From contig JAAFIL010000004.1 in assembly GCA_013297775.1 (NCBI GenBank), positions 62,001 to 126,000 on the forward strand: a stretch of 64,000 nucleotides of DNA, in the 5' to 3' direction. The translations under genes and the position numbers were made by a program. Shown in pieces: positions 1-64,000 of this stretch (positions are counted from its first letter, which is position 1; the number at the start of each line of letters is the position of its first letter). The notes beneath the pieces were generated by a model. The model was given only the letters and a program-made list of their open reading frames with translations, did no database searches and was not told where the DNA came from. The DNA comes from Bacteroidota bacterium (lineage in GTDB: Bacteria > Bacteroidota > Bacteroidia > B-17B0 > Aurantibacillaceae).

Positions 1-729
1 AAAGTGCCACCATTCAGTTGCAATAGGAAAAAACCCAGCTTTTTGCATGCACCACCGTAAGCATTTACGATTCTCGAATTGCTGAATAGATAGTTCGCCA
101 CGTTCTAAAAAAAAGACCTCGTAACGCGGTTGCGCTAATTTTCCGAAAAAATCGAAAGAGGTTCCCATGTCTATTAACCGACGGGTTACACAATCGTAAA
201 TGGAAAGATCAACGGCAGCACCGTAATTATGCAATGAGATATGTTGTGGCGGCGAAATGTATAAATGCTTTTCGTAGGGTTTTAGTTTTACCGAATCCCA
301 AATTAATTGTTGCACCGAAAGTGGTCGGGCGGCATCGAAAATCATTAATCGGTAATGTGGATATCGCTGCTTTAAATAAAACTGTGCATTGCACAAACGA
401 AGGGCTACTTGGCAGGGAAAGTAAGCGTTAGAAAGTCCCTTGTAAAGATTGCGGTTCATAAAATTATTGCGTGTGCCATATTTCAAATCTACACCAATAG
501 ATGTATCGAGTTGTTTAATATTAACTAAACCCAATTTTACATAGAGTTCTTCCAGTTCATTAACTTGAGGCTGAGCAAGACTTGGCTGAGGTTTCGGTTT
601 TGCATACGTTACTTTTTTAGGTTCTAATTTTTGTGGCAAAGGCAGTTGATGCACCGTTTTATCTTTACTAGCCGATGAACACGAGCAAAAAAACAAGAGC
701 GTAAGTATAATAGCAAACAGAAATTTCAA
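1..729 (-). CDS. D-alanyl-D-alanine dipeptidase (M15D, VanX/DdpX-like) lipoprotein, partial
   Basis: The reverse strand is open for 243 codons from a TTG at 729 to the left edge, so the C-terminus is missing. The product starts with a short hydrophobic segment ending in a lipobox-like LFFCSC, so it is probably a lipoprotein. The metallopeptidase signatures of the VanX/DdpX family are visible: SLHNYGAAVD (zinc ligands His and Asp) and, at the very edge, EWWHF (catalytic Glu and zinc ligand His). In this family the enzyme cleaves D-Ala-D-Ala released during peptidoglycan turnover. No vanHA-type genes are next to it, so recycling or catabolism is more likely than glycopeptide resistance. No ATG lies near the signal sequence, so TTG is the inferred start. 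Confidence 0.85.
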   Translation of the reverse strand, partial: MKFLFAIILTLLFFCSCSSASKDKTVHQLPLPQKLEPKKVTYAKPKPQPSLAQPQVNELEELYVKLGLVNIKQLDTSIGVDLKYGTRNNFMNRNLYKGLSNAYFPCQVALRLCNAQFYLKQRYPHYRLMIFDAARPLSVQQLIWDSVKLKPYEKHLYISPPQHISLHNYGAAVDLSIYDCVTRRLIDMGTSFDFFGKLAQPRYEVFFLERGELSIQQFENRKCLRWCMQKAGFFPIATEWWHF

Positions 730-816
730 TAGGATATAAAATTACATGAATAATTGGTTAAAAAGAGACTAATGAATAACTGCACAGAATGCTTAATTTT
801 ACCAAAAATTTAGTTT

Positions 817-1305
817 ATGCCTTCGTTCGATATTGCCAGTAAGTTAGATACTCAATTAATGGATAATGCTATTAATGTAGCTCGCAAAGATATTTTAAAC
901 CGTTGGGATTTTAAAGATAGCAAAAGTGAAATTGATTTGAATAAAAAAGATTTGGTATTAATGATTAGCACCGAAACCGAGATGCGCTTAGAAGCCATAT
1001 TAGATGCCATTCACAGCCGTATGATAAAACAAGGGCTAGACCCCCGTGGACTCGACGAAAGTAAAGAACATTATCCGAGCGGTACACTAATTAAAAAAGA
1101 AATTAAAGTTAGACAAGGCGTTGAAAAGGAAGCTGCAAAAAAAATAATGAAGGCCATTAAAGACAGTAAGCTAAAAGTAACGGCTCAAATTATGGACGAA
1201 ATTATTCGGGTAAGTGGTAAAAACATTAATGACCTACAAGCCGTTATTGCTTTGTGCCGCCGAGGTGATTATGAAATTCCTTTGCAATTTATTAATATGA
1301 AGTAA
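817..1305 (+). CDS. yajQ: YajQ family nucleotide-binding protein
   Basis: The 162-residue product opens with MPSFDIASKLD and continues with VARKDILNRWDFKDSKSEIDL, the hallmark N-terminus of the YajQ (DUF520) family. Length is typical. Family members are small cytosolic proteins with two ferredoxin-like domains; some bind cyclic di-GMP or other nucleotides. The exact ligand here cannot be read from the sequence. It stands alone, divergent from the dipeptidase gene and about 80 bp upstream of the kinase gene. The ATG start matches the conserved family N-terminus. Confidence 0.95.
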   Translation: MPSFDIASKLDTQLMDNAINVARKDILNRWDFKDSKSEIDLNKKDLVLMISTETEMRLEAILDAIHSRMIKQGLDPRGLDESKEHYPSGTLIKKEIKVRQGVEKEAAKKIMKAIKDSKLKVTAQIMDEIIRVSGKNINDLQAVIALCRRGDYEIPLQFINMK

Positions 1306-1387
1306 GCCTCCATTTTAGAGCAGAATTAGAAACGATTGCCCCTTTACGTTAAAAGGCAATCCACTAAAACGAATAGAAAAAATAAAA

Positions 1388-2410
1388 ATGATAATACGAA
1401 GTAAAGCCCCTCTGCGTATTGGTTTGGCTGGTGGAGGAACCGATGTAAGCCCTTATTCAGATTTATATGGAGGTGCTATTTTAAATGCCTCCATTAATTT
1501 ATATGCTTACGCAAGCATCGAACCTTTAGATAATGGCACTATTGAATTGGTGATGGATGGAAGCGGCCAATGTATCAGTTTTGAAGCCCAAACCGAATTA
1601 CCTTTAGTAGAAGGGTTCGAATTATTTATAGGGGTTTATAACCGCATTGTTAAACAATTTCACAAGCAAGCACTTTCGTTTCGATTAACCACTTATATTG
1701 AGGCACCGCAAGGTTCGGGTTTAGGTACCTCTTCCACCTTAGTTGTTGCCATGCTGGGTGCTTTTGCCGAATGGTTGCAACTGCCACTCGGTAAATATGA
1801 CATCGCACATTTAGCTTTTGAAATCGAACGCATCGAATTAAAAATGGCAGGTGGTAAGCAAGACCAGTACTCGGCTACTTTTGGTGGAATTAATTTCATG
1901 GAGTTTTTAGCAAACGATAAGGTTATTGTTAACCCACTTCAATTGAAAGATACGATTTGGCGCGAGTTAGAAACAACCTTGTTGCTCTATTTCACGGTTA
2001 CCCAGCGTTTAAGTGCTACCATCATCGAAGAGCAAGTTAAAAATGTGAATGAAAAAAACATAAAAAGCATCGAAGCCATGCACCGTTTAAAAGAGCAAGC
2101 ATTAACTATGAAAGAGTTGTTGATGCGAGGCGATATGGAAAGTATGGGTACCATTTTAAAAACAGGATGGGAGCATAAAAAACAAATGGCAAAATCCATT
2201 AGCAATCCTTTAATTGATACCGTTTACCAAACGGCATTAAACCATGGGGCTAGTGGTGGCAAAATTAGTGGGGCTGGCGGGGGCGGATTTATGTTTTTCC
2301 TTTGTCCCAAACTAAGTAAAATGAAGGTAGCTAAAGCCATTGAAGAGTTAGGTGGTCGCATCCAACCGTTTCAGTTTACAAAAGAAGGATTAACAACTTG
2401 GAGTGTATAG
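1388..2410 (+). CDS. GHMP-family sugar kinase (D-glycero-D-manno-heptose 7-phosphate kinase-like)
   Basis: A 340-residue GHMP kinase. The N-terminal RSKAPLRIGLAGGGTDVSPY is the form seen in HddA-type heptose-7-phosphate kinases. The ATP-binding motif 2 is the glycine/serine-rich APQGSGLGTSST (residues about 107-118), and motif 3 is KISGAGGGGFMFF near the C-terminus. HddA-type enzymes phosphorylate the anomeric position of heptose-7-phosphate for nucleotide-activated heptose made for surface glycans. No other heptose genes (gmhA, gmhB, hddC) are nearby, so the substrate is inferred from the N-terminal motif alone. It lies 23 bp upstream of purC, probably co-transcribed. Confidence 0.85.
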   Translation: MIIRSKAPLRIGLAGGGTDVSPYSDLYGGAILNASINLYAYASIEPLDNGTIELVMDGSGQCISFEAQTELPLVEGFELFIGVYNRIVKQFHKQALSFRLTTYIEAPQGSGLGTSSTLVVAMLGAFAEWLQLPLGKYDIAHLAFEIERIELKMAGGKQDQYSATFGGINFMEFLANDKVIVNPLQLKDTIWRELETTLLLYFTVTQRLSATIIEEQVKNVNEKNIKSIEAMHRLKEQALTMKELLMRGDMESMGTILKTGWEHKKQMAKSISNPLIDTVYQTALNHGASGGKISGAGGGGFMFFLCPKLSKMKVAKAIEELGGRIQPFQFTKEGLTTWSV

Positions 2411-2433
2411 TTTTTATTTAATAGTATTGCGTT

Positions 2434-3369
2434 ATGGCATCACAAACAATTTATCAATTCAATCATCAAACACAATTTTACAGAGGTAAGGTACGCGATG
2501 TTTATACCATCAACGATAAGCTGTTGGTGATGGTGGCTAGTAATCGTATCAGCGCATTTGATGTGGTATTGCCCAAACCTATTCCTTTTAAAGGACAAGT
2601 TTTAAATCAATTAGCGGCTCATTTTTTAGAGGCCACGCGCGATATTGTTCCCAATTGGTTAATGGCTTCTCCTTTCCCTAATATTAGTGTAGGCCAACGT
2701 TGCGAACCTTTTAAAATTGAAATGGTAGTGAGGGGATATTTGGCAGGACACGCCGCCCGCACCTACGCAGCGGGTTTGCGTACTTTGTGTGGCGTAACTT
2801 TACCCGAAGGTTTAAAAGAAAATGATAAATTACCAAGTCCTATTATTACGCCCACCACTAAAGCCAGCGAAGGACACGATGAAGACATTAGCCGCGAAGC
2901 AATTATAGCTCAAGGAATTGTTAGCGAACCACACTACAAAGAATTAGAACGCATTACCTTGGCTCTTTATGCCCGTGGCCAAGAAATGGCAAATGCTATG
3001 GGCTTAATTTTAGTAGATACCAAGTATGAATTTGGCCTGCACAATGGCACCATTACATTAATGGATGAAATTCATACACCCGACTCGTCGCGTTATTTTT
3101 ATAAAGAAGGGTATGAAACCCGCCAACAAAACAACGAGGAACAAAAGCAATTAAGTAAAGAATTTGTTAGAAAGTGGTTAATTGCCAATGACTTTCAAGG
3201 GAAAGAAGGACAAACGATTCCTGAAATGGATGAGCATTGGATAACTGAAATTAGCAACCGCTACATTGAACTGTATGAAAAAGTAACAGGTCTAGTTTTT
3301 GTAAAAGAACCCATTGATGAGACTAAAATAGAAACTGAAATTAACGCTTTAATAAATACCTTCGCCTAA
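2434..3369 (+). CDS. purC: Phosphoribosylaminoimidazole-succinocarboxamide synthase (SAICAR synthetase)
   Basis: A 311-residue SAICAR synthetase, the step of purine biosynthesis that joins CAIR and aspartate with ATP. Seen in the sequence: the glycine-rich nucleotide loop [11 protein letters not shown] (residues 16-26), [12 protein letters not shown], the conserved [26 protein letters not shown] and VDTKYEFGL. Length fits the long form of about 300 residues, rather than the short form of about 240. It sits between the sugar kinase and a membrane protein with short gaps, suggesting one transcript. No other pur genes are in the window. Confidence 0.96.
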
Positions 3370-3385
3370 TTTTCAATTCGTAAGT

Positions 3386-4678
3386 ATGTCGCTATCCTTT
3401 CAATACCCATTGCTCGAATGGAACTTTTTCAAAAAATTTATTCTTAGGTTTGGCTTCGGCTTTGTTATCTTATTTATTTTACCGTTTCCCTTCGATTTAT
3501 TGGCACCGCTTACCAATTGGCCAAGCGAGGTACTCGATAACCTTTTTAAAAGTCTTGTTCCGTGGGTGGGACAGCATGTACTAGGTATTGCAGAACCCAT
3601 TGATGTAACGTTTAATGGCAGTGGCGATAAAACCATGAATTATGTTGGGTTATTTATCCAATTTAGTTTAGCCCTTTTTATAGCTGTTGTTTGGAGCATA
3701 GCAGATCGTAACCGACGCTCCTATAATCAATTATTTTATTGGTTGATGGTGTTGTGTCGCTACTATTTAGCGTTTACTTTGTTTGGATATGGCTTTGCCA
3801 AAGTGTTTAAACTACAAATGAGCGCTTTGGGCTTAAATCAATTGGTGCAACCTATTGGCGAGCAAAGCCCAATGGGCATGGCTTGGAATTTTATAGGATT
3901 TTCAGATTTGTATTGCCGGTTTAGCGGTTGGGCCGAAGTAGTGAGCGGTGCGTTATTGGTGTTTAACCGCACGCGCGTGTTAGGCGGCATCCTCTCATTT
4001 GTGGTAATGACTTATGTGATGCTTTTAAATTTTGCATTTGATATTCCAGTAAAAATATATTCCTCGTTTTTGGTACTACTCAGTTTAATTTTACTCAGCC
4101 CTTATTACAAACGCTTATTTGGCGTTTTATTTTCAAATCGGTTTGTTAATACATTAGACGAAACGCCAGTATTTAAAAAGCAATGGCAACACCGTTTAGC
4201 ATTTCTACTTAAATACGGCTTAGTTATCTATGTGTGTGGTATAAACTTCTATCAAAACTATCAACAGCAATTTTTATATGGCGAGCTTGCACCCCAACCA
4301 CCGCTGTATGGTATTTATGAAACCCAAACCTGTTTCAAAAATCGAGATAGCATTTACCCATTTGCAGATACCTCAACTTGGAAACGCATGGTATTCAACA
4401 AAACAGGCTTCACAAATGTGCTGAAGTATAACGATAAAAAATTACGCTTAACCTGCGAAATAGATTCTGTAAAACAACAAATACAATTTAAGGACCGAAG
4501 TGACTCTACACTTCAATACCTTTTAAATTATAAGCGTTTAAACGATTCGATGTATCGCTTTTCGGGTATATTTAATAAAGACACTTTTAGTTGGACGAGT
4601 TTGCGTAAAACACGAAACGATTTTTTAATTTATAAACGCGGTTTTAACTGGATTAATGAAGCCCCCTTTAACCGCTAA
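3386..4678 (+). CDS. DoxX-like multi-pass membrane protein
   Basis: A 430-residue protein whose first 250 residues contain about six to seven hydrophobic segments (for example FGFGFVILFILPF, FIQFSLALFIAVVW, VMTYVMLLNFAF, SFLVLLSLILL), followed by another membrane span near residue 275 and a soluble tail of about 130 residues predicted to be beta-rich. The pattern of the membrane part, with YYLAFTLFGYGFAKVF, resembles DoxX-like proteins common in Bacteroidota. The function is unknown. It begins 16 bp after purC and ends 18 bp before the next small gene, so it probably belongs to the same operon. Confidence 0.75.
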   Translation: MSLSFQYPLLEWNFFKKFILRFGFGFVILFILPFPFDLLAPLTNWPSEVLDNLFKSLVPWVGQHVLGIAEPIDVTFNGSGDKTMNYVGLFIQFSLALFIAVVWSIADRNRRSYNQLFYWLMVLCRYYLAFTLFGYGFAKVFKLQMSALGLNQLVQPIGEQSPMGMAWNFIGFSDLYCRFSGWAEVVSGALLVFNRTRVLGGILSFVVMTYVMLLNFAFDIPVKIYSSFLVLLSLILLSPYYKRLFGVLFSNRFVNTLDETPVFKKQWQHRLAFLLKYGLVIYVCGINFYQNYQQQFLYGELAPQPPLYGIYETQTCFKNRDSIYPFADTSTWKRMVFNKTGFTNVLKYNDKKLRLTCEIDSVKQQIQFKDRSDSTLQYLLNYKRLNDSMYRFSGIFNKDTFSWTSLRKTRNDFLIYKRGFNWINEAPFNR

Positions 4679-4696
4679 CTAAAATGGAAACAAACT

Positions 4697-4870
4697 ATGA
4701 AAAATAAATGGTTAGGTTATTTAGCCTCGGTCTTAATTGTATTTGCTGGTGTGTTTTTTATCATTGCAGGAAAAACAGTTGCAGGTATTTTTCTAATTTT
4801 AGTAAGCATTGTAAGTTCTATATTGAAATTTAAAATGATGAAACAACACAACGATGAAACACAAGATTAA
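4697..4870 (+). CDS. Small two-span membrane protein (57 aa)
   Basis: A short open frame encoding 57 residues, beginning MKNKWLGYLASVLIVFAGV. It has two hydrophobic stretches (about residues 6-25 and 27-42) separated by GKTVAG, then a charged tail KFKMMKQHNDETQD. This looks like a two-helix membrane hairpin. It begins 18 bp after the DoxX-like gene, and its last 17 bases overlap the start of the M28 peptidase gene in another frame, as in translationally coupled genes. An ATG at 4684 is discarded because it meets a stop after seven codons. No family is recognised. Confidence 0.6.
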   Translation: MKNKWLGYLASVLIVFAGVFFIIAGKTVAGIFLILVSIVSSILKFKMMKQHNDETQD

Positions 4871-6101
4871 TAGTGTAAAACCAAACATTTTAGTTTTACT
4901 AACAATAAGTTTAATTACTTACCAGCTAAACGCGCAAATTATTACTGAAAAACAATTGCGTAAAGATATTTCGTTTTTAGCCAGCGATAAATTAAAAGGG
5001 CGCGGTACTTCATCGCCCGAAGAACTTTTGGCCGCTACTTATATTGCCAAGCAATTTAAAAAATCGCGGCTAAGTGCGTTTAATGGTACTTATTTAAAAC
5101 CTTTCACTTATAAAAAGCAAAGTCATCCGCACGATACGGTAGGAAACGGTGAAACCTTAACGGCGCATAACGTGGTTGGATTTCTAGATAACAAAGCTCC
5201 TCACACGATTGTGATTGGTGCGCATTACGATCATTTAGGTTTAGGACACGATCACAATAGTTTAGATGCCAATCCAGAGGGGAAAATACACAACGGCGCC
5301 GATGATAACGCCAGCGGCACGGCAGGCGTATTGGCATTAGCACGTTACTTTGCTAAAAATAACAAGCAAGAGCCGTATAACTTTTTATTCATTTGCTTTA
5401 GTGGCGAAGAACTCGGCTTAATTGGCTCTAAAAAATATTGCGATAACCCCGATGTAGATTTAAAAACCATCAATTACATGCTAAACATGGACATGATTGG
5501 GCGTTTAAACGATTCTACTAAAAAATTATTAGTTTATGGTGTGGGTACATCGCCCGTTTGGGTGCCATTGCTTATGGCTACAAAAAGTATGTTTTCCATT
5601 AAGCAAGATAGCAGTGGCATTGGACCAAGCGACCAAACGTCGTTTTATTTAAAAGATATTCCCGTTTTACATTTTTTTACGGGTCAACATGCCGACTACC
5701 ATAAGCCAAGCGATGATTTTGAAAAGATTAATTATTCAGGTGAAATGTGGGTTTTAAACTATATAGCCACGCTTATTGAACAAACCTTGCCAATGCCTAA
5801 ACTTGCGTTTCAAAAAACCAAAATGCCCGAAAAAGAAAAAATGAGTTTTAAGGTTACCTTAGGCGTGATGCCCGATTATACTTACGAAGGTGAAGGTATG
5901 CGAATAGACGGGGTTACTGAAGGCAAAGTTGCTTCAAAAGCTGGAATCGAAAAAGGCGATGTTATTATTGAATTGGGGCCACACTCCACAAAATCGGTAC
6001 AAGATTATATGAAAGCACTCTCTTATTTCAAAAAAGGAGATACAACGACGGTGAAAGTAAAACGTGGGGCAGTTACCAAAGAACTACCGATAACGTTCTA
6101 A
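4854..6101 (+). CDS. Secreted M28 family zinc aminopeptidase with C-terminal PDZ domain
   Basis: A 415-residue exported peptidase. A signal peptide ends near YQLNAQ (residues 22-28). The M28 core shows GAHYDHLG (His124, Asp126), NGADDNASG (Asp150/151), FSGEELG (catalytic Glu185, Glu186), NMDMIGR (Asp213) and a terminal His in HADYHKPSDDF: the complete two-zinc aminopeptidase set. Residues about 330-415 form a PDZ domain (GVMPDYTYEGEGMRIDGV, ASKAGIEKGDVIIELG). The enzyme should trim N-terminal residues from peptides in the periplasm or outside the cell. The start overlaps the preceding small gene by 17 bp. The next gene follows after 84 bp. Confidence 0.93.
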   Translation: MKHKINSVKPNILVLLTISLITYQLNAQIITEKQLRKDISFLASDKLKGRGTSSPEELLAATYIAKQFKKSRLSAFNGTYLKPFTYKKQSHPHDTVGNGETLTAHNVVGFLDNKAPHTIVIGAHYDHLGLGHDHNSLDANPEGKIHNGADDNASGTAGVLALARYFAKNNKQEPYNFLFICFSGEELGLIGSKKYCDNPDVDLKTINYMLNMDMIGRLNDSTKKLLVYGVGTSPVWVPLLMATKSMFSIKQDSSGIGPSDQTSFYLKDIPVLHFFTGQHADYHKPSDDFEKINYSGEMWVLNYIATLIEQTLPMPKLAFQKTKMPEKEKMSFKVTLGVMPDYTYEGEGMRIDGVTEGKVASKAGIEKGDVIIELGPHSTKSVQDYMKALSYFKKGDTTTVKVKRGAVTKELPITF

Positions 6102-6185
6102 AGAAAATTTTGTTTAATTGTTTACAAAATTTAACAGTATTTTAGTTATTTTTTGCTATTTTTAGCAATATTTATTTGAGTTAGT

Positions 6186-8603
6186 ATGAAACGTCTCCTC
6201 TTAGCTAGTGTAGCATTAACTTGCTTCTTTCATTTTAAAGCACAAGATTTTTTGGGCTTTGCCAATAGCAATTACGCCGGTGTTACTGGTGCTTATTTAA
6301 ACCCCGCCAATTTGGCCGATAATCGCATGAAAGCCGATATTAGTTTAGTTGGGCTTAATGTTTTGGCTGGTAATAATATTGTTGGTGTAAAGCGAAGTGC
6401 ATTAAATTATAAGTACGACATCGGTAACAATTACTTTGAATTTGTTAATCAAAGTTGGAATGATACCAAAAGGGGCTCTCCAACTTATTGGAAGAATAAT
6501 TTCCGTTTCAACGAAAGTAGCAAACCACATTCTGTTTTTGTAAACAACCGTGTGGCTTTACCCTCGTTTATGATTAACATTAACCACAAAAACGCATTTG
6601 CCTTTACATGGAATTTAAGAACCATGGTAAATATAGATGGTTTAGGTCCCGAGTTAACACGTTTGGCTTATGAAGAATTTGTGTATCCAACGTTATGGGT
6701 TAAAAATTTCAAAAACCCATATTTAAGTGTGCAAGCCATGGCTTGGGCCGATTATGGGCTATCGTACGCTCGGGTTATTAAAGAAGATGGTAAACACTTT
6801 TTTAAAGCAGGAGCTACCGTTAAATTATTACAAGGTTTAGGCTCGGCGTACACATTTGTTAAAGACCTTAAATATGAATTTATAACCGACACCTCTATTG
6901 CTTTATTTCAAAGCGAAGTAAACTATGGGCACTCCGAAAATTTTGACCTTCGCGACCAAAACGACATTAAATATAAATTTGAATCGTTTCCGGGTGTTGG
7001 ATTTGACTTTGGTGGTGTGTACGAATACCGTCCCGATTTTGAAAAACATAAATACGACATGGATGGCGAAACAGGGTTGTGGCGCAACGATCAAAATAAA
7101 TATAAATTAAAAGTAGGCTTGTCTGTTGTTGATATTGGATCTATTAAATTTAAAAAGGGTTCGTTTGCTAATGATTTTCGTGCTGATATAGGCTTTTGGA
7201 ATTTAAAGCCAGTCGAAATTAATTCTATTGGTGGTTTCGATTCGTTAATGCGGAATATGTTTGTGCAAACAAGTAACGAAAGTACTTACCGCATGGCTTT
7301 GCCAACAACCATTAATGCAACCGTTGATTACCATATTTGGAAAACCTTTTATGCTAACTTTACTGGTAGCTACGCAGTGCCTTATAAAAAACGGCCTACC
7401 AAAGTACACGATTTTTCTAATTTAAGTATTACACCACGTTTCGACCATAAATGGTTTGGCTTTGCTGTTCCTGTTAGTTTAAATATGTTATATGCTAATA
7501 CACCAACTCCTATCAATGTGGGGGCTATGTTGCGTTTGGGTCCGCTCGTATTAGGTTCTAATAGTTTGATGAATTTATTTGTTCAAAATCGCACAATTTA
7601 TGGCGCAGATTTCTACACTTTACTAAAAATTCCTATTCCTTATGGTCGTCCGCGCGATAAGGATAAAGACGGCATTTCGGATCGTAAAGATAAATGTAAA
7701 TCGGTGCCAGGTGTGTGGGAATTTATGGGTTGTCCTGATAAAGATGGCGATCACATTCAAGATAGCGAAGATAAATGCCCTGATGTAGCGGGTGTGAAAG
7801 AACTTCAAGGTTGCCCTGATAAAGATGGCGATGGCATTACCGATGCCGAAGATGCTTGTCCAGATGATAAAGGTTTAGCCGAGTTTAAAGGTTGCCCTGA
7901 TAGGGATGGAGATAAAATTATTGACAAAGAAGATGAGTGTCCCGATGAGGCTGGTTTAGCCGAGTTTATGGGTTGTCCCGATAAAGATGGCGATAAAACA
8001 CCAGATAAATACGATGCTTGTCCGGATGTGTTTGGTCCTAAAGAATACAAAGGTTGCCCCGATAAAGATGGCGATACAGTGTTAGATAAAGACGACTCTT
8101 GTCCAGATGTAGCGGGTCCTGTTGAAAATAAAGGTTGCCCTTGGCCAGATACCGATAAAGATGGCACAGTTGATAAAGACGATGCGTGTCCTACGGTTCC
8201 GGGTCCTGTAGAAAATAAAGGATGTCCGCCAATAAAAGCCGAAGAGCAACGTATTTTAGAACGTGCATTTACTAGTCTCGAATTTGCAACAGGTAAAGAT
8301 GTCATTAAAGCGGTATCGTTCCCCAGCTTAAACGACTTAGCTAAATTAATGGTTCAACATAAAACCGATTGGAAGTTAAAATTAAGCGGCCACACCGATA
8401 ACCAAGGTAACGCCGATAAAAATATGCTTCTGTCGGAAAAACGTAGTAAAGCCGTTAAAAAATACCTAGAGAAAAAAGGTGTACCAGCCGATAATATATT
8501 TACGGAATGGTTTGGTCAAACGGTGCCAATAGACGATAACGGCACTGCCGCTGGTCGTCAACGTAACCGCCGCGTAGAGATGAAAGTTATCTACAAACAA
8601 TAA
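6186..8603 (+). CDS. Outer-membrane protein: DUF5723-like barrel, thrombospondin type-3 repeats, OmpA C-terminal domain
   Basis: An 805-residue three-part envelope protein. A signal peptide ends at FHFKA; residues about 20-490 resemble a beta-barrel of the DUF5723 type (LGFANSNYAGVTGAYLNPANLADNRM). Residues about 490-680 hold seven to eight calcium-binding thrombospondin type-3 repeats of the form DKDGDxxxDxxDxCPD separated by GLAEFKGC-like spacers. The last 115 residues are an OmpA/MotB peptidoglycan-binding domain (KLSGHTDNQGNADKNMLLSEKR, GRQRNRRVEMKV). It should link the outer membrane to the peptidoglycan through a stiff calcium-dependent linker. It stands alone and is followed by a strong terminator. 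Confidence 0.92.
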   Translation: MKRLLLASVALTCFFHFKAQDFLGFANSNYAGVTGAYLNPANLADNRMKADISLVGLNVLAGNNIVGVKRSALNYKYDIGNNYFEFVNQSWNDTKRGSPTYWKNNFRFNESSKPHSVFVNNRVALPSFMININHKNAFAFTWNLRTMVNIDGLGPELTRLAYEEFVYPTLWVKNFKNPYLSVQAMAWADYGLSYARVIKEDGKHFFKAGATVKLLQGLGSAYTFVKDLKYEFITDTSIALFQSEVNYGHSENFDLRDQNDIKYKFESFPGVGFDFGGVYEYRPDFEKHKYDMDGETGLWRNDQNKYKLKVGLSVVDIGSIKFKKGSFANDFRADIGFWNLKPVEINSIGGFDSLMRNMFVQTSNESTYRMALPTTINATVDYHIWKTFYANFTGSYAVPYKKRPTKVHDFSNLSITPRFDHKWFGFAVPVSLNMLYANTPTPINVGAMLRLGPLVLGSNSLMNLFVQNRTIYGADFYTLLKIPIPYGRPRDKDKDGISDRKDKCKSVPGVWEFMGCPDKDGDHIQDSEDKCPDVAGVKELQGCPDKDGDGITDAEDACPDDKGLAEFKGCPDRDGDKIIDKEDECPDEAGLAEFMGCPDKDGDKTPDKYDACPDVFGPKEYKGCPDKDGDTVLDKDDSCPDVAGPVENKGCPWPDTDKDGTVDKDDACPTVPGPVENKGCPPIKAEEQRILERAFTSLEFATGKDVIKAVSFPSLNDLAKLMVQHKTDWKLKLSGHTDNQGNADKNMLLSEKRSKAVKKYLEKKGVPADNIFTEWFGQTVPIDDNGTAAGRQRNRRVEMKVIYKQ

Positions 8604-8619
8604 TGAAATAAGGTCATTT

Positions 8620-8656
8620 AAAAAAGCCGCTGCAAAACTATTGCAGCGGCTTTTTT
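8620..8656 (+). terminator. Rho-independent terminator after the OmpA/TSP3 gene
   Basis: A 16-bp perfect stem (arm containing AAGCCGCTGCAA paired with TTGCAGCGGCTT) with loop AACTA, flanked by A-tract and T-tract, lies 17 bp after the stop codon. The symmetrical A/T tracts would let it work in both directions, but the only gene ending here is on the plus strand. Confidence 0.9.
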
Positions 8657-8670
8657 GTTGAGACTAACTT

Positions 8671-8932
8671 TATACCAATTTTAAGAAAAGGAACTTTGAA
8701 ATAGAATCTATAACTCGGTTACATAACAGATTGTACTGAAGATAGCACGCAAAGAGTCAAAGTTCGCAAAGGTGGAAGTTAAATTTTGAAAAAGGATTTC
8801 AGAACCAATCATTGCCTTTATTAACTACTATGAGCTAAGTTGTATGGAATAGAATCTATAACTCAATTAAATAATAGATAGAACGCAAAGTTCACAAAGT
8901 TCGCAGAGGTGGAAATTAGACTCTATAACAAA
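8671..8932. repeat. Dispersed intergenic repeat ('TCTATAACTC ... GCAAAGTTCGCAAAG' family), two partial copies
   Basis: Two successive degenerate copies, 8671-8846 and 8847-8932, each carry the blocks TAGAATCTATAACTC, a GCAAAG/TTCGCAAAGG/GTGGAA block and TTGAAAAAGGATTTCAGAA. A further copy with the same block order lies at 16900-17077, and partial ones near 18029-18085 and 46028-46110. The same GCAAAGTTCGCAAAG core appears inverted in the tandem array at 35253-35582. It has no coding capacity that I trust. Confidence 0.75.
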
Positions 8933-8941
8933 ATAAATCCT

Positions 8942-9060
8942 TTTTTTTCGTGAGGGATTATTCCGACTTCGCTCAATACAAATGAAGCGGCAGCCCTCGC
9001 CATTGGTGTGTTGCATTTTGCACGTGCGGCGGCAGTTGAGGCACGAAGACCCCGTACGCC
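8942..9060. repeat. GC-rich dispersed repeat fragment
   Basis: A locally GC-rich stretch in otherwise AT-rich intergenic DNA. Read on the minus strand it has the order CTTCGTGCCTCA, then a GCCGCCGC-rich block, then ATCCCTCACG. A diverged relative in the same order occurs at about 50308-50402 on the plus strand. It also contains CGACTTCGCTCAATAC, related to the CTCAG/CGACTA motif near 18192-18208. Short open frames across it are not supported as genes. Confidence 0.5.
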
Positions 9061-9063
9061 TTA

Positions 9064-9223
9064 TACCAACATCATTTCTAAAAGATACGTTGACCCATTT
9101 TCTTTTCCTCTTATACTTCCTCAAAAATTATACCCTTAGGCCTTGCTACGCCTATAATTTTTTCGTTGCCTAAAAGAAAAATAATTCTGGTTCAACTTGT
9201 ATCTTTTAGAACCGATATTGGTA
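9064..9223 (+). mobile_element. MITE-like element, 160 bp, copy 1
   Basis: A 160-bp element bounded by TACCAA and TTGGTA, with imperfect terminal inverted repeats of about 36 bp that share CTAAAAGATAC and a GTTGA/CCA block. It is flanked on both sides by TTA (9061-9063, 9224-9226), consistent with a 3-bp target duplication. A second copy of identical length, inverted, lies at 14666-14825 and differs at about five positions. No open frame is long enough to encode a transposase, so it is non-autonomous; the driving transposase is unknown. Confidence 0.85.
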
Positions 9224-9386
9224 TTAGCAAAATGAACACACCAACTAGGGGCTAAAGTGCAAAGCCCAACCCAGCCCAATAGAAATAAATACCCCCAAAA
9301 GTATTCATACACTCGGTTACTGCCTCAACTTCTGACGGTTGGCTGAGGGCACGGCCTATTTATTTTTTGAAAGTTGTGGCGAGGTG

Positions 9387-10802
9387 TTAATACAGTTCTT
9401 CGGCTACTTGAAATAAGGTTTGTTCATCAAACAAATTAGTGAGTATTTGAAGCCCCATGGGTAAGCCATTACTATGTATGCCACTGGGTATGGAAATGGC
9501 AGGAATGCCCACAATGTTTGCTTGCACGGTAAAGATGTCTTCTAAATACATTTTTATAGGGTCGGCGCTATTTTTACCAAACTCGAAAGCGGTGCCTGGT
9601 GTGCTGGGTAAAATAATAGCATCATAGTCTTTCAAAATTGCTAAGGTTTTATCTTGAATAATCCGTCGTACTTTTTGTCCCTTGCTATAATACGCATCGT
9701 AATACCCTGCGCTTAAAACAAAAGTGCCTAACATGATGCGGCGTTTAACCTCTTTTCCAAAACCTTCGGTGCGCGATTTTTTATAGGTACTTTCTAAATC
9801 GGTAGCATTGCTGCTGCGGTAACCATAATGAATGCCATCGAAGCGCGCCAAATTAGAAGAGGCTTCGGCGGTGGTTAACACATAATACGTGGGCACTAAA
9901 AAATCGAGGTAAGGAAACGATACTCCAGCAACGCTGTGTCCGTTTGCTTTTAGTTTTTCTAATTGATTTAAAGTAGCTGCTTTTACCTCGGGGTCTAATC
10001 CCTCGGCGTTGACGCACTCGTTGAAGTAAGCTATTTTTAAGGGCGCAGTCGTTTTTAAATGTTGGCTATAATTTATCACGGGTTTCGACGATACGGTGCC
10101 ATCGTTTTCGTCTTTTCCAGCTATTACCTCTAACACCAAAGCCGCATCGGCTACCGAATGCGTAATAGGACCTATTTGATCGAACGACGAGGCATAAGCA
10201 ATTAAACCATAACGGCTCACCCGACCATAAGTTGGTTTTAAACCCACCGTGCCGGTAAATGAAGCCGGTTGGCGGATAGACCCTCCTGTATCGCTTCCGA
10301 GCGAAACGTGACATAAATGAGCTGCCACCGCTACTGCCGAGCCCCCCGATGAACCACCGGGTACTGTTTTTTCGTTTAAAGGATTTAATACAGACCCAAA
10401 AGCAGAGTTTTCGTTGCTGCTGCCCATGGCAAACTCATCGCAATTTAAACGCCCAATAATAATGGCATCTTCGGCTAGCAGGCGTTCTACAACTGTTGCT
10501 GAGTACAAACTTTCGAACCCTTGTAATATTTTAGAGGCGCAAGATACTTTATGATTTTTATAGCAAATATTATCTTTAAGGCCAACAATAACGCCCGCCA
10601 ATTTTCCGGCTGTTCCTGCTTTTATTTTTTCATCTACTAAAGCGGCTTGCGCTGTGGCACTTTGCTCAAATACTTCTAAAAACGCATTGAGGTGTTTTTT
10701 TTCGTGAATGCGAGCTTTAGTTTCGATAACCAATTGTGCGCAGGTAACATGGCCATTTTTTAAATCGGCTTTTAAATGTTCGATGGTTTTAAATGAATAC
10801 AC
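9387..10802 (-). CDS. gatA: Asp-tRNA(Asn)/Glu-tRNA(Gln) amidotransferase subunit A
   Basis: A 471-residue amidase-signature enzyme. The Ser-cisSer-Lys triad is present: Lys76 in VGLKDNI, Ser151 in PGGSSGGSA and Ser175 in DTGGSIRQPA. Family knowledge: GatA releases ammonia from glutamine for GatB, which converts mischarged Glu-tRNA(Gln) or Asp-tRNA(Asn). Length and the C-terminal MGLQILTNLFDEQTLFQVAEEL match GatA rather than other amidases. gatB and gatC are not in the window, so the operon is split. It is downstream of tatA in the same direction, with a hairpin between. Confidence 0.95.
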   Translation of the reverse strand: MYSFKTIEHLKADLKNGHVTCAQLVIETKARIHEKKHLNAFLEVFEQSATAQAALVDEKIKAGTAGKLAGVIVGLKDNICYKNHKVSCASKILQGFESLYSATVVERLLAEDAIIIGRLNCDEFAMGSSNENSAFGSVLNPLNEKTVPGGSSGGSAVAVAAHLCHVSLGSDTGGSIRQPASFTGTVGLKPTYGRVSRYGLIAYASSFDQIGPITHSVADAALVLEVIAGKDENDGTVSSKPVINYSQHLKTTAPLKIAYFNECVNAEGLDPEVKAATLNQLEKLKANGHSVAGVSFPYLDFLVPTYYVLTTAEASSNLARFDGIHYGYRSSNATDLESTYKKSRTEGFGKEVKRRIMLGTFVLSAGYYDAYYSKGQKVRRIIQDKTLAILKDYDAIILPSTPGTAFEFGKNSADPIKMYLEDIFTVQANIVGIPAISIPSGIHSNGLPMGLQILTNLFDEQTLFQVAEELY

Positions 10803-10823
10803 AATCTTTCGGTTTTAAATAAG

Positions 10824-10855
10824 AAAAGCGTTACTCTTTACCGAATAACGCTTCC
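10824..10855 (-). terminator. Hairpin terminator between tatA and gatA
   Basis: Inverted arms AAGCGTTA (10826-10833) and TAACGCTT (10846-10853) with a 12-base loop. Read on the minus strand the second arm runs into TTTTCTT, so it can end the tatA transcript before gatA. It lies in the short gap between the two genes. Confidence 0.6.
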
Positions 10856-10872
10856 TGTTCATAGTTTTTTTG

Positions 10873-11064
10873 TTATTTATTTTCAACGTCGTTAGAGGTT
10901 TCGCCTTTGCTGGCATCTTTAAACTCTTTAACGCCACGCCCTAAGCCTTTCATTAACTCCGGAATTTTTTTACCGCCGAAGAGTAGTAAAATGATGACTA
11001 AAATGATGATGATTTCTGGTGCGCCTAAGCCGCCTAAAATGCCTAATATAAATGCTGGTATCAT
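10873..11064 (-). CDS. tatA: Twin-arginine translocase subunit TatA/TatE
   Basis: A 63-residue protein with the TatA layout: one N-terminal membrane helix (residues about 14-30, [14 protein letters not shown]), the [20 protein letters not shown] amphipathic helix with the FGGKKIPEL hinge, and a charged tail. TatA forms the pore through which folded proteins cross the inner membrane. No tatC is nearby; scattered tat genes are common in Bacteroidota. It is upstream of gatA. Confidence 0.95.
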
Positions 11065-11152
11065 GCTTTAAAATATATGTAAAGATACGTTTTTAAATGA
11101 ATGGAAGCCCTATTTAAAAATTAAGCTTAGCCATGCCCTCAACGAACTCTTT

Positions 11153-11353
11153 TTATTCGATGCTATTTTCTTTTGAGGCTACTTTTCTATACTTTACTAT
11201 TCGCAAACACCAAAAGGCGAGCATGCCAATAACAAAAGCCCCAATTAGTACATTTGGCAACTGACCCAACGCCCGCATGCCTTTAAACGACCATTCAAAA
11301 AAAGAACCAATGCCTTCAAAAATATCGGTCCACGTTATCATTAAATAATTCAT
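11153..11353 (-). CDS. Small single-span membrane protein (DUF6341-like)
   Basis: A 66-residue protein with one clear membrane helix near the middle (VLIGAFVIGMLAFWCLRI), an N-terminal part ITWTDIFEGIGSFFEWSF and a basic/acidic tail. The FEGIG...F...PL/LP arrangement and its position back-to-back with a DUF6427-like membrane gene resemble the DUF6341/DUF6427 pair found in Flavobacteriia. The family assignment is from memory of that pairing and is moderate. A Bacteroidota-type -7 box lies 31 bp upstream. Confidence 0.7.
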   Translation of the reverse strand: MNYLMITWTDIFEGIGSFFEWSFKGMRALGQLPNVLIGAFVIGMLAFWCLRIVKYRKVASKENSIE

Positions 11354-11383
11354 TTCAATAATTTTTCGGTAAGTTTACAGGTG

Positions 11384-11391
11384 CAAAAATA
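11384..11391 (-). promoter_or_regulatory. Candidate promoter -7 box for the small membrane protein gene
   Basis: On the minus strand this reads TATTTTTG, an exact match to the Bacteroidota -7 consensus TAnnTTTG, 31 bp upstream of the ATG at 11353. No clear -33 TTG was found at the usual spacing. Confidence 0.4.
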
Positions 11392-11430
11392 GGAATATTT
11401 CTGTATTTAAACTGCTAATTTTTATAATTT

Positions 11431-12420
11431 GTGTTTGCTGCTTCCATTAAACAAGGGTTAAGAGGCTCTGCCTTTAGTATTGGCGCGCTTTTGCTATCGT
11501 TTATTGTGCTTTCCTTTTTTTATGTTAAAACAACTTACACGGCTGCCTTTCCCGATTTATTTTACACCTATTTTTCAACGCCTTTCAAAAGTGCGTGGCT
11601 AATTACTTTGTTTAACCTTGTTTGTCTTTTTTCGGCTTTGGGTTTAATTAATTTGCTCATTAATGTACACGAGCTAAGCGATAAAATGAATTTTTTCCCC
11701 ACATTCCTTTACGCGTTTTGGGCGGCTTTAAGTTTAAGCCCGTATCAACTTTCGAAGGAGCTATTTATTAATTGTTTGGTATTGTTTGCCTTGTATAAAT
11801 TATTAAATACCTATCGCAACGAAAATTGTTTGTCCGATTTATTTTTGGCTGCGTTTTGTTTAAGCCTCACGCTTTTTTTATCGGTGGCGTGTTGGGTTTA
11901 CCTGCCAGTTTTCTTTGTAAGTGTTGTTATTTTAAAACCGCTAACCTTTCGCGAAATATTGGTATCGCTGCTTGGGTTTTTATGCCCCCTTTTTATTTTT
12001 GAATGTTTGGCCTATTTAAGTGATTTTCAACAATGGTATTTGTTAGAAATGTTTCCGCTTTACCTTTCCACTTTACATTTACCCTCTCAAACACGTTACG
12101 AATGGGTACTACTAGGGGTTGTGTTGGTGTTATTGATTTTTAGTTTCATCCAACTTATTTTAAATCCGCATTCAACAAAAGTAAAAACGGCCAAGGGCAA
12201 AACGAGTTTAGGGTGGTGTTTATCGGGCAGTCTTTTAATTGCCGCCAGCGCATCGGGACAAGGTATTTCGGCACTACTTTACGCACTAGTACCCGTTAGT
12301 TTTATTTGCGGCGATTATTTTTTCTACATTCGACGTTTACTTTTTGTTAACTTATGGTTGTCGTTAGTACTTATTACTGGATTTTTAGTAGCTTTATCTA
12401 AGCTTGGTTTGCTCTTGTAA
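11431..12420 (+). CDS. Polytopic membrane protein (DUF6427-like)
   Basis: A 329-residue, very hydrophobic protein with about ten predicted membrane helices and almost no soluble domain. The pattern, with LINLLINVHELSDKMNFFPTF and SLTLFLSVACWVYLPVFFVSVVI, resembles the DUF6427 family of Bacteroidota, which has no known function. It starts with GTG at 11431 (no ATG upstream in frame) and is divergent from the DUF6341-like gene, sharing a 77-bp gap. The next gene follows after 2 bp, so the two are co-transcribed. Confidence 0.75.
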   Translation: MFAASIKQGLRGSAFSIGALLLSFIVLSFFYVKTTYTAAFPDLFYTYFSTPFKSAWLITLFNLVCLFSALGLINLLINVHELSDKMNFFPTFLYAFWAALSLSPYQLSKELFINCLVLFALYKLLNTYRNENCLSDLFLAAFCLSLTLFLSVACWVYLPVFFVSVVILKPLTFREILVSLLGFLCPLFIFECLAYLSDFQQWYLLEMFPLYLSTLHLPSQTRYEWVLLGVVLVLLIFSFIQLILNPHSTKVKTAKGKTSLGWCLSGSLLIAASASGQGISALLYALVPVSFICGDYFFYIRRLLFVNLWLSLVLITGFLVALSKLGLLL

Positions 12421-12422
12421 TA

Positions 12423-13799
12423 ATGGCTACTTCTTTAACTCATATTTTTCATTTGTATAGCCGTTTGGGTTTTGGCATTTCTTATCCTGAGGCCAAAGTT
12501 TTAGCTAACCAATCTTTAAAAGATATTGTTAACGGTTTAATTGTAAGTTCAACCATTGGTAATTACCTTTCTGTGATAACGAAGGAGGATGTGCCCACGC
12601 CAAAAGATGCCAAAGTAGAAGGCATGAGCCGCCGCGATTTTAACCAATTGATTACCGAAAAAACACAATTGCTCAATGTAACGTGGATGACCCGTTTAAT
12701 TGAAACCAAAAACGTGGTGCTCGAAAAGCAAACGTTGTTTTGGCATGGGCATTTTGCGTGTCGAATTAGGCAACCTTATTTAATGCAAGAGTTAAATAAC
12801 ATACACCGCAAATTTGCTTTTGGAAATTTTAGAGATTTATTGGTAGAGGTAAGCAAAAGCCCAGCGATGTTATTGTTTTTAAATAATCAACAAAATAAAA
12901 AAGAACATCCCAACGAAAATTTTGCACGCGAGTTATTAGAGTTATTTACTTTAGGAAGAGGAAATTATACCGAAGCCGATGTGAAGGAAATAGCGAGAGC
13001 CTTTACGGGCTGGAGTTTTGATAGAGTTACTTTGAGTTTTCGGTTTAATGCCAAACAACACGATGCGGATGAAAAAGTTATTTTTGGGCGCAAAGGCAAC
13101 CACGGCGGCGAAGATGTGATTAATTTTATTTTAAGTAAAAAAGAAACGGCGTATTTTTTAACGCGTAAATTTTATAAGTTTTACGTTAACGAAACGGTGA
13201 ATGAACAACATATTAGTGAATTGGCAGAGTTTTATTATTTGAACCAGTATAACACTGGGGCTTTGCTAAAAAAAATAGTTACAAGTGCTTGGTTTTATAG
13301 CCCCGAAATAATTGGTTGTACTATTAAATCGCCAGTTGAGTTTATTGTTGGCTTATCACGAACGTTTTCGTTAAAATATATTGACACTAAATTATTGGTT
13401 CGTTTACAAAGGCAATTGGGACAAATTTTATTTTATCCGCCCAATGTAGCTGGGTGGCCTGGCGGAAAAAGCTATATAGATCAATCTACGTTGTTGATGC
13501 GGATGAAACTGCCATCGGTTTTATTAAACAAAAGTCAATTAGAATACGACCGCGAGCTAGATGATCCTGATGATTTTGAACCTTACCCCAGCGTTACAAA
13601 CGAAACCTTGGGTGTGGAAATGGATTGGTCTAAATTTATAGGGCCTTACGAAAAAATGACTTTTGATTCGATGTGCCGTTCGTTTCTTTTAAAACTACCC
13701 GAAGCAGCGGTTCAAGCGGTTATTTTGCAATCGGGGCAAAATGATACGAAAGAGCGTATTTTGCAGTTGATTTCTTTGCCCGAATATAGTTTGGGTTAA
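12423..13799 (+). CDS. DUF1800 domain-containing protein
   Basis: A 458-residue member of the DUF1800 family. Diagnostic stretches are HLYSRLGFGISYPEAK, LFWHGHFACR, HPNENFARELLELFTLGRGNYTEADV, IARAFTGW and PNVAGWPGG. The function is unknown. In many genomes a DUF1800 gene is followed by a DUF1501 gene; none is here. The protein starts directly with the domain and shows no signal peptide. It begins 2 bp after the DUF6427-like gene. Confidence 0.9.
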   Translation: MATSLTHIFHLYSRLGFGISYPEAKVLANQSLKDIVNGLIVSSTIGNYLSVITKEDVPTPKDAKVEGMSRRDFNQLITEKTQLLNVTWMTRLIETKNVVLEKQTLFWHGHFACRIRQPYLMQELNNIHRKFAFGNFRDLLVEVSKSPAMLLFLNNQQNKKEHPNENFARELLELFTLGRGNYTEADVKEIARAFTGWSFDRVTLSFRFNAKQHDADEKVIFGRKGNHGGEDVINFILSKKETAYFLTRKFYKFYVNETVNEQHISELAEFYYLNQYNTGALLKKIVTSAWFYSPEIIGCTIKSPVEFIVGLSRTFSLKYIDTKLLVRLQRQLGQILFYPPNVAGWPGGKSYIDQSTLLMRMKLPSVLLNKSQLEYDRELDDPDDFEPYPSVTNETLGVEMDWSKFIGPYEKMTFDSMCRSFLLKLPEAAVQAVILQSGQNDTKERILQLISLPEYSLG

Positions 13800-13986
13800 A
13801 CCATTTTTTTGTAAACTTGTTATATTAAAAAATGAAATGATTAAAGTAAGGCTTTGTTAATGGATTTATTGGCGTAAACGAAGGTTGAAAAAAGGAATCT
13901 ACACAGCGTAGATTAGGCTTTTCAGTAGTAACGTTCACTCCCGATAAAAATTAAAAAGGTTTATTTTAAATAGAACTTTATTCTAT

Positions 13987-14460
13987 ATGGCTACACCAAA
14001 TTATACCCTCGTACACGCATTAAAAAATGCGGCAGCTAATTTAAAAAAAGGAAAACCCTACGAATGGGGGCACATGGGCAATTGTAACTGCGGGCATTTG
14101 GCGCAAGTGTTGCTAAATGTTAGCCATGCGCAAATTCATAGAGAGGCCATGCAAAAAACAGGCGACTGGAACGAACAGTTAAATGATTATTGTCCAACTA
14201 GTGGCTTAGAAATGGATCAACTCATTTGGGGGCTTTTAGAAAAAGGCTTATCGCAAACCGATTTGATGGATTTAGAATATTTGCGTAATGCCGAAGTGCT
14301 TAAACACATACCGTTATCGGCTCGTCCGCTTGTACACAATAAGCGCGAGCATGTTATTTTGTACCTCGAAACATGGGCCAGTTTAATGGAAGATCAATTA
14401 AGCCAAGCCATTGACTTAAACCAGTTGAAAGGTGAACGTTTGATTTTGGAGGTAAAATAG
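13987..14460 (+). CDS. Conserved hypothetical protein (157 aa)
   Basis: A 157-residue soluble protein with no signal peptide. The N-terminal half has a cysteine/histidine cluster, GHMGNCNCGHLAQ (residues about 29-41), with further His and Cys residues (REAMQKTG, DYCPTSG), which could bind a metal. The remainder is helical and acidic. I do not recognise a named family. The ATG at 13987 follows a 187-bp gap containing an AATCTAC/GTAGATT hairpin (13896-13914). Confidence 0.7.
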   Translation: MATPNYTLVHALKNAAANLKKGKPYEWGHMGNCNCGHLAQVLLNVSHAQIHREAMQKTGDWNEQLNDYCPTSGLEMDQLIWGLLEKGLSQTDLMDLEYLRNAEVLKHIPLSARPLVHNKREHVILYLETWASLMEDQLSQAIDLNQLKGERLILEVK

Positions 14461-14665
14461 TTACAGCTAAAATTTGGCAGGCTTACAAAGCACTCCCCAT
14501 TTTCATTAATAAAATAATTGTGTATTCGCCGGCTTCAAATTAAATTGGGGTAAGTGAAAAAAACTTTGTGTGCAAGTGATGCTAGAGTTTACAGAACTGC
14601 ATTTCTACAAAAAAGAAACAAATTTTTTAGAATGGTTTATACATCGGTTCTCGTTTTACTTATTA
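14461..14665. other. AT-rich intergenic stretch before MITE copy 2
   Basis: No open frame, tRNA or clear terminator is visible. With the MITE copy and the 20 bp after it, this makes up the gap between two convergent genes. Confidence 0.5.
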
Positions 14666-14825
14666 TACCAATATCGGTTCTAAAAGATACAAGTTGAACC
14701 AGAATTATTTTTCTTTTAGGCGACGAAAAAATTATAGGCGTAGCAATGCCTACGGGTATAATTTTTGAGGAAGTATAAGAGAAAAAGAAACTGGGTCAAC
14801 GTATCTTTTAGAAATGATGTTGGTA
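14666..14825 (-). mobile_element. MITE-like element, 160 bp, copy 2 (inverted)
   Basis: Reverse-complement copy of the element at 9064-9223, identical in length (160 bp), with the same TACCAA...TTGGTA ends and TTA on both flanks (14663-14665, 14826-14828). I count about five substitutions between copies, all in the interior, so the termini are conserved. It sits in the gap between convergent genes 13987-14460 and 14846-15217. Confidence 0.85.
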
Positions 14826-14845
14826 TTAAGCCTCTTGCTGTTAGT

Positions 14846-15217
14846 CTATAGAATCCATTCTGTCCAAGGAATTAAAAAAGGTAAAACGAATACCCAAACT
14901 AGAAAAAATAAAGCCATTCCCACCGGATAAGGCTGATTATTTTTGATGGCTGGAAGTGCTACAATTAAAAGCCAAGTTCCTTTGTAGATTAATTGAACCA
15001 GTAAAATCGGTGAAAATGTTATCGGTTTCCAAAGTCCTAAAATTGATAAAATGGCAATGGACAACCACAGGCAGCCTACCAATCTAATGACTTCGGTAGA
15101 GGGGTATGAATTTTGAAAAACCGTTTCGGCAGCTTTCTTAGGCGATGTCATTGAAGCAAAACTAATCCAGCCTGCTACAACAATGTTGGCGATATAAACT
15201 ATTTTTAATGCTATCAT
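14846..15217 (-). CDS. DoxX-like small membrane protein (123 aa)
   Basis: A 123-residue protein with four hydrophobic segments (IVYIANIVVAGWISF, VGCLWLSIAILSILGLW, LLVQLIYKGTWLLIVALP, ALFFLVWVFVLPFLIPW), the size and layout of DoxX-like proteins. It is the last gene of a minus-strand cluster that begins with a Crp/Fnr regulator at 16759, so it is probably part of that regulator's operon or regulon. The function is unknown. Confidence 0.75.
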   Translation of the reverse strand: MIALKIVYIANIVVAGWISFASMTSPKKAAETVFQNSYPSTEVIRLVGCLWLSIAILSILGLWKPITFSPILLVQLIYKGTWLLIVALPAIKNNQPYPVGMALFFLVWVFVLPFLIPWTEWIL

Positions 15218-15232
15218 TTTATTTTGTTTTGT

Positions 15233-15691
15233 TTAAAATACTCTACCTATGCCCGTTTTTAGAACTGGTAAAATGGTGTTGCTATCAGCATTTAAGGTGG
15301 GTCCCACGCCCAATCTGCTGTCAAAAGTCCAAGCCTTTCTTTTGCCAAAGCGATAAGCATATCCATAACCAGCATACGACAAATAAGTAATTTTTTTATC
15401 TCTTCGCAAGTAATCACTTTCAATAAAAGCATTCCCAATAAAAATATAATGTCCGCTCATCCGTTCATGCAAAAAATATTTCAAGTTAATGCCGTGTGTA
15501 TTTATAAAATTGGTTTCTAATTGAAGTGTCCAATTTTGAAAAGTTCTTGTTTCAAATGTTAGCAATGGACTAAATGATGGAAAAATCAAAAAACTCAACC
15601 TTATGTTTATTACAGGTGGCTTAGTTTCGGTTACCTGTGCTTCGGTTGCTACTATTGAAAGCAAAAAATAAATTGAAACTAATAATCTCAT
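15233..15691 (-). CDS. Small secreted beta-rich (barrel-like) protein
   Basis: A 152-residue protein with a signal peptide ending at VATEAQ. The mature part has alternating hydrophobic/aromatic residues in short strands (RLSFLIFPSFSPLLTFE, LQLETNFINTHGINLKYFL, YIFIGNAFIES), typical of a small outer-membrane barrel. Its ATG overlaps the stop of the SRPBCC gene by 4 bp (ATGA), and the DoxX-like gene follows after 15 bp. The C-terminus at GRVF is aromatic, as expected for a barrel. No family is recognised. Confidence 0.65.
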   Translation of the reverse strand: MRLLVSIYFLLSIVATEAQVTETKPPVINIRLSFLIFPSFSPLLTFETRTFQNWTLQLETNFINTHGINLKYFLHERMSGHYIFIGNAFIESDYLRRDKKITYLSYAGYGYAYRFGKRKAWTFDSRLGVGPTLNADSNTILPVLKTGIGRVF

Positions 15692-16116
15692 TTATTTTCT
15701 ACAATTACTTTGAATTTATTTAAAACGTTGGGCAATACTTTTCTAAACTGTCCGCCAAGCATGAACCCCAAAATAGTTTTTAGAAATCCCGTAAATTGAA
15801 TCTCGTCTGTAAACTCAATTTGTTCCGCCGTTCTTTTGATGTTACGCTTAATAATAAGTTCTCCTACTGGTAGTATTGTATTTAGTGTATAAGATTTTAG
15901 GGGCGTCATTTCAGAAATATAAAATTTCAATTGAGGTCCTTTCTTAGGAGTCATTGTTCCCTTTGCACCAACTTTAAAAGTTTCATTTAGTTTGGCTTCT
16001 ATAAGTTCTGTATCCCAATGGTGCCAGGTCGAAACGTCAATTAATGTTTCCCAAACTATTTCTAAACTACTGTTTATAGAAACTGTAAAACTAAAATGTG
16101 TATTGCTTTGTTTCAT
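15688..16116 (-). CDS. SRPBCC family (START-like) protein
   Basis: A 142-residue protein with the polyketide-cyclase/SRPBCC pattern: FTVSINSSLEIVWETLIDVSTWHHWDTEL at the N-terminus, GAKGTMTPKKGPQLKFYISEM in the middle, IEFTDEIQFTGFL, and a C-terminal helix LPNVLNKFKVIVE. These proteins form a helix-grip fold that holds a hydrophobic ligand; the ligand is unknown. It is the second gene of the Crp/Fnr-led cluster and overlaps the next gene by 4 bp. Confidence 0.85.
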   Translation of the reverse strand: MKQSNTHFSFTVSINSSLEIVWETLIDVSTWHHWDTELIEAKLNETFKVGAKGTMTPKKGPQLKFYISEMTPLKSYTLNTILPVGELIIKRNIKRTAEQIEFTDEIQFTGFLKTILGFMLGGQFRKVLPNVLNKFKVIVENK

Positions 16117-16186
16117 TATCTATTTGAATTAAACGCATCACAAATGTCGAGTAATACGTTAACAAAGCACTGCACCTAGGTTAAGT

Positions 16187-16759
16187 CTAACTTTTTTCTT
16201 GCATTTTTTTTCTAATCCGGCTTAATGATTGCGGGGCAATGCCCAAATAAGATGCTAAATGTTTTAAAGGAATTCGTTTTAAAAGTTCTGGATTATTTCT
16301 TAACATTCTCTCGTAACGCAATTCCGCTGTTTCGGTTTGTAATTGCTCTAAAATTTCTTCCGTAAAAAACTGTACCTCTTGCGTTATTTTTCTGCCAAAA
16401 TCGCTCCAACTCGTAAGTTTAAATAGTTTGTTAGCGTTTGCAAACGAAATTTGATAGGCCATACATTTCTCAATAGCTTGAATGCTTTCTGTTGCTGGTT
16501 TCTGTGAATTAAAACTTGCTTGAGAAGTAAAAAAATAAGGGGCTTCAGTAAAAAATTTTGTTATATCGTTTCCATTTTTAGTGATGTAAAAGCGTAGAAG
16601 TCCACTTTCAACAAAATATAAATGTTTGCAAATTTTACCCTCTAGTAAAACGATTTCATCTTTCTCAATCACTCTTTGTTCAAAGCAATCCGAAATTTCA
16701 TTCCACTCGTTTAACGGAAGTTTAGTATATTTCTCTATGAATTGTCGAATTGTATCCAA
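16187..16759 (-). CDS. Crp/Fnr family transcriptional regulator
   Basis: A 190-residue regulator with an N-terminal cyclic-nucleotide-binding-type beta-barrel (EKDEIVLLEGKICKHLYFVESGLLRFYI, residues about 33-60) and a C-terminal winged helix-turn-helix (LKHLASYLGIAPQSLSRIRKKM). The first gene of a four-gene minus-strand cluster (regulator, SRPBCC, barrel, DoxX-like), with a 70-bp gap to the next gene. This layout, a short Crp-like regulator leading small membrane genes, is common in Bacteroidota. No cysteine cluster typical of Fnr iron-sulfur sensing is present, so the signal is unknown. Confidence 0.9.
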   Translation of the reverse strand: MDTIRQFIEKYTKLPLNEWNEISDCFEQRVIEKDEIVLLEGKICKHLYFVESGLLRFYITKNGNDITKFFTEAPYFFTSQASFNSQKPATESIQAIEKCMAYQISFANANKLFKLTSWSDFGRKITQEVQFFTEEILEQLQTETAELRYERMLRNNPELLKRIPLKHLASYLGIAPQSLSRIRKKMQEKS

Positions 16760-16899
16760 ACTAAAAGGTATTACTTTACTTATTTGTAGGATGCGCTAAC
16801 CTTACACGTAACGGCAAACTATGCGGAAACAAAATTACTATTTTTTTATTGGAGTCTCTGTTTAGGAAAAACGAATTGAAAACGATTTTCTGCAATTGA
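16760..16899. other. Upstream region of the Crp/Fnr gene
   Basis: Contains TACCTTTT on the minus strand just upstream of the regulator, one base from the TAnnTTTG consensus, but nothing stronger. No gene is visible before the dispersed repeat at 16900. Confidence 0.3.
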
Positions 16900-17077
16900 T
16901 GCCAACTTTTTAAGAAAGAGGATCTTTAGAATAAAATCTATAACTCGATTAAATAATAGACTATATTAAAAATAGCATACAAAGACGCAAAGTTGGCAGG
17001 GGCGAAAATTAAATTTTGAAAAAGATTTTAGAACAAATCATTGCCGCTATTAACTACTTTGAGTTAGGCTATGTGGA
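16900..17077. repeat. Dispersed intergenic repeat, third copy of the 8671-8846 family
   Basis: Shows the same ordered blocks as 8671-8846: AATCTATAACTCGATTA, GCAAAGACGCAAAG/GGCAGG, AAATTTTGAAAAAG, TTAGAACAAATCATTGCC and ATTAACTAC. Conservation of block order over about 170 bp shows a dispersed repeat and not chance similarity. Noncoding. Confidence 0.75.
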
Positions 17078-17195
17078 ATTGTTAGAACTATTTTCATTCT
17101 ATGTACTATTGTCTAATTATAAATATACTACTTACAGGTAATATTTAGCAACTAAGAAAAACGTTAAAAATGAGTCTATTTAGTGTGTATAAATA

Positions 17196-17906
17196 CTAAA
17201 CTACCAAATCTATATTTAAGAAATTACCTGTAGTTTCGTAAAGTCTTATTTTAAAACTAATAGATTCGCCGATATTACTATACCTTGAAAAATTACTGTA
17301 AATAAACTCACAAACTCTACTGGGAGCTATTCCAGTTACATTCATTTTTAACGACCCATTTAAAACTAAGACATCATAAAAATTATTAGTGATAGTTGAA
17401 TTTATATTTAAGATAATCGTATTTCCACCCACAGCTGTAACTGTTGGATTAGTTCCACCAAAGTTAGAGCCCCAGTCAGAAATTACATCACCTACTTGAA
17501 TATTAAGGGTGCTTGCAACATTGGTTATTGTATTACTTCCTTGTGTAATTTCTCCATAAGTTACACTTCCCATAAAAAGATCTTGTCCAAAACCTGATAT
17601 AACTTTTGAAGAAGCAGTTGAAGAAAGAGGACTATACTCTGTTGATTGAACCGTGTTATCAAAAGTAATAAACCCATTTGAACTTACATAAACACTAGTG
17701 TACGATGTACCATTGAACGTGAATGGGAATGGTAAATTCACCATGTTGATGTCATCATCTTGATTAATTGTACCGATTAAAGTTCCACTATTGATAGCAC
17801 CATAATTTCCGCTAAACTGACTAAATGAATAGCTCGCTACTTGTGCATTTATTAATTGAAAAGCCATCTCTATGAATAAGGCTAAAACTATTATTATTTT
17901 TCTCAT
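17196..17906 (-). CDS. Secreted protein fragment, probably truncated T9SS-type surface protein
   Basis: A 236-residue protein with a signal peptide ending at LINAQ and the start of a beta-sandwich module (MVNLPFPFTFNGTSYTSVYVSSNGFITF). This pattern opens many large T9SS-exported Bacteroidota proteins, which continue for hundreds of residues and end in a sorting domain. Here the frame stops after SFKIRLYETTGNFLNIDLVV with no sorting domain, so it looks truncated. The ATG at 17906 is preferred over the in-frame TTG at 17921, because a perfect promoter box covers that TTG. Confidence 0.6.
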   Translation of the reverse strand: MRKIIIVLALFIEMAFQLINAQVASYSFSQFSGNYGAINSGTLIGTINQDDDINMVNLPFPFTFNGTSYTSVYVSSNGFITFDNTVQSTEYSPLSSTASSKVISGFGQDLFMGSVTYGEITQGSNTITNVASTLNIQVGDVISDWGSNFGGTNPTVTAVGGNTIILNINSTITNNFYDVLVLNGSLKMNVTGIAPSRVCEFIYSNFSRYSNIGESISFKIRLYETTGNFLNIDLVV

Positions 17907-17918
17907 AATTTTTTTCTT

Positions 17919-17926
17919 CAAAAGTA
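17919..17926 (-). promoter_or_regulatory. Promoter -7 box of the secreted protein gene
   Basis: Minus strand TACTTTTG matches TAnnTTTG exactly and lies 13 bp upstream of ATG 17906, which decides between ATG 17906 and TTG 17921. Confidence 0.5.
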
Positions 17927-17929
17927 GAG

Positions 17930-18331
17930 TATAATATTCTAGGGTTTAATCACATAAGTATGTGAAATAATTTAATCACTGGTGTAAAACAGATGAAAAG
18001 AATCAAATGATAGGTTTCATACCAACTTAAATAACGGATTTACTTGACCCTATTTAATCTTAAAATTAGAACAAATCATTGCCGTCTTCTTTAAAAATTT
18101 ATTCCAGGGCAAACATACAGTATATGTTTGAGCCGGTTTGTGGGCTTGAGCTATACAACAAATTTTTTCATCGTGCTGATAAAATTTATACTGAGCATAG
18201 TCGAGGCAAATAACTTCACATTTTTAGACTAAACTATAAGTTCATTTGGTATTACAATTAATAGTTGTAGGTATAAGTTTTGGATTAAAATATTGTACTT
18301 ACCCTTTAATTTTTAATAAACCATCTTCCAT
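17930..18331. other. Intergenic region with repeat fragments and a palindrome
   Basis: No gene is visible. It holds a fragment of the dispersed repeat (TTAGAACAAATCATTGCC at about 18066-18083), a perfect 8-bp inverted repeat with 5-bp spacer (CAAACATA/TATGTTTG, 18110-18130), and ACTGAGCATAGTCGAGG (18192-18208), related to the CGACTTCGCTCA motif near 8967. The palindrome could be an operator, but no gene starts beside it. Confidence 0.45.
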
Positions 18332-18607
18332 TTAGTTAAGTAAATTTTTGACGCCTAAAATTATTTTGTTTTCGAGTTGTTCTTTAATTTTTGAATCTAA
18401 TAATTCTGGAAAATAGCGTTGAGTTGCACAATTCAAAGTTAATTTGAAATATTTAAAAAATCCTTTCTCTTATTTTTATTTAGTAAGCTATTCACCTATA
18501 ATACTCAAAATTTCATTTCGTTTTTTTCGTTCCACACTATAAGAGGCTATCTTTTCAAAAGTTCTTTTTAAAATATCAATACTATCAGTATCAAAATTTT
18601 GCGAGTA
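18332..18607 (-). pseudogene. Decayed gene fragments in two frames
   Basis: Two coding-like stretches without start codons lie directly downstream of the next gene on the minus strand. The first (18607-18488, 39 codons plus stop) reads DSIDILKRTFEKIASYSVER and ends EILSIIGE. The second (18469-18332, 45 codons plus stop) reads LNCATQRYFPELLDSKIKEQ and ends KNLLN. Amino-acid composition looks like real protein, but neither has an ATG, and they are in different frames. They may be the remains of one gene or of two. No family is recognised. Confidence 0.35.
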
Positions 18608-18616
18608 CTAACTATT

Positions 18617-20035
18617 TTAATAGCTTGGTACCAATCCACAACCTCCACAGTTTTGACAAGAGTTAGTCAGAGTAGTTGTTTCTACGAGCTTTTTTCCTGT
18701 TGTGTATTCATAGTCAGCTACTGTTCTTTTAAAGGAATTTGAAATATAGCCTTTTCCATTACAATGGTTACACGATTTGGGTTTAAGTATAGAAGTTTTA
18801 TAAAGTTCAGTATTTTCTAAATTTTCTAACTTTTCATATACCTCCATATTCCATTTAGGATCATCATTTAGGGCATCCAAACGAACTAAATTCCCTTCAT
18901 ACAAAGGTTTATCGGGAACAACAAGATACACGCCTTTTGTTTTAGTATTATATACATAATTTTTATAGCCTTGTACTTTAAACAACCGTCTTTTTAATAC
19001 ATTTTCCGGAGCATTCATTTGTTGCGTTTCAGCAGCCATTCTTTTATCTTCTTCATCTCTATCTGCATTAATTAAGGCATAATTTTCATTAGATAAATTT
19101 ATTAAATCTAATGAATAGAGTAATTCACCAGTATCAAGGCTATAAATAGTATAGCTGACTTGATCTTTAGTTTCGTTTTTGCCTCCATTTTTAAACTCAA
19201 TACTGTATTTTTCCACGTAATATATTTTTTTTTCGTTTATATCTAAAAACAATAAATCAACATTGTAATTAATCCTTTCATTTTTTAAGGCAAATTTTGG
19301 AGTAAAATAAGTTCTTTGGTCGGTTATTGGCGTGTAATAACCAAATTGAATTTCAGTAACTTTATAGCCAACATAGGTATGAAAATAAAATCTTTCTTTA
19401 CTGCCCGATTTTAACCAAGCATAATGGCTGTCATACTCTTTCTGTTTACTAGAATTATTTGAGCGTTTATTTTTTTTCGATAATTTTTGACTAACAACAT
19501 CATAATAAGTACTTTTATTTTTAACGGTTCTCATTACAACTACATTTCCATTATCAGTAACACCTAAATTGAATGTGTTTTTATCTCCAATTTTTATTTT
19601 ACTACCTGTTTTTGGGTTTACTAACCAAGTGTCGTACTTTTCAAAAATACCAGAATCGATTATAACAGGAACTTGGTCATTAGAGGTGAATGCTATTTCA
19701 TTATAAGGCCATTTGGAAATTTTATTCTCCTTTAACTCTATGAAATAACAATCTTTATTGCCTTTCAGCATCATTAAACTTTTATCAGAGTTTACACTAC
19801 ATCCAATAGCATAAAAACTATTACCTAAACCAAGTTCTTTATACGTTTTTTTCCAAATTATACTCTTGGTTGCTAAATCCCATAGAATTATTTCGAATTT
19901 ACTTAAAGTTATTAATTTACTTTTACCATCTAACAAACTATATCTTTCAATTTTTGTACCCTTAATATGGCCATCGTTTTGTGAAAAGGCAAAACCTGCA
20001 ATAATTAGGCTAAAGATTAAAATGATTTTTTTCAT
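18617..20035 (-). CDS. Secreted protein with WD40-like N-terminus and DnaJ-type zinc-finger C-terminus
   Basis: A 472-residue protein with a signal peptide ending GFAFSQ. Residues 20-200 carry WD40-like phrases (LLDGKSKLITLSKFEIILWDLATKS, VNSDKSLMMLKG), suggesting a beta-propeller-like part. The last 50 residues hold two CxxCxGxG-type units, CNHCNGKG and CQNCGGCG, separated by about 30 residues, the spacing of a DnaJ-like zinc finger. Such a motif on an exported protein is odd. It is downstream of the 20041-20346 gene by only 5 bp, probably the same transcript. Confidence 0.7.
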   Translation of the reverse strand: MKKIILIFSLIIAGFAFSQNDGHIKGTKIERYSLLDGKSKLITLSKFEIILWDLATKSIIWKKTYKELGLGNSFYAIGCSVNSDKSLMMLKGNKDCYFIELKENKISKWPYNEIAFTSNDQVPVIIDSGIFEKYDTWLVNPKTGSKIKIGDKNTFNLGVTDNGNVVVMRTVKNKSTYYDVVSQKLSKKNKRSNNSSKQKEYDSHYAWLKSGSKERFYFHTYVGYKVTEIQFGYYTPITDQRTYFTPKFALKNERINYNVDLLFLDINEKKIYYVEKYSIEFKNGGKNETKDQVSYTIYSLDTGELLYSLDLINLSNENYALINADRDEEDKRMAAETQQMNAPENVLKRRLFKVQGYKNYVYNTKTKGVYLVVPDKPLYEGNLVRLDALNDDPKWNMEVYEKLENLENTELYKTSILKPKSCNHCNGKGYISNSFKRTVADYEYTTGKKLVETTTLTNSCQNCGGCGLVPSY

Positions 20036-20040
20036 AATTG

Positions 20041-20346
20041 CTAAAATTTAAGACATCTGTTACGGGGTTTGGAAAAAGTTACTTTTTGAGTCCACGTTTG
20101 CTGTTTCCTGTCAGCATCTAAAAAGTTATTGGTATCACTTGTTTTTGCCGCCATTAAATCCTCATCATTAGGCACTTTATTTGGAATAAGAGAAAAACTA
20201 TACCCTTTGTTTAAGCTATATCCAAAATACCCTTGCGCACTTGCTTCAAAAACTACATTACCTCCATGATATTGAAAGTGCGAGCTATTTTGTGCACTGA
20301 TTTTAAATACTGTAAATAAAATACTAAGAAGTAAAAAACTTTTCAT
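20041..20346 (-). CDS. Small secreted protein of unknown function
   Basis: A 101-residue exported protein: MKSFLLLSILFTVFKISAQ signal peptide, then a short mature part with no recognised domain (SSHFQYHGGNVVFEASAQGY). The ATG at 20346 is chosen over the in-frame TTG at 20361, because a perfect -7 promoter box (20359-20366) covers that TTG. It precedes the WD40-like/zinc-finger gene by 5 bp. Confidence 0.6.
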   Translation of the reverse strand: MKSFLLLSILFTVFKISAQNSSHFQYHGGNVVFEASAQGYFGYSLNKGYSFSLIPNKVPNDEDLMAAKTSDTNNFLDADRKQQTWTQKVTFSKPRNRCLKF

Positions 20347-20358
20347 GTTCTTTTTGCA

Positions 20359-20366
20359 CAAATCTA
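20359..20366 (-). promoter_or_regulatory. Promoter -7 box for the two-gene secreted-protein operon
   Basis: Minus strand TAGATTTG matches TAnnTTTG exactly, 13 bp upstream of ATG 20346. A 13-bp palindrome TCGGATTATCCGA lies further upstream at 20412-20424 and could be an operator or a weak terminator stem of the kinase gene. Confidence 0.5.
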
Positions 20367-20455
20367 CTTTTTAGAACTGGGGTAGTAAATAAGGAAAGTT
20401 CCTTATTTTTTATTCGGATTATCCGAGATTATGTAATAGGAATCAAAAAGAAAAT

Positions 20456-22549
20456 TTATTTTATTGTTAACACAAATGTTGTTCCCTCATTGGCTTTAGA
20501 ATATAATGATACCTTACAATTAATGGACTTTGCTAAATCTCGTATTAAATGCAAGCCTAACCCTGTATGTATGCCCGTTACTTCTGTATCATCATACAAG
20601 GCTTTAAACTGCTCTTGAGAGCCCCCAGAACCATTATCACTAATAGATAAATAAACAACCTCGTTTTCTTGCCAAGCTTTCCAACTAATTTGAGCCTTTG
20701 GTGTTTTTTCTAAAGCCTTAACAGCATTACTTGTTAGGTTACGGAGTATCGTTTTTAAATAATTCAAATCGGTTTGCACGCCAATATTAGAAGGGTTTTC
20801 AAATGCAATATGTATTCCTTCCACGTTTTCAAATTGAAGGCGTAAGTTTTCAAAAACGGTTTCAATTTTTACTAGCTCAAAGCTCGGGTTAAATTGCTGC
20901 ATCTGCCCTTTGCTCCATATTAATAAATCTTCCATGGTTACCAATAATTGTTTAGCAGAGTTGATCGTTTTTGTTTCCAAACGGTCTTTACTTTCTTCAT
21001 CTAACAACTCGGGATGTTCTTTTTGTAAAAATAAAAAATGAATTAAATTACTAACTGGACTTCGTAAATCGTGATTCAATATGCTAAAAAACCGAGCTTT
21101 CATTTTATTTGCTTGGTCTAATTCAGTATTTAATTTTTGTAATTGTACATTGCTTTTTTTTCGTAAACGACTTTGATAAAGCACTAATATCCCTATTACT
21201 AGTACTAATAAAAATCCAATCACAAAAAATAAACGTTGCTTACTAATATTTATTAATTCTAAATTTTTAATGGTATTTTCTTTTGATAAATTAATAATGA
21301 TTTGCTGCTTCTTTTCATTTTGATAACTTTCTTCTAACTCGGCCAAATTCTTTTTTACTTTTTCGGTTAGTAATGTGTCTTTTAATTGAGCGTATATTTT
21401 TTGATAGGCGTAAGCTGAGTCCCATTTTTCTAAGCCAGAATAAGCCTCTGCTAACGCATTTGTTATCCAACTATTTTCTTCGAGTGATATTTCTTTTACA
21501 ACTGGCTCGGCCTTTTTAAAATAACTTAAAGCCGATGAATAATTTTTTAGTTGGAGATAAACTTTTCCAGTCATGTAATTAATATTACCTAACATATACG
21601 CATCGGCATATTTAGGGGCTAATGCTTGCGCATGTTTTACAAAACTAAGTGCAGGTTTAAGTTCTTGCTTGGTTAAATAATAATCAGAAAATGCTAAATC
21701 GGCCGCCAGTAAATCATACCAACAACTTATACATTTAGCCGATTCTAAATACGCTATCAACTTTTTATAATAGGCATTAGCTGCGTTTACATTACTACTA
21801 TTCAAATATACATCTATGTATGTTTTATATACTTTTGATACGCCTTCTACATACCTTTTTAGAAATGGCTCACTTTCTTTTAAGTAGGAAATACTTTTTG
21901 CACCGTTATTCATTCTTAATTGCAAGTCGGCAATATTTATTAAACAAACGCCAATATTTATCGAGTCATTGGTTCGACTGGCTTTCGTTAAAGATGATTC
22001 ACGTATTTTTAGTTCATTTAATAAATAGCTTAATCCCGTTTCGTATTGTCCTTGACTAATGTAGTAGGTAGAAATATCTCCAAACAATACGATTTTCTGA
22101 TTGGGATTTTTTGTAGTATCAATGCAAGCTAAAAGTTCATTTACAACACGTTCTTTTTGAGATTTTTTTCCATAATTATTATATACAATCAATAACTGCT
22201 TTAAGGCTTCAGTAGTGCGTCGCGGGTGTTTTACTTTTCGTGCAAGTTGTTCCGAATTCTCTAAATAAAAAATAGCACTATCTGCTTCTGTTGCATAATC
22301 GAATGTAATGCCGACGTAAAAATCGAATAATGATAAATTATAAAAATCGGTAGTAGGTGTTAGTTTTTTACCTTTTCGGGCAGTCGTTCGCAAGCCCATG
22401 TAATCTTCTTTACTTAGAAACAAATCACAGTAATCCGACCAAGCTTGTAGTTTTTCTTTACTTGTTTTGTAAGTGGTTAAATCGGGTTCTTGTTGTGCTT
22501 TTACAGAACTAAACCAAAAAATAAAAAGTAAGAATGCTATATTTTTCAT
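20456..22549 (-). CDS. Sensor histidine kinase with periplasmic TPR repeats
   Basis: A 697-residue sensor kinase. A signal peptide (to VKAQ) is followed by about 380 residues of tetratricopeptide-like helices (for example YMLGNINYMTGKVYLQLKNY), one membrane helix near residue 440 (LFFVIGFLLVLVIGILVLY), a coiled linker, the HisKA box NHDLRSPVSN with phospho-acceptor His493, and a HATPase domain with N-box NLTSNAVKALEKTP, G1 SDNGSGGS and G2 GLGLHLIRDLA. The ATG overlaps the stop of the response-regulator gene by 4 bp, so the two form a two-component pair. The signal sensed is unknown. Confidence 0.92.
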   Translation of the reverse strand: MKNIAFLLFIFWFSSVKAQQEPDLTTYKTSKEKLQAWSDYCDLFLSKEDYMGLRTTARKGKKLTPTTDFYNLSLFDFYVGITFDYATEADSAIFYLENSEQLARKVKHPRRTTEALKQLLIVYNNYGKKSQKERVVNELLACIDTTKNPNQKIVLFGDISTYYISQGQYETGLSYLLNELKIRESSLTKASRTNDSINIGVCLINIADLQLRMNNGAKSISYLKESEPFLKRYVEGVSKVYKTYIDVYLNSSNVNAANAYYKKLIAYLESAKCISCWYDLLAADLAFSDYYLTKQELKPALSFVKHAQALAPKYADAYMLGNINYMTGKVYLQLKNYSSALSYFKKAEPVVKEISLEENSWITNALAEAYSGLEKWDSAYAYQKIYAQLKDTLLTEKVKKNLAELEESYQNEKKQQIIINLSKENTIKNLELINISKQRLFFVIGFLLVLVIGILVLYQSRLRKKSNVQLQKLNTELDQANKMKARFFSILNHDLRSPVSNLIHFLFLQKEHPELLDEESKDRLETKTINSAKQLLVTMEDLLIWSKGQMQQFNPSFELVKIETVFENLRLQFENVEGIHIAFENPSNIGVQTDLNYLKTILRNLTSNAVKALEKTPKAQISWKAWQENEVVYLSISDNGSGGSQEQFKALYDDTEVTGIHTGLGLHLIRDLAKSINCKVSLYSKANEGTTFVLTIK

Positions 22550-23250
22550 AACAACAATTGTAAATTATCTTTATAGCTTCTTCCAATAGGAATACACGTT
22601 GAGTTTAATAATTCCACTTCGTATGTTGTTATTTTTTTAACAGCTATTTTTTGCACTGCATAACTGCGATGCACCCTAGCAAAGGTTTTAAAATGTGGTT
22701 CTTTTAATAACACACCAATACTAGATAACACGCAATGTCGTTTATGTGCGGTAATAATTAACGTATAATCTTTTAATGCTTCTAAATATAAAACATCAAA
22801 TAAATTTACTTTGGTTTGGGTATGCCCTTCTTTTAAATAAATAGCTTCTGTTCCCAAATGCGATTCAAATAAAGCGGCTTTATGTTTTAATTCCATAAAT
22901 GCATCCAAACGTTGGATGGCTTTTGTAAAACGTTCGGTGTTTAATGGTTTTACTATAAAATCAAGGGTATCTAATTCAAAACTATCTACCGCATGCTCGG
23001 GGTGTGCAGTAATAAAAATACAAGCAGGAATATGACTCATTTTTTTGCGTATAGCTAAGCCTGAAACTTTGGGCATATCAATATCTAAAAACAATACATC
23101 AACACGATTCGTTTCCATAAATGGATAGGCTGCCTCTGCCGAATTAAACACACCAATTACCTTTAATTGCTCAAATTTTTTAGTATAAGCTATTACGGTT
23201 AGTCGGTCTATCTCGTCGTCGTCAATAATAATGCAATTGTAAATAGTCAT
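22546..23250 (-). CDS. LytTR family DNA-binding response regulator
   Basis: A 234-residue regulator: receiver domain with acidic pair IIIDDDEID and phospho-acceptor Asp56 in VLFLDIDMP, the conserved Thr/Lys phrases ITAHPEHAV and FIVKPLN, and a C-terminal LytTR DNA-binding domain (residues about 135-234, IYLKEGHTQTKVNLFDVLYLEALKDY, FARVHRSYAV). It is the first gene of the pair. Its own promoter box lies 16 bp upstream. LytTR regulators often pair with LytS-type kinases; here the partner is a TPR/HisKA kinase, a combination seen in Bacteroidota. Confidence 0.93.
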   Translation of the reverse strand: MTIYNCIIIDDDEIDRLTVIAYTKKFEQLKVIGVFNSAEAAYPFMETNRVDVLFLDIDMPKVSGLAIRKKMSHIPACIFITAHPEHAVDSFELDTLDFIVKPLNTERFTKAIQRLDAFMELKHKAALFESHLGTEAIYLKEGHTQTKVNLFDVLYLEALKDYTLIITAHKRHCVLSSIGVLLKEPHFKTFARVHRSYAVQKIAVKKITTYEVELLNSTCIPIGRSYKDNLQLLL

Positions 23251-23265
23251 AACCTATAAGTTAAT

Positions 23266-23273
23266 CAAATATA
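23266..23273 (-). promoter_or_regulatory. Promoter -7 box of the two-component operon
   Basis: Minus strand TATATTTG is an exact TAnnTTTG match 16 bp upstream of ATG 23250. It is part of the divergent gap shared with the lipoprotein gene at 23388. Confidence 0.5.
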
Positions 23274-23387
23274 GGTTTAAAATTGAATAGTTGACGTTCG
23301 TCTATTTAAAAAGTGATTTATCTATTGTGTTGCCAAATAAATCAACGGTTAAACGTTCTTTGAACTAAAATTATTAATCTTAAAATT

Positions 23388-23990
23388 ATGAAGCATTTAA
23401 AAATCAATACTATTCTTTTGTTAGCTATGGTCGTTTCCACATCATTAATTGCTTGTAAGAAAAAAAATGAAAGTACAACTACTACGCCTACTAGTACAAG
23501 TGGAGGAACTACAACCTCTTCGCCAACACCTACAACGGGGGTAAGCATTGCAAACATTACAATTACAACGGGTTCTGTTACTACAAAGCTAACGGGTCCT
23601 TGCGGTTGGGCAGTAGCTGGCGGCGTTAATTACATTGGTGCCAACGACCAAACGCTTACGCAACGTGTATGCGCAATTAACTTTAATATTTCTAATCCTC
23701 CTTCGCAAACTACTACTTATTCCATTGTGGCAAGTGCTTCTAACAACGGTACTAGTGCAAATATTATTGATATGAGTTTTGCTGAAATAGCTGGTAATAG
23801 TTCCTTAGCCTGGAATTCTACCAACAGCTCAGGCTCAATAACCTTAGTAGTTAGCGGAAATAAAGTAACAGTAAATTTGGCAGGCATTACCTTAGCCGCT
23901 CAAACTAATAGCGGTTTTTTCACCAATTTGAATGTAGGAGAGTTAGCCAAACCAGGCGTACTTTCGGGTACACTTGTATTTTATAAGTAG
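23388..23990 (+). CDS. Lipoprotein of unknown function
   Basis: A 200-residue lipoprotein: hydrophobic N-terminus, lipobox LIAC at residues 20-23 followed by KKKN, then a Thr/Ser/Pro-rich linker of about 30 residues and a beta-rich domain (ITTGSVTTKLTGPCGWAVAG, SGSITLVVSGNKVTVNLAGI) with one cysteine pair. No named domain is recognised. It is divergent from the two-component operon, which may control it. Confidence 0.75.
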   Translation: MKHLKINTILLLAMVVSTSLIACKKKNESTTTTPTSTSGGTTTSSPTPTTGVSIANITITTGSVTTKLTGPCGWAVAGGVNYIGANDQTLTQRVCAINFNISNPPSQTTTYSIVASASNNGTSANIIDMSFAEIAGNSSLAWNSTNSSGSITLVVSGNKVTVNLAGITLAAQTNSGFFTNLNVGELAKPGVLSGTLVFYK

Positions 23991-24098
23991 GGTACTTAAG
24001 ATTTCAAAACTACATTCGTACTTAAAAAAATAAAATCGTTGGAATAGTACTTACAACTACTTAAAGGTAAATTGAAATAAAAATTTAGACAAAAAAAT

Positions 24099-25004
24099 AT
24101 GGAACTAACAGATGAAATTTTAAAAATTAAAACAACATGGGAAACTATAAAATCGGGCGATAATAACTTTGAAACGCCTAACGCTAAACTGCACCAATAT
24201 ATTTTTAATGCACCCATTAGCAAAGAACGTATCTTGGCTTTTGAAAAGCAGTACCAGGTTGAACTACCCAATGAATACAAAACTTATTTAACCGAATTTT
24301 CTGATGGGGGCATAGCTTTACATACAACACTGTATGCTTTGCAAGATAGTTTACAACCCTTATTTTCCTATCAAAATAATAGCCACGATTACACGCATTG
24401 GTTAACAAATAATAGTAATCATTTTAAGAAAGAGTTTATACTATCAGAAAAAAAAATTATTGAATACCTAACACACCGCATGCAAAATGCCATTGGCAAC
24501 ACCCCGCCAATACAGATGGATATTGATGCTGGTGGTTATTTATTTTTATGTAACAAAACCGAAAGTAGTTTTTACATATTAGCTTTAAACGGTGCTTGTA
24601 AAAACGAAGTATATGTTTTAGAAAAAGCGGAAAGAGAATTAAGCAATGGTAAAACAGAACCTTGCTTTATGTTATACCCCGACGTTAGATTTGTTGGCAA
24701 TCAAATAAAAACATTATCGTTTATAGAATGGATGACCGACATACAAGCTAACTGGTTTAACCCTAATACTGATTTAGATAGACAATTAACGGCTACAAAA
24801 TTAATGTGGTATAATTATGAGGCGTGGGATAAAAACAAAGCTGTGTTTGGGGCATTTATGCACAACTATACTTTAAACTCCACACTTACTGAAAATGAAG
24901 TTTTAGAGTTTGAAAAGAAGTATAATTGCATTTTACCAACCGAATATAAACAGTATTTAAAAACGCACCTATCCCTTTTATCACAGCAAATAGTAAAAAA
25001 ATAA
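24099..25004 (+). pseudogene. SMI1/KNR4-domain gene, 5' part, interrupted by a transposon
   Basis: The frame encodes 301 residues, but only the first 288 codons (to 24963) are native; the last residues come from the transposon end. It contains one complete SMI1/KNR4 domain (residues about 45-215: ISKERILAFEKQYQVELPNEYKTYLTEF, DIDAGGYLFLCN, FIEWM) and the start of a second (ENEVLEFEKKYNCILPTEYKQYL). At TTTAAAAA (24956-24963) the transposon begins. Removing 24964-28490 (transposon plus one copy of the 8-bp duplication) rejoins this part in frame with 28491-29572, giving a 648-residue protein. SMI1/KNR4 proteins are often immunity proteins against polymorphic toxins; none is visible here. Confidence 0.9.
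24964..24986. repeat. Left terminal inverted repeat of the IS1595-family transposon
   Basis: Perfect 23-bp inverse of 28460-28482. The adjoining bases AAATA and AAAATAACG also recur on the other side with a few mismatches. The 8-bp target duplication TTTAAAAA lies directly outside. Confidence 0.95.
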
Positions 25005-25040
25005 CGAAATATTATAATAATTAAAAACTAATAAGTAAAC

Positions 25041-25235
25041 ATGAAAACAGTTGAAGTATATAAAAATCGCCAGTTTTTACACTTAATAAAACTTAAAGAG
25101 ATATTTACCTGCCATTTTATTAAAGGTAAAGAGTTATGTGTTTTTTTAAAGAATGTTTTTTACCATGAAAAGAACTCTTGTATTGGAAAGCAACATCAAC
25201 AAAGTATGGTAAAGGAGGTAGCTTATGGAAAATAA
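25041..25235 (+). CDS. Passenger protein 1 of the transposon (64 aa, unknown)
   Basis: A 64-residue basic protein starting 55 bp inside the left inverted repeat (MKTVEVYKNRQFLHLIKLKE). Its 3' end overlaps the next start codon by 11 bp in another frame. Three cysteines and several histidines are present, but no recognisable motif. It may be a real small protein or only the leader of the next gene; the tight overlap favours translation coupling. Confidence 0.4.
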   Translation: MKTVEVYKNRQFLHLIKLKEIFTCHFIKGKELCVFLKNVFYHEKNSCIGKQHQQSMVKEVAYGK

Positions 25236-25536
25236 AGAATTTACCCCAATACCTTTAGATTTCTCAATCTCTCATTTTCAAACATTCGTAGTTCTTATTA
25301 TCATAAAGGTATTATATACGTTAAAGGATAGAGATAATGATAAGTTTTATACGATAGAAGAACTTTACAAGTTAATTAACAAAAGAGCGTTTATGCCTTA
25401 TGAACTAAACATACATCATATTAAAGATATAATTCACAAAATAGAAGTTTATGGCTTTTTATGTTGTAAAGAGATAAATGGTGAAATTTCATATAAAATA
25501 GATGAATTAAAGGCGGATAGTTTAATTAATGATTAA
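25225..25536 (+). CDS. Passenger protein 2 of the transposon (103 aa, winged-helix-like)
   Basis: A 103-residue protein preceded by AAAGGAGGT (25212-25220), a near-perfect Shine-Dalgarno sequence 4 bp before the ATG. This is rare in Bacteroidota, where ribosome binding rarely uses this motif. The sequence (FYTIEELYKLINKRAFMPYELNIHHIKDIIHKIEVYGFL) has the helix pattern of a small winged-helix domain, with FLCCKEINGEISYKIDEL as a possible wing. This is inference from pattern only. Its end overlaps the convergent passenger 3 by 15 bp. Confidence 0.55.
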   Translation: MENKEFTPIPLDFSISHFQTFVVLIIIKVLYTLKDRDNDKFYTIEELYKLINKRAFMPYELNIHHIKDIIHKIEVYGFLCCKEINGEISYKIDELKADSLIND

Positions 25537-25785
25537 CTCTATAATGTATTCAATGTCGGTAGAAGTATATGTAAACCAAATGTAGCCAAAAGATGATATG
25601 TCTTTGATTAATAAATAATTTGTATCAACTATATTAAATGTACAATTTGAACCATTAGCAAGTTGGAGGTGCATCATTAGCCCTTTTATTTCTGAGTTAA
25701 AAGGAATCATTTTTAAAGCCGTTTCTCCCGTCTTAAAATATTGTGGTTCGGTTTTTGTTTTATTCGGATTTATAACGAATTTCAT
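25522..25785 (-). CDS. Passenger protein 3 of the transposon (87 aa, unknown)
   Basis: An 87-residue protein with a mixed alpha/beta pattern (ETALKMIPFNSEIKGLMMHL, NIVDTNYLLIKDI), no signal peptide and no membrane segment. It lies between the transposase gene (129 bp upstream, same strand) and passenger 2 (convergent). No family is recognised. Confidence 0.5.
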   Translation of the reverse strand: MKFVINPNKTKTEPQYFKTGETALKMIPFNSEIKGLMMHLQLANGSNCTFNIVDTNYLLIKDISSFGYIWFTYTSTDIEYIIELIIN

Positions 25786-25914
25786 ATTTTTAATTTTTAG
25801 AAGATAAATATATGAAATTAAGCCAATTCAACTATATTAAAAAACCTTTAACGGTAAAGTTATTAATTGGTGCTTTAATAGGACAAGTAATGTTAATTGA
25901 CTATTTAAGAGCAA

Positions 25915-27024
25915 TTAATCAAAAACTTCTGGAATACAGAAAGGCTTGTGTCCATTTTTCCATTTATTCTTTTTTTTAGTTCTATACGCAAGAAACTTAG
26001 GGTATTTTTTCGGTTTGTAACTGACGGCACATTTTTCATCGCTAACGGTATTTAAAATAGTTTCATCAAATGCTTTGGCTTTTTTAGATGTGCTTCGCCT
26101 ATTGTAACGATAGGCAGATTCGGCTAAGTAAAACGGCAGATATTTTTTACTTAAAACGTGATATTGACCACGAATACCATTTTTAATAATACTCCATACA
26201 CCTTCAATAGTATTAGTGTGAATTGATTCCTTTATGCCTTTTATGTATTTAACGTACTGTTTTTTGCTATGGTTTACTGTGTAGTGTAACATTTGTCTAT
26301 CAAAAACTCGGTAACTTCTAAAATCGTCCGTCATTACTTTTGTTTTATCTTTATCAATATTAGCATAACGTTTTAGTGTCTTTAATAAATCTTCGCCAGT
26401 TAAACTATCTTGTACCCTTAATGCTACTCTACCATTTTCTCCCCGCTCAACAACGCCAACTACTTTAATTTTATTTGAACCTCTACCACGTTTATTTTTA
26501 TTAAACTCTCCCCTTTGCCATTCATCGGTTGAAATAGCATTATAACCAATATTAGCAACATGAGAAGGTGCGTTACGTTTACGTGGCTTACCGCCAAAAT
26601 AACTTTCGTCCATTTCAACGATACCTTCTAACATTGTTACTTGGTCGAGCATTGCACATCTTACTCGCATACACGAATACCAAGCTGTTTTGTAAGTTAC
26701 ACCCAAGTTTCTCATTACATTCATTGCTGATATGCCTTTACGAGCATCAAGCATCAACGAAATTAACATAAACCATTTTGGTAATGGCATTTTTGAAGCC
26801 TCGAATATTGTATCGGTTAAAATACTAAAGTCCTTGTTGCAATTATTACAATGGAAAATAGGGGTTGCGCCATATTTTTGCCTTTGGCTATCAAATTTGC
26901 GTTTTGTTACTCGGTCTGAATTACAATGCGAACATACAGGCTTGTTATTCCATCTTACTTTTTCTAAATGCCTAATACATTTAAGGTGGGTATTGAAATT
27001 TTTCTGAAGCTGTATTAGGTTCAT
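25915..27024 (-). CDS. IS1595-family transposase
   Basis: A 369-residue transposase. The N-terminal zinc ribbon is seen as CSHC ... CNNC (residues about 30-60), followed by DTIFEASKMPLPKWF, a standard IS1595 phrase. The catalytic core has EMDESYFGGKPRKRN (first Asp), VMTDDFRSY (second Asp) and HTNTIEGVWSIIKNGIRG (the terminal Glu/Asn motif). It is longer than many IS1595 transposases because of a basic C-terminal tail. The ATG at 27024 (MNLIQLQKNF) is preferred over 27072, which lies inside the tRNA-like sequence. Confidence 0.95.
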   Translation of the reverse strand: MNLIQLQKNFNTHLKCIRHLEKVRWNNKPVCSHCNSDRVTKRKFDSQRQKYGATPIFHCNNCNKDFSILTDTIFEASKMPLPKWFMLISLMLDARKGISAMNVMRNLGVTYKTAWYSCMRVRCAMLDQVTMLEGIVEMDESYFGGKPRKRNAPSHVANIGYNAISTDEWQRGEFNKNKRGRGSNKIKVVGVVERGENGRVALRVQDSLTGEDLLKTLKRYANIDKDKTKVMTDDFRSYRVFDRQMLHYTVNHSKKQYVKYIKGIKESIHTNTIEGVWSIIKNGIRGQYHVLSKKYLPFYLAESAYRYNRRSTSKKAKAFDETILNTVSDEKCAVSYKPKKYPKFLAYRTKKKNKWKNGHKPFCIPEVFD

Positions 27025-27047
27025 TATTTCTGTTTTACAAAAAAAAG

Positions 27048-27121
27048 TGGAGATAATGGGATTCAAACTCACACCTGCTATACTGTCGAGTATGCAATTC
27101 TATCAATTAAAATACATCCCC
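27048..27121 (-). tRNA. Degenerate tRNA-like sequence inside the transposon
   Basis: Seventy-four bases that fit much of a tRNA cloverleaf: acceptor arms GGGGATG and TATCTCC (two G-U pairs), discriminator A, TA at positions 8-9, a D-loop AATTGATAG, and a T-loop GTTTGAATC. The anticodon arm is irregular (GCATAC/GTATAGC with one bulge and a 6-base loop TCGACA), and the T-stem has one mismatch. A T-tract follows. It is not a normal tRNA; it may be a decayed gene, a tRNA mimic or chance. It lies just upstream of the transposase start codon. Confidence 0.35.
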
Positions 27122-27309
27122 AATTTTTTTGTAAAGAAAATAATTTTTAAAAAATCATGGTAGATAAAACAAATAGAATTTTTAAGTACCTAATTTTATG
27201 TACTTATTTTAAGTACATAAAAAATTGTACATTATTTAAGTGCTTAAATTTTACTAATTATTTTAATTAATTAAAAAATAGTAGTAAATTTGTCTTGTCG
27301 AGTATGCAA
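27084..27309. repeat. Fourteen-base direct repeat TGTCGAGTATGCAA (27084-27097 and 27296-27309)
   Basis: The same 14 bases occur twice in the same orientation, 212 bp apart. The first copy forms the 5' half of the anticodon arm of the tRNA-like sequence (on the minus strand); the second is at the expected start of a candidate plus-strand RNA. The region between (27122-27295) is extremely AT-rich, noncoding, and has repeated AAGTAC/GTACTT motifs. Confidence 0.6.
27285..27292 (+). promoter_or_regulatory. Candidate promoter -7 box on the plus strand within the transposon
   Basis: TAAATTTG matches TAnnTTTG exactly. No protein gene follows on the plus strand, but a hairpin with T-tract does, 43 bp downstream. 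Confidence 0.35.
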
Positions 27310-27368
27310 AAAATAAATTAGATTACATTTTTAGAAACGCAGGTATTAATTATCTGCGTTTTTTATTT
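27299..27368 (+). ncRNA. Candidate short RNA of about 70 nt within the transposon
   Basis: Inferred from a perfect -7 box (27285-27292) and a terminator-like hairpin (27335-27361: AAACGCAG/CTGCGTTT, 11-base loop, then T-rich). No frame of more than a few codons lies between. The predicted 5' end contains CGAGTATGCAA, complementary to the tRNA-like sequence on the other strand. Entirely inference. Confidence 0.25.
27335..27366 (+). terminator. Hairpin with plus-strand T-tract, overlapping the end of passenger 4
   Basis: Arms AAACGCAG (27335-27342) and CTGCGTTT (27354-27361), followed by TTTATTTTT on the plus strand. The stop codon of the minus-strand gene 27350-28033 lies in the loop, so the same hairpin could also end that transcript, although its minus-strand T-tract is weak. 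Confidence 0.6.
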
Positions 27369-28033
27369 TTAGAATAAGTGTTGTAATTGTCAGTACAATA
27401 CTTCACAGCATTAAATAATTCAGAGTTTGTCGGCATTACATTATCATTGTAATTATCAATTATCTCGTCTGAAATTTTATATCCTAATTTCAATGATATA
27501 AAACCAACCAATGCACATATTTTATAATGAGAATAGTCTTTACGGATGCGTTTATTGTTTGATAGATAATTATCTATTACTTCATAACACTTACCATAAA
27601 AATATTCTTTGTCTTTATTTAATTCAAAAGCCTCAATAAAAGGAAAGACAGCTTCTCTAATCATATTATCAAAAGAAAATACGGTGTAATAAGGATTTGA
27701 TTTTTTACTTTTTTTGACACCTAAATTAGGAATATCTTCTTCATAGTTAGTAGCAATTACCTTGTAGCTAAAATAATATTTTTTGTCTTTTTTGTAAGTA
27801 GAAATAATAGCATCGCTTATCGTATCTACAATCTTATAATAATAATTTTCCTTGTCATCGTCTTTAGGCTTCATTAAAAAAATCATTCTTTTAAAAACCC
27901 GTAATGCTACTGGATTATTTTTTAAATTATCCTCAATATAATGCTGATACGATAAAAACCTGCAAACGTTTTCATTTGATATTTTTAAATAAAAATAATC
28001 ATCTTCATTCTCTTTATGTTTTTTAATAGGCAC
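27350..28033 (-). CDS. Passenger protein 4 of the transposon (227 aa, unknown)
   Basis: A 227-residue, lysine/tyrosine/asparagine-rich soluble protein (DDYFYLKISNENVCRFLSY, KVIATNYEEDIPNLGVKKSK). It uses AT-rich codons even by the standard of this genome, as often seen in transferred cargo. The start is GTG at 28033, and an exact -7 box ends 5 bases before it, so the transcript may be nearly leaderless. No family is recognised. It is downstream of passenger 5, same strand. Confidence 0.65.
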   Translation of the reverse strand: MPIKKHKENEDDYFYLKISNENVCRFLSYQHYIEDNLKNNPVALRVFKRMIFLMKPKDDDKENYYYKIVDTISDAIISTYKKDKKYYFSYKVIATNYEEDIPNLGVKKSKKSNPYYTVFSFDNMIREAVFPFIEAFELNKDKEYFYGKCYEVIDNYLSNNKRIRKDYSHYKICALVGFISLKLGYKISDEIIDNYNDNVMPTNSELFNAVKYCTDNYNTYSKNKKRR

Positions 28034-28038
28034 TAAAA

Positions 28039-28046
28039 CAAAGATA
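28039..28046 (-). promoter_or_regulatory. Promoter -7 box of passenger 4
   Basis: Minus strand TATCTTTG, an exact TAnnTTTG match, with its last base only 5 bases before the GTG start at 28033. Transcription would begin almost at the start codon. Confidence 0.45.
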
Positions 28047-28092
28047 AAAATTAAATTTAGCTAACAATATGCAATTTTATATTAAATAAATT

Positions 28093-28320
28093 TTAACTGT
28101 TCTTTTTGGTTTTTAGCTTACCAACTAGTTCAGATGCTTTTAATAACTCGTTTTCTAATTTTTCATACCCAATCACCCCGCCTATTTCTAGCAATTCAAG
28201 TAATCGTTCTCGTAATTTATCGTTTAATTTATCGTGTATATTTTTAAGTATTTTTTTTACATCTGGAGTTTGTTTTTCAGACTCTAATTCTCTATAAAGT
28301 TTTGCTAATTCACTACTCAT
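28093..28320 (-). CDS. Passenger protein 5 of the transposon (75 aa, coiled coil)
   Basis: A 75-residue, almost wholly helical, highly charged protein (MSSELAKLYRELESEKQTPD, DKLRERLLELLEIGGVIGYE). The heptad-like Leu spacing suggests a helical hairpin or coiled coil, plausible for a small partner or antitoxin-like protein of passenger 4, 59 bp downstream. This is inference; no family is recognised. Confidence 0.6.
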   Translation of the reverse strand: MSSELAKLYRELESEKQTPDVKKILKNIHDKLNDKLRERLLELLEIGGVIGYEKLENELLKASELVGKLKTKKNS

Positions 28321-28459
28321 AACAATTATTTTAATACCGCTAATTTAAACAAAAAATGCTCATTTAGATTGAATGAACATTACTTATTGGTAAAAACAGC
28401 TTATTATCGCTAATTTAACTGCCATTACAGCAAATGTTAGACGTTATTTTGAGTATTTA

Positions 28460-28482
28460 CTGTGATAAAAGGGATAGGTGCG
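28460..28482. repeat. Right terminal inverted repeat of the IS1595-family transposon
   Basis: Perfect 23-bp inverse of 24964-24986. The second copy of the 8-bp target duplication TTTAAAAA follows at 28483-28490. Confidence 0.95.
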
Positions 28483-29572
28483 TTTAAAAATTGTAAGCAA
28501 TGGTGGGGTTGGTCCGTTTTATGGTATGTATAGCTTGCAAAATGCTGCCATAGCTCTGAATAGCGGAGGTATTGATGACGGAACATTTATTGATTACTTA
28601 AACCAAAATCCGAGTCATTACTCAACACCTTTTCCAATTATTGATGAGGAAGTAAACACGTATTTGACTAACGCGGCTAAAAATCCGAAAGCTAAGTTGT
28701 TACCCATAAAATTAAATAAAAATGCAGGTGGTTATTTATTTTTGGCAGAATATGGTTGTGGTGGTTATTACATCATGCCGGTAAATGGAAATGGTGCGGG
28801 CGAAGTTTGGTATCTTCAAAAAATCGAAGCTAATAAATTAACTTGGGAACTGACCAATGCGGATGGAGAACTAGAACAATCTGGAAGTTATGGCCATGAT
28901 GATGAAAGTGATTATTTTGAAATTTATCCTGAATTAAAATGGAATAATAATCAAGCATCTACCGTTAATTTTTTAGAATGGCTTAATTACAGGCAGTCTA
29001 TTTGGTTTAACGAATTAAACAATGAAACTACTTCGGTAACTAATTCAGCACCGGTGAATTTAGATAATGAAAATGCTTACTACCCTTTAGCTGTTGGTAA
29101 TAGTTGGGTTCATGATTTTGGAGGACAAGAAATGATTACAACCATTGAAAGTGTTGAAAACGATGGTACATTTATAACCGTTAATTCATTAAATCCAATA
29201 AAAGGAAGTATGAAAAAAATAAATGGCGAATACTTTAGCGATAGCCATGAAAAAGGAAATATGCAGCTCGTATTAAAAGATAAGTTAGTATCAGGCGATA
29301 CCTGGGAAGTAAAGTTTAAAGCTAATGGCATAGATTGCGTTTATAAATTTACTGTAAAAGAAATAGTTGAAAGTAAATTAGTAGAAGGTCAAGAATACAA
29401 AAATGTAGCAATGGTAGAATCAGATAGTAATTACCTAATAAATGGAAATTTAATTTCGATAAACGCATTTACACAAACCTATTATGCCAAAGGAGTGGGT
29501 ACAATTTTAACGACAACAAGCGGTGTATTGGGTGTTACGGCTACTCCCTTGTTATCGTATAATTTAAAATAA
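28478..29572 (+). pseudogene. SMI1/KNR4-domain gene, 3' part, separated by the transposon
   Basis: Native codons resume at 28491 (IVSNGGVGPFYGMYSLQNAA) in frame with the 5' part at 24099-24963. The remainder of the second SMI1 domain follows (NKNAGGYLFLAEYGCGGYYI, NFLEWLNYRQSIWF), then a C-terminal domain of about 170 residues (YYPLAVGNSWVHDFGG). A GTG at 28478, in the transposon end, reads straight into it, so a shortened protein of 364 residues could still be made. This chance start explains why it can look like an intact gene. Confidence 0.88.
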
Positions 29573-29645
29573 CATGGAAAATATAGAATTTGGATTTATT
29601 AAAGAATTTAAAATTGAAGCTAAATAACTTTATAAAATTTGTAAA

Positions 29646-30389
29646 ATGCCTTTAGTAATTGAAAACGATAAAATAAATAAACTGCAAGTAATTAATAAAG
29701 AAATACTAAACATTAATCCAATAAAACAAACGGAATGTACTACAATTTATTTATCCAAAACTAAATCATCTTGGCTTACCATTGAATGGCTTTCGGAAGA
29801 ATTAATAATGAATGCCATTAAAAATTACAGTGAACTTTTTAATCTTCATCCAAAAGAGCGTGGAAAAGTGGTGATGTTTAATAACGAGGAGTGCGAGTCG
29901 CCACGGTGGCATCGCAGTTATTTGTATCAACCAGAAAGATCAAATCAAAAAAGTAGTTATATGTACTCAGGCATTGAACGGTTTATTGATTTATCCTTAC
30001 CTAGTCCATTCCAATATTTTTTAGACTTTTTAAATAAAAAAGAATTAGTAAATAAATACAATCAAGTTATTGTAAATTGGTATGCGAATGGGAAAGATTA
30101 TATTGCGCCGCATAGCGATTGCGAAAAAGGAATGGTACCAAATACTGGGATTGCAATTATTACCTTGTCTGAAAACGAAACATTTCCGCGTGAATTAGTA
30201 ATTACCCCAAAGCGTTTAAAAAACGAAATAAATGATAATTTATATTCACGCGTAAAAATTAAATTAAAACAGGGTTGTATTGTAACCATGCATGGCGAAA
30301 CTCAAAAATACTTTCGGCATGGTGTGCCTAAAGCGTTAGATAATACTACTTCTCGCATTAGTTTAACGTTTAGAAAATTTATAACTTGA
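29646..30389 (+). CDS. AlkB-like 2-oxoglutarate/Fe(II)-dependent oxygenase
   Basis: A 247-residue protein with the AlkB-type double-stranded beta-helix motifs: NWYANGKDYIAPHSDCEK (first two iron ligands His-x-Asp), MHGETQKYFRHGVPK (distal His) and SRISLTFRKF (2-oxoglutarate-binding Arg and the second conserved Arg). AlkB-type enzymes oxidatively demethylate nucleic acids or, in some branches, proteins. The N-terminal 90 residues are not typical of E. coli AlkB. It sits among unknown small genes with short gaps (13 bp, 4 bp), probably one operon. Confidence 0.88.
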   Translation: MPLVIENDKINKLQVINKEILNINPIKQTECTTIYLSKTKSSWLTIEWLSEELIMNAIKNYSELFNLHPKERGKVVMFNNEECESPRWHRSYLYQPERSNQKSSYMYSGIERFIDLSLPSPFQYFLDFLNKKELVNKYNQVIVNWYANGKDYIAPHSDCEKGMVPNTGIAIITLSENETFPRELVITPKRLKNEINDNLYSRVKIKLKQGCIVTMHGETQKYFRHGVPKALDNTTSRISLTFRKFIT

Positions 30390-30401
30390 TAAAATAGGTA
30401 T

Positions 30402-30854
30402 ATGCAGCTTATAAATACAACTAATGGAGAATTTACTATAAATAATAATTTTACTGTTTCCAATAAAACAACATTGAACGAATTAGTAATTCATTTCGGG
30501 AAAGATCAACTTCTTGAAAGTAAGTATTTACCAAATTGTTATTACACCTCTTCTTCATTTAAAATAGATACACTATTTTTTAAATTTATTTTTAGCTTTG
30601 ATAATCAAACTATAAAAAAAATTGCGTTTGAAATTGAAACAGCCGCTGCGCCAAGAAAAGAATGGGCCAATAACCGTGATATGGAAACGAATTGGATTGC
30701 AGAGCAAATGAACGACAATACTAAGTTTGGTTGGGATGCTAATCCAGAATGCGAGCACTATCTATTAAATTACAGTTGGGGGACTATTGGTATCGTCTTT
30801 GATTTCAAAAATGGAACTTATGAAAGCTTTTTAAAATATAAACTAAATACATAA
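30402..30854 (+). CDS. Hypothetical protein (150 aa)
   Basis: A 150-residue soluble protein with a beta-rich N-terminal half (LINTTNGEFTINNNFTVSN) and a C-terminal WGTIGIVFDFKNGTYES. Size and composition resemble small immunity-type proteins, but no named family is recognised. It starts 13 bp after the oxygenase gene and ends 4 bp before the next. Confidence 0.6.
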   Translation: MQLINTTNGEFTINNNFTVSNKTTLNELVIHFGKDQLLESKYLPNCYYTSSSFKIDTLFFKFIFSFDNQTIKKIAFEIETAAAPRKEWANNRDMETNWIAEQMNDNTKFGWDANPECEHYLLNYSWGTIGIVFDFKNGTYESFLKYKLNT

Positions 30855-30857
30855 AAA

Positions 30858-31250
30858 ATGGCAACACTTAAATTTCAAAATCACCGACGAATTACAGCCA
30901 AAAATTACAAAGAGCTAAGTGAAATACATTTACAACAAATGGCTATTTCGGCAACATTAGGCTATGGAAAAGAATACACAACACCCGAACATTTTTTAGA
31001 ACAAAGCGGTGATGGCGATATGGAAGAGGCCATTGTTGAGCTTTGGGATGTAGTTGAAGCCGATAAACCAGATGTTGTATTGTACGACTGTTGGGTTTAT
31101 ATAGTAGATACAGCCAATGTATTTTTTGCTGGCACTACTAAAGATACGAATGCCGCCATGTGTCAATTTTCGTTTGATGACCATTCGGGAGATGGCAGCA
31201 ATGAAGAATTATGTAGTGATTTACAAAAAGCATTTGATGGTAAAAAATAA
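30858..31250 (+). CDS. Hypothetical protein (130 aa)
   Basis: A 130-residue acidic protein (EHFLEQSGDGDMEEAIVELW, YDCWVYIVDTANVFFAGTT), without signal peptide or membrane helix. It is the last gene of the oxygenase-led group. The composition resembles the neighbouring unknown gene and the SMI1-type proteins, but this is weak evidence. Confidence 0.6.
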   Translation: MATLKFQNHRRITAKNYKELSEIHLQQMAISATLGYGKEYTTPEHFLEQSGDGDMEEAIVELWDVVEADKPDVVLYDCWVYIVDTANVFFAGTTKDTNAAMCQFSFDDHSGDGSNEELCSDLQKAFDGKK

Positions 31251-31595
31251 CTTCAAATCTTTGGAAACTCCTTTTAAATTTACAGGATACTTAAGAAGTG
31301 AAAACAGTGTATGCCTCGCTTAAAACTCAATCCTTTTTTTGAGCCTAGTAAGATATGAAGATAACACGAATTTCAACCTTACAGAATCTTTTTAGTTTAC
31401 TTTTTGACGCATTGCTTTTCACTACTAAAATTATAAAGTCAAAATAATGCAAGTGTATTCAACACTTTTTTTAGTTTTATGTATTTTCACTTTGTATTTA
31501 TTTTTCGGTTCTCATTTGCTAAATACAGATTCTACTACCTTTTTTAGTTAACGAGTAAAGCCCTGTATAGATTTCCATATTTCCTTTTATTTTTT
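31251..31595. other. Intergenic region between the oxygenase group and the toxin-like pair
   Basis: AT-rich, with no gene, hairpin terminator or RNA that I can support. Confidence 0.4.
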
Positions 31596-31603
31596 TATAT
31601 TTG
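31596..31603 (+). promoter_or_regulatory. Promoter -7 box of the 31627 gene
   Basis: TATATTTG, an exact match to TAnnTTTG, 24 bp upstream of ATG 31627. Confidence 0.5.
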
Positions 31604-31626
31604 ATACACATTTATCTGTAAAAGTA

Positions 31627-32061
31627 ATGAGTGCCATAACATTAGAAAAGAAGATTAATTCTGCTGAAGCACAATCTGAGCTTTATAAAAAACAAACGAG
31701 TTGGCAAGAAGATGTTGATAGTTTTTTAGACCGCATTAATGAATTGAGCGGTCTTTTAACACATTACCATAAGTTACTGCTTAGCTTAATTTTTGAACTA
31801 GAAAGGGACTCGCAAGGATTTAAAGATTCGAAACTTGCACCCGAAGGATTAAAACGAATCACAACAACTACCTCAAAAATATTAGCAATAGTCAGAAAAA
31901 GTGATTTGTTTGCTGGTGTAAAAACTATTTACTATTCTGTAAAAACAGAAAATAATTATATACGTGAATTATTACACGATCGTTTAATAAGTATAGAATT
32001 AGAAAGCGATGAGGAAATGAAAACTATTGTTGCTAAAACAATTACTTCGCTCAATAAATGA
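31627..32061 (+). CDS. Helical protein of unknown function upstream of a RelE-like toxin
   Basis: A 144-residue, mostly helical, charged protein (KINSAEAQSELYKKQTSWQE, LSGLLTHYHKLLLSLIFELE). Its stop codon overlaps the start of the RelE-like pseudogene by 4 bases (ATGA, 32058-32061), the usual link in toxin-antitoxin operons. It may act as the partner of that toxin, but it has no known antitoxin fold. Confidence 0.6.
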   Translation: MSAITLEKKINSAEAQSELYKKQTSWQEDVDSFLDRINELSGLLTHYHKLLLSLIFELERDSQGFKDSKLAPEGLKRITTTTSKILAIVRKSDLFAGVKTIYYSVKTENNYIRELLHDRLISIELESDEEMKTIVAKTITSLNK

Positions 32062-32480
32062 TCATTTTTTGCACACAATCATTTGAAGATAACTTATTAA
32101 CCTTGAAAAAGAAGAATTCATATTCTGCCATTATGTAAGATCTATGCAATTACTTTAAAGATAAAGACATACTAGAGTTACATATTACTAGAGATATTAT
32201 TAATACGACTCCCAGTATCTATAGTTTAAACAAATATCGAATTCCTAATAGTAACATGAAGAGAGGTAAGAGCGGCTCGTATCGTTGTATATGTATTTGC
32301 TCTCCCACGACAAACTGCATTTATCTGGGTTGCATCTATCCTAAAACAGATTCCGATGGTTTTGATAACCTGTCAAAACAGGCTTACAAAGAAATTGCTA
32401 GTGATATTAGTCAGTCCATTGAAAACAAATCATTAAAAAGATTGGATATTGACTCTCAAGCGTTAATGCTATTAAACTAA
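32058..32480 (+). pseudogene. RelE/HigB-like toxin gene with premature stop codon
   Basis: Frame of 140 residues if one internal TAA (32136-32138, codon 27) is ignored. The C-terminal half is typical of RelE-like endoribonucleases: GKSGSYRCICICSPTTNCIY, LGCIYPKTDSDGFDNLSKQA, where GxSGxxR and the YPK block are core features. RelE toxins cut mRNA on the ribosome. Because of the stop, only a 26-residue peptide, or a later internal start, could be made. The upstream 144-residue protein overlaps by 4 bp. Confidence 0.75.
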
Positions 32481-32600
32481 TTGAATCCCTTACTTTTTGC
32501 ATCCGCTAAAAATGCTACTAAACTAGAGTCAGTTAGAAAATATTTTAATGAAGCGGTAATTGCACTTAACGGACAAGTAACTACATCTGCTCTAATTTGA
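32481..32600 (+). pseudogene. Coding-like remnant of 39 codons after the toxin
   Basis: Begins with TTG immediately after the toxin stop and reads NPLLFASAKNATKLESVRKY then NEAVIALNGQVTTSALI before stopping. The composition is protein-like. The stop lies just before a repeat end (32609-32640), so the frame may have been cut short by that element. Function unknown. Confidence 0.3.
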
Positions 32601-32608
32601 GATGGCTG

Positions 32609-32640
32609 TAAGAGATTTCTATTGCATAATTTCATCTAAC
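32609..32640. repeat. End fragment of the palindromic element family (50749-50890)
   Basis: GTAAGAGATTTCTATTGCAT matches the right end of the hairpin element at 50867-50886 except for one base. A matching left-end fragment lies near 20430-20450. Confidence 0.55.
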
Positions 32641-32803
32641 TTATTTTTTAAATATTGATTTAAACATTTTATAGAGTTAGCTATTTTATTCTAAAGTACA
32701 CGATTTCTTAAAATCTCGGCTTAAGCTATGAAAAACGATTTGAGTAGCTTACCGTAATTTTGATAAAAGATAAAGCTTTTGAAACTCATGTTCAGAAAGG
32801 GTT

Positions 32804-33006
32804 TTAGCTTGCAGTAATCTCAATTTTTACACATTCACTAATGCGTATAGGATGATGTACACTAGCTGCTAAAATTTCAGTTTCGTAACCAAAACAATCG
32901 TAAATAGTGCGAATGTCTTTAATTAATTGTTATCCATCGGTACTAATGTCGTATAAACACTCCTCATACCCAGCACATATCCATGCAAGCGTTGTTAAAG
33001 TAAAAA
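32804..33006 (-). pseudogene. Transaldolase (TalC/fructose-6-phosphate aldolase type) fragment
   Basis: On the minus strand the sequence YDISTDG, a stop, then [20 protein letters not shown] and [16 protein letters not shown] is the middle of the small transaldolase family, whose conserved part reads ...DDIS.DG...LI..IR.IY....TE(I/V)LAAS.RHP.H. Both ends of the protein are missing and there is a stop codon inside. The terminator of the next minus-strand gene overlaps its start. It is a decayed gene, not a functional enzyme. Confidence 0.75.
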
Positions 33007-33057
33007 AATACCCCAAGACAAATTCAAGTTGTTACCCTGATTTTATCTTGGGGTAAA
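33005..33057 (-). terminator. Terminator of the 33065-34711 gene
   Basis: Inverted arms TACCCCAAGA (33009-33018) and TCTTGGGGTA (33046-33055) with a 27-base loop. On the minus strand it is followed by a run of T (33002-33008). It lies 8 bp after the gene's stop. Confidence 0.75.
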
Positions 33058-33064
33058 TTAGTGG

Positions 33065-34711
33065 TTATTTTTTCCGTTTCGTTATTTTCGAGGCGGCGGC
33101 AGAGAAGCTTTTAGAGCTAGAGAATCTCTCCATGTTTAAGCTGAGATTTTGCAACGAACGCTCAAGCCCAACTGTCATCCCTCGGCTAAATACTTCGGGT
33201 GCTCTATCTAAATCTTTCTCACTAAAATCATCGCTAAAAATAGCTTTGTCATCTCTTAAAGCAATAAACCCAGCACCAATAGCGGTATAAAGAACTAAAT
33301 CGAAGTTAAACCACGGTTGGTAATAATCTTCTTTACGTTCTTTGCCTTTAGGTTGCCAAATATTTAGCGTCGAAGCCAAATCCGGACTTGCCGACTCAAA
33401 TGCATCTATCAAAAATTCGCGTGCAAACGAAGGGTTAAATTTAGAAGCTAATATTTCTTCGGTTAACGAACCTATGCTGCCTAAATCGGCTAATGAAATG
33501 CTTTCGATTTTTTCCAATGGGTTATTTAAACTGGCTTCAATCACTTGTGTATCTTTTAATAATTCAAACCAAATAAATCGTCTCCAGCACCACCACGATT
33601 TTCTACGTGATATCCATAACGAAATATTCATGTAGTATTGACGGATAACATTGAAGTCGGCAGTTGTTAAACCTGTTAGCCCAGAGCCAGCGCCATTTAA
33701 GTTAATGTTTACGAAATGATGCCAAGTAGAGTCAACAACAATACGCCCAACATTAGCCAAACGCCCGTCCCAAACTGCAATAGAAGGGAAACAATGCGGG
33801 TCGGTTAAGGCTTTACCGCCAAAGCCGCCGTTAGTGGTGCTTCCTCCTAAAACAAAAGAGGTGGCAATTACCTGAGTAGGAACCGCAATGCCATTTGCTG
33901 TAAATGTGGTTTCAGGTTTGCATTCGCCTTCGTGCGGATGATCGGGCATTATGTCTATCATACCCGATGGCCTAACCGATGTGCTGATAGATAATAACGG
34001 GTGTGGTGCGCCACCTCCAAAAGTTCTTACCGCAATGGTTTGTGGAATGTTATCGGATTGATTGTCGAAATGGAGCGAAGTAGCGTCTCCAACACGTGGT
34101 CGGTTGGTGTCATTTCTTCTTCTGCCAGTCATACTTACTTCATTTACGTTGTTATCAGAACTGGTATTTTCCCAATAGCGCATGTCTTTTACGCGAGGAA
34201 TATTTGAGCACAAAGCAGAACCCAAGGTGCCGTGGTCGCCTGTTCCAAATATACCACCACCACCATTCATGTAGTTTTCTACAACTGGTAACTCGGTGGC
34301 CGATAAACCCGATCCTGGACTTATTCCAAAAAGCCAAACTTGGTCAAACTCGCTGAGGGTTACACTGGTTTGAAAATTAAAATTATTTATTTGACTCACC
34401 ACCAATGGATTGGTGCTAGCAACCGAAAAGGAACGGTGCCCAAGCGTAATTTGGTAATTGTTCCAAGTGGTAGCTTGTAATTGATTAAAGGAGGTCAAAA
34501 ATTCGGAAAGCCCAAAGCCTGCCGTACCGAAATCTAAGCCCCCATCTGTTACCACTAAAACTTTTACGAGGCAGCGTCGCCACCACCACCAGCGTGGGTA
34601 ATAGGGTTGCAGAAATTCGGGTTTAAGTGCTTCTAGTTTTTTTGTAAGCACAATGCGTTCCTCACGACTTAATAAGTGCATGTTTTGGAATTGTTTTTCT
34701 AGTTCTTCCAT
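33065..34711 (-). CDS. Conserved hypothetical protein with class I glutaminase-like (ThuA-like) core and W/R clusters
   Basis: A 548-residue protein without signal peptide. Residues about 50-230 look like an alpha/beta glutamine-amidotransferase/ThuA-like fold (VKVLVVTDGGLDFGTAGFGL, ENYMNGGGGIFGTGDHGTLG, SNIPRVKDMRYW). I recall similar GGG.FxTGDHxxLGxALCxxIPRVRxMRxW proteins in other bacteria, but none with a known role. Two tryptophan/arginine clusters, YPRWWWWRRCLVKV (residues about 38-51) and SRRKSWWCWRRFIWF (about 374-388), are unusual. The C-terminal 150 residues are helical. It is alone, with its own terminator. Confidence 0.7.
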   Translation of the reverse strand: MEELEKQFQNMHLLSREERIVLTKKLEALKPEFLQPYYPRWWWWRRCLVKVLVVTDGGLDFGTAGFGLSEFLTSFNQLQATTWNNYQITLGHRSFSVASTNPLVVSQINNFNFQTSVTLSEFDQVWLFGISPGSGLSATELPVVENYMNGGGGIFGTGDHGTLGSALCSNIPRVKDMRYWENTSSDNNVNEVSMTGRRRNDTNRPRVGDATSLHFDNQSDNIPQTIAVRTFGGGAPHPLLSISTSVRPSGMIDIMPDHPHEGECKPETTFTANGIAVPTQVIATSFVLGGSTTNGGFGGKALTDPHCFPSIAVWDGRLANVGRIVVDSTWHHFVNINLNGAGSGLTGLTTADFNVIRQYYMNISLWISRRKSWWCWRRFIWFELLKDTQVIEASLNNPLEKIESISLADLGSIGSLTEEILASKFNPSFAREFLIDAFESASPDLASTLNIWQPKGKERKEDYYQPWFNFDLVLYTAIGAGFIALRDDKAIFSDDFSEKDLDRAPEVFSRGMTVGLERSLQNLSLNMERFSSSKSFSAAASKITKRKK

Positions 34712-35252
34712 GGTTATTGGGTTGTTGGTTGTTAATGACCTACTCTAAACAGTTTTCGGTTACCCTGTCTTACTCTAATATGGATTTTCAGAAGCCTCCA
34801 TTTCATCCTCAACCGATAAATCAAATTGTATCGAGATAACTTGTAGAATTTCAGAAGTAAAGAATCACCTTGACGTATTTGGCGTATTCAAAAAAGACTC
34901 TTCTTTTTCTGATTTACTATAATTAAAGCTTCAATACTTCTGAATTAAGTAGTTGAAAAATTTAGCGTTTATAAATGTTTTAAGTTCTTGGTAAAATGGT
35001 GTTTTTAGGTTTTATCTTTTGGTACGTTTCAGATTCACTACCTAGGTTATTTATCAAGATATATCAAACGTACAAAATAATTAATTAGATACCAAATTAT
35101 TTTTGTAAAAAATTTTGCGGAATAAATTCTTGTCCCGTTTTATGTTCTTCAACTCCATTTCAAAAATGCAGCGTTAAATTAAAAATCACAGAGGTTAACG
35201 AATAACGGATGACAAGTTATGAAGAACACCTTATGGCAATAGATTCTAAATC
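34712..35252. other. Intergenic region without genes
   Basis: AT-rich and noncoding. No tRNA, promoter or terminator stands out. It leads into the tandem array at 35253. Confidence 0.4.
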
Positions 35253-35582
35253 CATATCCAACTAAACCAAAATTTTTATTATAGTAAGTTTTCTTAAAAT
35301 TTCATACTAACAACGCATTCATTGCTTCCTTTGCGAACTTTGCGCCTTAGCCTGCCACATTCATATCCAACCAAGCCAAAACTTTTATTACAAGCAAGTT
35401 TTCTTAAAATTTCATACCAACAACGCATTCATTGCTTCCTTTGCGAACTTTGCGCCTTAGCGCGCCACATCCATATCCAACCAAGCTAAAACTTTTATTA
35501 CAAGCAAGTTTTCCTAAAATTTCACACTAACAATGCGTGCATTGCTTCCTTTGCGAACTCTTTGCGCCTTAGCGTGCCGCAC
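35253..35582. repeat. Three tandem units of about 110 bp
   Basis: Units start at 35253, 35362 and 35472, each with CATATCCAAC, AAAACTTTTATTACAAGCAA (with variants), TTTTCTTAAAATTTCAT, CATTGCTTCCTTTGCGAACT and TTGCGCCTTAGC. Units 2 and 3 are most alike. The last block is the inverse of the GCAAAGTTCGCAAAG core found at 8671-8932, 16900-17077 and 46028-46110. No unit encodes a protein. This is not a CRISPR array: no spacers. Confidence 0.85.
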
Positions 35583-35607
35583 ACGCTTTCTTAAAAAATA
35601 AAAGCAT

Positions 35608-35643
35608 AAAAAAAACCGCTTCAAGGAATGAAACGGTTTTTTT
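35608..35643 (-). terminator. Terminator of clpC
   Basis: Inverted arms around AAAACCGCTTC and GAAACGGTTTT with one internal mismatch and a 7-base loop, flanked by A and T runs. It lies 18 bp after the clpC stop on the minus strand. Confidence 0.85.
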
Positions 35644-35660
35644 AAATATAAATTTATCGT

Positions 35661-38210
35661 TTACGCTTTATCTTCTTTCTTTCCTTTTTTAGAACCTTTG
35701 GGCTTACCAGTACTAACGGTAATCACATCATTTTCTTTATCGTAATCCACTTCAATTTCATCGCCTTCCGTTAAATTACTTTTAATAATTTCTTCGGCCA
35801 TTGGGTCTTCGAGGTGTTTTTGAATAGCGCGTTTTAAAGGGCGTGCGCCATAATTCACATCATATCCTTTTTCAACAATATAATCTTTGGCGGCATCGGT
35901 AATGCGTATTTGATAGCCTAAACTATTTACACGACCAAACAAGTAACCCAATTCAATATCAATAATTTGGTGGATGTGCTCGCGTTGTAACGAGTTAAAC
36001 ATCACCACGTCATCAATACGATTTAAAAACTCTGGCGCAAATGCTTTTTTAAGCGCATTTTCAATAACGCCTTTGCTCACTTCATCTTCGTTTTCTTTTC
36101 GGGTATTGGTACCAAATCCAACGCCTGTCCCAAAATCTTTTAACTGTCGTGCACCAATGTTGCTCGTCATAATGATAATGGTATTTTTAAAATCTATTTT
36201 GCGTCCCAGGCTATCGGTAAGTAAGCCATCATCTAACACTTGCAACAACATATTATATACATCGGGATGTGCTTTTTCAATTTCATCGAGTAATATAACA
36301 GAATAAGGACGACGACGCACCTTTTCGGTTAATTGCCCGCCTTCTTCGTAACCTACATAACCTGGAGGTGCACCAATTAAGCGCGTTACAGCGAATTTCT
36401 CCATGTACTCACTCATATCAATGCGTATAAGTGCGTCGTCGTTATCGAATAAATACTTGGCTAATACTTTTGCCAATTGCGTTTTACCAACACCCGTAGG
36501 TCCTAAGAAAATAAATGAACCAATGGGTTTATTGGGGTCTTTTAAACCCGCACGGTTACGCTGAATGGCTTTTACCACTTTCAATAACGCATTATCTTGC
36601 CCAATTACTCGTCCTCTCAGCAGTTCGTTCATCTTAACCAACTTATCGCTTTCGTTTTGATTGACACGTTGCACAGGTACACCACTCATCATACTCACCA
36701 CTTCGGCTACATTATCTTCGGTAACGGTTACTCTATTTTGCTTGGTTTCGCTTTCCCAAGCTTTTTTAGCCGTTTCTAATTCTAATTGCAGATTTTTTTC
36801 GGTGTCGCGCAGTTTAGCAGCTTCTTCGTATTTCTGCGAGCGCACCACTTGGTTTTTTAGTTCTTTAATATCTTCAATCTTCTTTTCAATATCCAAAATA
36901 TTTTGTGGCACATTAATATTTGTAATGTGAACACGACTACCCGCCTCATCTAACGCATCAATGGCTTTATCGGGCAAATGCCGATCGGTTATGTACCTTG
37001 CTGTTAGAGATACACAAGCTTTAATGGCTTCGGGGGTGTAAGTAACGTTATGATGATCTTCGTATTTAGATTTAATGTTATTTAAAATTTGTAACGACTC
37101 ATCTTGCGTGGCAGGTTCTACAATTACTTTTTGAAAACGGCGTTCTAAAGCTCCATCTTTTTCGATGTATTGACGGTACTCATCTAAAGTAGTGGCACCA
37201 ATACATTGAATTTCGCCTCGTGCTAAAGCTGGTTTAAACATATTGCTCGCATCAAGGCTTCCACTGGCTCCGCCTGCTCCAATAATGGTGTGAATTTCAT
37301 CTATGAATAAAATCACATCCGGACTTTTTTCTAACTCATTCATTACGGCTTTCATGCGCTCTTCAAATTGCCCACGGTATTTTGTTCCGGCAACCAAACT
37401 TGCTAAATCTAAAGTAACCACGCGCTTGCTAAATAACACACGGCTTACTTTGCGTTGCACAATACGCAAGGCTAAACCTTCGGCAATACTCGATTTTCCG
37501 ACACCTGGCTCTCCAATTAAAATCGGGTTGTTTTTTTTGCGACGCGATAAAATTTGCGATACCCGTTCAATTTCTTTTTCACGTCCTACTACGGGATCTA
37601 ACTTTCCGTCTTCGGCCATTTTGGTTAAATCGCGACCAAAATTGTCTAATACAGGTGTTTTGCTTTTGCTATTGCTATCGCCGGGTTTCTTTTGAGCACC
37701 GCCGCCGCCTGTAAAACTATCGTTTTGTTCCTCATCATCATCGCCCGTGGCGGCATTTTCAATTTTATTAGGATTTTCCATAAATCCTTCTAACTCGGCT
37801 CGCGCGGCATCGTAATCTACACCATACTTCAACAAGGTTTTGGTAACTATATTGTCGCTATCTTTTAAAATACACAATAGTAAATGTTCGGTCCCAATTT
37901 GAATACTCTTAAAGGTTTTGGCCTCTAAATAGGTGAGTTTAAGCGTTTTTTCGGCTTGCTTTACTAAAGGAATATTAGCTAAGTTGTTCGATTTGCGTAA
38001 TCCAGGGGTTAAATTGGCTTCAATGGTTCTGCGAAACTCTTGCGCTTCAACGCCCAAATTTTTGAGTAAACGCATGCCAACGCCTTCTCCATCTCTAATC
38101 ATGCCCAACATTAAATGCTCAATGCCAATATAATCGTGCCCTAACCTTAATGCCTCTTCGCGGCTGTAAGTGATAACGTCTTTTACTCTCGGTGAAAATT
38201 TTGCTTCCAT
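35661..38210 (-). CDS. clpC: ATP-dependent Clp protease ATP-binding subunit ClpC
   Basis: An 849-residue Hsp100 unfoldase: two N-terminal Clp repeats (residues about 1-140), an acidic/glycine-rich linker (150-185), AAA+ domain 1 with Walker A GEPGVGKS (233-240) and VILFIDEIH, a middle UVR-type segment (KYEEAAKLRDTEKNLQLELE) that marks ClpC rather than ClpB, and AAA+ domain 2 with GPTGVGKT and VILLDEIEKAHPDVYN. It feeds unfolded proteins to ClpP (not in this window). The C-terminal lysine-rich tail PKGSKKGKKEDKA is common in Bacteroidota. Single gene with its own terminator. Confidence 0.97.
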   Translation of the reverse strand: MEAKFSPRVKDVITYSREEALRLGHDYIGIEHLMLGMIRDGEGVGMRLLKNLGVEAQEFRRTIEANLTPGLRKSNNLANIPLVKQAEKTLKLTYLEAKTFKSIQIGTEHLLLCILKDSDNIVTKTLLKYGVDYDAARAELEGFMENPNKIENAATGDDDEEQNDSFTGGGGAQKKPGDSNSKSKTPVLDNFGRDLTKMAEDGKLDPVVGREKEIERVSQILSRRKKNNPILIGEPGVGKSSIAEGLALRIVQRKVSRVLFSKRVVTLDLASLVAGTKYRGQFEERMKAVMNELEKSPDVILFIDEIHTIIGAGGASGSLDASNMFKPALARGEIQCIGATTLDEYRQYIEKDGALERRFQKVIVEPATQDESLQILNNIKSKYEDHHNVTYTPEAIKACVSLTARYITDRHLPDKAIDALDEAGSRVHITNINVPQNILDIEKKIEDIKELKNQVVRSQKYEEAAKLRDTEKNLQLELETAKKAWESETKQNRVTVTEDNVAEVVSMMSGVPVQRVNQNESDKLVKMNELLRGRVIGQDNALLKVVKAIQRNRAGLKDPNKPIGSFIFLGPTGVGKTQLAKVLAKYLFDNDDALIRIDMSEYMEKFAVTRLIGAPPGYVGYEEGGQLTEKVRRRPYSVILLDEIEKAHPDVYNMLLQVLDDGLLTDSLGRKIDFKNTIIIMTSNIGARQLKDFGTGVGFGTNTRKENEDEVSKGVIENALKKAFAPEFLNRIDDVVMFNSLQREHIHQIIDIELGYLFGRVNSLGYQIRITDAAKDYIVEKGYDVNYGARPLKRAIQKHLEDPMAEEIIKSNLTEGDEIEVDYDKENDVITVSTGKPKGSKKGKKEDKA

Positions 38211-38252
38211 AACAATTTCTTACTTTACAAGGTTAAATTACATATATAATGC

Positions 38253-38260
38253 CAAAAGTA
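38253..38260 (-). promoter_or_regulatory. Promoter -7 box of clpC
   Basis: Minus strand TACTTTTG, an exact TAnnTTTG match, 43 bp upstream of ATG 38210. No CtsR-type operator (GGTCAAA-like direct repeat) is visible nearby. Confidence 0.45.
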
Positions 38261-38581
38261 AAAGTAATGTTTAGCAAATGGCTCAATTTATTTTATAAGT
38301 GGTTTTTTTAACATTATTTCTGTTCATAAATAACTGACCAACGAACGTATTTAAAGCCTTATTACGCCTTTGAGAACAAAGAATTATACTTTGTTTCGAG
38401 GTTATTTTAACATTAATAGAACTCTGACAAAATTACTCATTTGGCTGTATTACCCGCCATTTATTCAGATTTAAAAATTAGCTGAATACATTTGTAAATA
38501 ATGATGTGGATGTTAAAATGAATAGAAGGGAGCTTAAATTAAATTTATTTTAGGTAGATTTAAACTAATAAAATTTAGCCT

Positions 38582-39931
38582 ATGAAATTTAAACTTTACT
38601 TTTCCATTGTTTTAGTCGTTTTTATTTTTGGATTAACCCACCAGACGCTAAAAGCACAACTTTGCCAACTCAACAGTAATTTAATGATTTATTCTAATTA
38701 CGATGGGGGGGCTATCACCATTAATGTGGATGTTAATATTCCGAATCTTAAAATTGGCGTTAGTTCTTATGAGGCGTCGCAAATTACCATTACTGGGCCT
38801 TTTGCGGCTAATGTTACCCAAGTAATTTACTCAGGATTTAATGCGAATAGTAACAATTGTAATTTAGGAATAATAACGACTAGCATTTCGGGCGTAAGTC
38901 CTTCCATAACGGCCATTAACGTTTATCCTGCGGTTGGTAGCTACACCCCTGTTCATGGTTTTGGCAATAGCCAAGGCATTATTGGGTGTTATCAATGCGA
39001 CACTATTACTTCCTCGGGAGGTGTTAACTCGCCCGATGAAATTGTGTTTCATTTTAAGCAACTAACGGGGGGCTTATTGCGTGCGCATCACACACAATAT
39101 GGCTGCTGGACCAACACCACCTTTAACGTTTCGAGCTTAGGGAATTGTTGCATTTTACCCGCAGCACCATCTCCCTGCCCAACGCCACCTGCGCCTACTA
39201 ACATATCCTCGGCAGCAAGCTTAACTACTTGTGTTGGTAAAGCAAGCACCTTAACCGTTAATGCGCCTAACGCATCGCTTAATTGGTATGCCATTGGTGG
39301 ATCTACCGCGAGCATTGGAACAAACGCCAATCTGGCAACACCCACTTTTACAGTTCCTGGTCTTTATTCTTATTTTGCAATAGCCACCAATTCGTGTGGC
39401 AACTCGCCTAATACTAATATAACGGTGAGTGTAAATCCATTACCCGCCGTGCAATTATCATTGAGTTCTAATACCATTTGTGCCAATGGCGGTGCACCCA
39501 TTAATTTAACTGGGATACCGCCAGGCGGTGTGTATAGTGGTGCCAATGTTTCGGGATCACAATTTATAACAAATTTCATTCCTGGGGTTTATACTCCTGT
39601 TTACAGTTACACCAATCCAAGTACAGGGTGTTCGCGAACGGCAACCGCTTCCATTATCTCTACTATTTGCTTCGAATTGCCATCGCTTACTTTAGCGAAA
39701 AATACAGTTGTGCTATATCCAAACCCAAGTAGTGGCATTTATACATTAATTGGATTGAGCAGCGGACCCACACAACTAGAAGTGTATGATTTAACGGGAA
39801 GACTTGTTAAAAAAACCACTTTAACAAATGCTTTGCCTCAATTAGATTGTACGGCCTTAGAATCGGGTATCTATAATTGTGTTATTTTACAAGAAGGTCA
39901 ACGCCAACATCAATTACTAATAAAAGAATAG
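38582..39931 (+). CDS. Secreted protein with T9SS C-terminal sorting domain
   Basis: A 449-residue exported protein. A signal peptide ends at TLKAQ. A domain with several cysteines (QYGCWTNTTFNVSSLGNCC) runs to about residue 200, then a Ser/Thr/Pro-rich segment and two Ig-like, PKD-type repeats (ISSAASLTTCVGKASTLTVN, LPAVQLSLSSNTICANG). Residues about 375-449 form a type A T9SS sorting domain (VVLYPNPSSGIYTLIGL, LEVYDLTGRLVKKT, GIYNCVILQEGQ...HQLLIKE). Such domains direct secretion through the T9SS to the cell surface. The specific function is unknown. Confidence 0.85.
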   Translation: MKFKLYFSIVLVVFIFGLTHQTLKAQLCQLNSNLMIYSNYDGGAITINVDVNIPNLKIGVSSYEASQITITGPFAANVTQVIYSGFNANSNNCNLGIITTSISGVSPSITAINVYPAVGSYTPVHGFGNSQGIIGCYQCDTITSSGGVNSPDEIVFHFKQLTGGLLRAHHTQYGCWTNTTFNVSSLGNCCILPAAPSPCPTPPAPTNISSAASLTTCVGKASTLTVNAPNASLNWYAIGGSTASIGTNANLATPTFTVPGLYSYFAIATNSCGNSPNTNITVSVNPLPAVQLSLSSNTICANGGAPINLTGIPPGGVYSGANVSGSQFITNFIPGVYTPVYSYTNPSTGCSRTATASIISTICFELPSLTLAKNTVVLYPNPSSGIYTLIGLSSGPTQLEVYDLTGRLVKKTTLTNALPQLDCTALESGIYNCVILQEGQRQHQLLIKE

Positions 39932-40019
39932 GGAGGGATTAGTTCAATACGAACAATTCGATTCATCAGTTAGTACTCTCTCGAACTAGAACTAAAAGAT
40001 GAATTGAATAAGTGTCATT

Positions 40020-41231
40020 TTAGTCTTTAATAACTTTTCCATGTATAAATGTATGGTCTGATAAATGCACTTTATATGTGTAAATACCCTTTGACAATTG
40101 CAGAGGTTGAATAGCGCGTTGCGATGCCTTAGTCTTAAACTCTTCCTGAAATACAACTCGTCCGAGTGCATTTACTAAGGCTATTGAAATTATATCTGCT
40201 TTTGGTGTATCAAAACATAAGGTTTCAGTAAATGGATTTGGAAATGTATTAACTTGAGTGAGAACAATTGAATTTTCGCTAAGGCCAACGGCATTATCGT
40301 TTAGTATTTTTTTAAACACTTGAAACGTTTTGGCGTTAATGCGGTAATGTAAATAAGAAGAACTAAAACTAAATACTCCTACCGAATAATATTCATTTTG
40401 ATTATCGGTGTACATAAAACTACTGCCACTTTGCCCAGGAATGCCTTGAATAGAGCCACTAACACCTAAATACACATTTGAAAAATTACTAATGTTACCA
40501 TAATTGTAATAAAGCGTATCGCCATTGTAAATCTCCGTAGAATCGAACGGACTAGGGATGGCAGGATAACTAAACTTATGAAACGTCTGCGTGTTGAATG
40601 CCGCAGCGGCAGTATCGAAACCAATACCAATCCATCCTGTTTGAAAGCCAATCGGTGTGTCTAACTCTAACAAAGTAATATCGTCCCACGATTCGCCATT
40701 GTAATAGGTTTTAAAGAGATAGGAACGTTTTACTTTTGCTTTGGAAAAATTAGAATTGGGTAAGCCATTGTGAAACCCTGGGAACACAACAAGGCTATCA
40801 TAATTTCTAAATTGTTTAAGACTATAAGTACTAATACAATGCGCTGCCGAAAGCACCATATTAGAAGAAATCATATTACCCGTACAATTTGAACTTAAGG
40901 TGGCATTATTATAACTGACTAATTTAACTGTTGTTCTCACTGGATAAGCCGACGGGCTGAAAAACGCATCTACTTTTGCTAACCGAGTAAAACTAGTACC
41001 CGGAAAAAGATTAGCGGTTGGCGTTGAGGTGGGTAATGGAACGGTGTTGATAGAGGTTCCGAAAAAAGCGGCCGTGCGCGCGGCAGTAATACTCGAACTA
41101 AGTGGCGGTATAAGTAATGTATCTGTTATTTGCGTGGAATAGGTATAACGAATGATGGTATCGGTTTGCGCCGTTGCATTAACCATTAGAAAAAGTAACA
41201 CACTCCAATTAAACACTTGGATTTTTCTCAT
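40020..41231 (-). CDS. Trypsin-like serine protease with T9SS sorting domain
   Basis: A 403-residue exported protease. A signal peptide ends at MVNATAQ. The chymotrypsin-fold triad is present: His131 in MVLSAAHC, Asp184 in WDDITLLEL, Ser268 in IPGQSGSSF. A Cys (TLSSNCTGNM) preceding the His motif probably pairs with the Cys in AAHC. Residues about 325-403 are a T9SS sorting domain (VNTFPNPFTETLCFD, ALVNALGRVVFQEEF, KGIYTYKVHLSDHTFIHGKVIKD). It should be secreted to the surface. It is convergent with the sorting-domain gene at 38582. Confidence 0.92.
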   Translation of the reverse strand: MRKIQVFNWSVLLFLMVNATAQTDTIIRYTYSTQITDTLLIPPLSSSITAARTAAFFGTSINTVPLPTSTPTANLFPGTSFTRLAKVDAFFSPSAYPVRTTVKLVSYNNATLSSNCTGNMISSNMVLSAAHCISTYSLKQFRNYDSLVVFPGFHNGLPNSNFSKAKVKRSYLFKTYYNGESWDDITLLELDTPIGFQTGWIGIGFDTAAAAFNTQTFHKFSYPAIPSPFDSTEIYNGDTLYYNYGNISNFSNVYLGVSGSIQGIPGQSGSSFMYTDNQNEYYSVGVFSFSSSYLHYRINAKTFQVFKKILNDNAVGLSENSIVLTQVNTFPNPFTETLCFDTPKADIISIALVNALGRVVFQEEFKTKASQRAIQPLQLSKGIYTYKVHLSDHTFIHGKVIKD

Positions 41232-41664
41232 AAAATAAATTAAATAGTTTTAGCAGTAACGAAAAAAAAAATAGGTTATTGTTGTGTGGAAAAATAATAA
41301 AGCATGATGAGTACACTTTGTAAATTTATTTAGGGTTCGATAAACTTCGAGAAGACCTAATCTTAAATTAAAAAATAAAACTTATTATTCTAAACCAACG
41401 CAGCACCGCTTGGAATAAATTAACCGCCAAGCAATTGGGCGTTTTCAAGTAAATTCCACCTCATTTTTTGTTCATTTCTGCGCCTTTTTTTGTTAATAAG
41501 TAAAGTGCTTTAAATTGGCATTTTTTTGGTATATTCACTTCCTAATTTGAAACGTTTCGAGAGCTTGATTTTACTGGTGTTGAGCCTATTTTAATCAGTG
41601 TTCAAAAAGTGTTTTTAATATAGCTAAATTCAACAATAAATTATAAAAGATTATTAAGCGTACT
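41232..41664. other. Long upstream region of gyrA
   Basis: 433 bp with no gene. It holds a weak hairpin (CGCC/GGCG near 41431-41447) and TATATTCA (41541 area), two mismatches from a -7 box at its end. No tRNA or known leader motif is recognised. Such a long noncoding leader before an essential gene may carry regulation that I cannot see. Confidence 0.35.
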
Positions 41665-44229
41665 ATGAGCGAAAGAATTATTCCGATTAACATTGAAGAT
41701 GAAATGAAAACCGCCTACATTGACTATTCAATGTCGGTTATTGTATCGCGCGCCCTACCTGATGTGCGAGATGGTTTAAAACCTGTACACCGCCGGGTGT
41801 TGTTTGGAATGTTAGATTTAGGTGTGTTGCACAACCGTCCGTATAAAAAAAGTGCGCGTATTGTTGGGGAAGTGTTAGGAAAATACCACCCACATGGCGA
41901 TGCAAGTGTTTACGATACCATGGTGCGTATGGCACAAGAATGGAGCCTTCGGTATATGCTGGTAGATGGGCAAGGTAATTATGGCTCAATGGATGGAGAC
42001 CCACCAGCAGCCATGCGTTACACCGAAGCACGCCTCCGAAAAATTACCGAAGAAATGCTTGGCGATATTGAAAAAGATACGGTTAACTTCGCCCCAAATT
42101 TCGACGACTCGCTCACCGAGCCTACAGTGCTTCCTACCAAAATTCCTAATCTTATTATTAACGGCGCATCGGGCATTGCTGTGGGCATGGCTACTAACAT
42201 GGCACCGCACAACCTACGCGAAACCATAGATGCCACCATTGCTTACATTGATAACCGCGAAATTGATGTGGCCGGTTTAATGAAATACATTAAAGCCCCC
42301 GATTTTCCTACGGGTGGAATTATTTACGGATACGAAGGCGTAAAAGAAGCCTTTGAAACAGGACGTGGACGTGTGGTGATGCGTGCTAAAGCCGTTATCG
42401 AAACCGTGGGCGACCGCGAACGCATTGTAGTTACCGAAGTGCCTTATCAAATTAACAAAGCCGAAATGATTAAACGCCAGGCCGAATTAATTAACGAAAA
42501 AAAGATTGAAGGCATTAGCGACTTACGCGATGAAAGCAACCGCGAGGGCATTCGCGTCGTTTACGAACTTAAACGCGACGCCATTAGCAACGTGGTATTA
42601 AATAACTTGTATAAATACTCAGCACTTCAAACGTCTTTCTCCATCAATAACGTGGTGTTGGTTAATGGTCGTCCCGAGTTATTAAACATCAAGCAGCAAA
42701 TTCATTACTTTGTTGAGCACCGCATGGAGGTGATTATTCGCCGCACCAAATACGATTTGGCACAAGCCGAAAAACGGGCCCATATTTTGCAGGGGTTATT
42801 AATTGCTATTGATAACCTCGATGAAGTTATTCGCATCATTCGCGAAAGCGAAACCCCCGATGCCGCACGCGAAGAACTCATCGGTAAATTTAACCTCAGC
42901 GATGTGCAAGCAAGAGCTATACTCGATATGCGCTTGCGTACCCTAACAGGTCTCGAACGCGATAAATTAAAAGCAGAGTACGATGAGTTAATGAAAACCA
43001 TTGCGAACTTAAAAGACATCTTAGACAAAGAAGCCTTGCGTTTCAACATCATTAAAGAAGAGCTCCACGAGGTACGCGAAAAATTTGGTGATGAACGCCG
43101 CAGCGAAATCGTGTATGTAGGCGACGATTTAAAAATTGAAGACATGATTGCCGATGACAATGCGGTGATTACCATTTCGCACATGGGCTACATTAAACGC
43201 ACCAACCTAGCCGAGTACCGCGCACAAGGGCGTGGAGGCAAGGGTAGTAAAGGCTCCTCTACCCGCGACGAAGATTTTATTGAGCACATGTTTATTGCCT
43301 CTTTGCACAATTACTTGCTCCTCTTCACCGAAAAAGGCCAATGCTTCTGGTTACGAGCTTACGAAGTTCCCGAAGGCACTAAAACCAGTAAAGGACGAGC
43401 TATTCAAAATTTAATAAGCATTGCCCCCGACGATAAAGTAAAAGCCTTTATCAATATAAAAAGTATTAGCGACGATGAATACATCAACAACAATTACATT
43501 GTGTTATGTACCAAAAATGGCATCATCAAAAAAACCACACTCGAAGCCTACTCGCGTCCGCGCGCCAACGGCATTAGTGCCATTACCATCCGCGAAGGCG
43601 ATATTTTATTAGAAGCGGCCTTAACCAATGGTAAAAACGAAATCATGTTAGCCAGCAAGTTGGGCAAAGTGTGTCGCTTTAACGAAGCAAAAGTTCGTCC
43701 GATGGGGCGTAATGCCAGCGGTGTAATTGGAATAGATTTAGACGACGAAGAAGGCAATAATAACGAGGTAATTGGTATGATTTGCATTGATAACCCCTTA
43801 GCCAACGTATTGGTTGTATCCGAAAAAGGATATGGCAAACGCAGCGATATAGATGAATACCGTGTAACCAACCGTGGCGGAAAAGGTGTAAAAACCATTA
43901 ACGTAACCGATAAAACGGGCAGCTTGGTAGCTATTAAATCCGTTGGCGACGAAAACGACTTAATGATTATTACCAAAAATGGAATCACCATCCGTTTAAA
44001 CGTAGCCGATTTACGCGTTATGGGTCGTGCTACGCAAGGCGTTCGTCTAATCAACATCTCTGAGTCAGATGAAATTGCAGCGGTTACTAAAGTAGATCAT
44101 GAAGAAGATGAACTACTGGCTGTGGAAGATGAACTTAACCCTAACAGCGAAACAACAGACTCCAAAGAAATAGAAGGAACCGCAGGCGCAGGAACAGAAA
44201 CTCCTTCAGACGAGGAACCAACATCTTAA
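41665..44229 (+). CDS. gyrA: DNA gyrase subunit A
   Basis: An 854-residue topoisomerase subunit. The winged-helix/breakage part has the catalytic Tyr119 in [10 protein letters not shown] and the quinolone-binding loop [16 protein letters not shown], where Ala80 lies at the position of E. coli Ser83 and Asp84 at that of Asp87. The C-terminal DNA-wrapping blades follow, with the GyrA box as QGRGGKG (residues about 522-528), which is the gyrase mark against ParC. An acidic tail ([20 protein letters not shown]) ends the protein. GyrA with GyrB introduces negative supercoils. gyrB is not in the window. Confidence 0.97.
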
Positions 44230-44315
44230 AAAAATGTTAAGTTGTTAAAAATGGTATGTAATTTGAAATAATAAACGTCAAATAAAATAAAGCAAGTAAG
44301 CACAAAATAAAACGT

Positions 44316-45674
44316 ATGAAAAAAGTAGCCTTTTTCTGTATAGCCTTGATACCAATGTTGGGTATGGCTCAAAAAAATAAAGTACAATCGGCCTGGAGAG
44401 CCCTTTCGGACTATGAAGGAACCTTAAGCGACGGCAAGCCCGACATCGTCTATTTAAACAAAGCCAAAGATGCCATAGATTTGGCCTTGGCAAACGAAGA
44501 AACCAAAAATCAAGCTAAAACCCATGCCTACAATTGCCGCATTGCTTATGCCTTATACCAAAGTGCTTTACGCGATGAACAAAAAAAATTAGAAGCCTCT
44601 GTTGCCGATAAAAATGAACGGGCTTCTTTAGCTTATGGCAATACCGATTTAAAGTATTTTGAAATAGCCAGCCAAGAAATTGATCGGGTTAATGAATTAG
44701 ACTCTAAATACATGATCACCATAACAGAGGCCCTAAAAGGTAGCTCGCAACTGAATGCTGACGATTTAAAATTTATGAACGCCGTTGGTCAAATTAAAAT
44801 GGAAGCGGGTTACATTGCCAATGGTAAATACAAAGCTAAAAAGTACGAAGAAGCAGGTGAGTACTTTTATAAATTAGCAAGTATTAATACCATGATTCAA
44901 AAAGCACCTGATACCGCTAACTTTTACAATGCGTGTGTGGCCGCTGCCAAAAGTAAAAACGAAACTAAAATTTTGGACTACAATAAAAAAATGATTGTTT
45001 CTAAAATTGCTTCGGCTTATAACTACGAAACAATGTACAACACCTATTTAAGTCGTAAAGATACCAACTCAGGTATGGATTATTTAAAAAAGGGACGCGA
45101 AAAATTTCCGAACGATGCTAACCTAATGAATAAAGAAACCGATTATTATTTAGCAAAAGGCAAGTCAGAAGAAGCCCTAGCTAATCTTAGTAAAAGTATC
45201 GAAAAAGACCCTACTAACGCGGTGTTATACTTGGTTACTGGTAATATTTACGATAACCTCGCCAATCCAAAAGATAAAGCAACAAATAAAGATTTACCCA
45301 AGCCCGCTAAATTTGATGAGTATTTTGCTAAAGCCGAAAGCCACTACAAAAAAGCCATCGAATTAAAACCAAGTAACGTTGAGTATTATTTTAGTTCGGC
45401 TTACAACTTAGGTGCCATGTATAATAATTATGGTGGGTATTTATACACCAACGCTATGAATGATGCTACCATTGCTAAACTAGCCGCCAAGCAAAAAGAA
45501 ATAGAGGCTAAAAGCATGGAGTATTATAAAAAAGCCATTCCATATTTAGAGCAAGCCCTTTCTATTAAAGCCGACGACAAAGCTGCCATGACTGCCTTGC
45601 GTAAACTTTATCTGTTAACAGGCGATAATAAAAAAGCAGAAGAAATGACTTTAAAACTAAAAGGCGGAAAATAA
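44316..45674 (+). CDS. Secreted tetratricopeptide repeat protein
   Basis: A 452-residue exported protein with signal peptide MKKVAFFCIALIPMLGMAQ. The rest is TPR-like helices (YFYKLASINTMIQKAPDTAN, YLVTGNIYDNLANPKDKAT, HYKKAIELKPSNVEYYFSSA). TPR proteins scaffold complexes; the partner is unknown. It lies 86 bp after gyrA on the same strand and ends with a strong terminator. Confidence 0.8.
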   Translation: MKKVAFFCIALIPMLGMAQKNKVQSAWRALSDYEGTLSDGKPDIVYLNKAKDAIDLALANEETKNQAKTHAYNCRIAYALYQSALRDEQKKLEASVADKNERASLAYGNTDLKYFEIASQEIDRVNELDSKYMITITEALKGSSQLNADDLKFMNAVGQIKMEAGYIANGKYKAKKYEEAGEYFYKLASINTMIQKAPDTANFYNACVAAAKSKNETKILDYNKKMIVSKIASAYNYETMYNTYLSRKDTNSGMDYLKKGREKFPNDANLMNKETDYYLAKGKSEEALANLSKSIEKDPTNAVLYLVTGNIYDNLANPKDKATNKDLPKPAKFDEYFAKAESHYKKAIELKPSNVEYYFSSAYNLGAMYNNYGGYLYTNAMNDATIAKLAAKQKEIEAKSMEYYKKAIPYLEQALSIKADDKAAMTALRKLYLLTGDNKKAEEMTLKLKGGK

Positions 45675-45703
45675 ATAAAACCTTCTTAACCACACTACTA
45701 ATT

Positions 45704-45730
45704 AAAGCAGCTTTTTATAAGCTGCTTTTT
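45704..45730 (+). terminator. Rho-independent terminator after the TPR gene
   Basis: Arms AAAGCAGCTT (45704-45713) and AAGCTGCTTT (45719-45728) with loop TTTAT, followed by T. It is 29 bp after the stop. Confidence 0.85.
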
Positions 45731-46295
45731 AGTTTGAGTCAAGTGCTTTGATAAAAAGTTATAACAAGTTATATGTAACTGACCGTTAAAATTATAGTGA
45801 AAGGTAGAAGCTGCAAGGATATTAGGAAGCAAAGGTTCAAAGACTGTAAGAACAACTTACACATTATGAAAACGAAAGCATCAAACCTTTTTAATAGCCT
45901 GCGTATATTTTAACTGATAAAAAAATTTCTACTATCGAATTAGGGGTTAAACTCAGGCTTCTTAAAATTATTTAGGAACAGTAGTTATAAGGAAACCGGG
46001 ATTGATGAGTTAACTCAAATCTCCAAAAAGAGAATCTTTAGAATAGAAGCTTTGACGCTTTGTATAAAGTATAGCACGCCAAAGTCCAACGTTTGCAAAG
46101 GATAAATACATTAACCGTTGATATTAAATGGAGGATAAAGTAGCTTCATCAAGTACTCTTTAAGTAAACCAAGTTACATAGAATTACATAATACTCACCT
46201 ATGTTATAACCTAAGTTGAATGGGCTATTCATTTTAGGAAGCCACTTGCGAATGTTTAATAAAAACACGACATTGGCTTTTTCAATTCCCTATTT
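45731..46295. repeat. Intergenic region with degenerate dispersed repeats
   Basis: No gene of acceptable quality. Repeat-like blocks at 46028-46110 (GAATCTTTAGAATAGAAGCT, AGCACGCCAAAGTCCAACGT) follow the order seen at 8671-8846 and 16900-17077, but are more eroded. Confidence 0.45.
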
Positions 46296-46853
46296 ATGAA
46301 AGATACACTTAAATTACTCGATAAACAATTGGCCGAATTGCGCCCAGATTATTACGCGGAATTAAACAAAGGTTTAACCGACTTTGATATGAATGCAATG
46401 GAAGCCTCTTTTGATATAAAAATTCCGAAGGATTTACGGGCCTTGTATAAATGGCGAAATGGACAAAGCGAAGATAATACCGAAGCGTTGGTTAATAACG
46501 CCATGTTTTTGCCCTTGCACGAAGCACTCGAAGTAATGCAAGAGCTTAACGAATTAATGGGAACAGATTTTGAAATTGAAAATTGGTGGAACGAAGGCTG
46601 GATTCCTTTGTTTGGCAATGGCAGCGGCGATTATATTTGTTACGATACAGAAGGTATTTTTACGGGTAGTAAAGGGCAATTGATTGAGTTTTGGAACGAT
46701 GCCAATAATCGTGTGGTAATTGCCAATCACTTAGAAAATTTTTTAAAGGCACTAACTCGCCATTTGCAAGAAACCCCCGAAGATGAGTTAGACGAGTATT
46801 TTGATATTGACGAACACATCAAAGTTTACCGAAAAGAATTTAAGGTTGAATAA
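46296..46853 (+). CDS. SMI1/KNR4 family protein
   Basis: A 185-residue single-domain SMI1/KNR4 protein: MNAMEASFDIKIPKDLRALY (first helix-strand motif), LPLHEALEVMQEL, EGWIPLFGNGSGDYICYDTE (conserved core) and FLKALTRHL at the end. Family members often protect against polymorphic toxins, though others have housekeeping or unknown roles. No toxin gene is adjacent; the helicase gene follows after 57 bp. Confidence 0.88.
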   Translation: MKDTLKLLDKQLAELRPDYYAELNKGLTDFDMNAMEASFDIKIPKDLRALYKWRNGQSEDNTEALVNNAMFLPLHEALEVMQELNELMGTDFEIENWWNEGWIPLFGNGSGDYICYDTEGIFTGSKGQLIEFWNDANNRVVIANHLENFLKALTRHLQETPEDELDEYFDIDEHIKVYRKEFKVE

Positions 46854-46910
46854 CTTTGAAAAATTAGATGCAGTAGTATTTAATGCTTTGAGGTACTTTT
46901 ATACTACCTA

Positions 46911-49900
46911 GTGAAAAATTTTGCAGTTTATAAATCGGGAGCAGGCAGCGGAAAAACGTTTACCTTGGTAAAAGAATATTTACGTTTGGCCATGCTGCAA
47001 GCTAACACCATTCCGTTTGCATTTAGGCGCATTAATGCCATTACCTTTACAAATAAAGCGGCTGCCGAAATGAAACACCGCATTTTACAGGCTCTACAAG
47101 GCGTTAGCACCAACACCTCTTCAACGACTCAACTTAGTCAACTTTTGCAAACCGAACTAAACTGTAGTGCCGAAGAGTTGCAAGAGCGAGCCAGCATTTT
47201 GTTGAGTTACATCTTACACCATTACTCCGATTTTTCGATAGGCACCATTGATAGCTTTACACATAAAATTGTGAAAACGTTTGCCTTTGATTTACAGTTG
47301 CCGCTGAATTTTAATTTAGAAACCGACACCAAAACGTTTTACAATAAAGTGGTGTACGAGTTAATGGGGCAATTGGGACAAGATAAAGAATTGACACATT
47401 GGCTATCGGAATACGCCCTAACAAAAGTAAGCGAAGATGAAACTTGGGATCCTGAACGGCATTTAAAAGAATTTACCAACTTACTACAAAATGAAAACAG
47501 TGCGCCCTACATTGCCATGCTGCAAAGCCTTTCAACGGCCGAGTTACTCGAAGAAAAAGAAAAACTAACTACTTTTATTCATACATTTCGACAAGTTGTA
47601 AAATCGAAAGCCAAAGTAGTAACTCAGTTTTTTGAACAACACCAGTTGAATGATGCCGACTTTTTTTATAAAGATAAAGGAGCGCAGCGTTTTTTTTACA
47701 AATGCGAACAGTTAGATTTAGGAGATAAAAAAGAGTTGATAGGCTCTCGAATTTTAAATGCCATACAAAGCGGCAAATGGGCCAACGACAAAGCCGATGC
47801 GGGTAAAAAAAAATTGCTGGAGCAACATACTGAATATTTAAAAACGGCAGCTACCGATTTAATTAATTTTATTGAAGCAGGCTACAGCAACTATAAATTA
47901 TTTACACTGTTGCAAAAACAAATTTACCCCATCCTCTTATTAAAAAAATTACAAGATATAACCCTTCAATTTAAACAAGAAGAGCAAACGGTTTTTTTGT
48001 CAGAGTTTAATCAACGCATTGCCGAATTGGTGCGAACTGAGCCAACTCCTTTTATTTACGAACGTTTGGGCGAGCGTTACCATCATTTTTTATTAGATGA
48101 ATTTCAAGATACAGGTGAGTTGCAGTGGCAAAATATTTTACCCTTAATAGATAATGCCTTAGCGGGTAACTTTTATAATTTAGTGGTGGGCGATGGCAAG
48201 CAAAGTATATACCGTTGGCGCAATGCAAACGTTGAGCAATTTGCAAGTTTACCTTACATTAAAAATAGTACTGAAAATAGTTTGTTATACGAGCGCGAAG
48301 CCGCCCTAATTCGGAATTACAAAGCCGAACACCTCAACACCAACTACCGCAGCACGCAAACGGTAGTTACATTTAATAACGCCTTATTCGAGGTGTTAAG
48401 CAAAAAGTATTTGCACCAAGAGCAGGCTACCATTTATGAGGGACAAGCACAAACCGCCTCTAACGCCGACATAGGTTATGTAACCGTGCTGCATCAAATT
48501 AGCGAAACCGACGATAAAGAAACCTTAACCTTTCAACAAATTGAAAAACATTTGCAAGAGGCTTTAGCAGATGGGTTTTCGTACCGAGATGTATGCATCA
48601 TTACACGTTATAACCGCTCAGGAAATGCAATCGCAAGGTATTTAAACCAAAAGGGCATTCCAGTTGTATCGAACGATTCGTTGTTGTTAAACAGTGTGTT
48701 CGAGGTCAATGTGATTATTGCCGTGTTAACGTATTTGTGTAACCGCGAAGATAGCATTGCCCCTGCTTTGGTGATTCATTATTTGTTTCGCGAAGGGCAA
48801 ATTAATTTAGAAACCTATCATCGGCATTTAACCGAACTCAGTCGCAGCAAAGATTTGTTTAGCATTTTACATCAACATCACATTGCCCTTTACGAAAATG
48901 CCTTGCGTTTAAATAATTTATTTGATACAGTATGTGCAGTTATCAATGCCTTGCAGTTAAATAAACAACAAAGCAATGCCTTGCGCTTCTTTTTAGATTT
49001 GGTAAATGAATTTTTGGTTAGTAACTCGTCTAACTTACTAGCATTTTTAGATTGGTGGGAAATTAAAAAACGCACAGCGTCACTTATTATTCCAGATAAC
49101 GCCAATGCCGTTAAAATCATGAGCATTCATGCCTCGAAAGGTTTAGAGTTTCCGGTAGTTATTGCACCATTTTGCACGTGGACACTTTATCAGTTTGAAA
49201 ATGCGTGGATAGAGGTAAACAATGATCAATTAAAATTAAAGGTAGGCATTGTAAAGTTATCGAAAGCTTTAGAAGAAGCCGGTTTAAAATCGGTGTTGGA
49301 TAAGGAACAACAATTACAAAATTTAGATAATCTTAATTTACTTTATGTGCAATTAACCCGCGCCATTACACGGTTACACATCATTGCCATTCATGGAAAA
49401 ACAGGTCCAGACAATTTAGCACATTGGTTACAAGCGGCCCTGCCTCAACTTCAATTAGAAGTAAACGAAACAAATTTATACAGCACAGGACAACGCCTCA
49501 TGGCCAAACTAAACACCCACAAAACAATTTTACCAGTTTTAGATTTACCGCCTTTGCACATTGAACCCGTTTCGGATGTTATCAAATTAAAAGCGGCTTA
49601 TCAACTCGACGAGGAGTCGGAGCAAACCTATGCCCGCGAAAAAGGTGTTTTAGTGCATTACATTCTCTCAAAAATAAAAACCGCCCAAGATGCTACTGGC
49701 GTGATAGAACGCACGTTTTGCGAGGGACTTTTAAAAGCCGAAGAAAAGGAAGCAATACACGCGCTCATTCTACAAATCATTCAACATCCGTTGTTAGAAC
49801 GATTTTTTCAAAAGGAGATAAGCACCAAAACAGAAGCCTCAATTTTAACAGCGACAGGAGCGGTATTACGTCCAGATCGTTTGGTAATAGAAGGTTCTAA

Positions 49901-50057
49901 CATTAGTATTATTGATTATAAAACAGGCGAGCGAAACGATGAACGGTATATGCAACAATTACAAATGTACGGAGAGGCTTGTCGAGCACTAGGATTTACT
50001 GAGGTGTATAAATATTTAGTGTACGTTAATCCAATTGAAGTGGTTCAACTGCATTAA
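46911..50057 (+). CDS. AddA/UvrD-like helicase with C-terminal RecB-type nuclease
   Basis: A 1048-residue superfamily 1A helicase. Walker A is KSGAGSGKTFTL (GAGSGKT, residues 10-16), Walker B LLDEFQDT (Asp396, Glu397), then VGDGKQSIYRWRNA, LNTNYRST, SIHASKGLEFPVV and LLYVQLTRA. The C-terminal nuclease has RPDRL (Asp989) and DYKTG (Asp1002, Lys1004), a PD-(D/E)XK site as in AddA/RecB. It should process double-strand breaks for recombination. The usual AddB-like partner is not adjacent. The start is GTG at 46911; the preceding gene is an SMI1 protein, unrelated. Confidence 0.92.
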   Translation: MKNFAVYKSGAGSGKTFTLVKEYLRLAMLQANTIPFAFRRINAITFTNKAAAEMKHRILQALQGVSTNTSSTTQLSQLLQTELNCSAEELQERASILLSYILHHYSDFSIGTIDSFTHKIVKTFAFDLQLPLNFNLETDTKTFYNKVVYELMGQLGQDKELTHWLSEYALTKVSEDETWDPERHLKEFTNLLQNENSAPYIAMLQSLSTAELLEEKEKLTTFIHTFRQVVKSKAKVVTQFFEQHQLNDADFFYKDKGAQRFFYKCEQLDLGDKKELIGSRILNAIQSGKWANDKADAGKKKLLEQHTEYLKTAATDLINFIEAGYSNYKLFTLLQKQIYPILLLKKLQDITLQFKQEEQTVFLSEFNQRIAELVRTEPTPFIYERLGERYHHFLLDEFQDTGELQWQNILPLIDNALAGNFYNLVVGDGKQSIYRWRNANVEQFASLPYIKNSTENSLLYEREAALIRNYKAEHLNTNYRSTQTVVTFNNALFEVLSKKYLHQEQATIYEGQAQTASNADIGYVTVLHQISETDDKETLTFQQIEKHLQEALADGFSYRDVCIITRYNRSGNAIARYLNQKGIPVVSNDSLLLNSVFEVNVIIAVLTYLCNREDSIAPALVIHYLFREGQINLETYHRHLTELSRSKDLFSILHQHHIALYENALRLNNLFDTVCAVINALQLNKQQSNALRFFLDLVNEFLVSNSSNLLAFLDWWEIKKRTASLIIPDNANAVKIMSIHASKGLEFPVVIAPFCTWTLYQFENAWIEVNNDQLKLKVGIVKLSKALEEAGLKSVLDKEQQLQNLDNLNLLYVQLTRAITRLHIIAIHGKTGPDNLAHWLQAALPQLQLEVNETNLYSTGQRLMAKLNTHKTILPVLDLPPLHIEPVSDVIKLKAAYQLDEESEQTYAREKGVLVHYILSKIKTAQDATGVIERTFCEGLLKAEEKEAIHALILQIIQHPLLERFFQKEISTKTEASILTATGAVLRPDRLVIEGSNISIIDYKTGERNDERYMQQLQMYGEACRALGFTEVYKYLVYVNPIEVVQLH

Positions 50058-50307
50058 TCAAATACAAACTATATTTCGACGAGATAATTTAAAGGATAAA
50101 AAGTGGTACGCAAAAGCGAAAAGAACGCAAAGAGATAAAAGAGACTTGTTGGTATAAAGTAATTTTATTAGAAATTTTTGGGCGTGCCCCCTATCAAGGT
50201 TTACTTAGCTTAGTGTAATAATTACACACTGAGTTTTAGAGTAACGCAGGTTTTATGTGGGGTCGGGCTGTTCGCTTTAGCTGCTTGGTCTTTTGCCACA
50301 GTTGCTG
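50058..50307. other. Noncoding region after the helicase gene
   Basis: Contains degenerate GCAAAA/AACGCAAAG repeat pieces near 50108-50130 and no gene. With the features up to 51077 it forms a repeat-only kilobase. Confidence 0.4.
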
Positions 50308-50402
50308 CTGCGTGCGGGGGCTTCGTGCCTCAGCCGCCGCCGCTCGCGCATCTGTTGGCAAAATCCCTTCGCAGGCTATCGCTACCATCCCTCACGCAGA
50401 AA
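50308..50402. repeat. GC-rich dispersed repeat, relative of 8942-9060 (inverted)
   Basis: Blocks GGGGCTTCGTGCCTCAGCCG, CGCTCGCG and ATCCCTCACG occur in the same order as in the reverse complement of 8942-9060, with changes between. Locally GC-rich; no gene. Confidence 0.5.
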
Positions 50403-50488
50403 GGTTCTCCATAAATTAAACCGAGATTTCAAGAAATCGGGTACTTTAGAATAAAATAGCTAACTCTGTAAAACACTTAAAATCAATA

Positions 50489-50510
50489 CTTAAAAAATGA
50501 GTTAGATGGA
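50489..50510. repeat. 22-bp direct repeat, left copy
   Basis: The 22 bases starting CTTAAAAAATGAGTTAGATG occur again exactly at 50727-50748, flanking the palindromic element 50571-50704. Confidence 0.8.
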
Positions 50511-50570
50511 GATAAACCGTCGAAATCTATCACAAAACAAAACCTGCCGCAGTGATTAGAAATGTTTTAT

Positions 50571-50704
50571 CTCGTCCTTGTTTAGCGAAGCGTAACGAGG
50601 ACGTTTTAGAACTGCGTTTGTAACGCAGATAAAGTGATAGCGTTGGCGTTACAAACGCCCATTTAGCCCGTCCTCGTTTCCGCTAACGCTCAAACAAGGA
50701 CGAG
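50571..50704. repeat. REP-like nested palindromic element, 134 bp
   Basis: Outer arms CTCGTCCTTGTTT and AAACAAGGACGAG are perfect inverses, and AACGAGGACG / CGTCCTCGTT extend them further in with a few mismatches. An inner palindrome GCGTTTGTAACGC / GCGTTACAAACGC lies between. No coding capacity. This layout resembles repetitive extragenic palindromes of the BIME type. Confidence 0.75.
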
Positions 50705-50726
50705 GGGAAAGAGGAATTAAGAAACG

Positions 50727-50748
50727 CTTAAAAAATGAGTTAGATGGA
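50727..50748. repeat. 22-bp direct repeat, right copy
   Basis: Exact copy of 50489-50510. Immediately followed by the hairpin element that starts at 50749. Confidence 0.8.
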
Positions 50749-50890
50749 ATTATGCAATAGGAATCGTAGTGAGAGGTGAAAGCCCAATAAAACAGGCACT
50801 TTTTCGACTGAGGCATAGTGCTACTATGATGAAGAAAAAGTGACTGTTTTGAAGGGATTTCGGCTCGTAATAGATTTCTATTGCATTATC
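50749..50890. repeat. Palindromic hairpin element, about 140 bp
   Basis: The ends ATTATGCAATAG and CTATTGCATTAT are inverses. Inside, AAAACAG-CACTTTTTC (50789-50805) pairs with GAAAAAGTG-CTGTTTT (50834-50850), and the tip CATAGT/ACTATG (50814-50828) has loop GCT. End fragments of the same element occur at 32609-32640 and near 20430-20450, so it is a family. Confidence 0.7.
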
Positions 50891-51022
50891 TCGGTTAAAG
50901 TCAAATACAGTTTTTCCTTAGCGAACATGGTGCCTTTGCACGCCATACCTTTTGCTACCAAAAATAAGTATATCCTAATATAATTTATATCGTTCAAATT
51001 TTTGAACTAAAACATATTTGCT

Positions 51023-51051
51023 TTTGGTATAAATCATAAATCGTATATTCG
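51023..51051 (+). promoter_or_regulatory. Candidate promoter of the M13 peptidase gene
   Basis: TTTG (51023-51026) and TATATTCG (51044-51051, one mismatch to TAnnTTTG) with a 17-bp spacer, about 26 bp before the ATG. This spacing is near that known for Bacteroidota promoters. Confidence 0.4.
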
Positions 51052-51077
51052 CAAAAATTATAATTTTTTTATAAGAC

Positions 51078-53084
51078 ATGAAAAAAATAGCAAGTGTTTT
51101 TTTAACCATAGCTAATTTAACAGGATGGGCACAACCAAGTGGCATTGCTTTAGCAAATATGGATACCAGCGTTAGTCCGCGAAAAGATTTTTATGGGTAT
51201 TGTAACGGCAATTGGAATAAAACGTTTCAACTCGAAGCCAGTGATGCACGCTACGGCAGTTTCAACGAAATTCATCAAAATAACTTGAAACAATTTAAAG
51301 TAATTTATGCCGATTTGCTAAAAGACAAAACAATAAAACCCAACAGCAATGCTCAAAAACTTCGTGATTTTTATAAGACGGCTATAGACTCGGTGAATGC
51401 TGACAAGTTAGGTTACACACCCATTCAACCGCAGTTAGCACAAATCGAACGCATAAAAAATAGTAACGATTTAATAGAACTTAAAATTGCCTTCGACCGC
51501 ATAGGCGTTCCGCTACTGTTTGAAGGTGGCGTTGCCCCAGATGCTAAAAATGCCAAACGCCACGTGTTTAGCATTTGGCAAAGTAGTTTTGGTATATCGG
51601 ATCGGGATTATTACTTTGATGCCAAGTTTGAAGAGATACGCAAAGCCTATCTCCATTACATCGAAACCAGTTTTACATTAATTGGTCAAACACCCGAAAG
51701 TGCTAAGGCAGCAGCGCAAGAGGTATATGCCATTGAAAAAGCCTTAGCTGAAAAAGCCATTAATCGCACCATGATGCGTGATTATGAAAAATCGTATAAC
51801 CCACAATCCAAATCCAAATTGCAAGCGTTAACACCCACCATTAAATGGGAAAATTATTTTGCAAAAAAAGGTTTAAAGCATCCAGATACCGTTATTGTTG
51901 GTCAACCTAATTTTATGACGGGGTTAAATGACTTACTCGGTAAACAATCTATTTCGGCTTGGAAAAATTATGCAAAATGGCAACTCATTCAATCGGCATC
52001 GCCCTATTTAAGTCAAGCATTTGTAAACATAACGTTTGAGTTTAAAGGCAAAGCATTGAGCGGTGCTAAACAAATGAAGCCCCGTTGGGAGCGTACCCAC
52101 AGCATTTGCGATGGGTATTTGGGTCATGCGTTTTCAGAGTTGTATGTAAAAAAATCTTTTCCACCGCAAAGTAAAGCCAAACTCGATGAAATGATTACCA
52201 ACTTAATTGGTGCCTATCGCGAACGCATTGCTTCGCGCCAATGGATGAGCAGTGCCACTAAACAGCAAGCCAATCGTAAATTAGATTTGGTAATCCGTAA
52301 AATTGGGTATCCCGACAAATGGGATAATTATAGCAGCATGGCCATTGGCACTAACAATTATTGGGCTAATATTTGTGCCGCATCAGCGTATTTACATAAA
52401 AAAAATATGGCTAAATTAAACAAGCCAACCGACCGTTACGAATGGCAAATGACACCCGCTACGGTGAATGCGTATTATGACCCAGGCACCAATGAAATTG
52501 CATTTCCGGCCGCTATTATACAACCACCTTTTTTTAACCCTCAAGCCGATGATGCGTTTAATTACGGCATTATGGGATCTATTATTGGACACGAGTTAAC
52601 CCACGGCTTTGACGATGGCGGCGCTCAATTTGATGCCGACGGTAATCTTAAAATGTGGTGGACCGACGATGATTATAAAAACTTTAAAAGTAAAACCCAA
52701 CGCATTGTTGAGCAATTTAATAACTACATTGTAATAGACACCATGCGCATTAATGGCGAGATGACGCAGGGCGAAAACATTGCCGATTTAGGAGGCTTAA
52801 CAATGGCCTATTATGCCTACAAAAAAACATTAAAGGGAAAACCCTCTGTAAAATTAGATGGGTTTACGGGCGAACAACGGTTTTTTATTGCTTGGGCGCA
52901 AGGCTGGAAAAACAAAGCAACCGACAAAGAAATTAAACGTTTGTTATCGGTAGATTACCACTCGCCAGGCAATTACCGTGCCTTTGCACCTTTGTGTAAT
53001 ATGCCCGAGTTTTACGAAGCCTTTCAGGTGAAAGCGGGCGATGCCATGTTTGCACCCGAAACAAAGCGCGTCGAAATTTGGTAG
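51078..53084 (+). CDS. M13 family zinc metallopeptidase (neprilysin/PepO-like)
   Basis: A 668-residue exported endopeptidase. A signal peptide ends at LTGWAQ. The zinc site is HELTH (His505, Glu506, His509), with the third ligand Glu566 in GENIADLGGL and Asp570 beside it. Other M13 phrases are VNAYYDPGTNEIAFPAAIIQ and the N-terminal DTSVSPRKDFYGYCNGNW. M13 enzymes cut short peptides at hydrophobic residues. Length is typical. Single gene. Confidence 0.95.
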   Translation: MKKIASVFLTIANLTGWAQPSGIALANMDTSVSPRKDFYGYCNGNWNKTFQLEASDARYGSFNEIHQNNLKQFKVIYADLLKDKTIKPNSNAQKLRDFYKTAIDSVNADKLGYTPIQPQLAQIERIKNSNDLIELKIAFDRIGVPLLFEGGVAPDAKNAKRHVFSIWQSSFGISDRDYYFDAKFEEIRKAYLHYIETSFTLIGQTPESAKAAAQEVYAIEKALAEKAINRTMMRDYEKSYNPQSKSKLQALTPTIKWENYFAKKGLKHPDTVIVGQPNFMTGLNDLLGKQSISAWKNYAKWQLIQSASPYLSQAFVNITFEFKGKALSGAKQMKPRWERTHSICDGYLGHAFSELYVKKSFPPQSKAKLDEMITNLIGAYRERIASRQWMSSATKQQANRKLDLVIRKIGYPDKWDNYSSMAIGTNNYWANICAASAYLHKKNMAKLNKPTDRYEWQMTPATVNAYYDPGTNEIAFPAAIIQPPFFNPQADDAFNYGIMGSIIGHELTHGFDDGGAQFDADGNLKMWWTDDDYKNFKSKTQRIVEQFNNYIVIDTMRINGEMTQGENIADLGGLTMAYYAYKKTLKGKPSVKLDGFTGEQRFFIAWAQGWKNKATDKEIKRLLSVDYHSPGNYRAFAPLCNMPEFYEAFQVKAGDAMFAPETKRVEIW

Positions 53085-53148
53085 TTGGGGGTTTTATTTT
53101 TCATCTCTAGTAACGAAAGAAAATAATATTCGGAGTAATTGGCGTTAC

Positions 53149-54009
53149 TCACTCTTTCTTTCCAAAAGGGATTCCTATGTAAGCTCTGTAAATGATATAT
53201 TCTTCTAAGAGAGAAGCAGAAAACGAGGCTCCAGCAATTAAATTAAATCCTTTAATCGTTATAGTTTGCTCAAACCCAATTGTAGTTGGAAAACAAATAC
53301 TGAAATTAACCTGAGTTTTATAATTGTTAAACTCAAAAGGTTTATTCTCTACACTTGATGCCCTTGCTGAATCTATATACGGAGCATAGGGGTTTGGTTG
53401 TGGTAATTGGTAATAATAGGTAGTATAGTTTTTGTACTCAACATTTGATTTATCATTTTTAATTAATCTGAACTCCGGGTTGATTGGCTGAAAGAATATA
53501 TTCAATCCGAACTTTGTGTTAAAATTTAGTCCAAACACCATTTTAAAACTATGATTTTTAAAGCTAGAAGAACCAATACCTACTTTTGTCAAACTATTAG
53601 GGATATTATTTATTTTTTTATTGCCGGGCTCATATTGAATAGAAATTATTTCGATAGTGTATTTGGTTTTATTGAACTGATAGCCTAACCCTAAATTAAT
53701 CCCAAAATAACTGTCTCTTTCTAAATAGTAAGAAATTTCACCGAAAGGAAATGTTTTAAACTCTATTTCGGTTTGATTTAAGGCACTTCGTTCATTTGTA
53801 TAAGTATTAAGTCTATCAATTTTTTCTTCATTAATTTTTTTTTCACCGTTAAGCAATCTCCTGCCTTCATTATCTTTAAAGTAATTTGCACCAACTTTTA
53901 TTGCTAAAAACCCGTTACTTCCCCTTTGAGCCTTACTTTGCGTTAACAGAAGAAATAGCGTAACAAAAAAAAGTGAATAAATAGAAGCAGTTTTATTAAT
54001 TACCATCAT
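53149..54009 (-). CDS. Outer-membrane beta-barrel protein
   Basis: A 286-residue exported protein with signal peptide (ending LTQSKAQ), then alternating-pattern beta strands (YLERDSYFGINLGLGYQFNK, HSFKMVFGLNFNTKFGLNIF, FNLIAGASFSASLLEEYIIY). This suggests a barrel of about twelve strands. No named family. It is downstream of the small gene at 54031-54303 with a 21-bp gap. Confidence 0.65.
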   Translation of the reverse strand: MMVINKTASIYSLFFVTLFLLLTQSKAQRGSNGFLAIKVGANYFKDNEGRRLLNGEKKINEEKIDRLNTYTNERSALNQTEIEFKTFPFGEISYYLERDSYFGINLGLGYQFNKTKYTIEIISIQYEPGNKKINNIPNSLTKVGIGSSSFKNHSFKMVFGLNFNTKFGLNIFFQPINPEFRLIKNDKSNVEYKNYTTYYYQLPQPNPYAPYIDSARASSVENKPFEFNNYKTQVNFSICFPTTIGFEQTITIKGFNLIAGASFSASLLEEYIIYRAYIGIPFGKKE

Positions 54010-54030
54010 TAGAAATTTTGGTTAGTTCCA

Positions 54031-54303
54031 TTAAATATCCTTAGTACCCGAGCCAGCAAAATCTATTTTACCCGTTACTTCTAAATCTCCACCCACCTTA
54101 ACATCGTGTTCGGCTATAATATCTTCTTTAGCCCGTAACGTATCTTTAGTTACGGTTACATCTTCTACAATCATATCGCCTTTCACGGTAATGTTATTAA
54201 CCGTAGTGGTGTTAGGTGCTGTTTGGGCTTTTAAGCTAACAGAATAAAAACTTAAAACTAGTAGCGTAATGGCTGCTTGTTTTAAATAGTCTTTGTGTTT
54301 CAT
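54031..54303 (-). CDS. Small secreted protein with a beta-helix-like repeat
   Basis: A 90-residue protein with signal peptide (SVSLKAQ) and short V-rich repeats (NNITVKGDMIVEDVTVTKDT, LRAKEDIIAEHDVKVGGDLE, VTGKIDFAGSG). The repeat resembles the N-terminal part of longer Bacteroidota surface proteins, so it may be a shortened member. The ATG at 54303 starts the signal sequence; an earlier frame start at 54339 is rejected because a -7 box (54318-54325) lies between. Confidence 0.6.
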   Translation of the reverse strand: MKHKDYLKQAAITLLVLSFYSVSLKAQTAPNTTTVNNITVKGDMIVEDVTVTKDTLRAKEDIIAEHDVKVGGDLEVTGKIDFAGSGTKDI

Positions 54304-54317
54304 AACATATTGATTTT

Positions 54318-54325
54318 CAAAATTA
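54318..54325 (-). promoter_or_regulatory. Promoter -7 box of the 54031-54303 gene
   Basis: Minus strand TAATTTTG, an exact TAnnTTTG match, 15 bp upstream of ATG 54303. Confidence 0.45.
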
Positions 54326-54616
54326 TTATAATTATACAAAACTGTTTTCGTATTAACAAAAAAATTGAAGAATTACTGGTTCCAGTTTATAACTCTTAAA
54401 CTTTGAAAGATAATCTAAAGAGCATTTATATTTTAACCCAGTCAATAGCCCCTCTTTCTTGAAATCTAGCTTTAACTCAAACGAGATCACCGCCAATACC
54501 AAATCCAAATCGTTTCCAAAACAGAGTACCCGCCCTACCGTGTCTATAAATTGCCAAAAAAACGTTTAAACTAGCAGAATTTATACTAATTTTAAGGTCT
54601 ATTCGTTATTAACGTA

Positions 54617-57295
54617 TTGAAAAAAAGAATTATTTATAGTTTGTGTTTAGCCGTGTTAGGGCTGTTTGCTTGCACCACCAAGCGAAATGCGTTCGTGAAC
54701 AGGGCTTACCATAACCTAACTGCCCGTTTTAATGGGTATTATTACTCAAGCGAATCTATCCGAGAGGGTGTTTTTAAAGTAGAACGTTCGCATAAAGATG
54801 ATTACACGAAAACGCTTCCCGTATTTGTTTATCCCACTAACGAAACGGCTAAAAGCAATGCCGCCGAATTTGATAGAGCCATTAAAAAATCATCAACCTG
54901 CATTCAACGCCATACTATTAAAGATAAAAAGGGACAAGAGATTGCAAAGGCGGGCAAATGGATTGATAATAATTGGATAAACATTGGGAAATCGCATTTT
55001 TATAAGCGCGAATTTTTTAGTGGCATCGAAGCCTTTGATTACGTGGTTCGAACGTATCAAAGCAAAGATAAATACACGGCTTTATTGTGGTTGGCAAAAT
55101 CGTATAACGAAATAGGTTCGGTGAGCCAATCGGAGCCAATTATTAGTTTACTTAAAAACGAGAAAAAGTTACCAAGTTCTATTCGTAAGCAATTATATAC
55201 CGTTGAAGCCGATTACCACATTCAACGGGGGCTTTATACCGAAGCTATGACCGATTTGAGTTATGCCATTCGTCAAAGTGGATGGGTCGGAGGTATCAAA
55301 AAATCGAATCGGGCGCGCTATGCGTTTATTACCGCTCAATTGGCCGAGTTACAAAAAGATGAGCGTAAGGCTCGCAAGTTTTATGAAAAGACCATAAAAA
55401 TGAAGCCTGGCTACGAAATGTCACTCAATGCTAAAATTAAACTGGCTCGTATTTCTGACGTGAAAAGCCCGAATATTGGAAAAATTAAGCGCGAGTTATT
55501 AGCCATGACCCGCGAAGAAAAGAATGCCGAATACCTCGATTTAATTTACTACACCCTTGGCGAAATTTCTGAAAAAGAAAAAGCAGTCTATCAAGCTTTG
55601 GCGTATTACCAACGCTCTGTAAAGGGTAGTGTCAATAACCCAACCCAAAAAGCAAGGTCGTTTTTAAAATTAGGCGAAATCAATTTCGATTTAACCAATT
55701 ACGCCTTAGCAGGAGCTTATTATGACAGTACAGTTACTGCCTTACCCAAAGATCATCCTGAATACGAACAAATTGTGGCACGTAAAAAAACACTTCAAAA
55801 ATTGATAAGCTACATAACAACCATTAAACTAGAAGACAGTTTGCAGCGCATGGCCAAATTATCGGAGGGAGATCTCGACAAAATAATGGATAAAATCATT
55901 CAACAGAAAGAAGACGAGGAACGGCAAGCGAAAGAGGCGTTAGAGCGTGCGCAAAGTAATAACCAATTAAATAATGCCAATCAATTAGGAAGTGCAGGTC
56001 GGGCTATTGATATACCCGTAGAAAAAGGGGCGTGGTACTTTTATAACCCAACCGCCGTTTCGTTTGGAGTAGCCGAGTTTCAGCGCAAATGGGGCACGCG
56101 CAAGCAAGAGGATAACTGGCGTCGCTCGTCGAAAGCATTAACCATCGAAGACCCCAATGCCGTTAGTTCGGGTACTAGCACCGCTGTTAATACCAATGCC
56201 AACGACGGATTAGCCGCATCAACAGCATTTAAAAAACAATACAAAACCCAATTGCCTACCAACGATAGCACACTTAAAATAAGTAATGGTAAAATTATAG
56301 AAGCCTATTACGCCTTGGGTTCTATCTACAAAGAAGACTTACATAACAGTAAAAAATCAATTGAAGCTTTTGAAGAATTGAATACCCGTTTTGCCACGCA
56401 TAAATACCAATTATCAAGCTATTACCAACTCTACCGCATTTGCTCGGCCGATCGTAAGCAAGAAAAAGCCGATTTATACAAAGAAAAAATTTTAACAGAT
56501 TACGCCAATAGCGAGTACGCCAAATTAATTTTAAACCCTAAGTACGCCGAAGAGTTAAACGTAAACAAAAGTGAGGTTGAAAAAAATTATTCAGAAGTGT
56601 ATCAAGTTTACGCCGCCAAAAACTACAACGAAGCCTATTTGCAAGCATCGGCCGCCATTAGTAAATACGGCAAAACCGATTTTACACCAAAGTACGAATT
56701 TATAAAAGCGTTATGTATAGGCAAACTAAAAACAGTTGATTCGTTAGAGCAAGCCCTAAAACAATTGGTGGCTATGTACCCGCGCAGCGAAGTAACACCT
56801 AAAGCCAACGATATTTTGCAGGCCATTAAAAAACAAAAAAATCCCGAATTATTTAACCTACCCAAGCCCAATAGCGGCAACGCCGCCGCCGTAGATACGT
56901 TTAAAGTAAGTATAGATACCGAACACGTTATTGTCATTGTTTCTCCAGATGACCCTAATTTGGCAAACGATTTAAAAAACCGCATTGACCAATTTAACCG
57001 CGATTATTATAGCAACAAACAATTTTCTATTACCAGTAATTTGTTTGGAGAAGATAAACAAATGATTGTTGTGAAACCCTTCGTAACAGCTACAGAAGCG
57101 CATACTTACCTATTAGCCCTTCACACCGATACAAAATACATTAAAGGCGAATTTAAAAAATTAGATGTACCCGTCTTAAACATTTCATCGGCTAATTTGC
57201 CTTTACTTTATAAAAAACGAAACGTGAAAGGCTATAGTCGTTTTTACGACGAAAATTATGTACCCGAGTTTAGTACACTCAAAAAGCCAAATTAA
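54617..57295 (+). CDS. sprE: T9SS/gliding lipoprotein SprE (PorW)
   Basis: An 892-residue TPR lipoprotein. The lipobox LFAC lies at residues 16-19 (TTG start at 54617). The first 250 residues (NRAYHNLTARFNGYYYSSES, VFVYPTNETAKSNAAEFDRA, KGKWIDNNW-like phrase, KRFFEGIEAFDYV-like phrase) match SprE/PorW, required for T9SS secretion and gliding. Helical TPR repeats fill the rest, with an unordered, asparagine/serine-rich segment near 435-540. In many Bacteroidota it is followed by bactofilin and the ATP-synthase leader genes, as here. It explains how the two sorting-domain proteins in this window would be exported. Confidence 0.88.
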   Translation: MKKRIIYSLCLAVLGLFACTTKRNAFVNRAYHNLTARFNGYYYSSESIREGVFKVERSHKDDYTKTLPVFVYPTNETAKSNAAEFDRAIKKSSTCIQRHTIKDKKGQEIAKAGKWIDNNWINIGKSHFYKREFFSGIEAFDYVVRTYQSKDKYTALLWLAKSYNEIGSVSQSEPIISLLKNEKKLPSSIRKQLYTVEADYHIQRGLYTEAMTDLSYAIRQSGWVGGIKKSNRARYAFITAQLAELQKDERKARKFYEKTIKMKPGYEMSLNAKIKLARISDVKSPNIGKIKRELLAMTREEKNAEYLDLIYYTLGEISEKEKAVYQALAYYQRSVKGSVNNPTQKARSFLKLGEINFDLTNYALAGAYYDSTVTALPKDHPEYEQIVARKKTLQKLISYITTIKLEDSLQRMAKLSEGDLDKIMDKIIQQKEDEERQAKEALERAQSNNQLNNANQLGSAGRAIDIPVEKGAWYFYNPTAVSFGVAEFQRKWGTRKQEDNWRRSSKALTIEDPNAVSSGTSTAVNTNANDGLAASTAFKKQYKTQLPTNDSTLKISNGKIIEAYYALGSIYKEDLHNSKKSIEAFEELNTRFATHKYQLSSYYQLYRICSADRKQEKADLYKEKILTDYANSEYAKLILNPKYAEELNVNKSEVEKNYSEVYQVYAAKNYNEAYLQASAAISKYGKTDFTPKYEFIKALCIGKLKTVDSLEQALKQLVAMYPRSEVTPKANDILQAIKKQKNPELFNLPKPNSGNAAAVDTFKVSIDTEHVIVIVSPDDPNLANDLKNRIDQFNRDYYSNKQFSITSNLFGEDKQMIVVKPFVTATEAHTYLLALHTDTKYIKGEFKKLDVPVLNISSANLPLLYKKRNVKGYSRFYDENYVPEFSTLKKPN

Positions 57296-57403
57296 AACTT
57301 ATAACAAAATAGGTATAAAGGTGAGAGACAATTGACTCGCATAAAATGATGCAATGTCTTGAACTTTGGGTTAAAAACCTTACCTTGTCTTAAAATTCAA
57401 AAT

Positions 57404-57811
57404 ATGTTTGGATCAGCGAAAAATCAAGCTACAGAAACCTCTGCCATTAATATCATTGGAAGTGGCACTAAAATTACAGGAGATATTGTATCGAATGGAG
57501 ATGTGCGCATAGATGGGCAATTAAAAGGCAATATCAACACCAGCGGTCGTTTGGTATTAGGCTCTGGGGCTTTAATAGAAGGCGATGTGCAAGCTGCTAA
57601 TGCCGAACTTATGGGTGAAGTAAAAGGAAATATAAACCTCACAGAAACACTTTCGTTAAAAGCTACTGCCAAAATAACAGGCAATATAGTAACTACCAAA
57701 TTAGCCATTGAGCCAGGTGCCTTGTTTACAGGGACTTGTAACATGGGTGCGGTTGTTAAAAACATTAATAGTTCGAGCAATGCGCAACCAACCGTCTCCA
57801 AAACAGCCTAA
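57404..57811 (+). CDS. Bactofilin (polymer-forming cytoskeletal protein)
   Basis: A 135-residue bactofilin: beta-helix core with repeated G-x-(I/V) turns (INIIGSGTKITGDIVSNGDV, RIDGQLKGNINTSGRLVLGS, GDVQAANAELMGEVKGNINL). Bactofilins polymerise without nucleotides and act in cell shape. ATG 57404 (MFGSAKNQ) is preferred to an upstream TTG. It overlaps the start of the AtpZ-like gene by 32 bp. Confidence 0.92.
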   Translation: MFGSAKNQATETSAINIIGSGTKITGDIVSNGDVRIDGQLKGNINTSGRLVLGSGALIEGDVQAANAELMGEVKGNINLTETLSLKATAKITGNIVTTKLAIEPGALFTGTCNMGAVVKNINSSSNAQPTVSKTA

Positions 57812-58001
57812 TCCGTTTTTAAAATACGGAAATTTAGCCATGCAAATGGGCTTAGTTATTGGCTTGGGGGCTTGGGGCGGCAAAAAATTAGATATTCATT
57901 ACCACACCTCAAAGCCTTACTACACCATTTGTTTAAGTTTATTTGCAATAGGTATGGCATTGTATTTAGTTTTAAAAGACTTTATTAAACCCAAAAAATA
58001 A
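57780..58001 (+). CDS. AtpZ/AtpI-like membrane protein
   Basis: A 73-residue protein with two membrane helices (residues about 18-33, LAMQMGLVIGLGAWGG, and 43-62, YTICLSLFAIGMALYLVL) and the GxxxG phrase typical of AtpZ/AtpI family members, which accompany the F-type ATP synthase. The start ATG 57780 is inside the end of the bactofilin gene. In related genomes atpB follows soon after; here it does not. Confidence 0.8.
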   Translation: MRNQPSPKQPNPFLKYGNLAMQMGLVIGLGAWGGKKLDIHYHTSKPYYTICLSLFAIGMALYLVLKDFIKPKK

Positions 58002-58002
58002 A

Positions 58003-58380
58003 TTGCCACGGGTTCGCATACACACTTTTTTACCCATTTTTTGGGCATTTCTGCTAGGGGGCATTTTATCACTTTTGCTAAATAGCCTGCCGTTTGCCAG
58101 TTTACAAACCCAACGCTGGTTTATTAGCTTAATTTTTTTGGTTGTTCTCTACTCAGCAAGCACTATTTTGGTGCAATTACCCGCAAACAATAAAGATCAA
58201 AGTCAGAAAATTTTAGCTTTAAGCATCGGGCGTTTGCTAGTGGCTTTGGTATTTATCCTCATTTACATCCTATTAAATAAGACCAATGCCAAATCTTTTT
58301 CGATACATTTTATTTTTCACTTTATAATCTTTCTTACATTCGATACTTATTATTTAATTAAAAAAGTAATTAAAACATGA
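58003..58380 (+). CDS. Small membrane protein, usually found before atpB
   Basis: A 125-residue protein with four hydrophobic segments (FLPIFWAFLLGGILSLLL, WFISLIFLVVLYSASTI, LLVALVFILIYILL, HFIFHFIIFLTFDTYYL). It starts with TTG at 58003, one base after the AtpZ-like stop codon. Size and position match the DUF6168-type gene that lies between atpZ and atpB in Flavobacteriia. The family name is from memory. Confidence 0.65.
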   Translation: MPRVRIHTFLPIFWAFLLGGILSLLLNSLPFASLQTQRWFISLIFLVVLYSASTILVQLPANNKDQSQKILALSIGRLLVALVFILIYILLNKTNAKSFSIHFIFHFIIFLTFDTYYLIKKVIKT

Positions 58381-59543
58381 AATACATTCTTAGTTTAGGA
58401 CTTGTCATCTCGGCGGCATGGAGCGGTTTATATGCCCAAGACAAAACCAATAAAAAAGGAAGTGAGTATAAATTTACCACCATCAAAAATTTAGATGCGA
58501 CCCAAGTGCAAAATCAAAACAGCACGGGCACCTGTTGGTCGTTTTCGTCGTTATCTTTTTTTGAAAGCGAACTCATACGCTTAGGAAAAGGAAAAGAATT
58601 TAATTTAAGTGAAATGTTTGTAGCGCGTATGGCCTATCCTTTAAAAGCCGATAACTATATGCGTATGCACGGACGTACCAATTTTGGCGAAGGTGGCGGT
58701 TTTCCAGATGTGTTAACCGTTTTTAAAAAATATGGCATGATGCCCGAACAACTTTATACTGGCAAAAAAGAACCTGGCGCGCCTCACAACCATAAACTTT
58801 TAGAAACCACGCTCAAAAATGTACTTTCGGTTACGGCCGATGATGCCGTTACTAAAATTGACTTTGAAAGTTTACACCAAACGGTTGAAGATATATGTAA
58901 TAATTTTTTAGGAAAAGTACCCGAAAAATTTGAGTACAATGGTAAAACCTATACACCCAAAAGCTATGCCGAAGCAACTGGCATTAACCCCGATGATTAT
59001 GTATTTTTAACTTCGTTTAATCATCATCCCTATCACCAAAAATTTGCTTTAGAAGTACCAGATAATTGGAATTGGGAGTTGATGTATAATGTTACCCTTC
59101 CTGAACTGCAAGAAACCATGTCGAATGCGCTAATGACGGGCTATACCTTTGCCTGGGCAGCCGATGTAAGCGAAAAAACTTTTTCATTTAACGATGGCAT
59201 TGCCCTTGTACCCGAAAAGCCACTAGCCAGTATGAGCGAGGAAGAACGCAAATCGTTAACCACCAAACCCTCAAAACAATTAACCATAACCCCCGAATTG
59301 CGCCAAAAAGCATTCGATAACTTTGAAACCCAAGACGACCACGGCATGCACGTTGTAGGGCTATTCCGCGACCAAAATAACACCGTATTTTATTTGGTTA
59401 AAAACAGTTGGGGAACTGGTAACGAATGTGAAGGATATTTTTACGCCTCCGAAAGTTATATGCTGTATAAAACCACAAGCATTATGGTGCATAAAAAAGC
59501 CTTACCTGCAACTTTAGCCAAAAAATTAGGTATAACATTATAA
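58377..59543 (+). CDS. Secreted C1 family cysteine peptidase (bleomycin-hydrolase/PepC-like)
   Basis: A 388-residue papain-clan peptidase with signal peptide (to GLYAQ). The catalytic residues are Cys53 in GTCWSFSSLSF, His322 in DDHGMHVVGL and Asn343 in VKNSWG. The long insertion between them and the phrases PLKADNYMRMHG and FGEGGGFPDVL match bleomycin hydrolase/aminopeptidase C relatives, but the signal peptide means it works outside the cytoplasm. Its start overlaps the preceding gene by 4 bp. Confidence 0.92.
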   Translation: MKYILSLGLVISAAWSGLYAQDKTNKKGSEYKFTTIKNLDATQVQNQNSTGTCWSFSSLSFFESELIRLGKGKEFNLSEMFVARMAYPLKADNYMRMHGRTNFGEGGGFPDVLTVFKKYGMMPEQLYTGKKEPGAPHNHKLLETTLKNVLSVTADDAVTKIDFESLHQTVEDICNNFLGKVPEKFEYNGKTYTPKSYAEATGINPDDYVFLTSFNHHPYHQKFALEVPDNWNWELMYNVTLPELQETMSNALMTGYTFAWAADVSEKTFSFNDGIALVPEKPLASMSEEERKSLTTKPSKQLTITPELRQKAFDNFETQDDHGMHVVGLFRDQNNTVFYLVKNSWGTGNECEGYFYASESYMLYKTTSIMVHKKALPATLAKKLGITL

Positions 59544-59626
59544 ATTAGGTATAGTTTTTGCTGTATTTAATTGACACCATCCCATAAAACAATAAACTAT
59601 TTATGATGTAAAACGTTTTATAAAGG

Positions 59627-60067
59627 ATGATAGAAAATCCCATAGATAAAGACAAAGTAGCAGAAAACCCAGGTTTAATGGAATATGCTCACACCTTAGG
59701 CGGTGTGGCTATTAGACCCGACGACCAAGGTAAACTAAAAAGCAGGGCTTTAAGTGCCATGCACGAGCAAACCAGTAGGCAGTTATCGCAAATTCAAAAG
59801 CAAGCCGAGTTATTAGCTGTGCAAGCGCAACAATTAAAGCGCAGAGTTGAACTCAGCGAAAAAATTTACCAAGCCGATTTATCCTTTGAACCTTTTGTAG
59901 GGCACATTTATCACCTTTATAAAAAAGAAGAACGTTATAAACTCATGCTCATTGGACCTCACGAGTGGGGCCGAAGCCGAAAAGATGTATTAGAATATGT
60001 AGGCTCTATGAAATTACTTTCGGATCACACTTGGGAACTAATGGATGAGATAGATTTAGAGTTATAA
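59627..60067 (+). CDS. DUF2452 domain protein
   Basis: A 146-residue soluble protein with the DUF2452 pattern: NPGLMEYAHTLGGVAIRPDD, RQLSQIQKQAELLAVQAQQL (coiled coil), HLYKKEERYKLMLIGPHEWG. Function unknown. It precedes the Lon-N gene by 16 bp. Confidence 0.85.
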   Translation: MIENPIDKDKVAENPGLMEYAHTLGGVAIRPDDQGKLKSRALSAMHEQTSRQLSQIQKQAELLAVQAQQLKRRVELSEKIYQADLSFEPFVGHIYHLYKKEERYKLMLIGPHEWGRSRKDVLEYVGSMKLLSDHTWELMDEIDLEL

Positions 60068-60083
60068 AAATTATAAACACTAA

Positions 60084-60689
60084 ATGCGGATGGCCATGGA
60101 TTTAAGTCAATTAACGATACCAATGTTTCCTTTAAACATGATCGTATTACCCAGCGAAACAGTTAAACTTCATATTTTTGAAGATCGCTACAAACAACTC
60201 ATTCAAGATTGCTTAGATAACGAAGCCGAATTTGGAATCCCTTATTTGCAGGCCAAACGTTTAACACGCTATGGTTCGCAGGTTAAAATAAAAAAAATAT
60301 TAAAACAATTTCCAGATGGCGAAATGGATGTTTTAATAGAAGGAACCACTATTTTTAAACTAATCGAATTTTCGGAAGTTTTAAGCCCAAAATTATACGG
60401 TGCTGGCATTGTTGCCACAGAACCCATCGAAAAAGGCATTCACGCCATTGTGTTACAAGAATTAATTATTGATTATTTTTCACTCACGCAAAATAAACTT
60501 TTACAATACGACGCCATTAAATCGCTTAGCGTGTATGATATAGCTTCGCAACTATTAATTTCTGCACAAGAAAAATATAAACTCATCACGCATAAAAATA
60601 AAACCAGTTTTTTGACTCAACACTTAAAACTTATCTTACAAATTATTAAGGCCGAAGCCGAATTAAAAGATCGCTTTCTAAATAATTAA
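60084..60689 (+). CDS. Lon N-terminal (substrate-binding) domain protein
   Basis: A 201-residue protein with the Lon N-domain pattern (LTIPMFPLNMIVLPSETVKL, HIFEDRYKQLIQDCL, FGIPYL). It lacks the ATPase and protease parts of Lon. Free-standing LON-domain proteins are widespread, with unclear function. Two nearby ATGs (60084, 60090) could be the start. Confidence 0.9.
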   Translation: MRMAMDLSQLTIPMFPLNMIVLPSETVKLHIFEDRYKQLIQDCLDNEAEFGIPYLQAKRLTRYGSQVKIKKILKQFPDGEMDVLIEGTTIFKLIEFSEVLSPKLYGAGIVATEPIEKGIHAIVLQELIIDYFSLTQNKLLQYDAIKSLSVYDIASQLLISAQEKYKLITHKNKTSFLTQHLKLILQIIKAEAELKDRFLNN

Positions 60690-60835
60690 AACACACGCTT
60701 CTTCTTTCCAAAATAATTCAAACCTTTTTCTAGCCCTGCTTAATGACGGGTTGTAAAAATCTTGTTTTTGATTAATTTCAGTTTTCGTAAATAAAACCCT
60801 TTTGTTTACATTTATAGTCTATCAAAATTTAAACT

Positions 60836-61582
60836 ATGCAATTATTACAAAATAAAGTCGCACTTATAACTGGTGCCACCCGTGGCATAGGTCGCGGCAT
60901 TGCCCTTCACTTTGCTAAAAATGGCGCACACGTGGCGTTTACTTATGTTAGCTCCGAAGAAAAAGCAAAAGCCTTAGAAGCCGAACTACAAGCCTTTGGA
61001 GTAAAAGCAAAAGGCTATAAAAGCGATGCTGGTAATTTTAAAGCGGCCGACGAGTTGGTTACTGCTGTTGTAGCTGAGTTTAACACCATTGATGTGTTGG
61101 TGAATAACGCTGGCATTACCCGCGATACCTTGTTAATGCGCATGAGCGAACAACAATGGGACGAAGTAATAACCGCCAATTTAAAATCAGTATTTAATTT
61201 AACTAAAGCCGTACAAAAGCCAATGCTAAAGGCGCGTAGCGGTTCCATTATAAACATGAGTTCGGTAGTTGGCGTAAAAGGAAATGCTGGACAAAGTAAT
61301 TATGCCGCTTCTAAAGCAGGCATCATTGGCTTTACCAAATCGGTGGCTTTAGAGTTGGGCTCGCGAAACATTCGTTGCAATGCCATTGCACCCGGCTTTA
61401 TCGAAACCGAAATGACGGGAGCTTTAGACGAAAAAGTAATTCAACAATGGCGCGACTCCATCCCGCTCAAAAGGGGCGGCAGTTCCGATGATGTAGCCAA
61501 CTTAACTCTGTTTTTGGCGAGTGATATGAGCACGTATATCACGGGTCAGTGCATAAATGTATGCGGTGGCATGTTAACCTAA
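60836..61582 (+). CDS. fabG: 3-oxoacyl-[acyl-carrier-protein] reductase
   Basis: A 248-residue short-chain dehydrogenase. The cofactor motif is TGATRGIGRG (residues 12-21), then NNAG (90-93). The catalytic residues are Asn115, Ser143 (NMSSVVG), Tyr156 and Lys160 (SNYAASK). The C-terminal PGFIETEMT and SDMSTYITGQCINVCGGM match FabG, the NADPH reductase of fatty-acid synthesis. It precedes the VWA gene by 16 bp. Confidence 0.95.
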   Translation: MQLLQNKVALITGATRGIGRGIALHFAKNGAHVAFTYVSSEEKAKALEAELQAFGVKAKGYKSDAGNFKAADELVTAVVAEFNTIDVLVNNAGITRDTLLMRMSEQQWDEVITANLKSVFNLTKAVQKPMLKARSGSIINMSSVVGVKGNAGQSNYAASKAGIIGFTKSVALELGSRNIRCNAIAPGFIETEMTGALDEKVIQQWRDSIPLKRGGSSDDVANLTLFLASDMSTYITGQCINVCGGMLT

Positions 61583-61598
61583 TTTTTAAGTTCCGCTT

Positions 61599-63662
61599 TT
61601 GAAAAATTCTTTAATATTGGATTACCCCTGGTATTACCTCGTAGCTTGCTTTTTGCTGGGTGGCTTGTACGCAGGCATTTTGTACTTTAAAAATAAACGT
61701 CATAACGAGTTTTCTAAATCCTTATTAAACGGATTAAGCCTTTTACGTTTTTTAGCAGTGAGTGGCATTTGCCTATTATTGCTGCCCATTTTTGTACGTC
61801 GGTTTATCAATGAAACCGAAGCCCCCATTGTGATTATAGCACGCGATAATTCGGCGTCGGTAGTAAGCGGTAAAGATAGTACGACTATAAAACCCAAACT
61901 CAATGCGCTGTATAAACAACTCGCTAAAAAATTAGCCGAAAAATACAGCATTAAAAATTTAAACTTTGGGTCAACCGTTAACTTAGCCGACAGCTGCGAC
62001 TTCACTGCAAAAGAAACCGACTTCGCCAATTTGTTTGCCGAAATAGATAACAACTATGCCAATCAAAACATTGGTGCGGTTATTATTGCCAGCGATGGCA
62101 TTTACAACAAAGGGGCTAATCCCGTTTTTCAAGCTACTAAAAGTTCCTATCCCATTTACACCATTGCCTTGGGCGATACCACCATTGTTAAAGATGCCGC
62201 CATTCAAAAAGTAAATCATAACCAAGTGGCTTACTTAGGTAATAAATTTCCAGTAGAAGTTTTAGTAAGTGCCACTAAACTAAAATCAAAAAATTTAAAA
62301 GTAAGCCTACAACAAGATGGAGTTACCAAAGCCGAGCAAACCATTCTTGTCAATTCAGACAGCTACAATCAAACCGTATCGTTTCTATTGGAAGCCAATA
62401 AACCTGATGTGCAACGCTATACAGCCTTGGTTAGCCTTAGCGACGGCGAAAGTAATCGCATCAATAATTATCAAACGTTTGTTGTAGAAGTAATTGACAA
62501 CCGCGAGAAAATACTTTTAGTAGCCAATGCCCCGCATCCCGATGTTACTGCCATTAAAGAAAGCATCGAAGCCAGTAAAACCTACGAGGTTGAAATGGCA
62601 TTAGCTACAGGATTAGATAAACCCGTTAAACCTTATAGCTTAGTTATTTTACATGGCTACACCACCGCCAATCAAATACTTTTAAATGCGTGTAAAATCG
62701 CTAATGTGCCTTGTTGGGTAGTTAATCCGCAAGTATATGACGGTTTGCAAGGCATTAAAGTTAGCAACACCTACAACAAGGTGAACGATGCCGAACCGGG
62801 CTTAAACAAAACGTTTGGATTATTTACCATTAGTAAAGAATTACAAGATGCTTTGAACGAATGGCCCGCAGTAAAAGTACCGTTTGGTAATTATCAATTA
62901 GCCAATGGCAATGTGGTGCTGTTAGCGCAAAAAGTTGGCGTGGTAGAAACCGATAATCCCATTTTATGTTTTCAAGAAAGCAATACCCTCAAAACGGCCG
63001 TGTTTATTGGCGATGGCCTGTGGCGTTGGAAACTTCGTGATTTTTCCGATCACGAAAACTTTAATCGCTTTAATGAATTAATTGGAAAAACCATACAATA
63101 CCTTTCGGTTAAAGCCGATAAAAGTTTTTTTAGAGTTACCTCGAAAAAAATTATAAACGAAAATGAGAGCGTTGCCTTTAGTGCCGAAGTATATAATAAA
63201 AGTTACGAAGCCATTACTGAACCCGAGGTCAGTTTAAAATTGATAAACGAAGCCAATCAATCGTTTAATTATGTATTTAGTAAAACGCCCTCGGGCTATC
63301 GTTTAAACACAGGTCTGTTAACGCCTGGCAATTACCGCTACGAAGCTAAAACCAACGTAAATGGCAGCCCTTTTTTTAAGCAAGGTGTAATAACGGTGAA
63401 AGCCATCGAAGCCGAGCAGGTAAACACTGTGGCCAATCATCAAATATTGTTTCAGCTAAGTCAGCAAACGGGCGGTCGTTTAATTTATCCAACACAAATA
63501 GAGCAATTAGAAAAAGCCATTTTAGGAAACGAACTTATTAAACCCATCACCTACAGCTCGCGCCAAACCACCGACATTATTCAGTTTAAATGGTTGTTTG
63601 CATTGTTACTTTTTTTACTAGCCACCGAATGGTTTTTACGAAAACGCAACGGTACTATTTAA
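61599..63662 (+). CDS. VWA domain-containing membrane protein
   Basis: A 687-residue protein anchored at both ends: two N-terminal helices (YLVACFLLGGLYAGILYF, LLRFLAVSGICLLLLPIF) and one C-terminal helix (WLFALLLFLLATEWFLRK). Between lies a von Willebrand A-like region (APIVIIARDNSASVVSGKDS, NIGAVIIASDGIYNKGA) and beta-sandwich parts. The MIDAS motif is only partly canonical (DNSAS rather than DxSxS with a full set), so metal binding is uncertain. Start TTG at 61599. Function unknown. Confidence 0.85.
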   Translation: MKNSLILDYPWYYLVACFLLGGLYAGILYFKNKRHNEFSKSLLNGLSLLRFLAVSGICLLLLPIFVRRFINETEAPIVIIARDNSASVVSGKDSTTIKPKLNALYKQLAKKLAEKYSIKNLNFGSTVNLADSCDFTAKETDFANLFAEIDNNYANQNIGAVIIASDGIYNKGANPVFQATKSSYPIYTIALGDTTIVKDAAIQKVNHNQVAYLGNKFPVEVLVSATKLKSKNLKVSLQQDGVTKAEQTILVNSDSYNQTVSFLLEANKPDVQRYTALVSLSDGESNRINNYQTFVVEVIDNREKILLVANAPHPDVTAIKESIEASKTYEVEMALATGLDKPVKPYSLVILHGYTTANQILLNACKIANVPCWVVNPQVYDGLQGIKVSNTYNKVNDAEPGLNKTFGLFTISKELQDALNEWPAVKVPFGNYQLANGNVVLLAQKVGVVETDNPILCFQESNTLKTAVFIGDGLWRWKLRDFSDHENFNRFNELIGKTIQYLSVKADKSFFRVTSKKIINENESVAFSAEVYNKSYEAITEPEVSLKLINEANQSFNYVFSKTPSGYRLNTGLLTPGNYRYEAKTNVNGSPFFKQGVITVKAIEAEQVNTVANHQILFQLSQQTGGRLIYPTQIEQLEKAILGNELIKPITYSSRQTTDIIQFKWLFALLLFLLATEWFLRKRNGTI

Positions 63663-63718
63663 ACCAAATGATGTTGGTATGAGGTGTAAATAGTGTTGAA
63701 CTTTGTTTAAGCATCGCC

Positions 63719-64000
63719 CTAAAGCTCTTTATTAATGGTGTTTAATTTTTTTCGGTTTAGTTTAAAGCCATTTTTGTTAGATTGTATGCCACATTCAGAA
63801 AGTGTTTTATAGCCAACTTCATGTTGCCATTTGGCTATATAGGGGTTATAGTTGCATTCAGTTTCAAAATACCATTCGTGGGAGTTACGTTTTATAGGCA
63901 CGCGCGAATCGACACACATATAGCGAAACTCGCAATGTTTGCAGATGTCTAGCCTATCTTTACTAACCATCTCTAGCTCTCTAAATTTTGAAGAGGATAC
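63719..64000 (-). CDS. gwsS: Grasp-with-spasm peptide maturase (radical SAM, SPASM domain), C-terminal part
   Basis: The reverse strand is open from the right edge to a stop at 63719 (93 codons visible), so only the C-terminal end is here. It contains CKHCEFRYMCVDSRVP, ETECNYNPYIAKW and SECGI. A CxxCEFRxxCxDxR motif followed by ECxYNPYxxxW is typical of the auxiliary iron-sulfur SPASM domain in GwsS proteins, which act with an ATP-grasp enzyme on small precursor peptides. The precursor and ATP-grasp genes would be to the right, outside this window. Confidence 0.75.
   Translation of the reverse strand, partial: VSSSKFRELEMVSKDRLDICKHCEFRYMCVDSRVPIKRNSHEWYFETECNYNPYIAKWQHEVGYKTLSECGIQSNKNGFKLNRKKLNTINKEL

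Follow-up and report, generated by a model that had tools for sequence, protein, structure and literature searches.

A tRNA-like element and a matching predicted antisense RNA as a putative control module of an IS1595-family transposase in Bacteroidota

The window, a stretch of 64,000 nucleotides from a Bacteroidota genome, holds a complete IS1595-family transposon (24964-28482, 3519 bp) whose transposase, as judged from the sequence and with moderate confidence, is controlled by an antisense RNA and a tRNA-like partner. The tRNA-like element (27048..27121, minus strand) lies within what is presumably the 5' leader of the transposase. The predicted antisense small RNA (27296..27368, plus strand, exact ends inferred) begins with a segment complementary to the anticodon loop of this element and to the 5' side of the anticodon stem. 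The same layout, with letters that differ yet always match, is found in related elements across Bacteroidota.

The transposon is bounded by 23-bp terminal inverted repeats, CGCACCTATCCCTTTTATCACAG, on the left (24964..24986, plus strand) and on the right (28460..28482, minus strand), identical at 23/23 bp and at 34/39 over 39 bp. An 8-bp target-site duplication, TTTAAAAA, flanks the element at 24956..24963 and 28483..28490. The insertion splits a SUKH (SMI1/KNR4) gene into a 5' part (24099..24963, plus strand), which matches SMI1_KNR4 (SUKH-1) in Pfam with an E of 1.1e-12, and a 3' part (28491..29572, plus strand). The flanks rejoin in frame, yielding a single unbroken SUKH-type ORF of 648 aa. 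The transposon is present in one copy in its genome. Relatives likewise end in CGC[A/G]CCTATCCC...ACAG, and 8-bp duplications were read from the flanks of L046 (TAAAATAA), L181 (AAAATAAA) and the contig pair L194/L185 (TTTACTAT). The transposase (25915..27024, minus strand; 369 aa from the relative-aligned ATG, MNL...) was assigned by Pfam and alignment. It matches DDE_Tnp_IS1595 (5.7e-30) and Zn_ribbon_IS1595 (6.5e-6), both exceeding the curated Pfam cut-offs, and residues D139, D233 and E274 are invariant across the aligned close transposase clade. Thus, the initial annotation, which had described a complete IS1595-family transposon with passenger genes, bounded by perfect 23-bp ends and identical 8-bp flanks, and an intact transposase with a zinc ribbon and a DDE-type core, is borne out in all these respects, and the ends that it proposed to compare with other genomes do recur there. 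The element shares with the IS1595 family (ISXO2-like DDE transposase, zinc ribbon) the transposase domains, the 8-bp duplication and the presence of passenger genes. In contrast, the tRNA-like leader and its matching small RNA set it apart from that family.

The tRNA-like element lies between the gene for a 227-aa protein and the transposase, its 3' end 23 nt from the transposase start codon. In the window it scores 28.0 bits with the Rfam tRNA model, just under the cut-off of 29, it was not detected by ARAGORN, and its folding energy by itself is not unusual (z -0.74). Corresponding Rfam matches in relatives reach 43-57 bits. The stems covary in an alignment with 12 relatives: among the cells of the acceptor, D and T stems, 96.9% are paired, and both sides have changed in 46 cells vs 13.9 in shuffles. 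RNAalifold, unaided, recovers the same stems. The T-loop position 56, the partner of G19, is U in the window, L043 and L044 and G in L180, whereas 30/31 host tRNAs carry C56 as expected of functional tRNAs. Pairs A19-U56 or C19-G56 can be drawn in the tRNA-like elements, with a D-loop register that is not unique. The distance to the start codon is 14-32 nt in loci with a displaced copy of the anticodon segment, L045 excepted, and 101-134 nt in L040, L037 and L045. Among 20 other IS1595 loci no tRNA-like match exceeded the Rfam cut-off; such matches are confined to close relatives. The first reading of the window, from sequence alone, had overlooked the tRNA-like element and the matching small RNA, its most notable part. 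Rfam matches to Afu_191 and AniS in the window score under their own cut-offs and were taken as chance.

In the tRNA-like element, the loop of the anticodon arm and the stem strand 5' of it (TTGCATACTCGACA, 27084..27097, minus strand) form a 14-mer that recurs exactly at 27296-27309, as nt 1-14 of the predicted small RNA. The copy is preceded by a Bacteroidota -7 box, TAAATTTG (27285..27292, plus strand; consensus TAnnTTTG, PMC7366714), and followed by an intrinsic terminator (27333..27363, plus strand) with a 13-bp stem and a T-rich tail (shuffles mean 0.0). Since the 14-mer directly follows the box and precedes the terminator, a small-RNA start at ~27296 is predicted. The 5' end of this RNA is predicted to be mostly unstructured. 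The anticodon segment occurs in its genome in these two copies only, with no third within one mismatch. An antisense gene is thereby indicated by a promoter, a terminator and complementarity to the region just 5' of the transposase.

The pair of tRNA-like element and anticodon copy was found in 9/11 loci scanned first. The exact repeats in those 9 loci measure 12-16 nt (0/300 shuffles each) and overlap the anticodon loop in all 9, with letters that differ between loci. Specificity was assessed with 11 small RNAs, from the first-scan loci with the pair and from L194 and L200, which were added later. For 11/11 the duplex with the cognate tRNA-like element (-12.0 to -31.4 kcal/mol) ranks first over all non-cognate duplexes, the strongest of which reaches -19.5 kcal/mol. 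The -7 box precedes the paired segment by 2-6 nt and is a perfect TAnnTTTG in 10/11 loci, against a background of 0.0009 per base. A terminator hairpin appears in the computed folds of nine of the predicted small RNAs (z -2.8 to -6.5). The second copy is absent from L040 and L037, where leftward terminators lie upstream of the tRNA-like element and TAnnTTTG boxes downstream of it, giving, by reading, overlapping antisense candidates. The transposases of L044 and L045 are almost the same, yet their RNA modules differ, so that the module is evidently swapped as a whole. L200 holds a relative of the 227-aa protein, the small RNA and the tRNA-like element in the absence of an IS1595 transposase, together with the weakest box (TATCTTAG) and the weakest duplex (-12.0 kcal/mol); it may be a decaying remnant, or its pair could have a function separate from the transposase.

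In the proposed mechanism, transcription would start in the promoter region that precedes the tRNA-like element, and the resulting RNA would have this element as its leader and run on into the transposase gene. The 5' end of the small RNA would bind the anticodon loop and open the stem, and pairing would lower transposase production through changed tRNA-type processing of the leader, occlusion of the start region or marking of the RNA for decay. Since every element has its own version of the matching sequences, a given small RNA is expected to act chiefly on closely related elements, in the manner of plasmid incompatibility RNAs. Repression and activation are both possible outcomes, as in ISPpu9 the antisense RNA Asr9 increases translation of the transposase (PMC8450116). 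The RNA-control reading is weakened by the pair of L200, by the long start-codon gap in L040, L037 and L045 and by the poor tRNA score, ARAGORN result and folding energy of the tRNA-like element in the window.

The 227-aa protein, here protein A (27350..28033, minus strand; basic, pI 8.9), belongs to the conserved core of most relatives, and most elements with a transposase of this clade have a relative of it at the same position. On the grounds of this position and of nearby palindromes, it is probably a regulator. Protein A (protein B in two relatives) would probably act on the divergent control region that separates the two promoters and often holds repeated palindromes; in the window, repeats spaced by 27 bp (27174..27281) are operator candidates, and in relatives this region carries repeated palindromes of other sequence. 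Pfam, NCBIfam, PHROGs, solved structures and Foldseek gave no family or fold for protein A. By sequence the best solved structure gave an E of 0.44, nothing usable, and the model (pLDDT 76) reached a best Z of 5.0 in Foldseek/VIA, where a short helical stretch overlapped with T7 RNA polymerase, likewise unusable. A direct scan of genome contigs with the 227-aa protein gave no match; its relatives were gathered via the transposase and an alignment. A likeness of protein B (L040, L045) to RteC, noted by eye, was dropped as Pfam gave no such match.

Element-specific, diversified loop pairs are also a property of ColE1 RNAI/RNAII and similar incompatibility RNAs, where replication and not a transposase is controlled. 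Anticodon-loop pairing or a tRNA-like shape within an mRNA leader is similarly seen in T-box leaders and in tRNA-mimicking leaders, for instance that of thrS; these belong to host amino-acid genes and have a tRNA or a synthetase as partner, whereas the partner here would be the predicted antisense RNA. Antisense transposase control is already known in a few insertion sequences. In IS10 (RNA-OUT/RNA-IN), IS30 and IS200, an antisense small RNA encoded by the element targets the mRNA of the transposase and represses it (PMC8450116), as predicted here. Unlike in those systems, the predicted target is a tRNA-like fold and most elements encode the small RNA apart from its target, a duplicated segment keeping the two complementary. 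Asr9/Ssr9 of ISPpu9 resembles the present pair in having an antisense RNA upstream of tnp that acts on a structured 5'-UTR and RNA partners whose genes are in part independent of tnp; it differs in that Asr9 stimulates transposase translation and no tRNA-like fold is described there (PMC8450116). A tRNA-like leader with an element-diversified anticodon loop as antisense target was not found in the literature searched. If the RNA-control reading is correct, IS1595-type transposons would possess a silencing code specific to kin, the tRNA fold would gain a further use, and orthogonal RNA pairs would become available for testing in Bacteroidota. The case also illustrates that a conserved RNA core can be missed where 'passenger' regions are read by genes alone.

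The pairing spans exactly the anticodon loop, and several tRNA-like elements have what looks like a full tRNA fold (up to 57 bits) but unusual loops or anticodons that cannot be assigned (gcgg, tcgg, tcac). These features, and the L200 pair that lacks the transposase, would suit an RNA-only toxin-antitoxin system in which an aberrant anticodon loop makes the tRNA-like element a rogue tRNA that disturbs translation, the small RNA masks the loop as antitoxin and cells that lose the transposon suffer. We consider such addiction unlikely, as a free toxin has no need to lie directly before the transposase start, where the tRNA-like element is found in most displaced-copy loci, the copy in the window is degenerate and some loops are ordinary-looking (anticodon tga in L041, L043 and L181). 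A broader proposal, also rather doubtful, is that the tRNA-like element and small RNA are a self-contained exchangeable module, an RNA-only toxin-antitoxin or a guide RNA, swapped and diversified by Bacteroidota mobile elements independently of the transposase.

The hypervariable, guide-like segment with its identical DNA copy in the same element could also be read as RNA-guided targeting, the tRNA-like arm leading the transposase or protein A to a DNA sequence, with the upstream copy as the target in the element itself or in the donor. This is very improbable given that the copy sits where an RNA start is predicted, between -7 box and terminator, that L040 and L037 have antisense candidates in place of a second copy, that the target site TTTAAAAA is unlike the segment and that the genome holds no further near-copy. 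tRNA genes are common attachment sites and in L202 a protein A relative directly follows one, so that the direct repeat might be a functionless scar of site-specific recombination (attL/attR of a lost integrative element). Such a scar is scarcely credible for a repeat that has followed the anticodon arm through numerous changes of sequence, lies always in the same promoter-terminator context and encloses <300 bp with no integrase beside covarying stems; the cognate matrix also disfavours it. The element might also be an ordinary IS1595 transposon whose passengers are unrelated to it and make up toxin-antitoxin or defence pairs. This would accord with the defence-type cargo of the relative L042 and with the 75-, 87- and 103-aa proteins, which match no known family above noise. 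Such a reading appears improbable beside a 227-aa gene common to most related elements, a 64-aa ORF that is a transposase relic and passengers of the window with no defence match above noise.

All five small passenger ORFs of the initial annotation exist, and one is not a normal gene. The 64-aa ORF (25041..25235, plus strand), ending in VKEVAYGK, is a relic of the C-terminus of another IS1595 transposase, 39% identical over 51 aa to the C-terminal tail of that in L091. The supposed strong Shine-Dalgarno, AAGGAGGT, consists of the codons of this VKEVAYGK end, and the suggested 64/103-aa pair falls with it. The 103-aa ORF (25225..25536, plus strand) has no relative found and a model at pLDDT 45 that is not interpretable; the 87-aa ORF (25522..25785, minus strand) has one distant relative elsewhere. 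The 75-aa ORF (28093..28320, minus strand) is not conserved in related elements: it has no relative in transposase-clade loci and one solitary relative elsewhere. The proposed 75/227-aa pair is accordingly unsupported, and the expectation that passengers travel with the transposase holds for the 227-aa protein and fails for the 75-aa one. The passengers other than protein A are variable cargo. Toxin-antitoxin or defence-type cargo, also suggested, found no backing in Pfam, NCBIfam, PHROGs and PADLOC, which gave nothing above noise for the window passengers; defence families compared with the 103-, 227-, 75- and 87-aa proteins gave at best GajA at E 0.0076 (75 aa), within noise. These absent family matches are compatible with a toxin-antitoxin or defence system of a new type among them. 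That the platform can accommodate such cargo is shown by L042, where genes of defence type are present (cll, 4.5e-30; PD-Lambda-2_C/beta, 8.5e-45). The conserved transposase tail overlaps the next start codon in L091 and L094 too.

An IS1595-family element of 3519 bp occupies positions 24964-28482 of the window, bounded by inverted repeats that are perfect over 23 bp and identical at 34 of 39 positions over 39 bp, and flanked by the target duplication TTTAAAAA (24956-24963 and 28483-28490). Removing the element in silico, so that one copy of the duplication is left between the rejoined flanks, restores a single 648-aa reading frame (...LPTEYKQYLKIVSNGGVGPFYGMY...), the left part of which matches the SUKH (SMI1/KNR4) family, and the transposase matches DDE_Tnp_IS1595 and Zn_ribbon_IS1595. 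Repeats, duplication, rejoined frame and transposase domains thus bear out the complete IS1595 transposon proposed in the initial annotation. The element is present once in its genome; the ends CGC[A/G]CCTATCCC...ACAG are common to its relatives, and 8-bp duplications are also legible in the flanks of the compared loci L046, L181 and the contig pair L194/L185. The SUKH-type target gene split by the insertion spans 24099-29572, and this family is frequently linked to polymorphic-toxin immunity.

The gene-only account of the element previously given overlooked a tRNA-like sequence on the minus strand (27121-27048; 28.0 bits against the Rfam tRNA model, cut-off 29), located 23 nt upstream of the transposase start codon (ATG, 27024), as well as its repeated 14-mer. 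The 14-mer, TTGCATACTCGACA, forms the 5' strand of the anticodon stem and the loop, and an exact repeat lies upstream at 27296-27309, its start 188 nt away from the tRNA-like; no repeated 14-mer of equal G+C content arose in 300 shuffles of the element. Bacteroidota genomes and a single viral contig encode related transposases (54-70% identical). A tRNA-like together with an exact 12-16 nt copy overlapping the anticodon loop is found in 9 of the first 11 loci scanned (the window, L039, L041, L042, L043, L044, L045, L180 and L181); the copy differs in sequence in each, and its observed length was reached in none of 300 shuffles. Two further loci with the pair, L194 and L200, were reached via protein A, the family of the window's 227-aa protein.

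Comparison of 12 tRNA-likes argues that the fold is maintained across relatives. Cells of the acceptor, D and T stems are 96.9% paired, those changed on both sides number 46 against a mean of 13.9 in shuffles that ignore relatedness, and 10 of the 16 stem pairs display compensated changes, while sliding the partners by 1-3 columns as a control lowers pairing to 45-55%. RNAalifold, unaided, predicts the same three stems, and the window and L043 tRNA-likes are 76% identical. T-loop position 56, a C in 30 of 31 host tRNAs, is occupied by U in three of the tRNA-likes (window, L043, L044) and by G in that of L180. With G18 held in place, in a D-loop register that is not unique, A19 faces U56 (window, L043, L044) and C19 faces G56 (L180), which is no more than suggestive of a 19-56 elbow pair that would be preserved in tRNA-likes lacking C56.

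On the strand opposite the tRNA-like, TAnnTTTG, which is the consensus -7 box for the primary sigma factor of Bacteroidota (PMC7366714), stands 2-6 nt before the copy in 10 of 11 loci (background 0.0009 per base), with TATCTTAG in L200, and a hairpin with a run of T follows each copy. Nine predicted RNAs have folding z of -2.8 to -6.5, and the window terminator comprises 13 pairs where shuffles give none. Because the promoter box precedes the copy and the hairpin and T run follow it, the predicted 5' end of a small RNA falls no more than a few nt from the anticodon-loop complement, and the RNA would extend from there through the segment complementary to the 5' strand of the stem. Such an arrangement is that of antisense RNAs which make first contact with a loop and then invade its stem. 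When pairing energies were compared in an 11 x 11 matrix, the best partner of every small RNA was its own tRNA-like (-12.0 to -31.4 kcal/mol), the strongest non-cognate pairing being -19.5 kcal/mol. The remaining two of the first 11 loci, L040 and L037, are without the copy; the leftward terminators upstream of their tRNA-likes and the TAnnTTTG boxes downstream suggest an overlapping antisense RNA as the natural reading. In L037, a viral contig carrying the same locus at both ends, three successive tRNA-like units (210-581), each preceded by a leftward terminator, lie before an IS1595 transposase.

Layout, complementarity, pairing specificity, fold conservation, and promoter and terminator signals are established at the sequence level. 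In the proposed mechanism both RNAs, the tRNA-like transcript and the small RNA, would be made, the tRNA-like, 14-32 nt from the transposase in all displaced-copy loci except L045, would serve as transposase leader, and pairing would reduce transposase output. The sign of control could be either, since IS10, IS30 and IS200 are repressed by their antisense RNAs but Asr9 of ISPpu9 activates (PMC8450116). A run of T after the tRNA-like in the window, L041, L043 and L044 raises the further possibility of attenuation there, the tRNA-like acting as terminator; an RNA-only addiction module or guide module has an outside chance. The literature searched, with subscription papers and preprints outside it, gave no precedent for tRNA-like transposase leaders with antisense RNAs, and the system would represent a variant form of antisense-controlled transposition.

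The tRNA-like carriers group inside one supported transposase clade of 18 rows, with L194 left out on account of its transposase, which is truncated at the end of the contig. Carriage requires two label changes on the tree, a number as low in 0 of 500 shuffles, and no tRNA match exceeds the Rfam cut-off in the rest of the clade (L046, L047, L091-L094, L099) or in the outgroups checked. L044 and L045 possess near-identical transposases, yet differ in tRNA-likes, layouts and antisense segments, which argues that the tRNA-like/small RNA module is exchanged between elements.

Among the passenger genes, the 64-aa ORF, with VKEVAYGK as its last residues, is similar to a transposase C-terminus, namely the tail of the L091 enzyme (39% over 51 aa). 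This tail is coded by AAGGAGGT(A/G)GC(T/G)TATGG in L091 (about 1495-1520, minus), L094 (about 2440-2460, plus) and the window (25210-25240, plus), a string that doubles as strong Shine-Dalgarno (SD) and start codon of the overlapping downstream ORF; for L091 and L094, the overlap between the tail and the beginning of the next ORF falls 13 nt in. SD sequences are rarely used in this phylum. Because AAGGAGGT lies among the VKEVAYGK codons and recurs in the L091 and L094 tails, the rare strong SD of the initial annotation is better described as a transposase-tail feature, possibly a translational coupling site. The supposed 64/103-aa pair resolves into a transposase-tail relic and an orphan: searches of 295 genomes, of phages and of plasmids gave no relative for the 103-aa protein. 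For the 75-aa protein there is a single distant relative, and likewise for the 87-aa protein. The suggestion of defence cargo holds for relative L042 (1454-3943), whose cll-like PD-(D/E)xK and Beta protein/PD-Lambda-2_C genes, accompanied by a DUF3800 protein, indicate that such cargo travels on this transposon platform; none is visible in the window element. A second exact 14-bp direct repeat, TCAACTATATTAAA, is located at 25625-25638 and 25828-25841 of the window.

The two divergent promoters are spaced by 112-171 nt, and in most loci the region between them contains locus-specific palindromes or repeated 7-mers (for example ATGTACAT, TTTCAGTACTGAAA and TTACAGTACTGTAA); the window has repeats at 27-bp spacing, and the test used on other loci found neither feature in L181. 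Upstream of this control region lies protein A (window 27350-28033), basic (pI 8.5-9.8) and about 190-233 aa long across loci, present in the window, L039, L041, L042, L043, L180, L181, L194 and L200, the L044 contig ending too early to judge; L040 and L045 carry protein B, of about 290-306 aa, instead. Family and fold searches returned no recognisable family or fold for protein A, and its position and the palindromes point to a transcriptional regulator. Relatives in other mobile-element settings lie beside small HTH genes in L201, L202 and L203, directly after a tRNA gene in L202. In L200 the stretch 3440-4200 has protein A together with the small RNA and the tRNA-like but no IS1595 transposase; a small RHH-like ORF and a seeming IS1380-type transposase come after it. 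A hairpin-rich region of L201 (4600-4780; GTCTGATAA...TTATCGGAC), with no Rfam match above cut-off, separates a protein A relative from a distant IS1595 transposase, and in L031 a Flavo-1 RNA (3039-3112) adjoins an IS1595 transposase.
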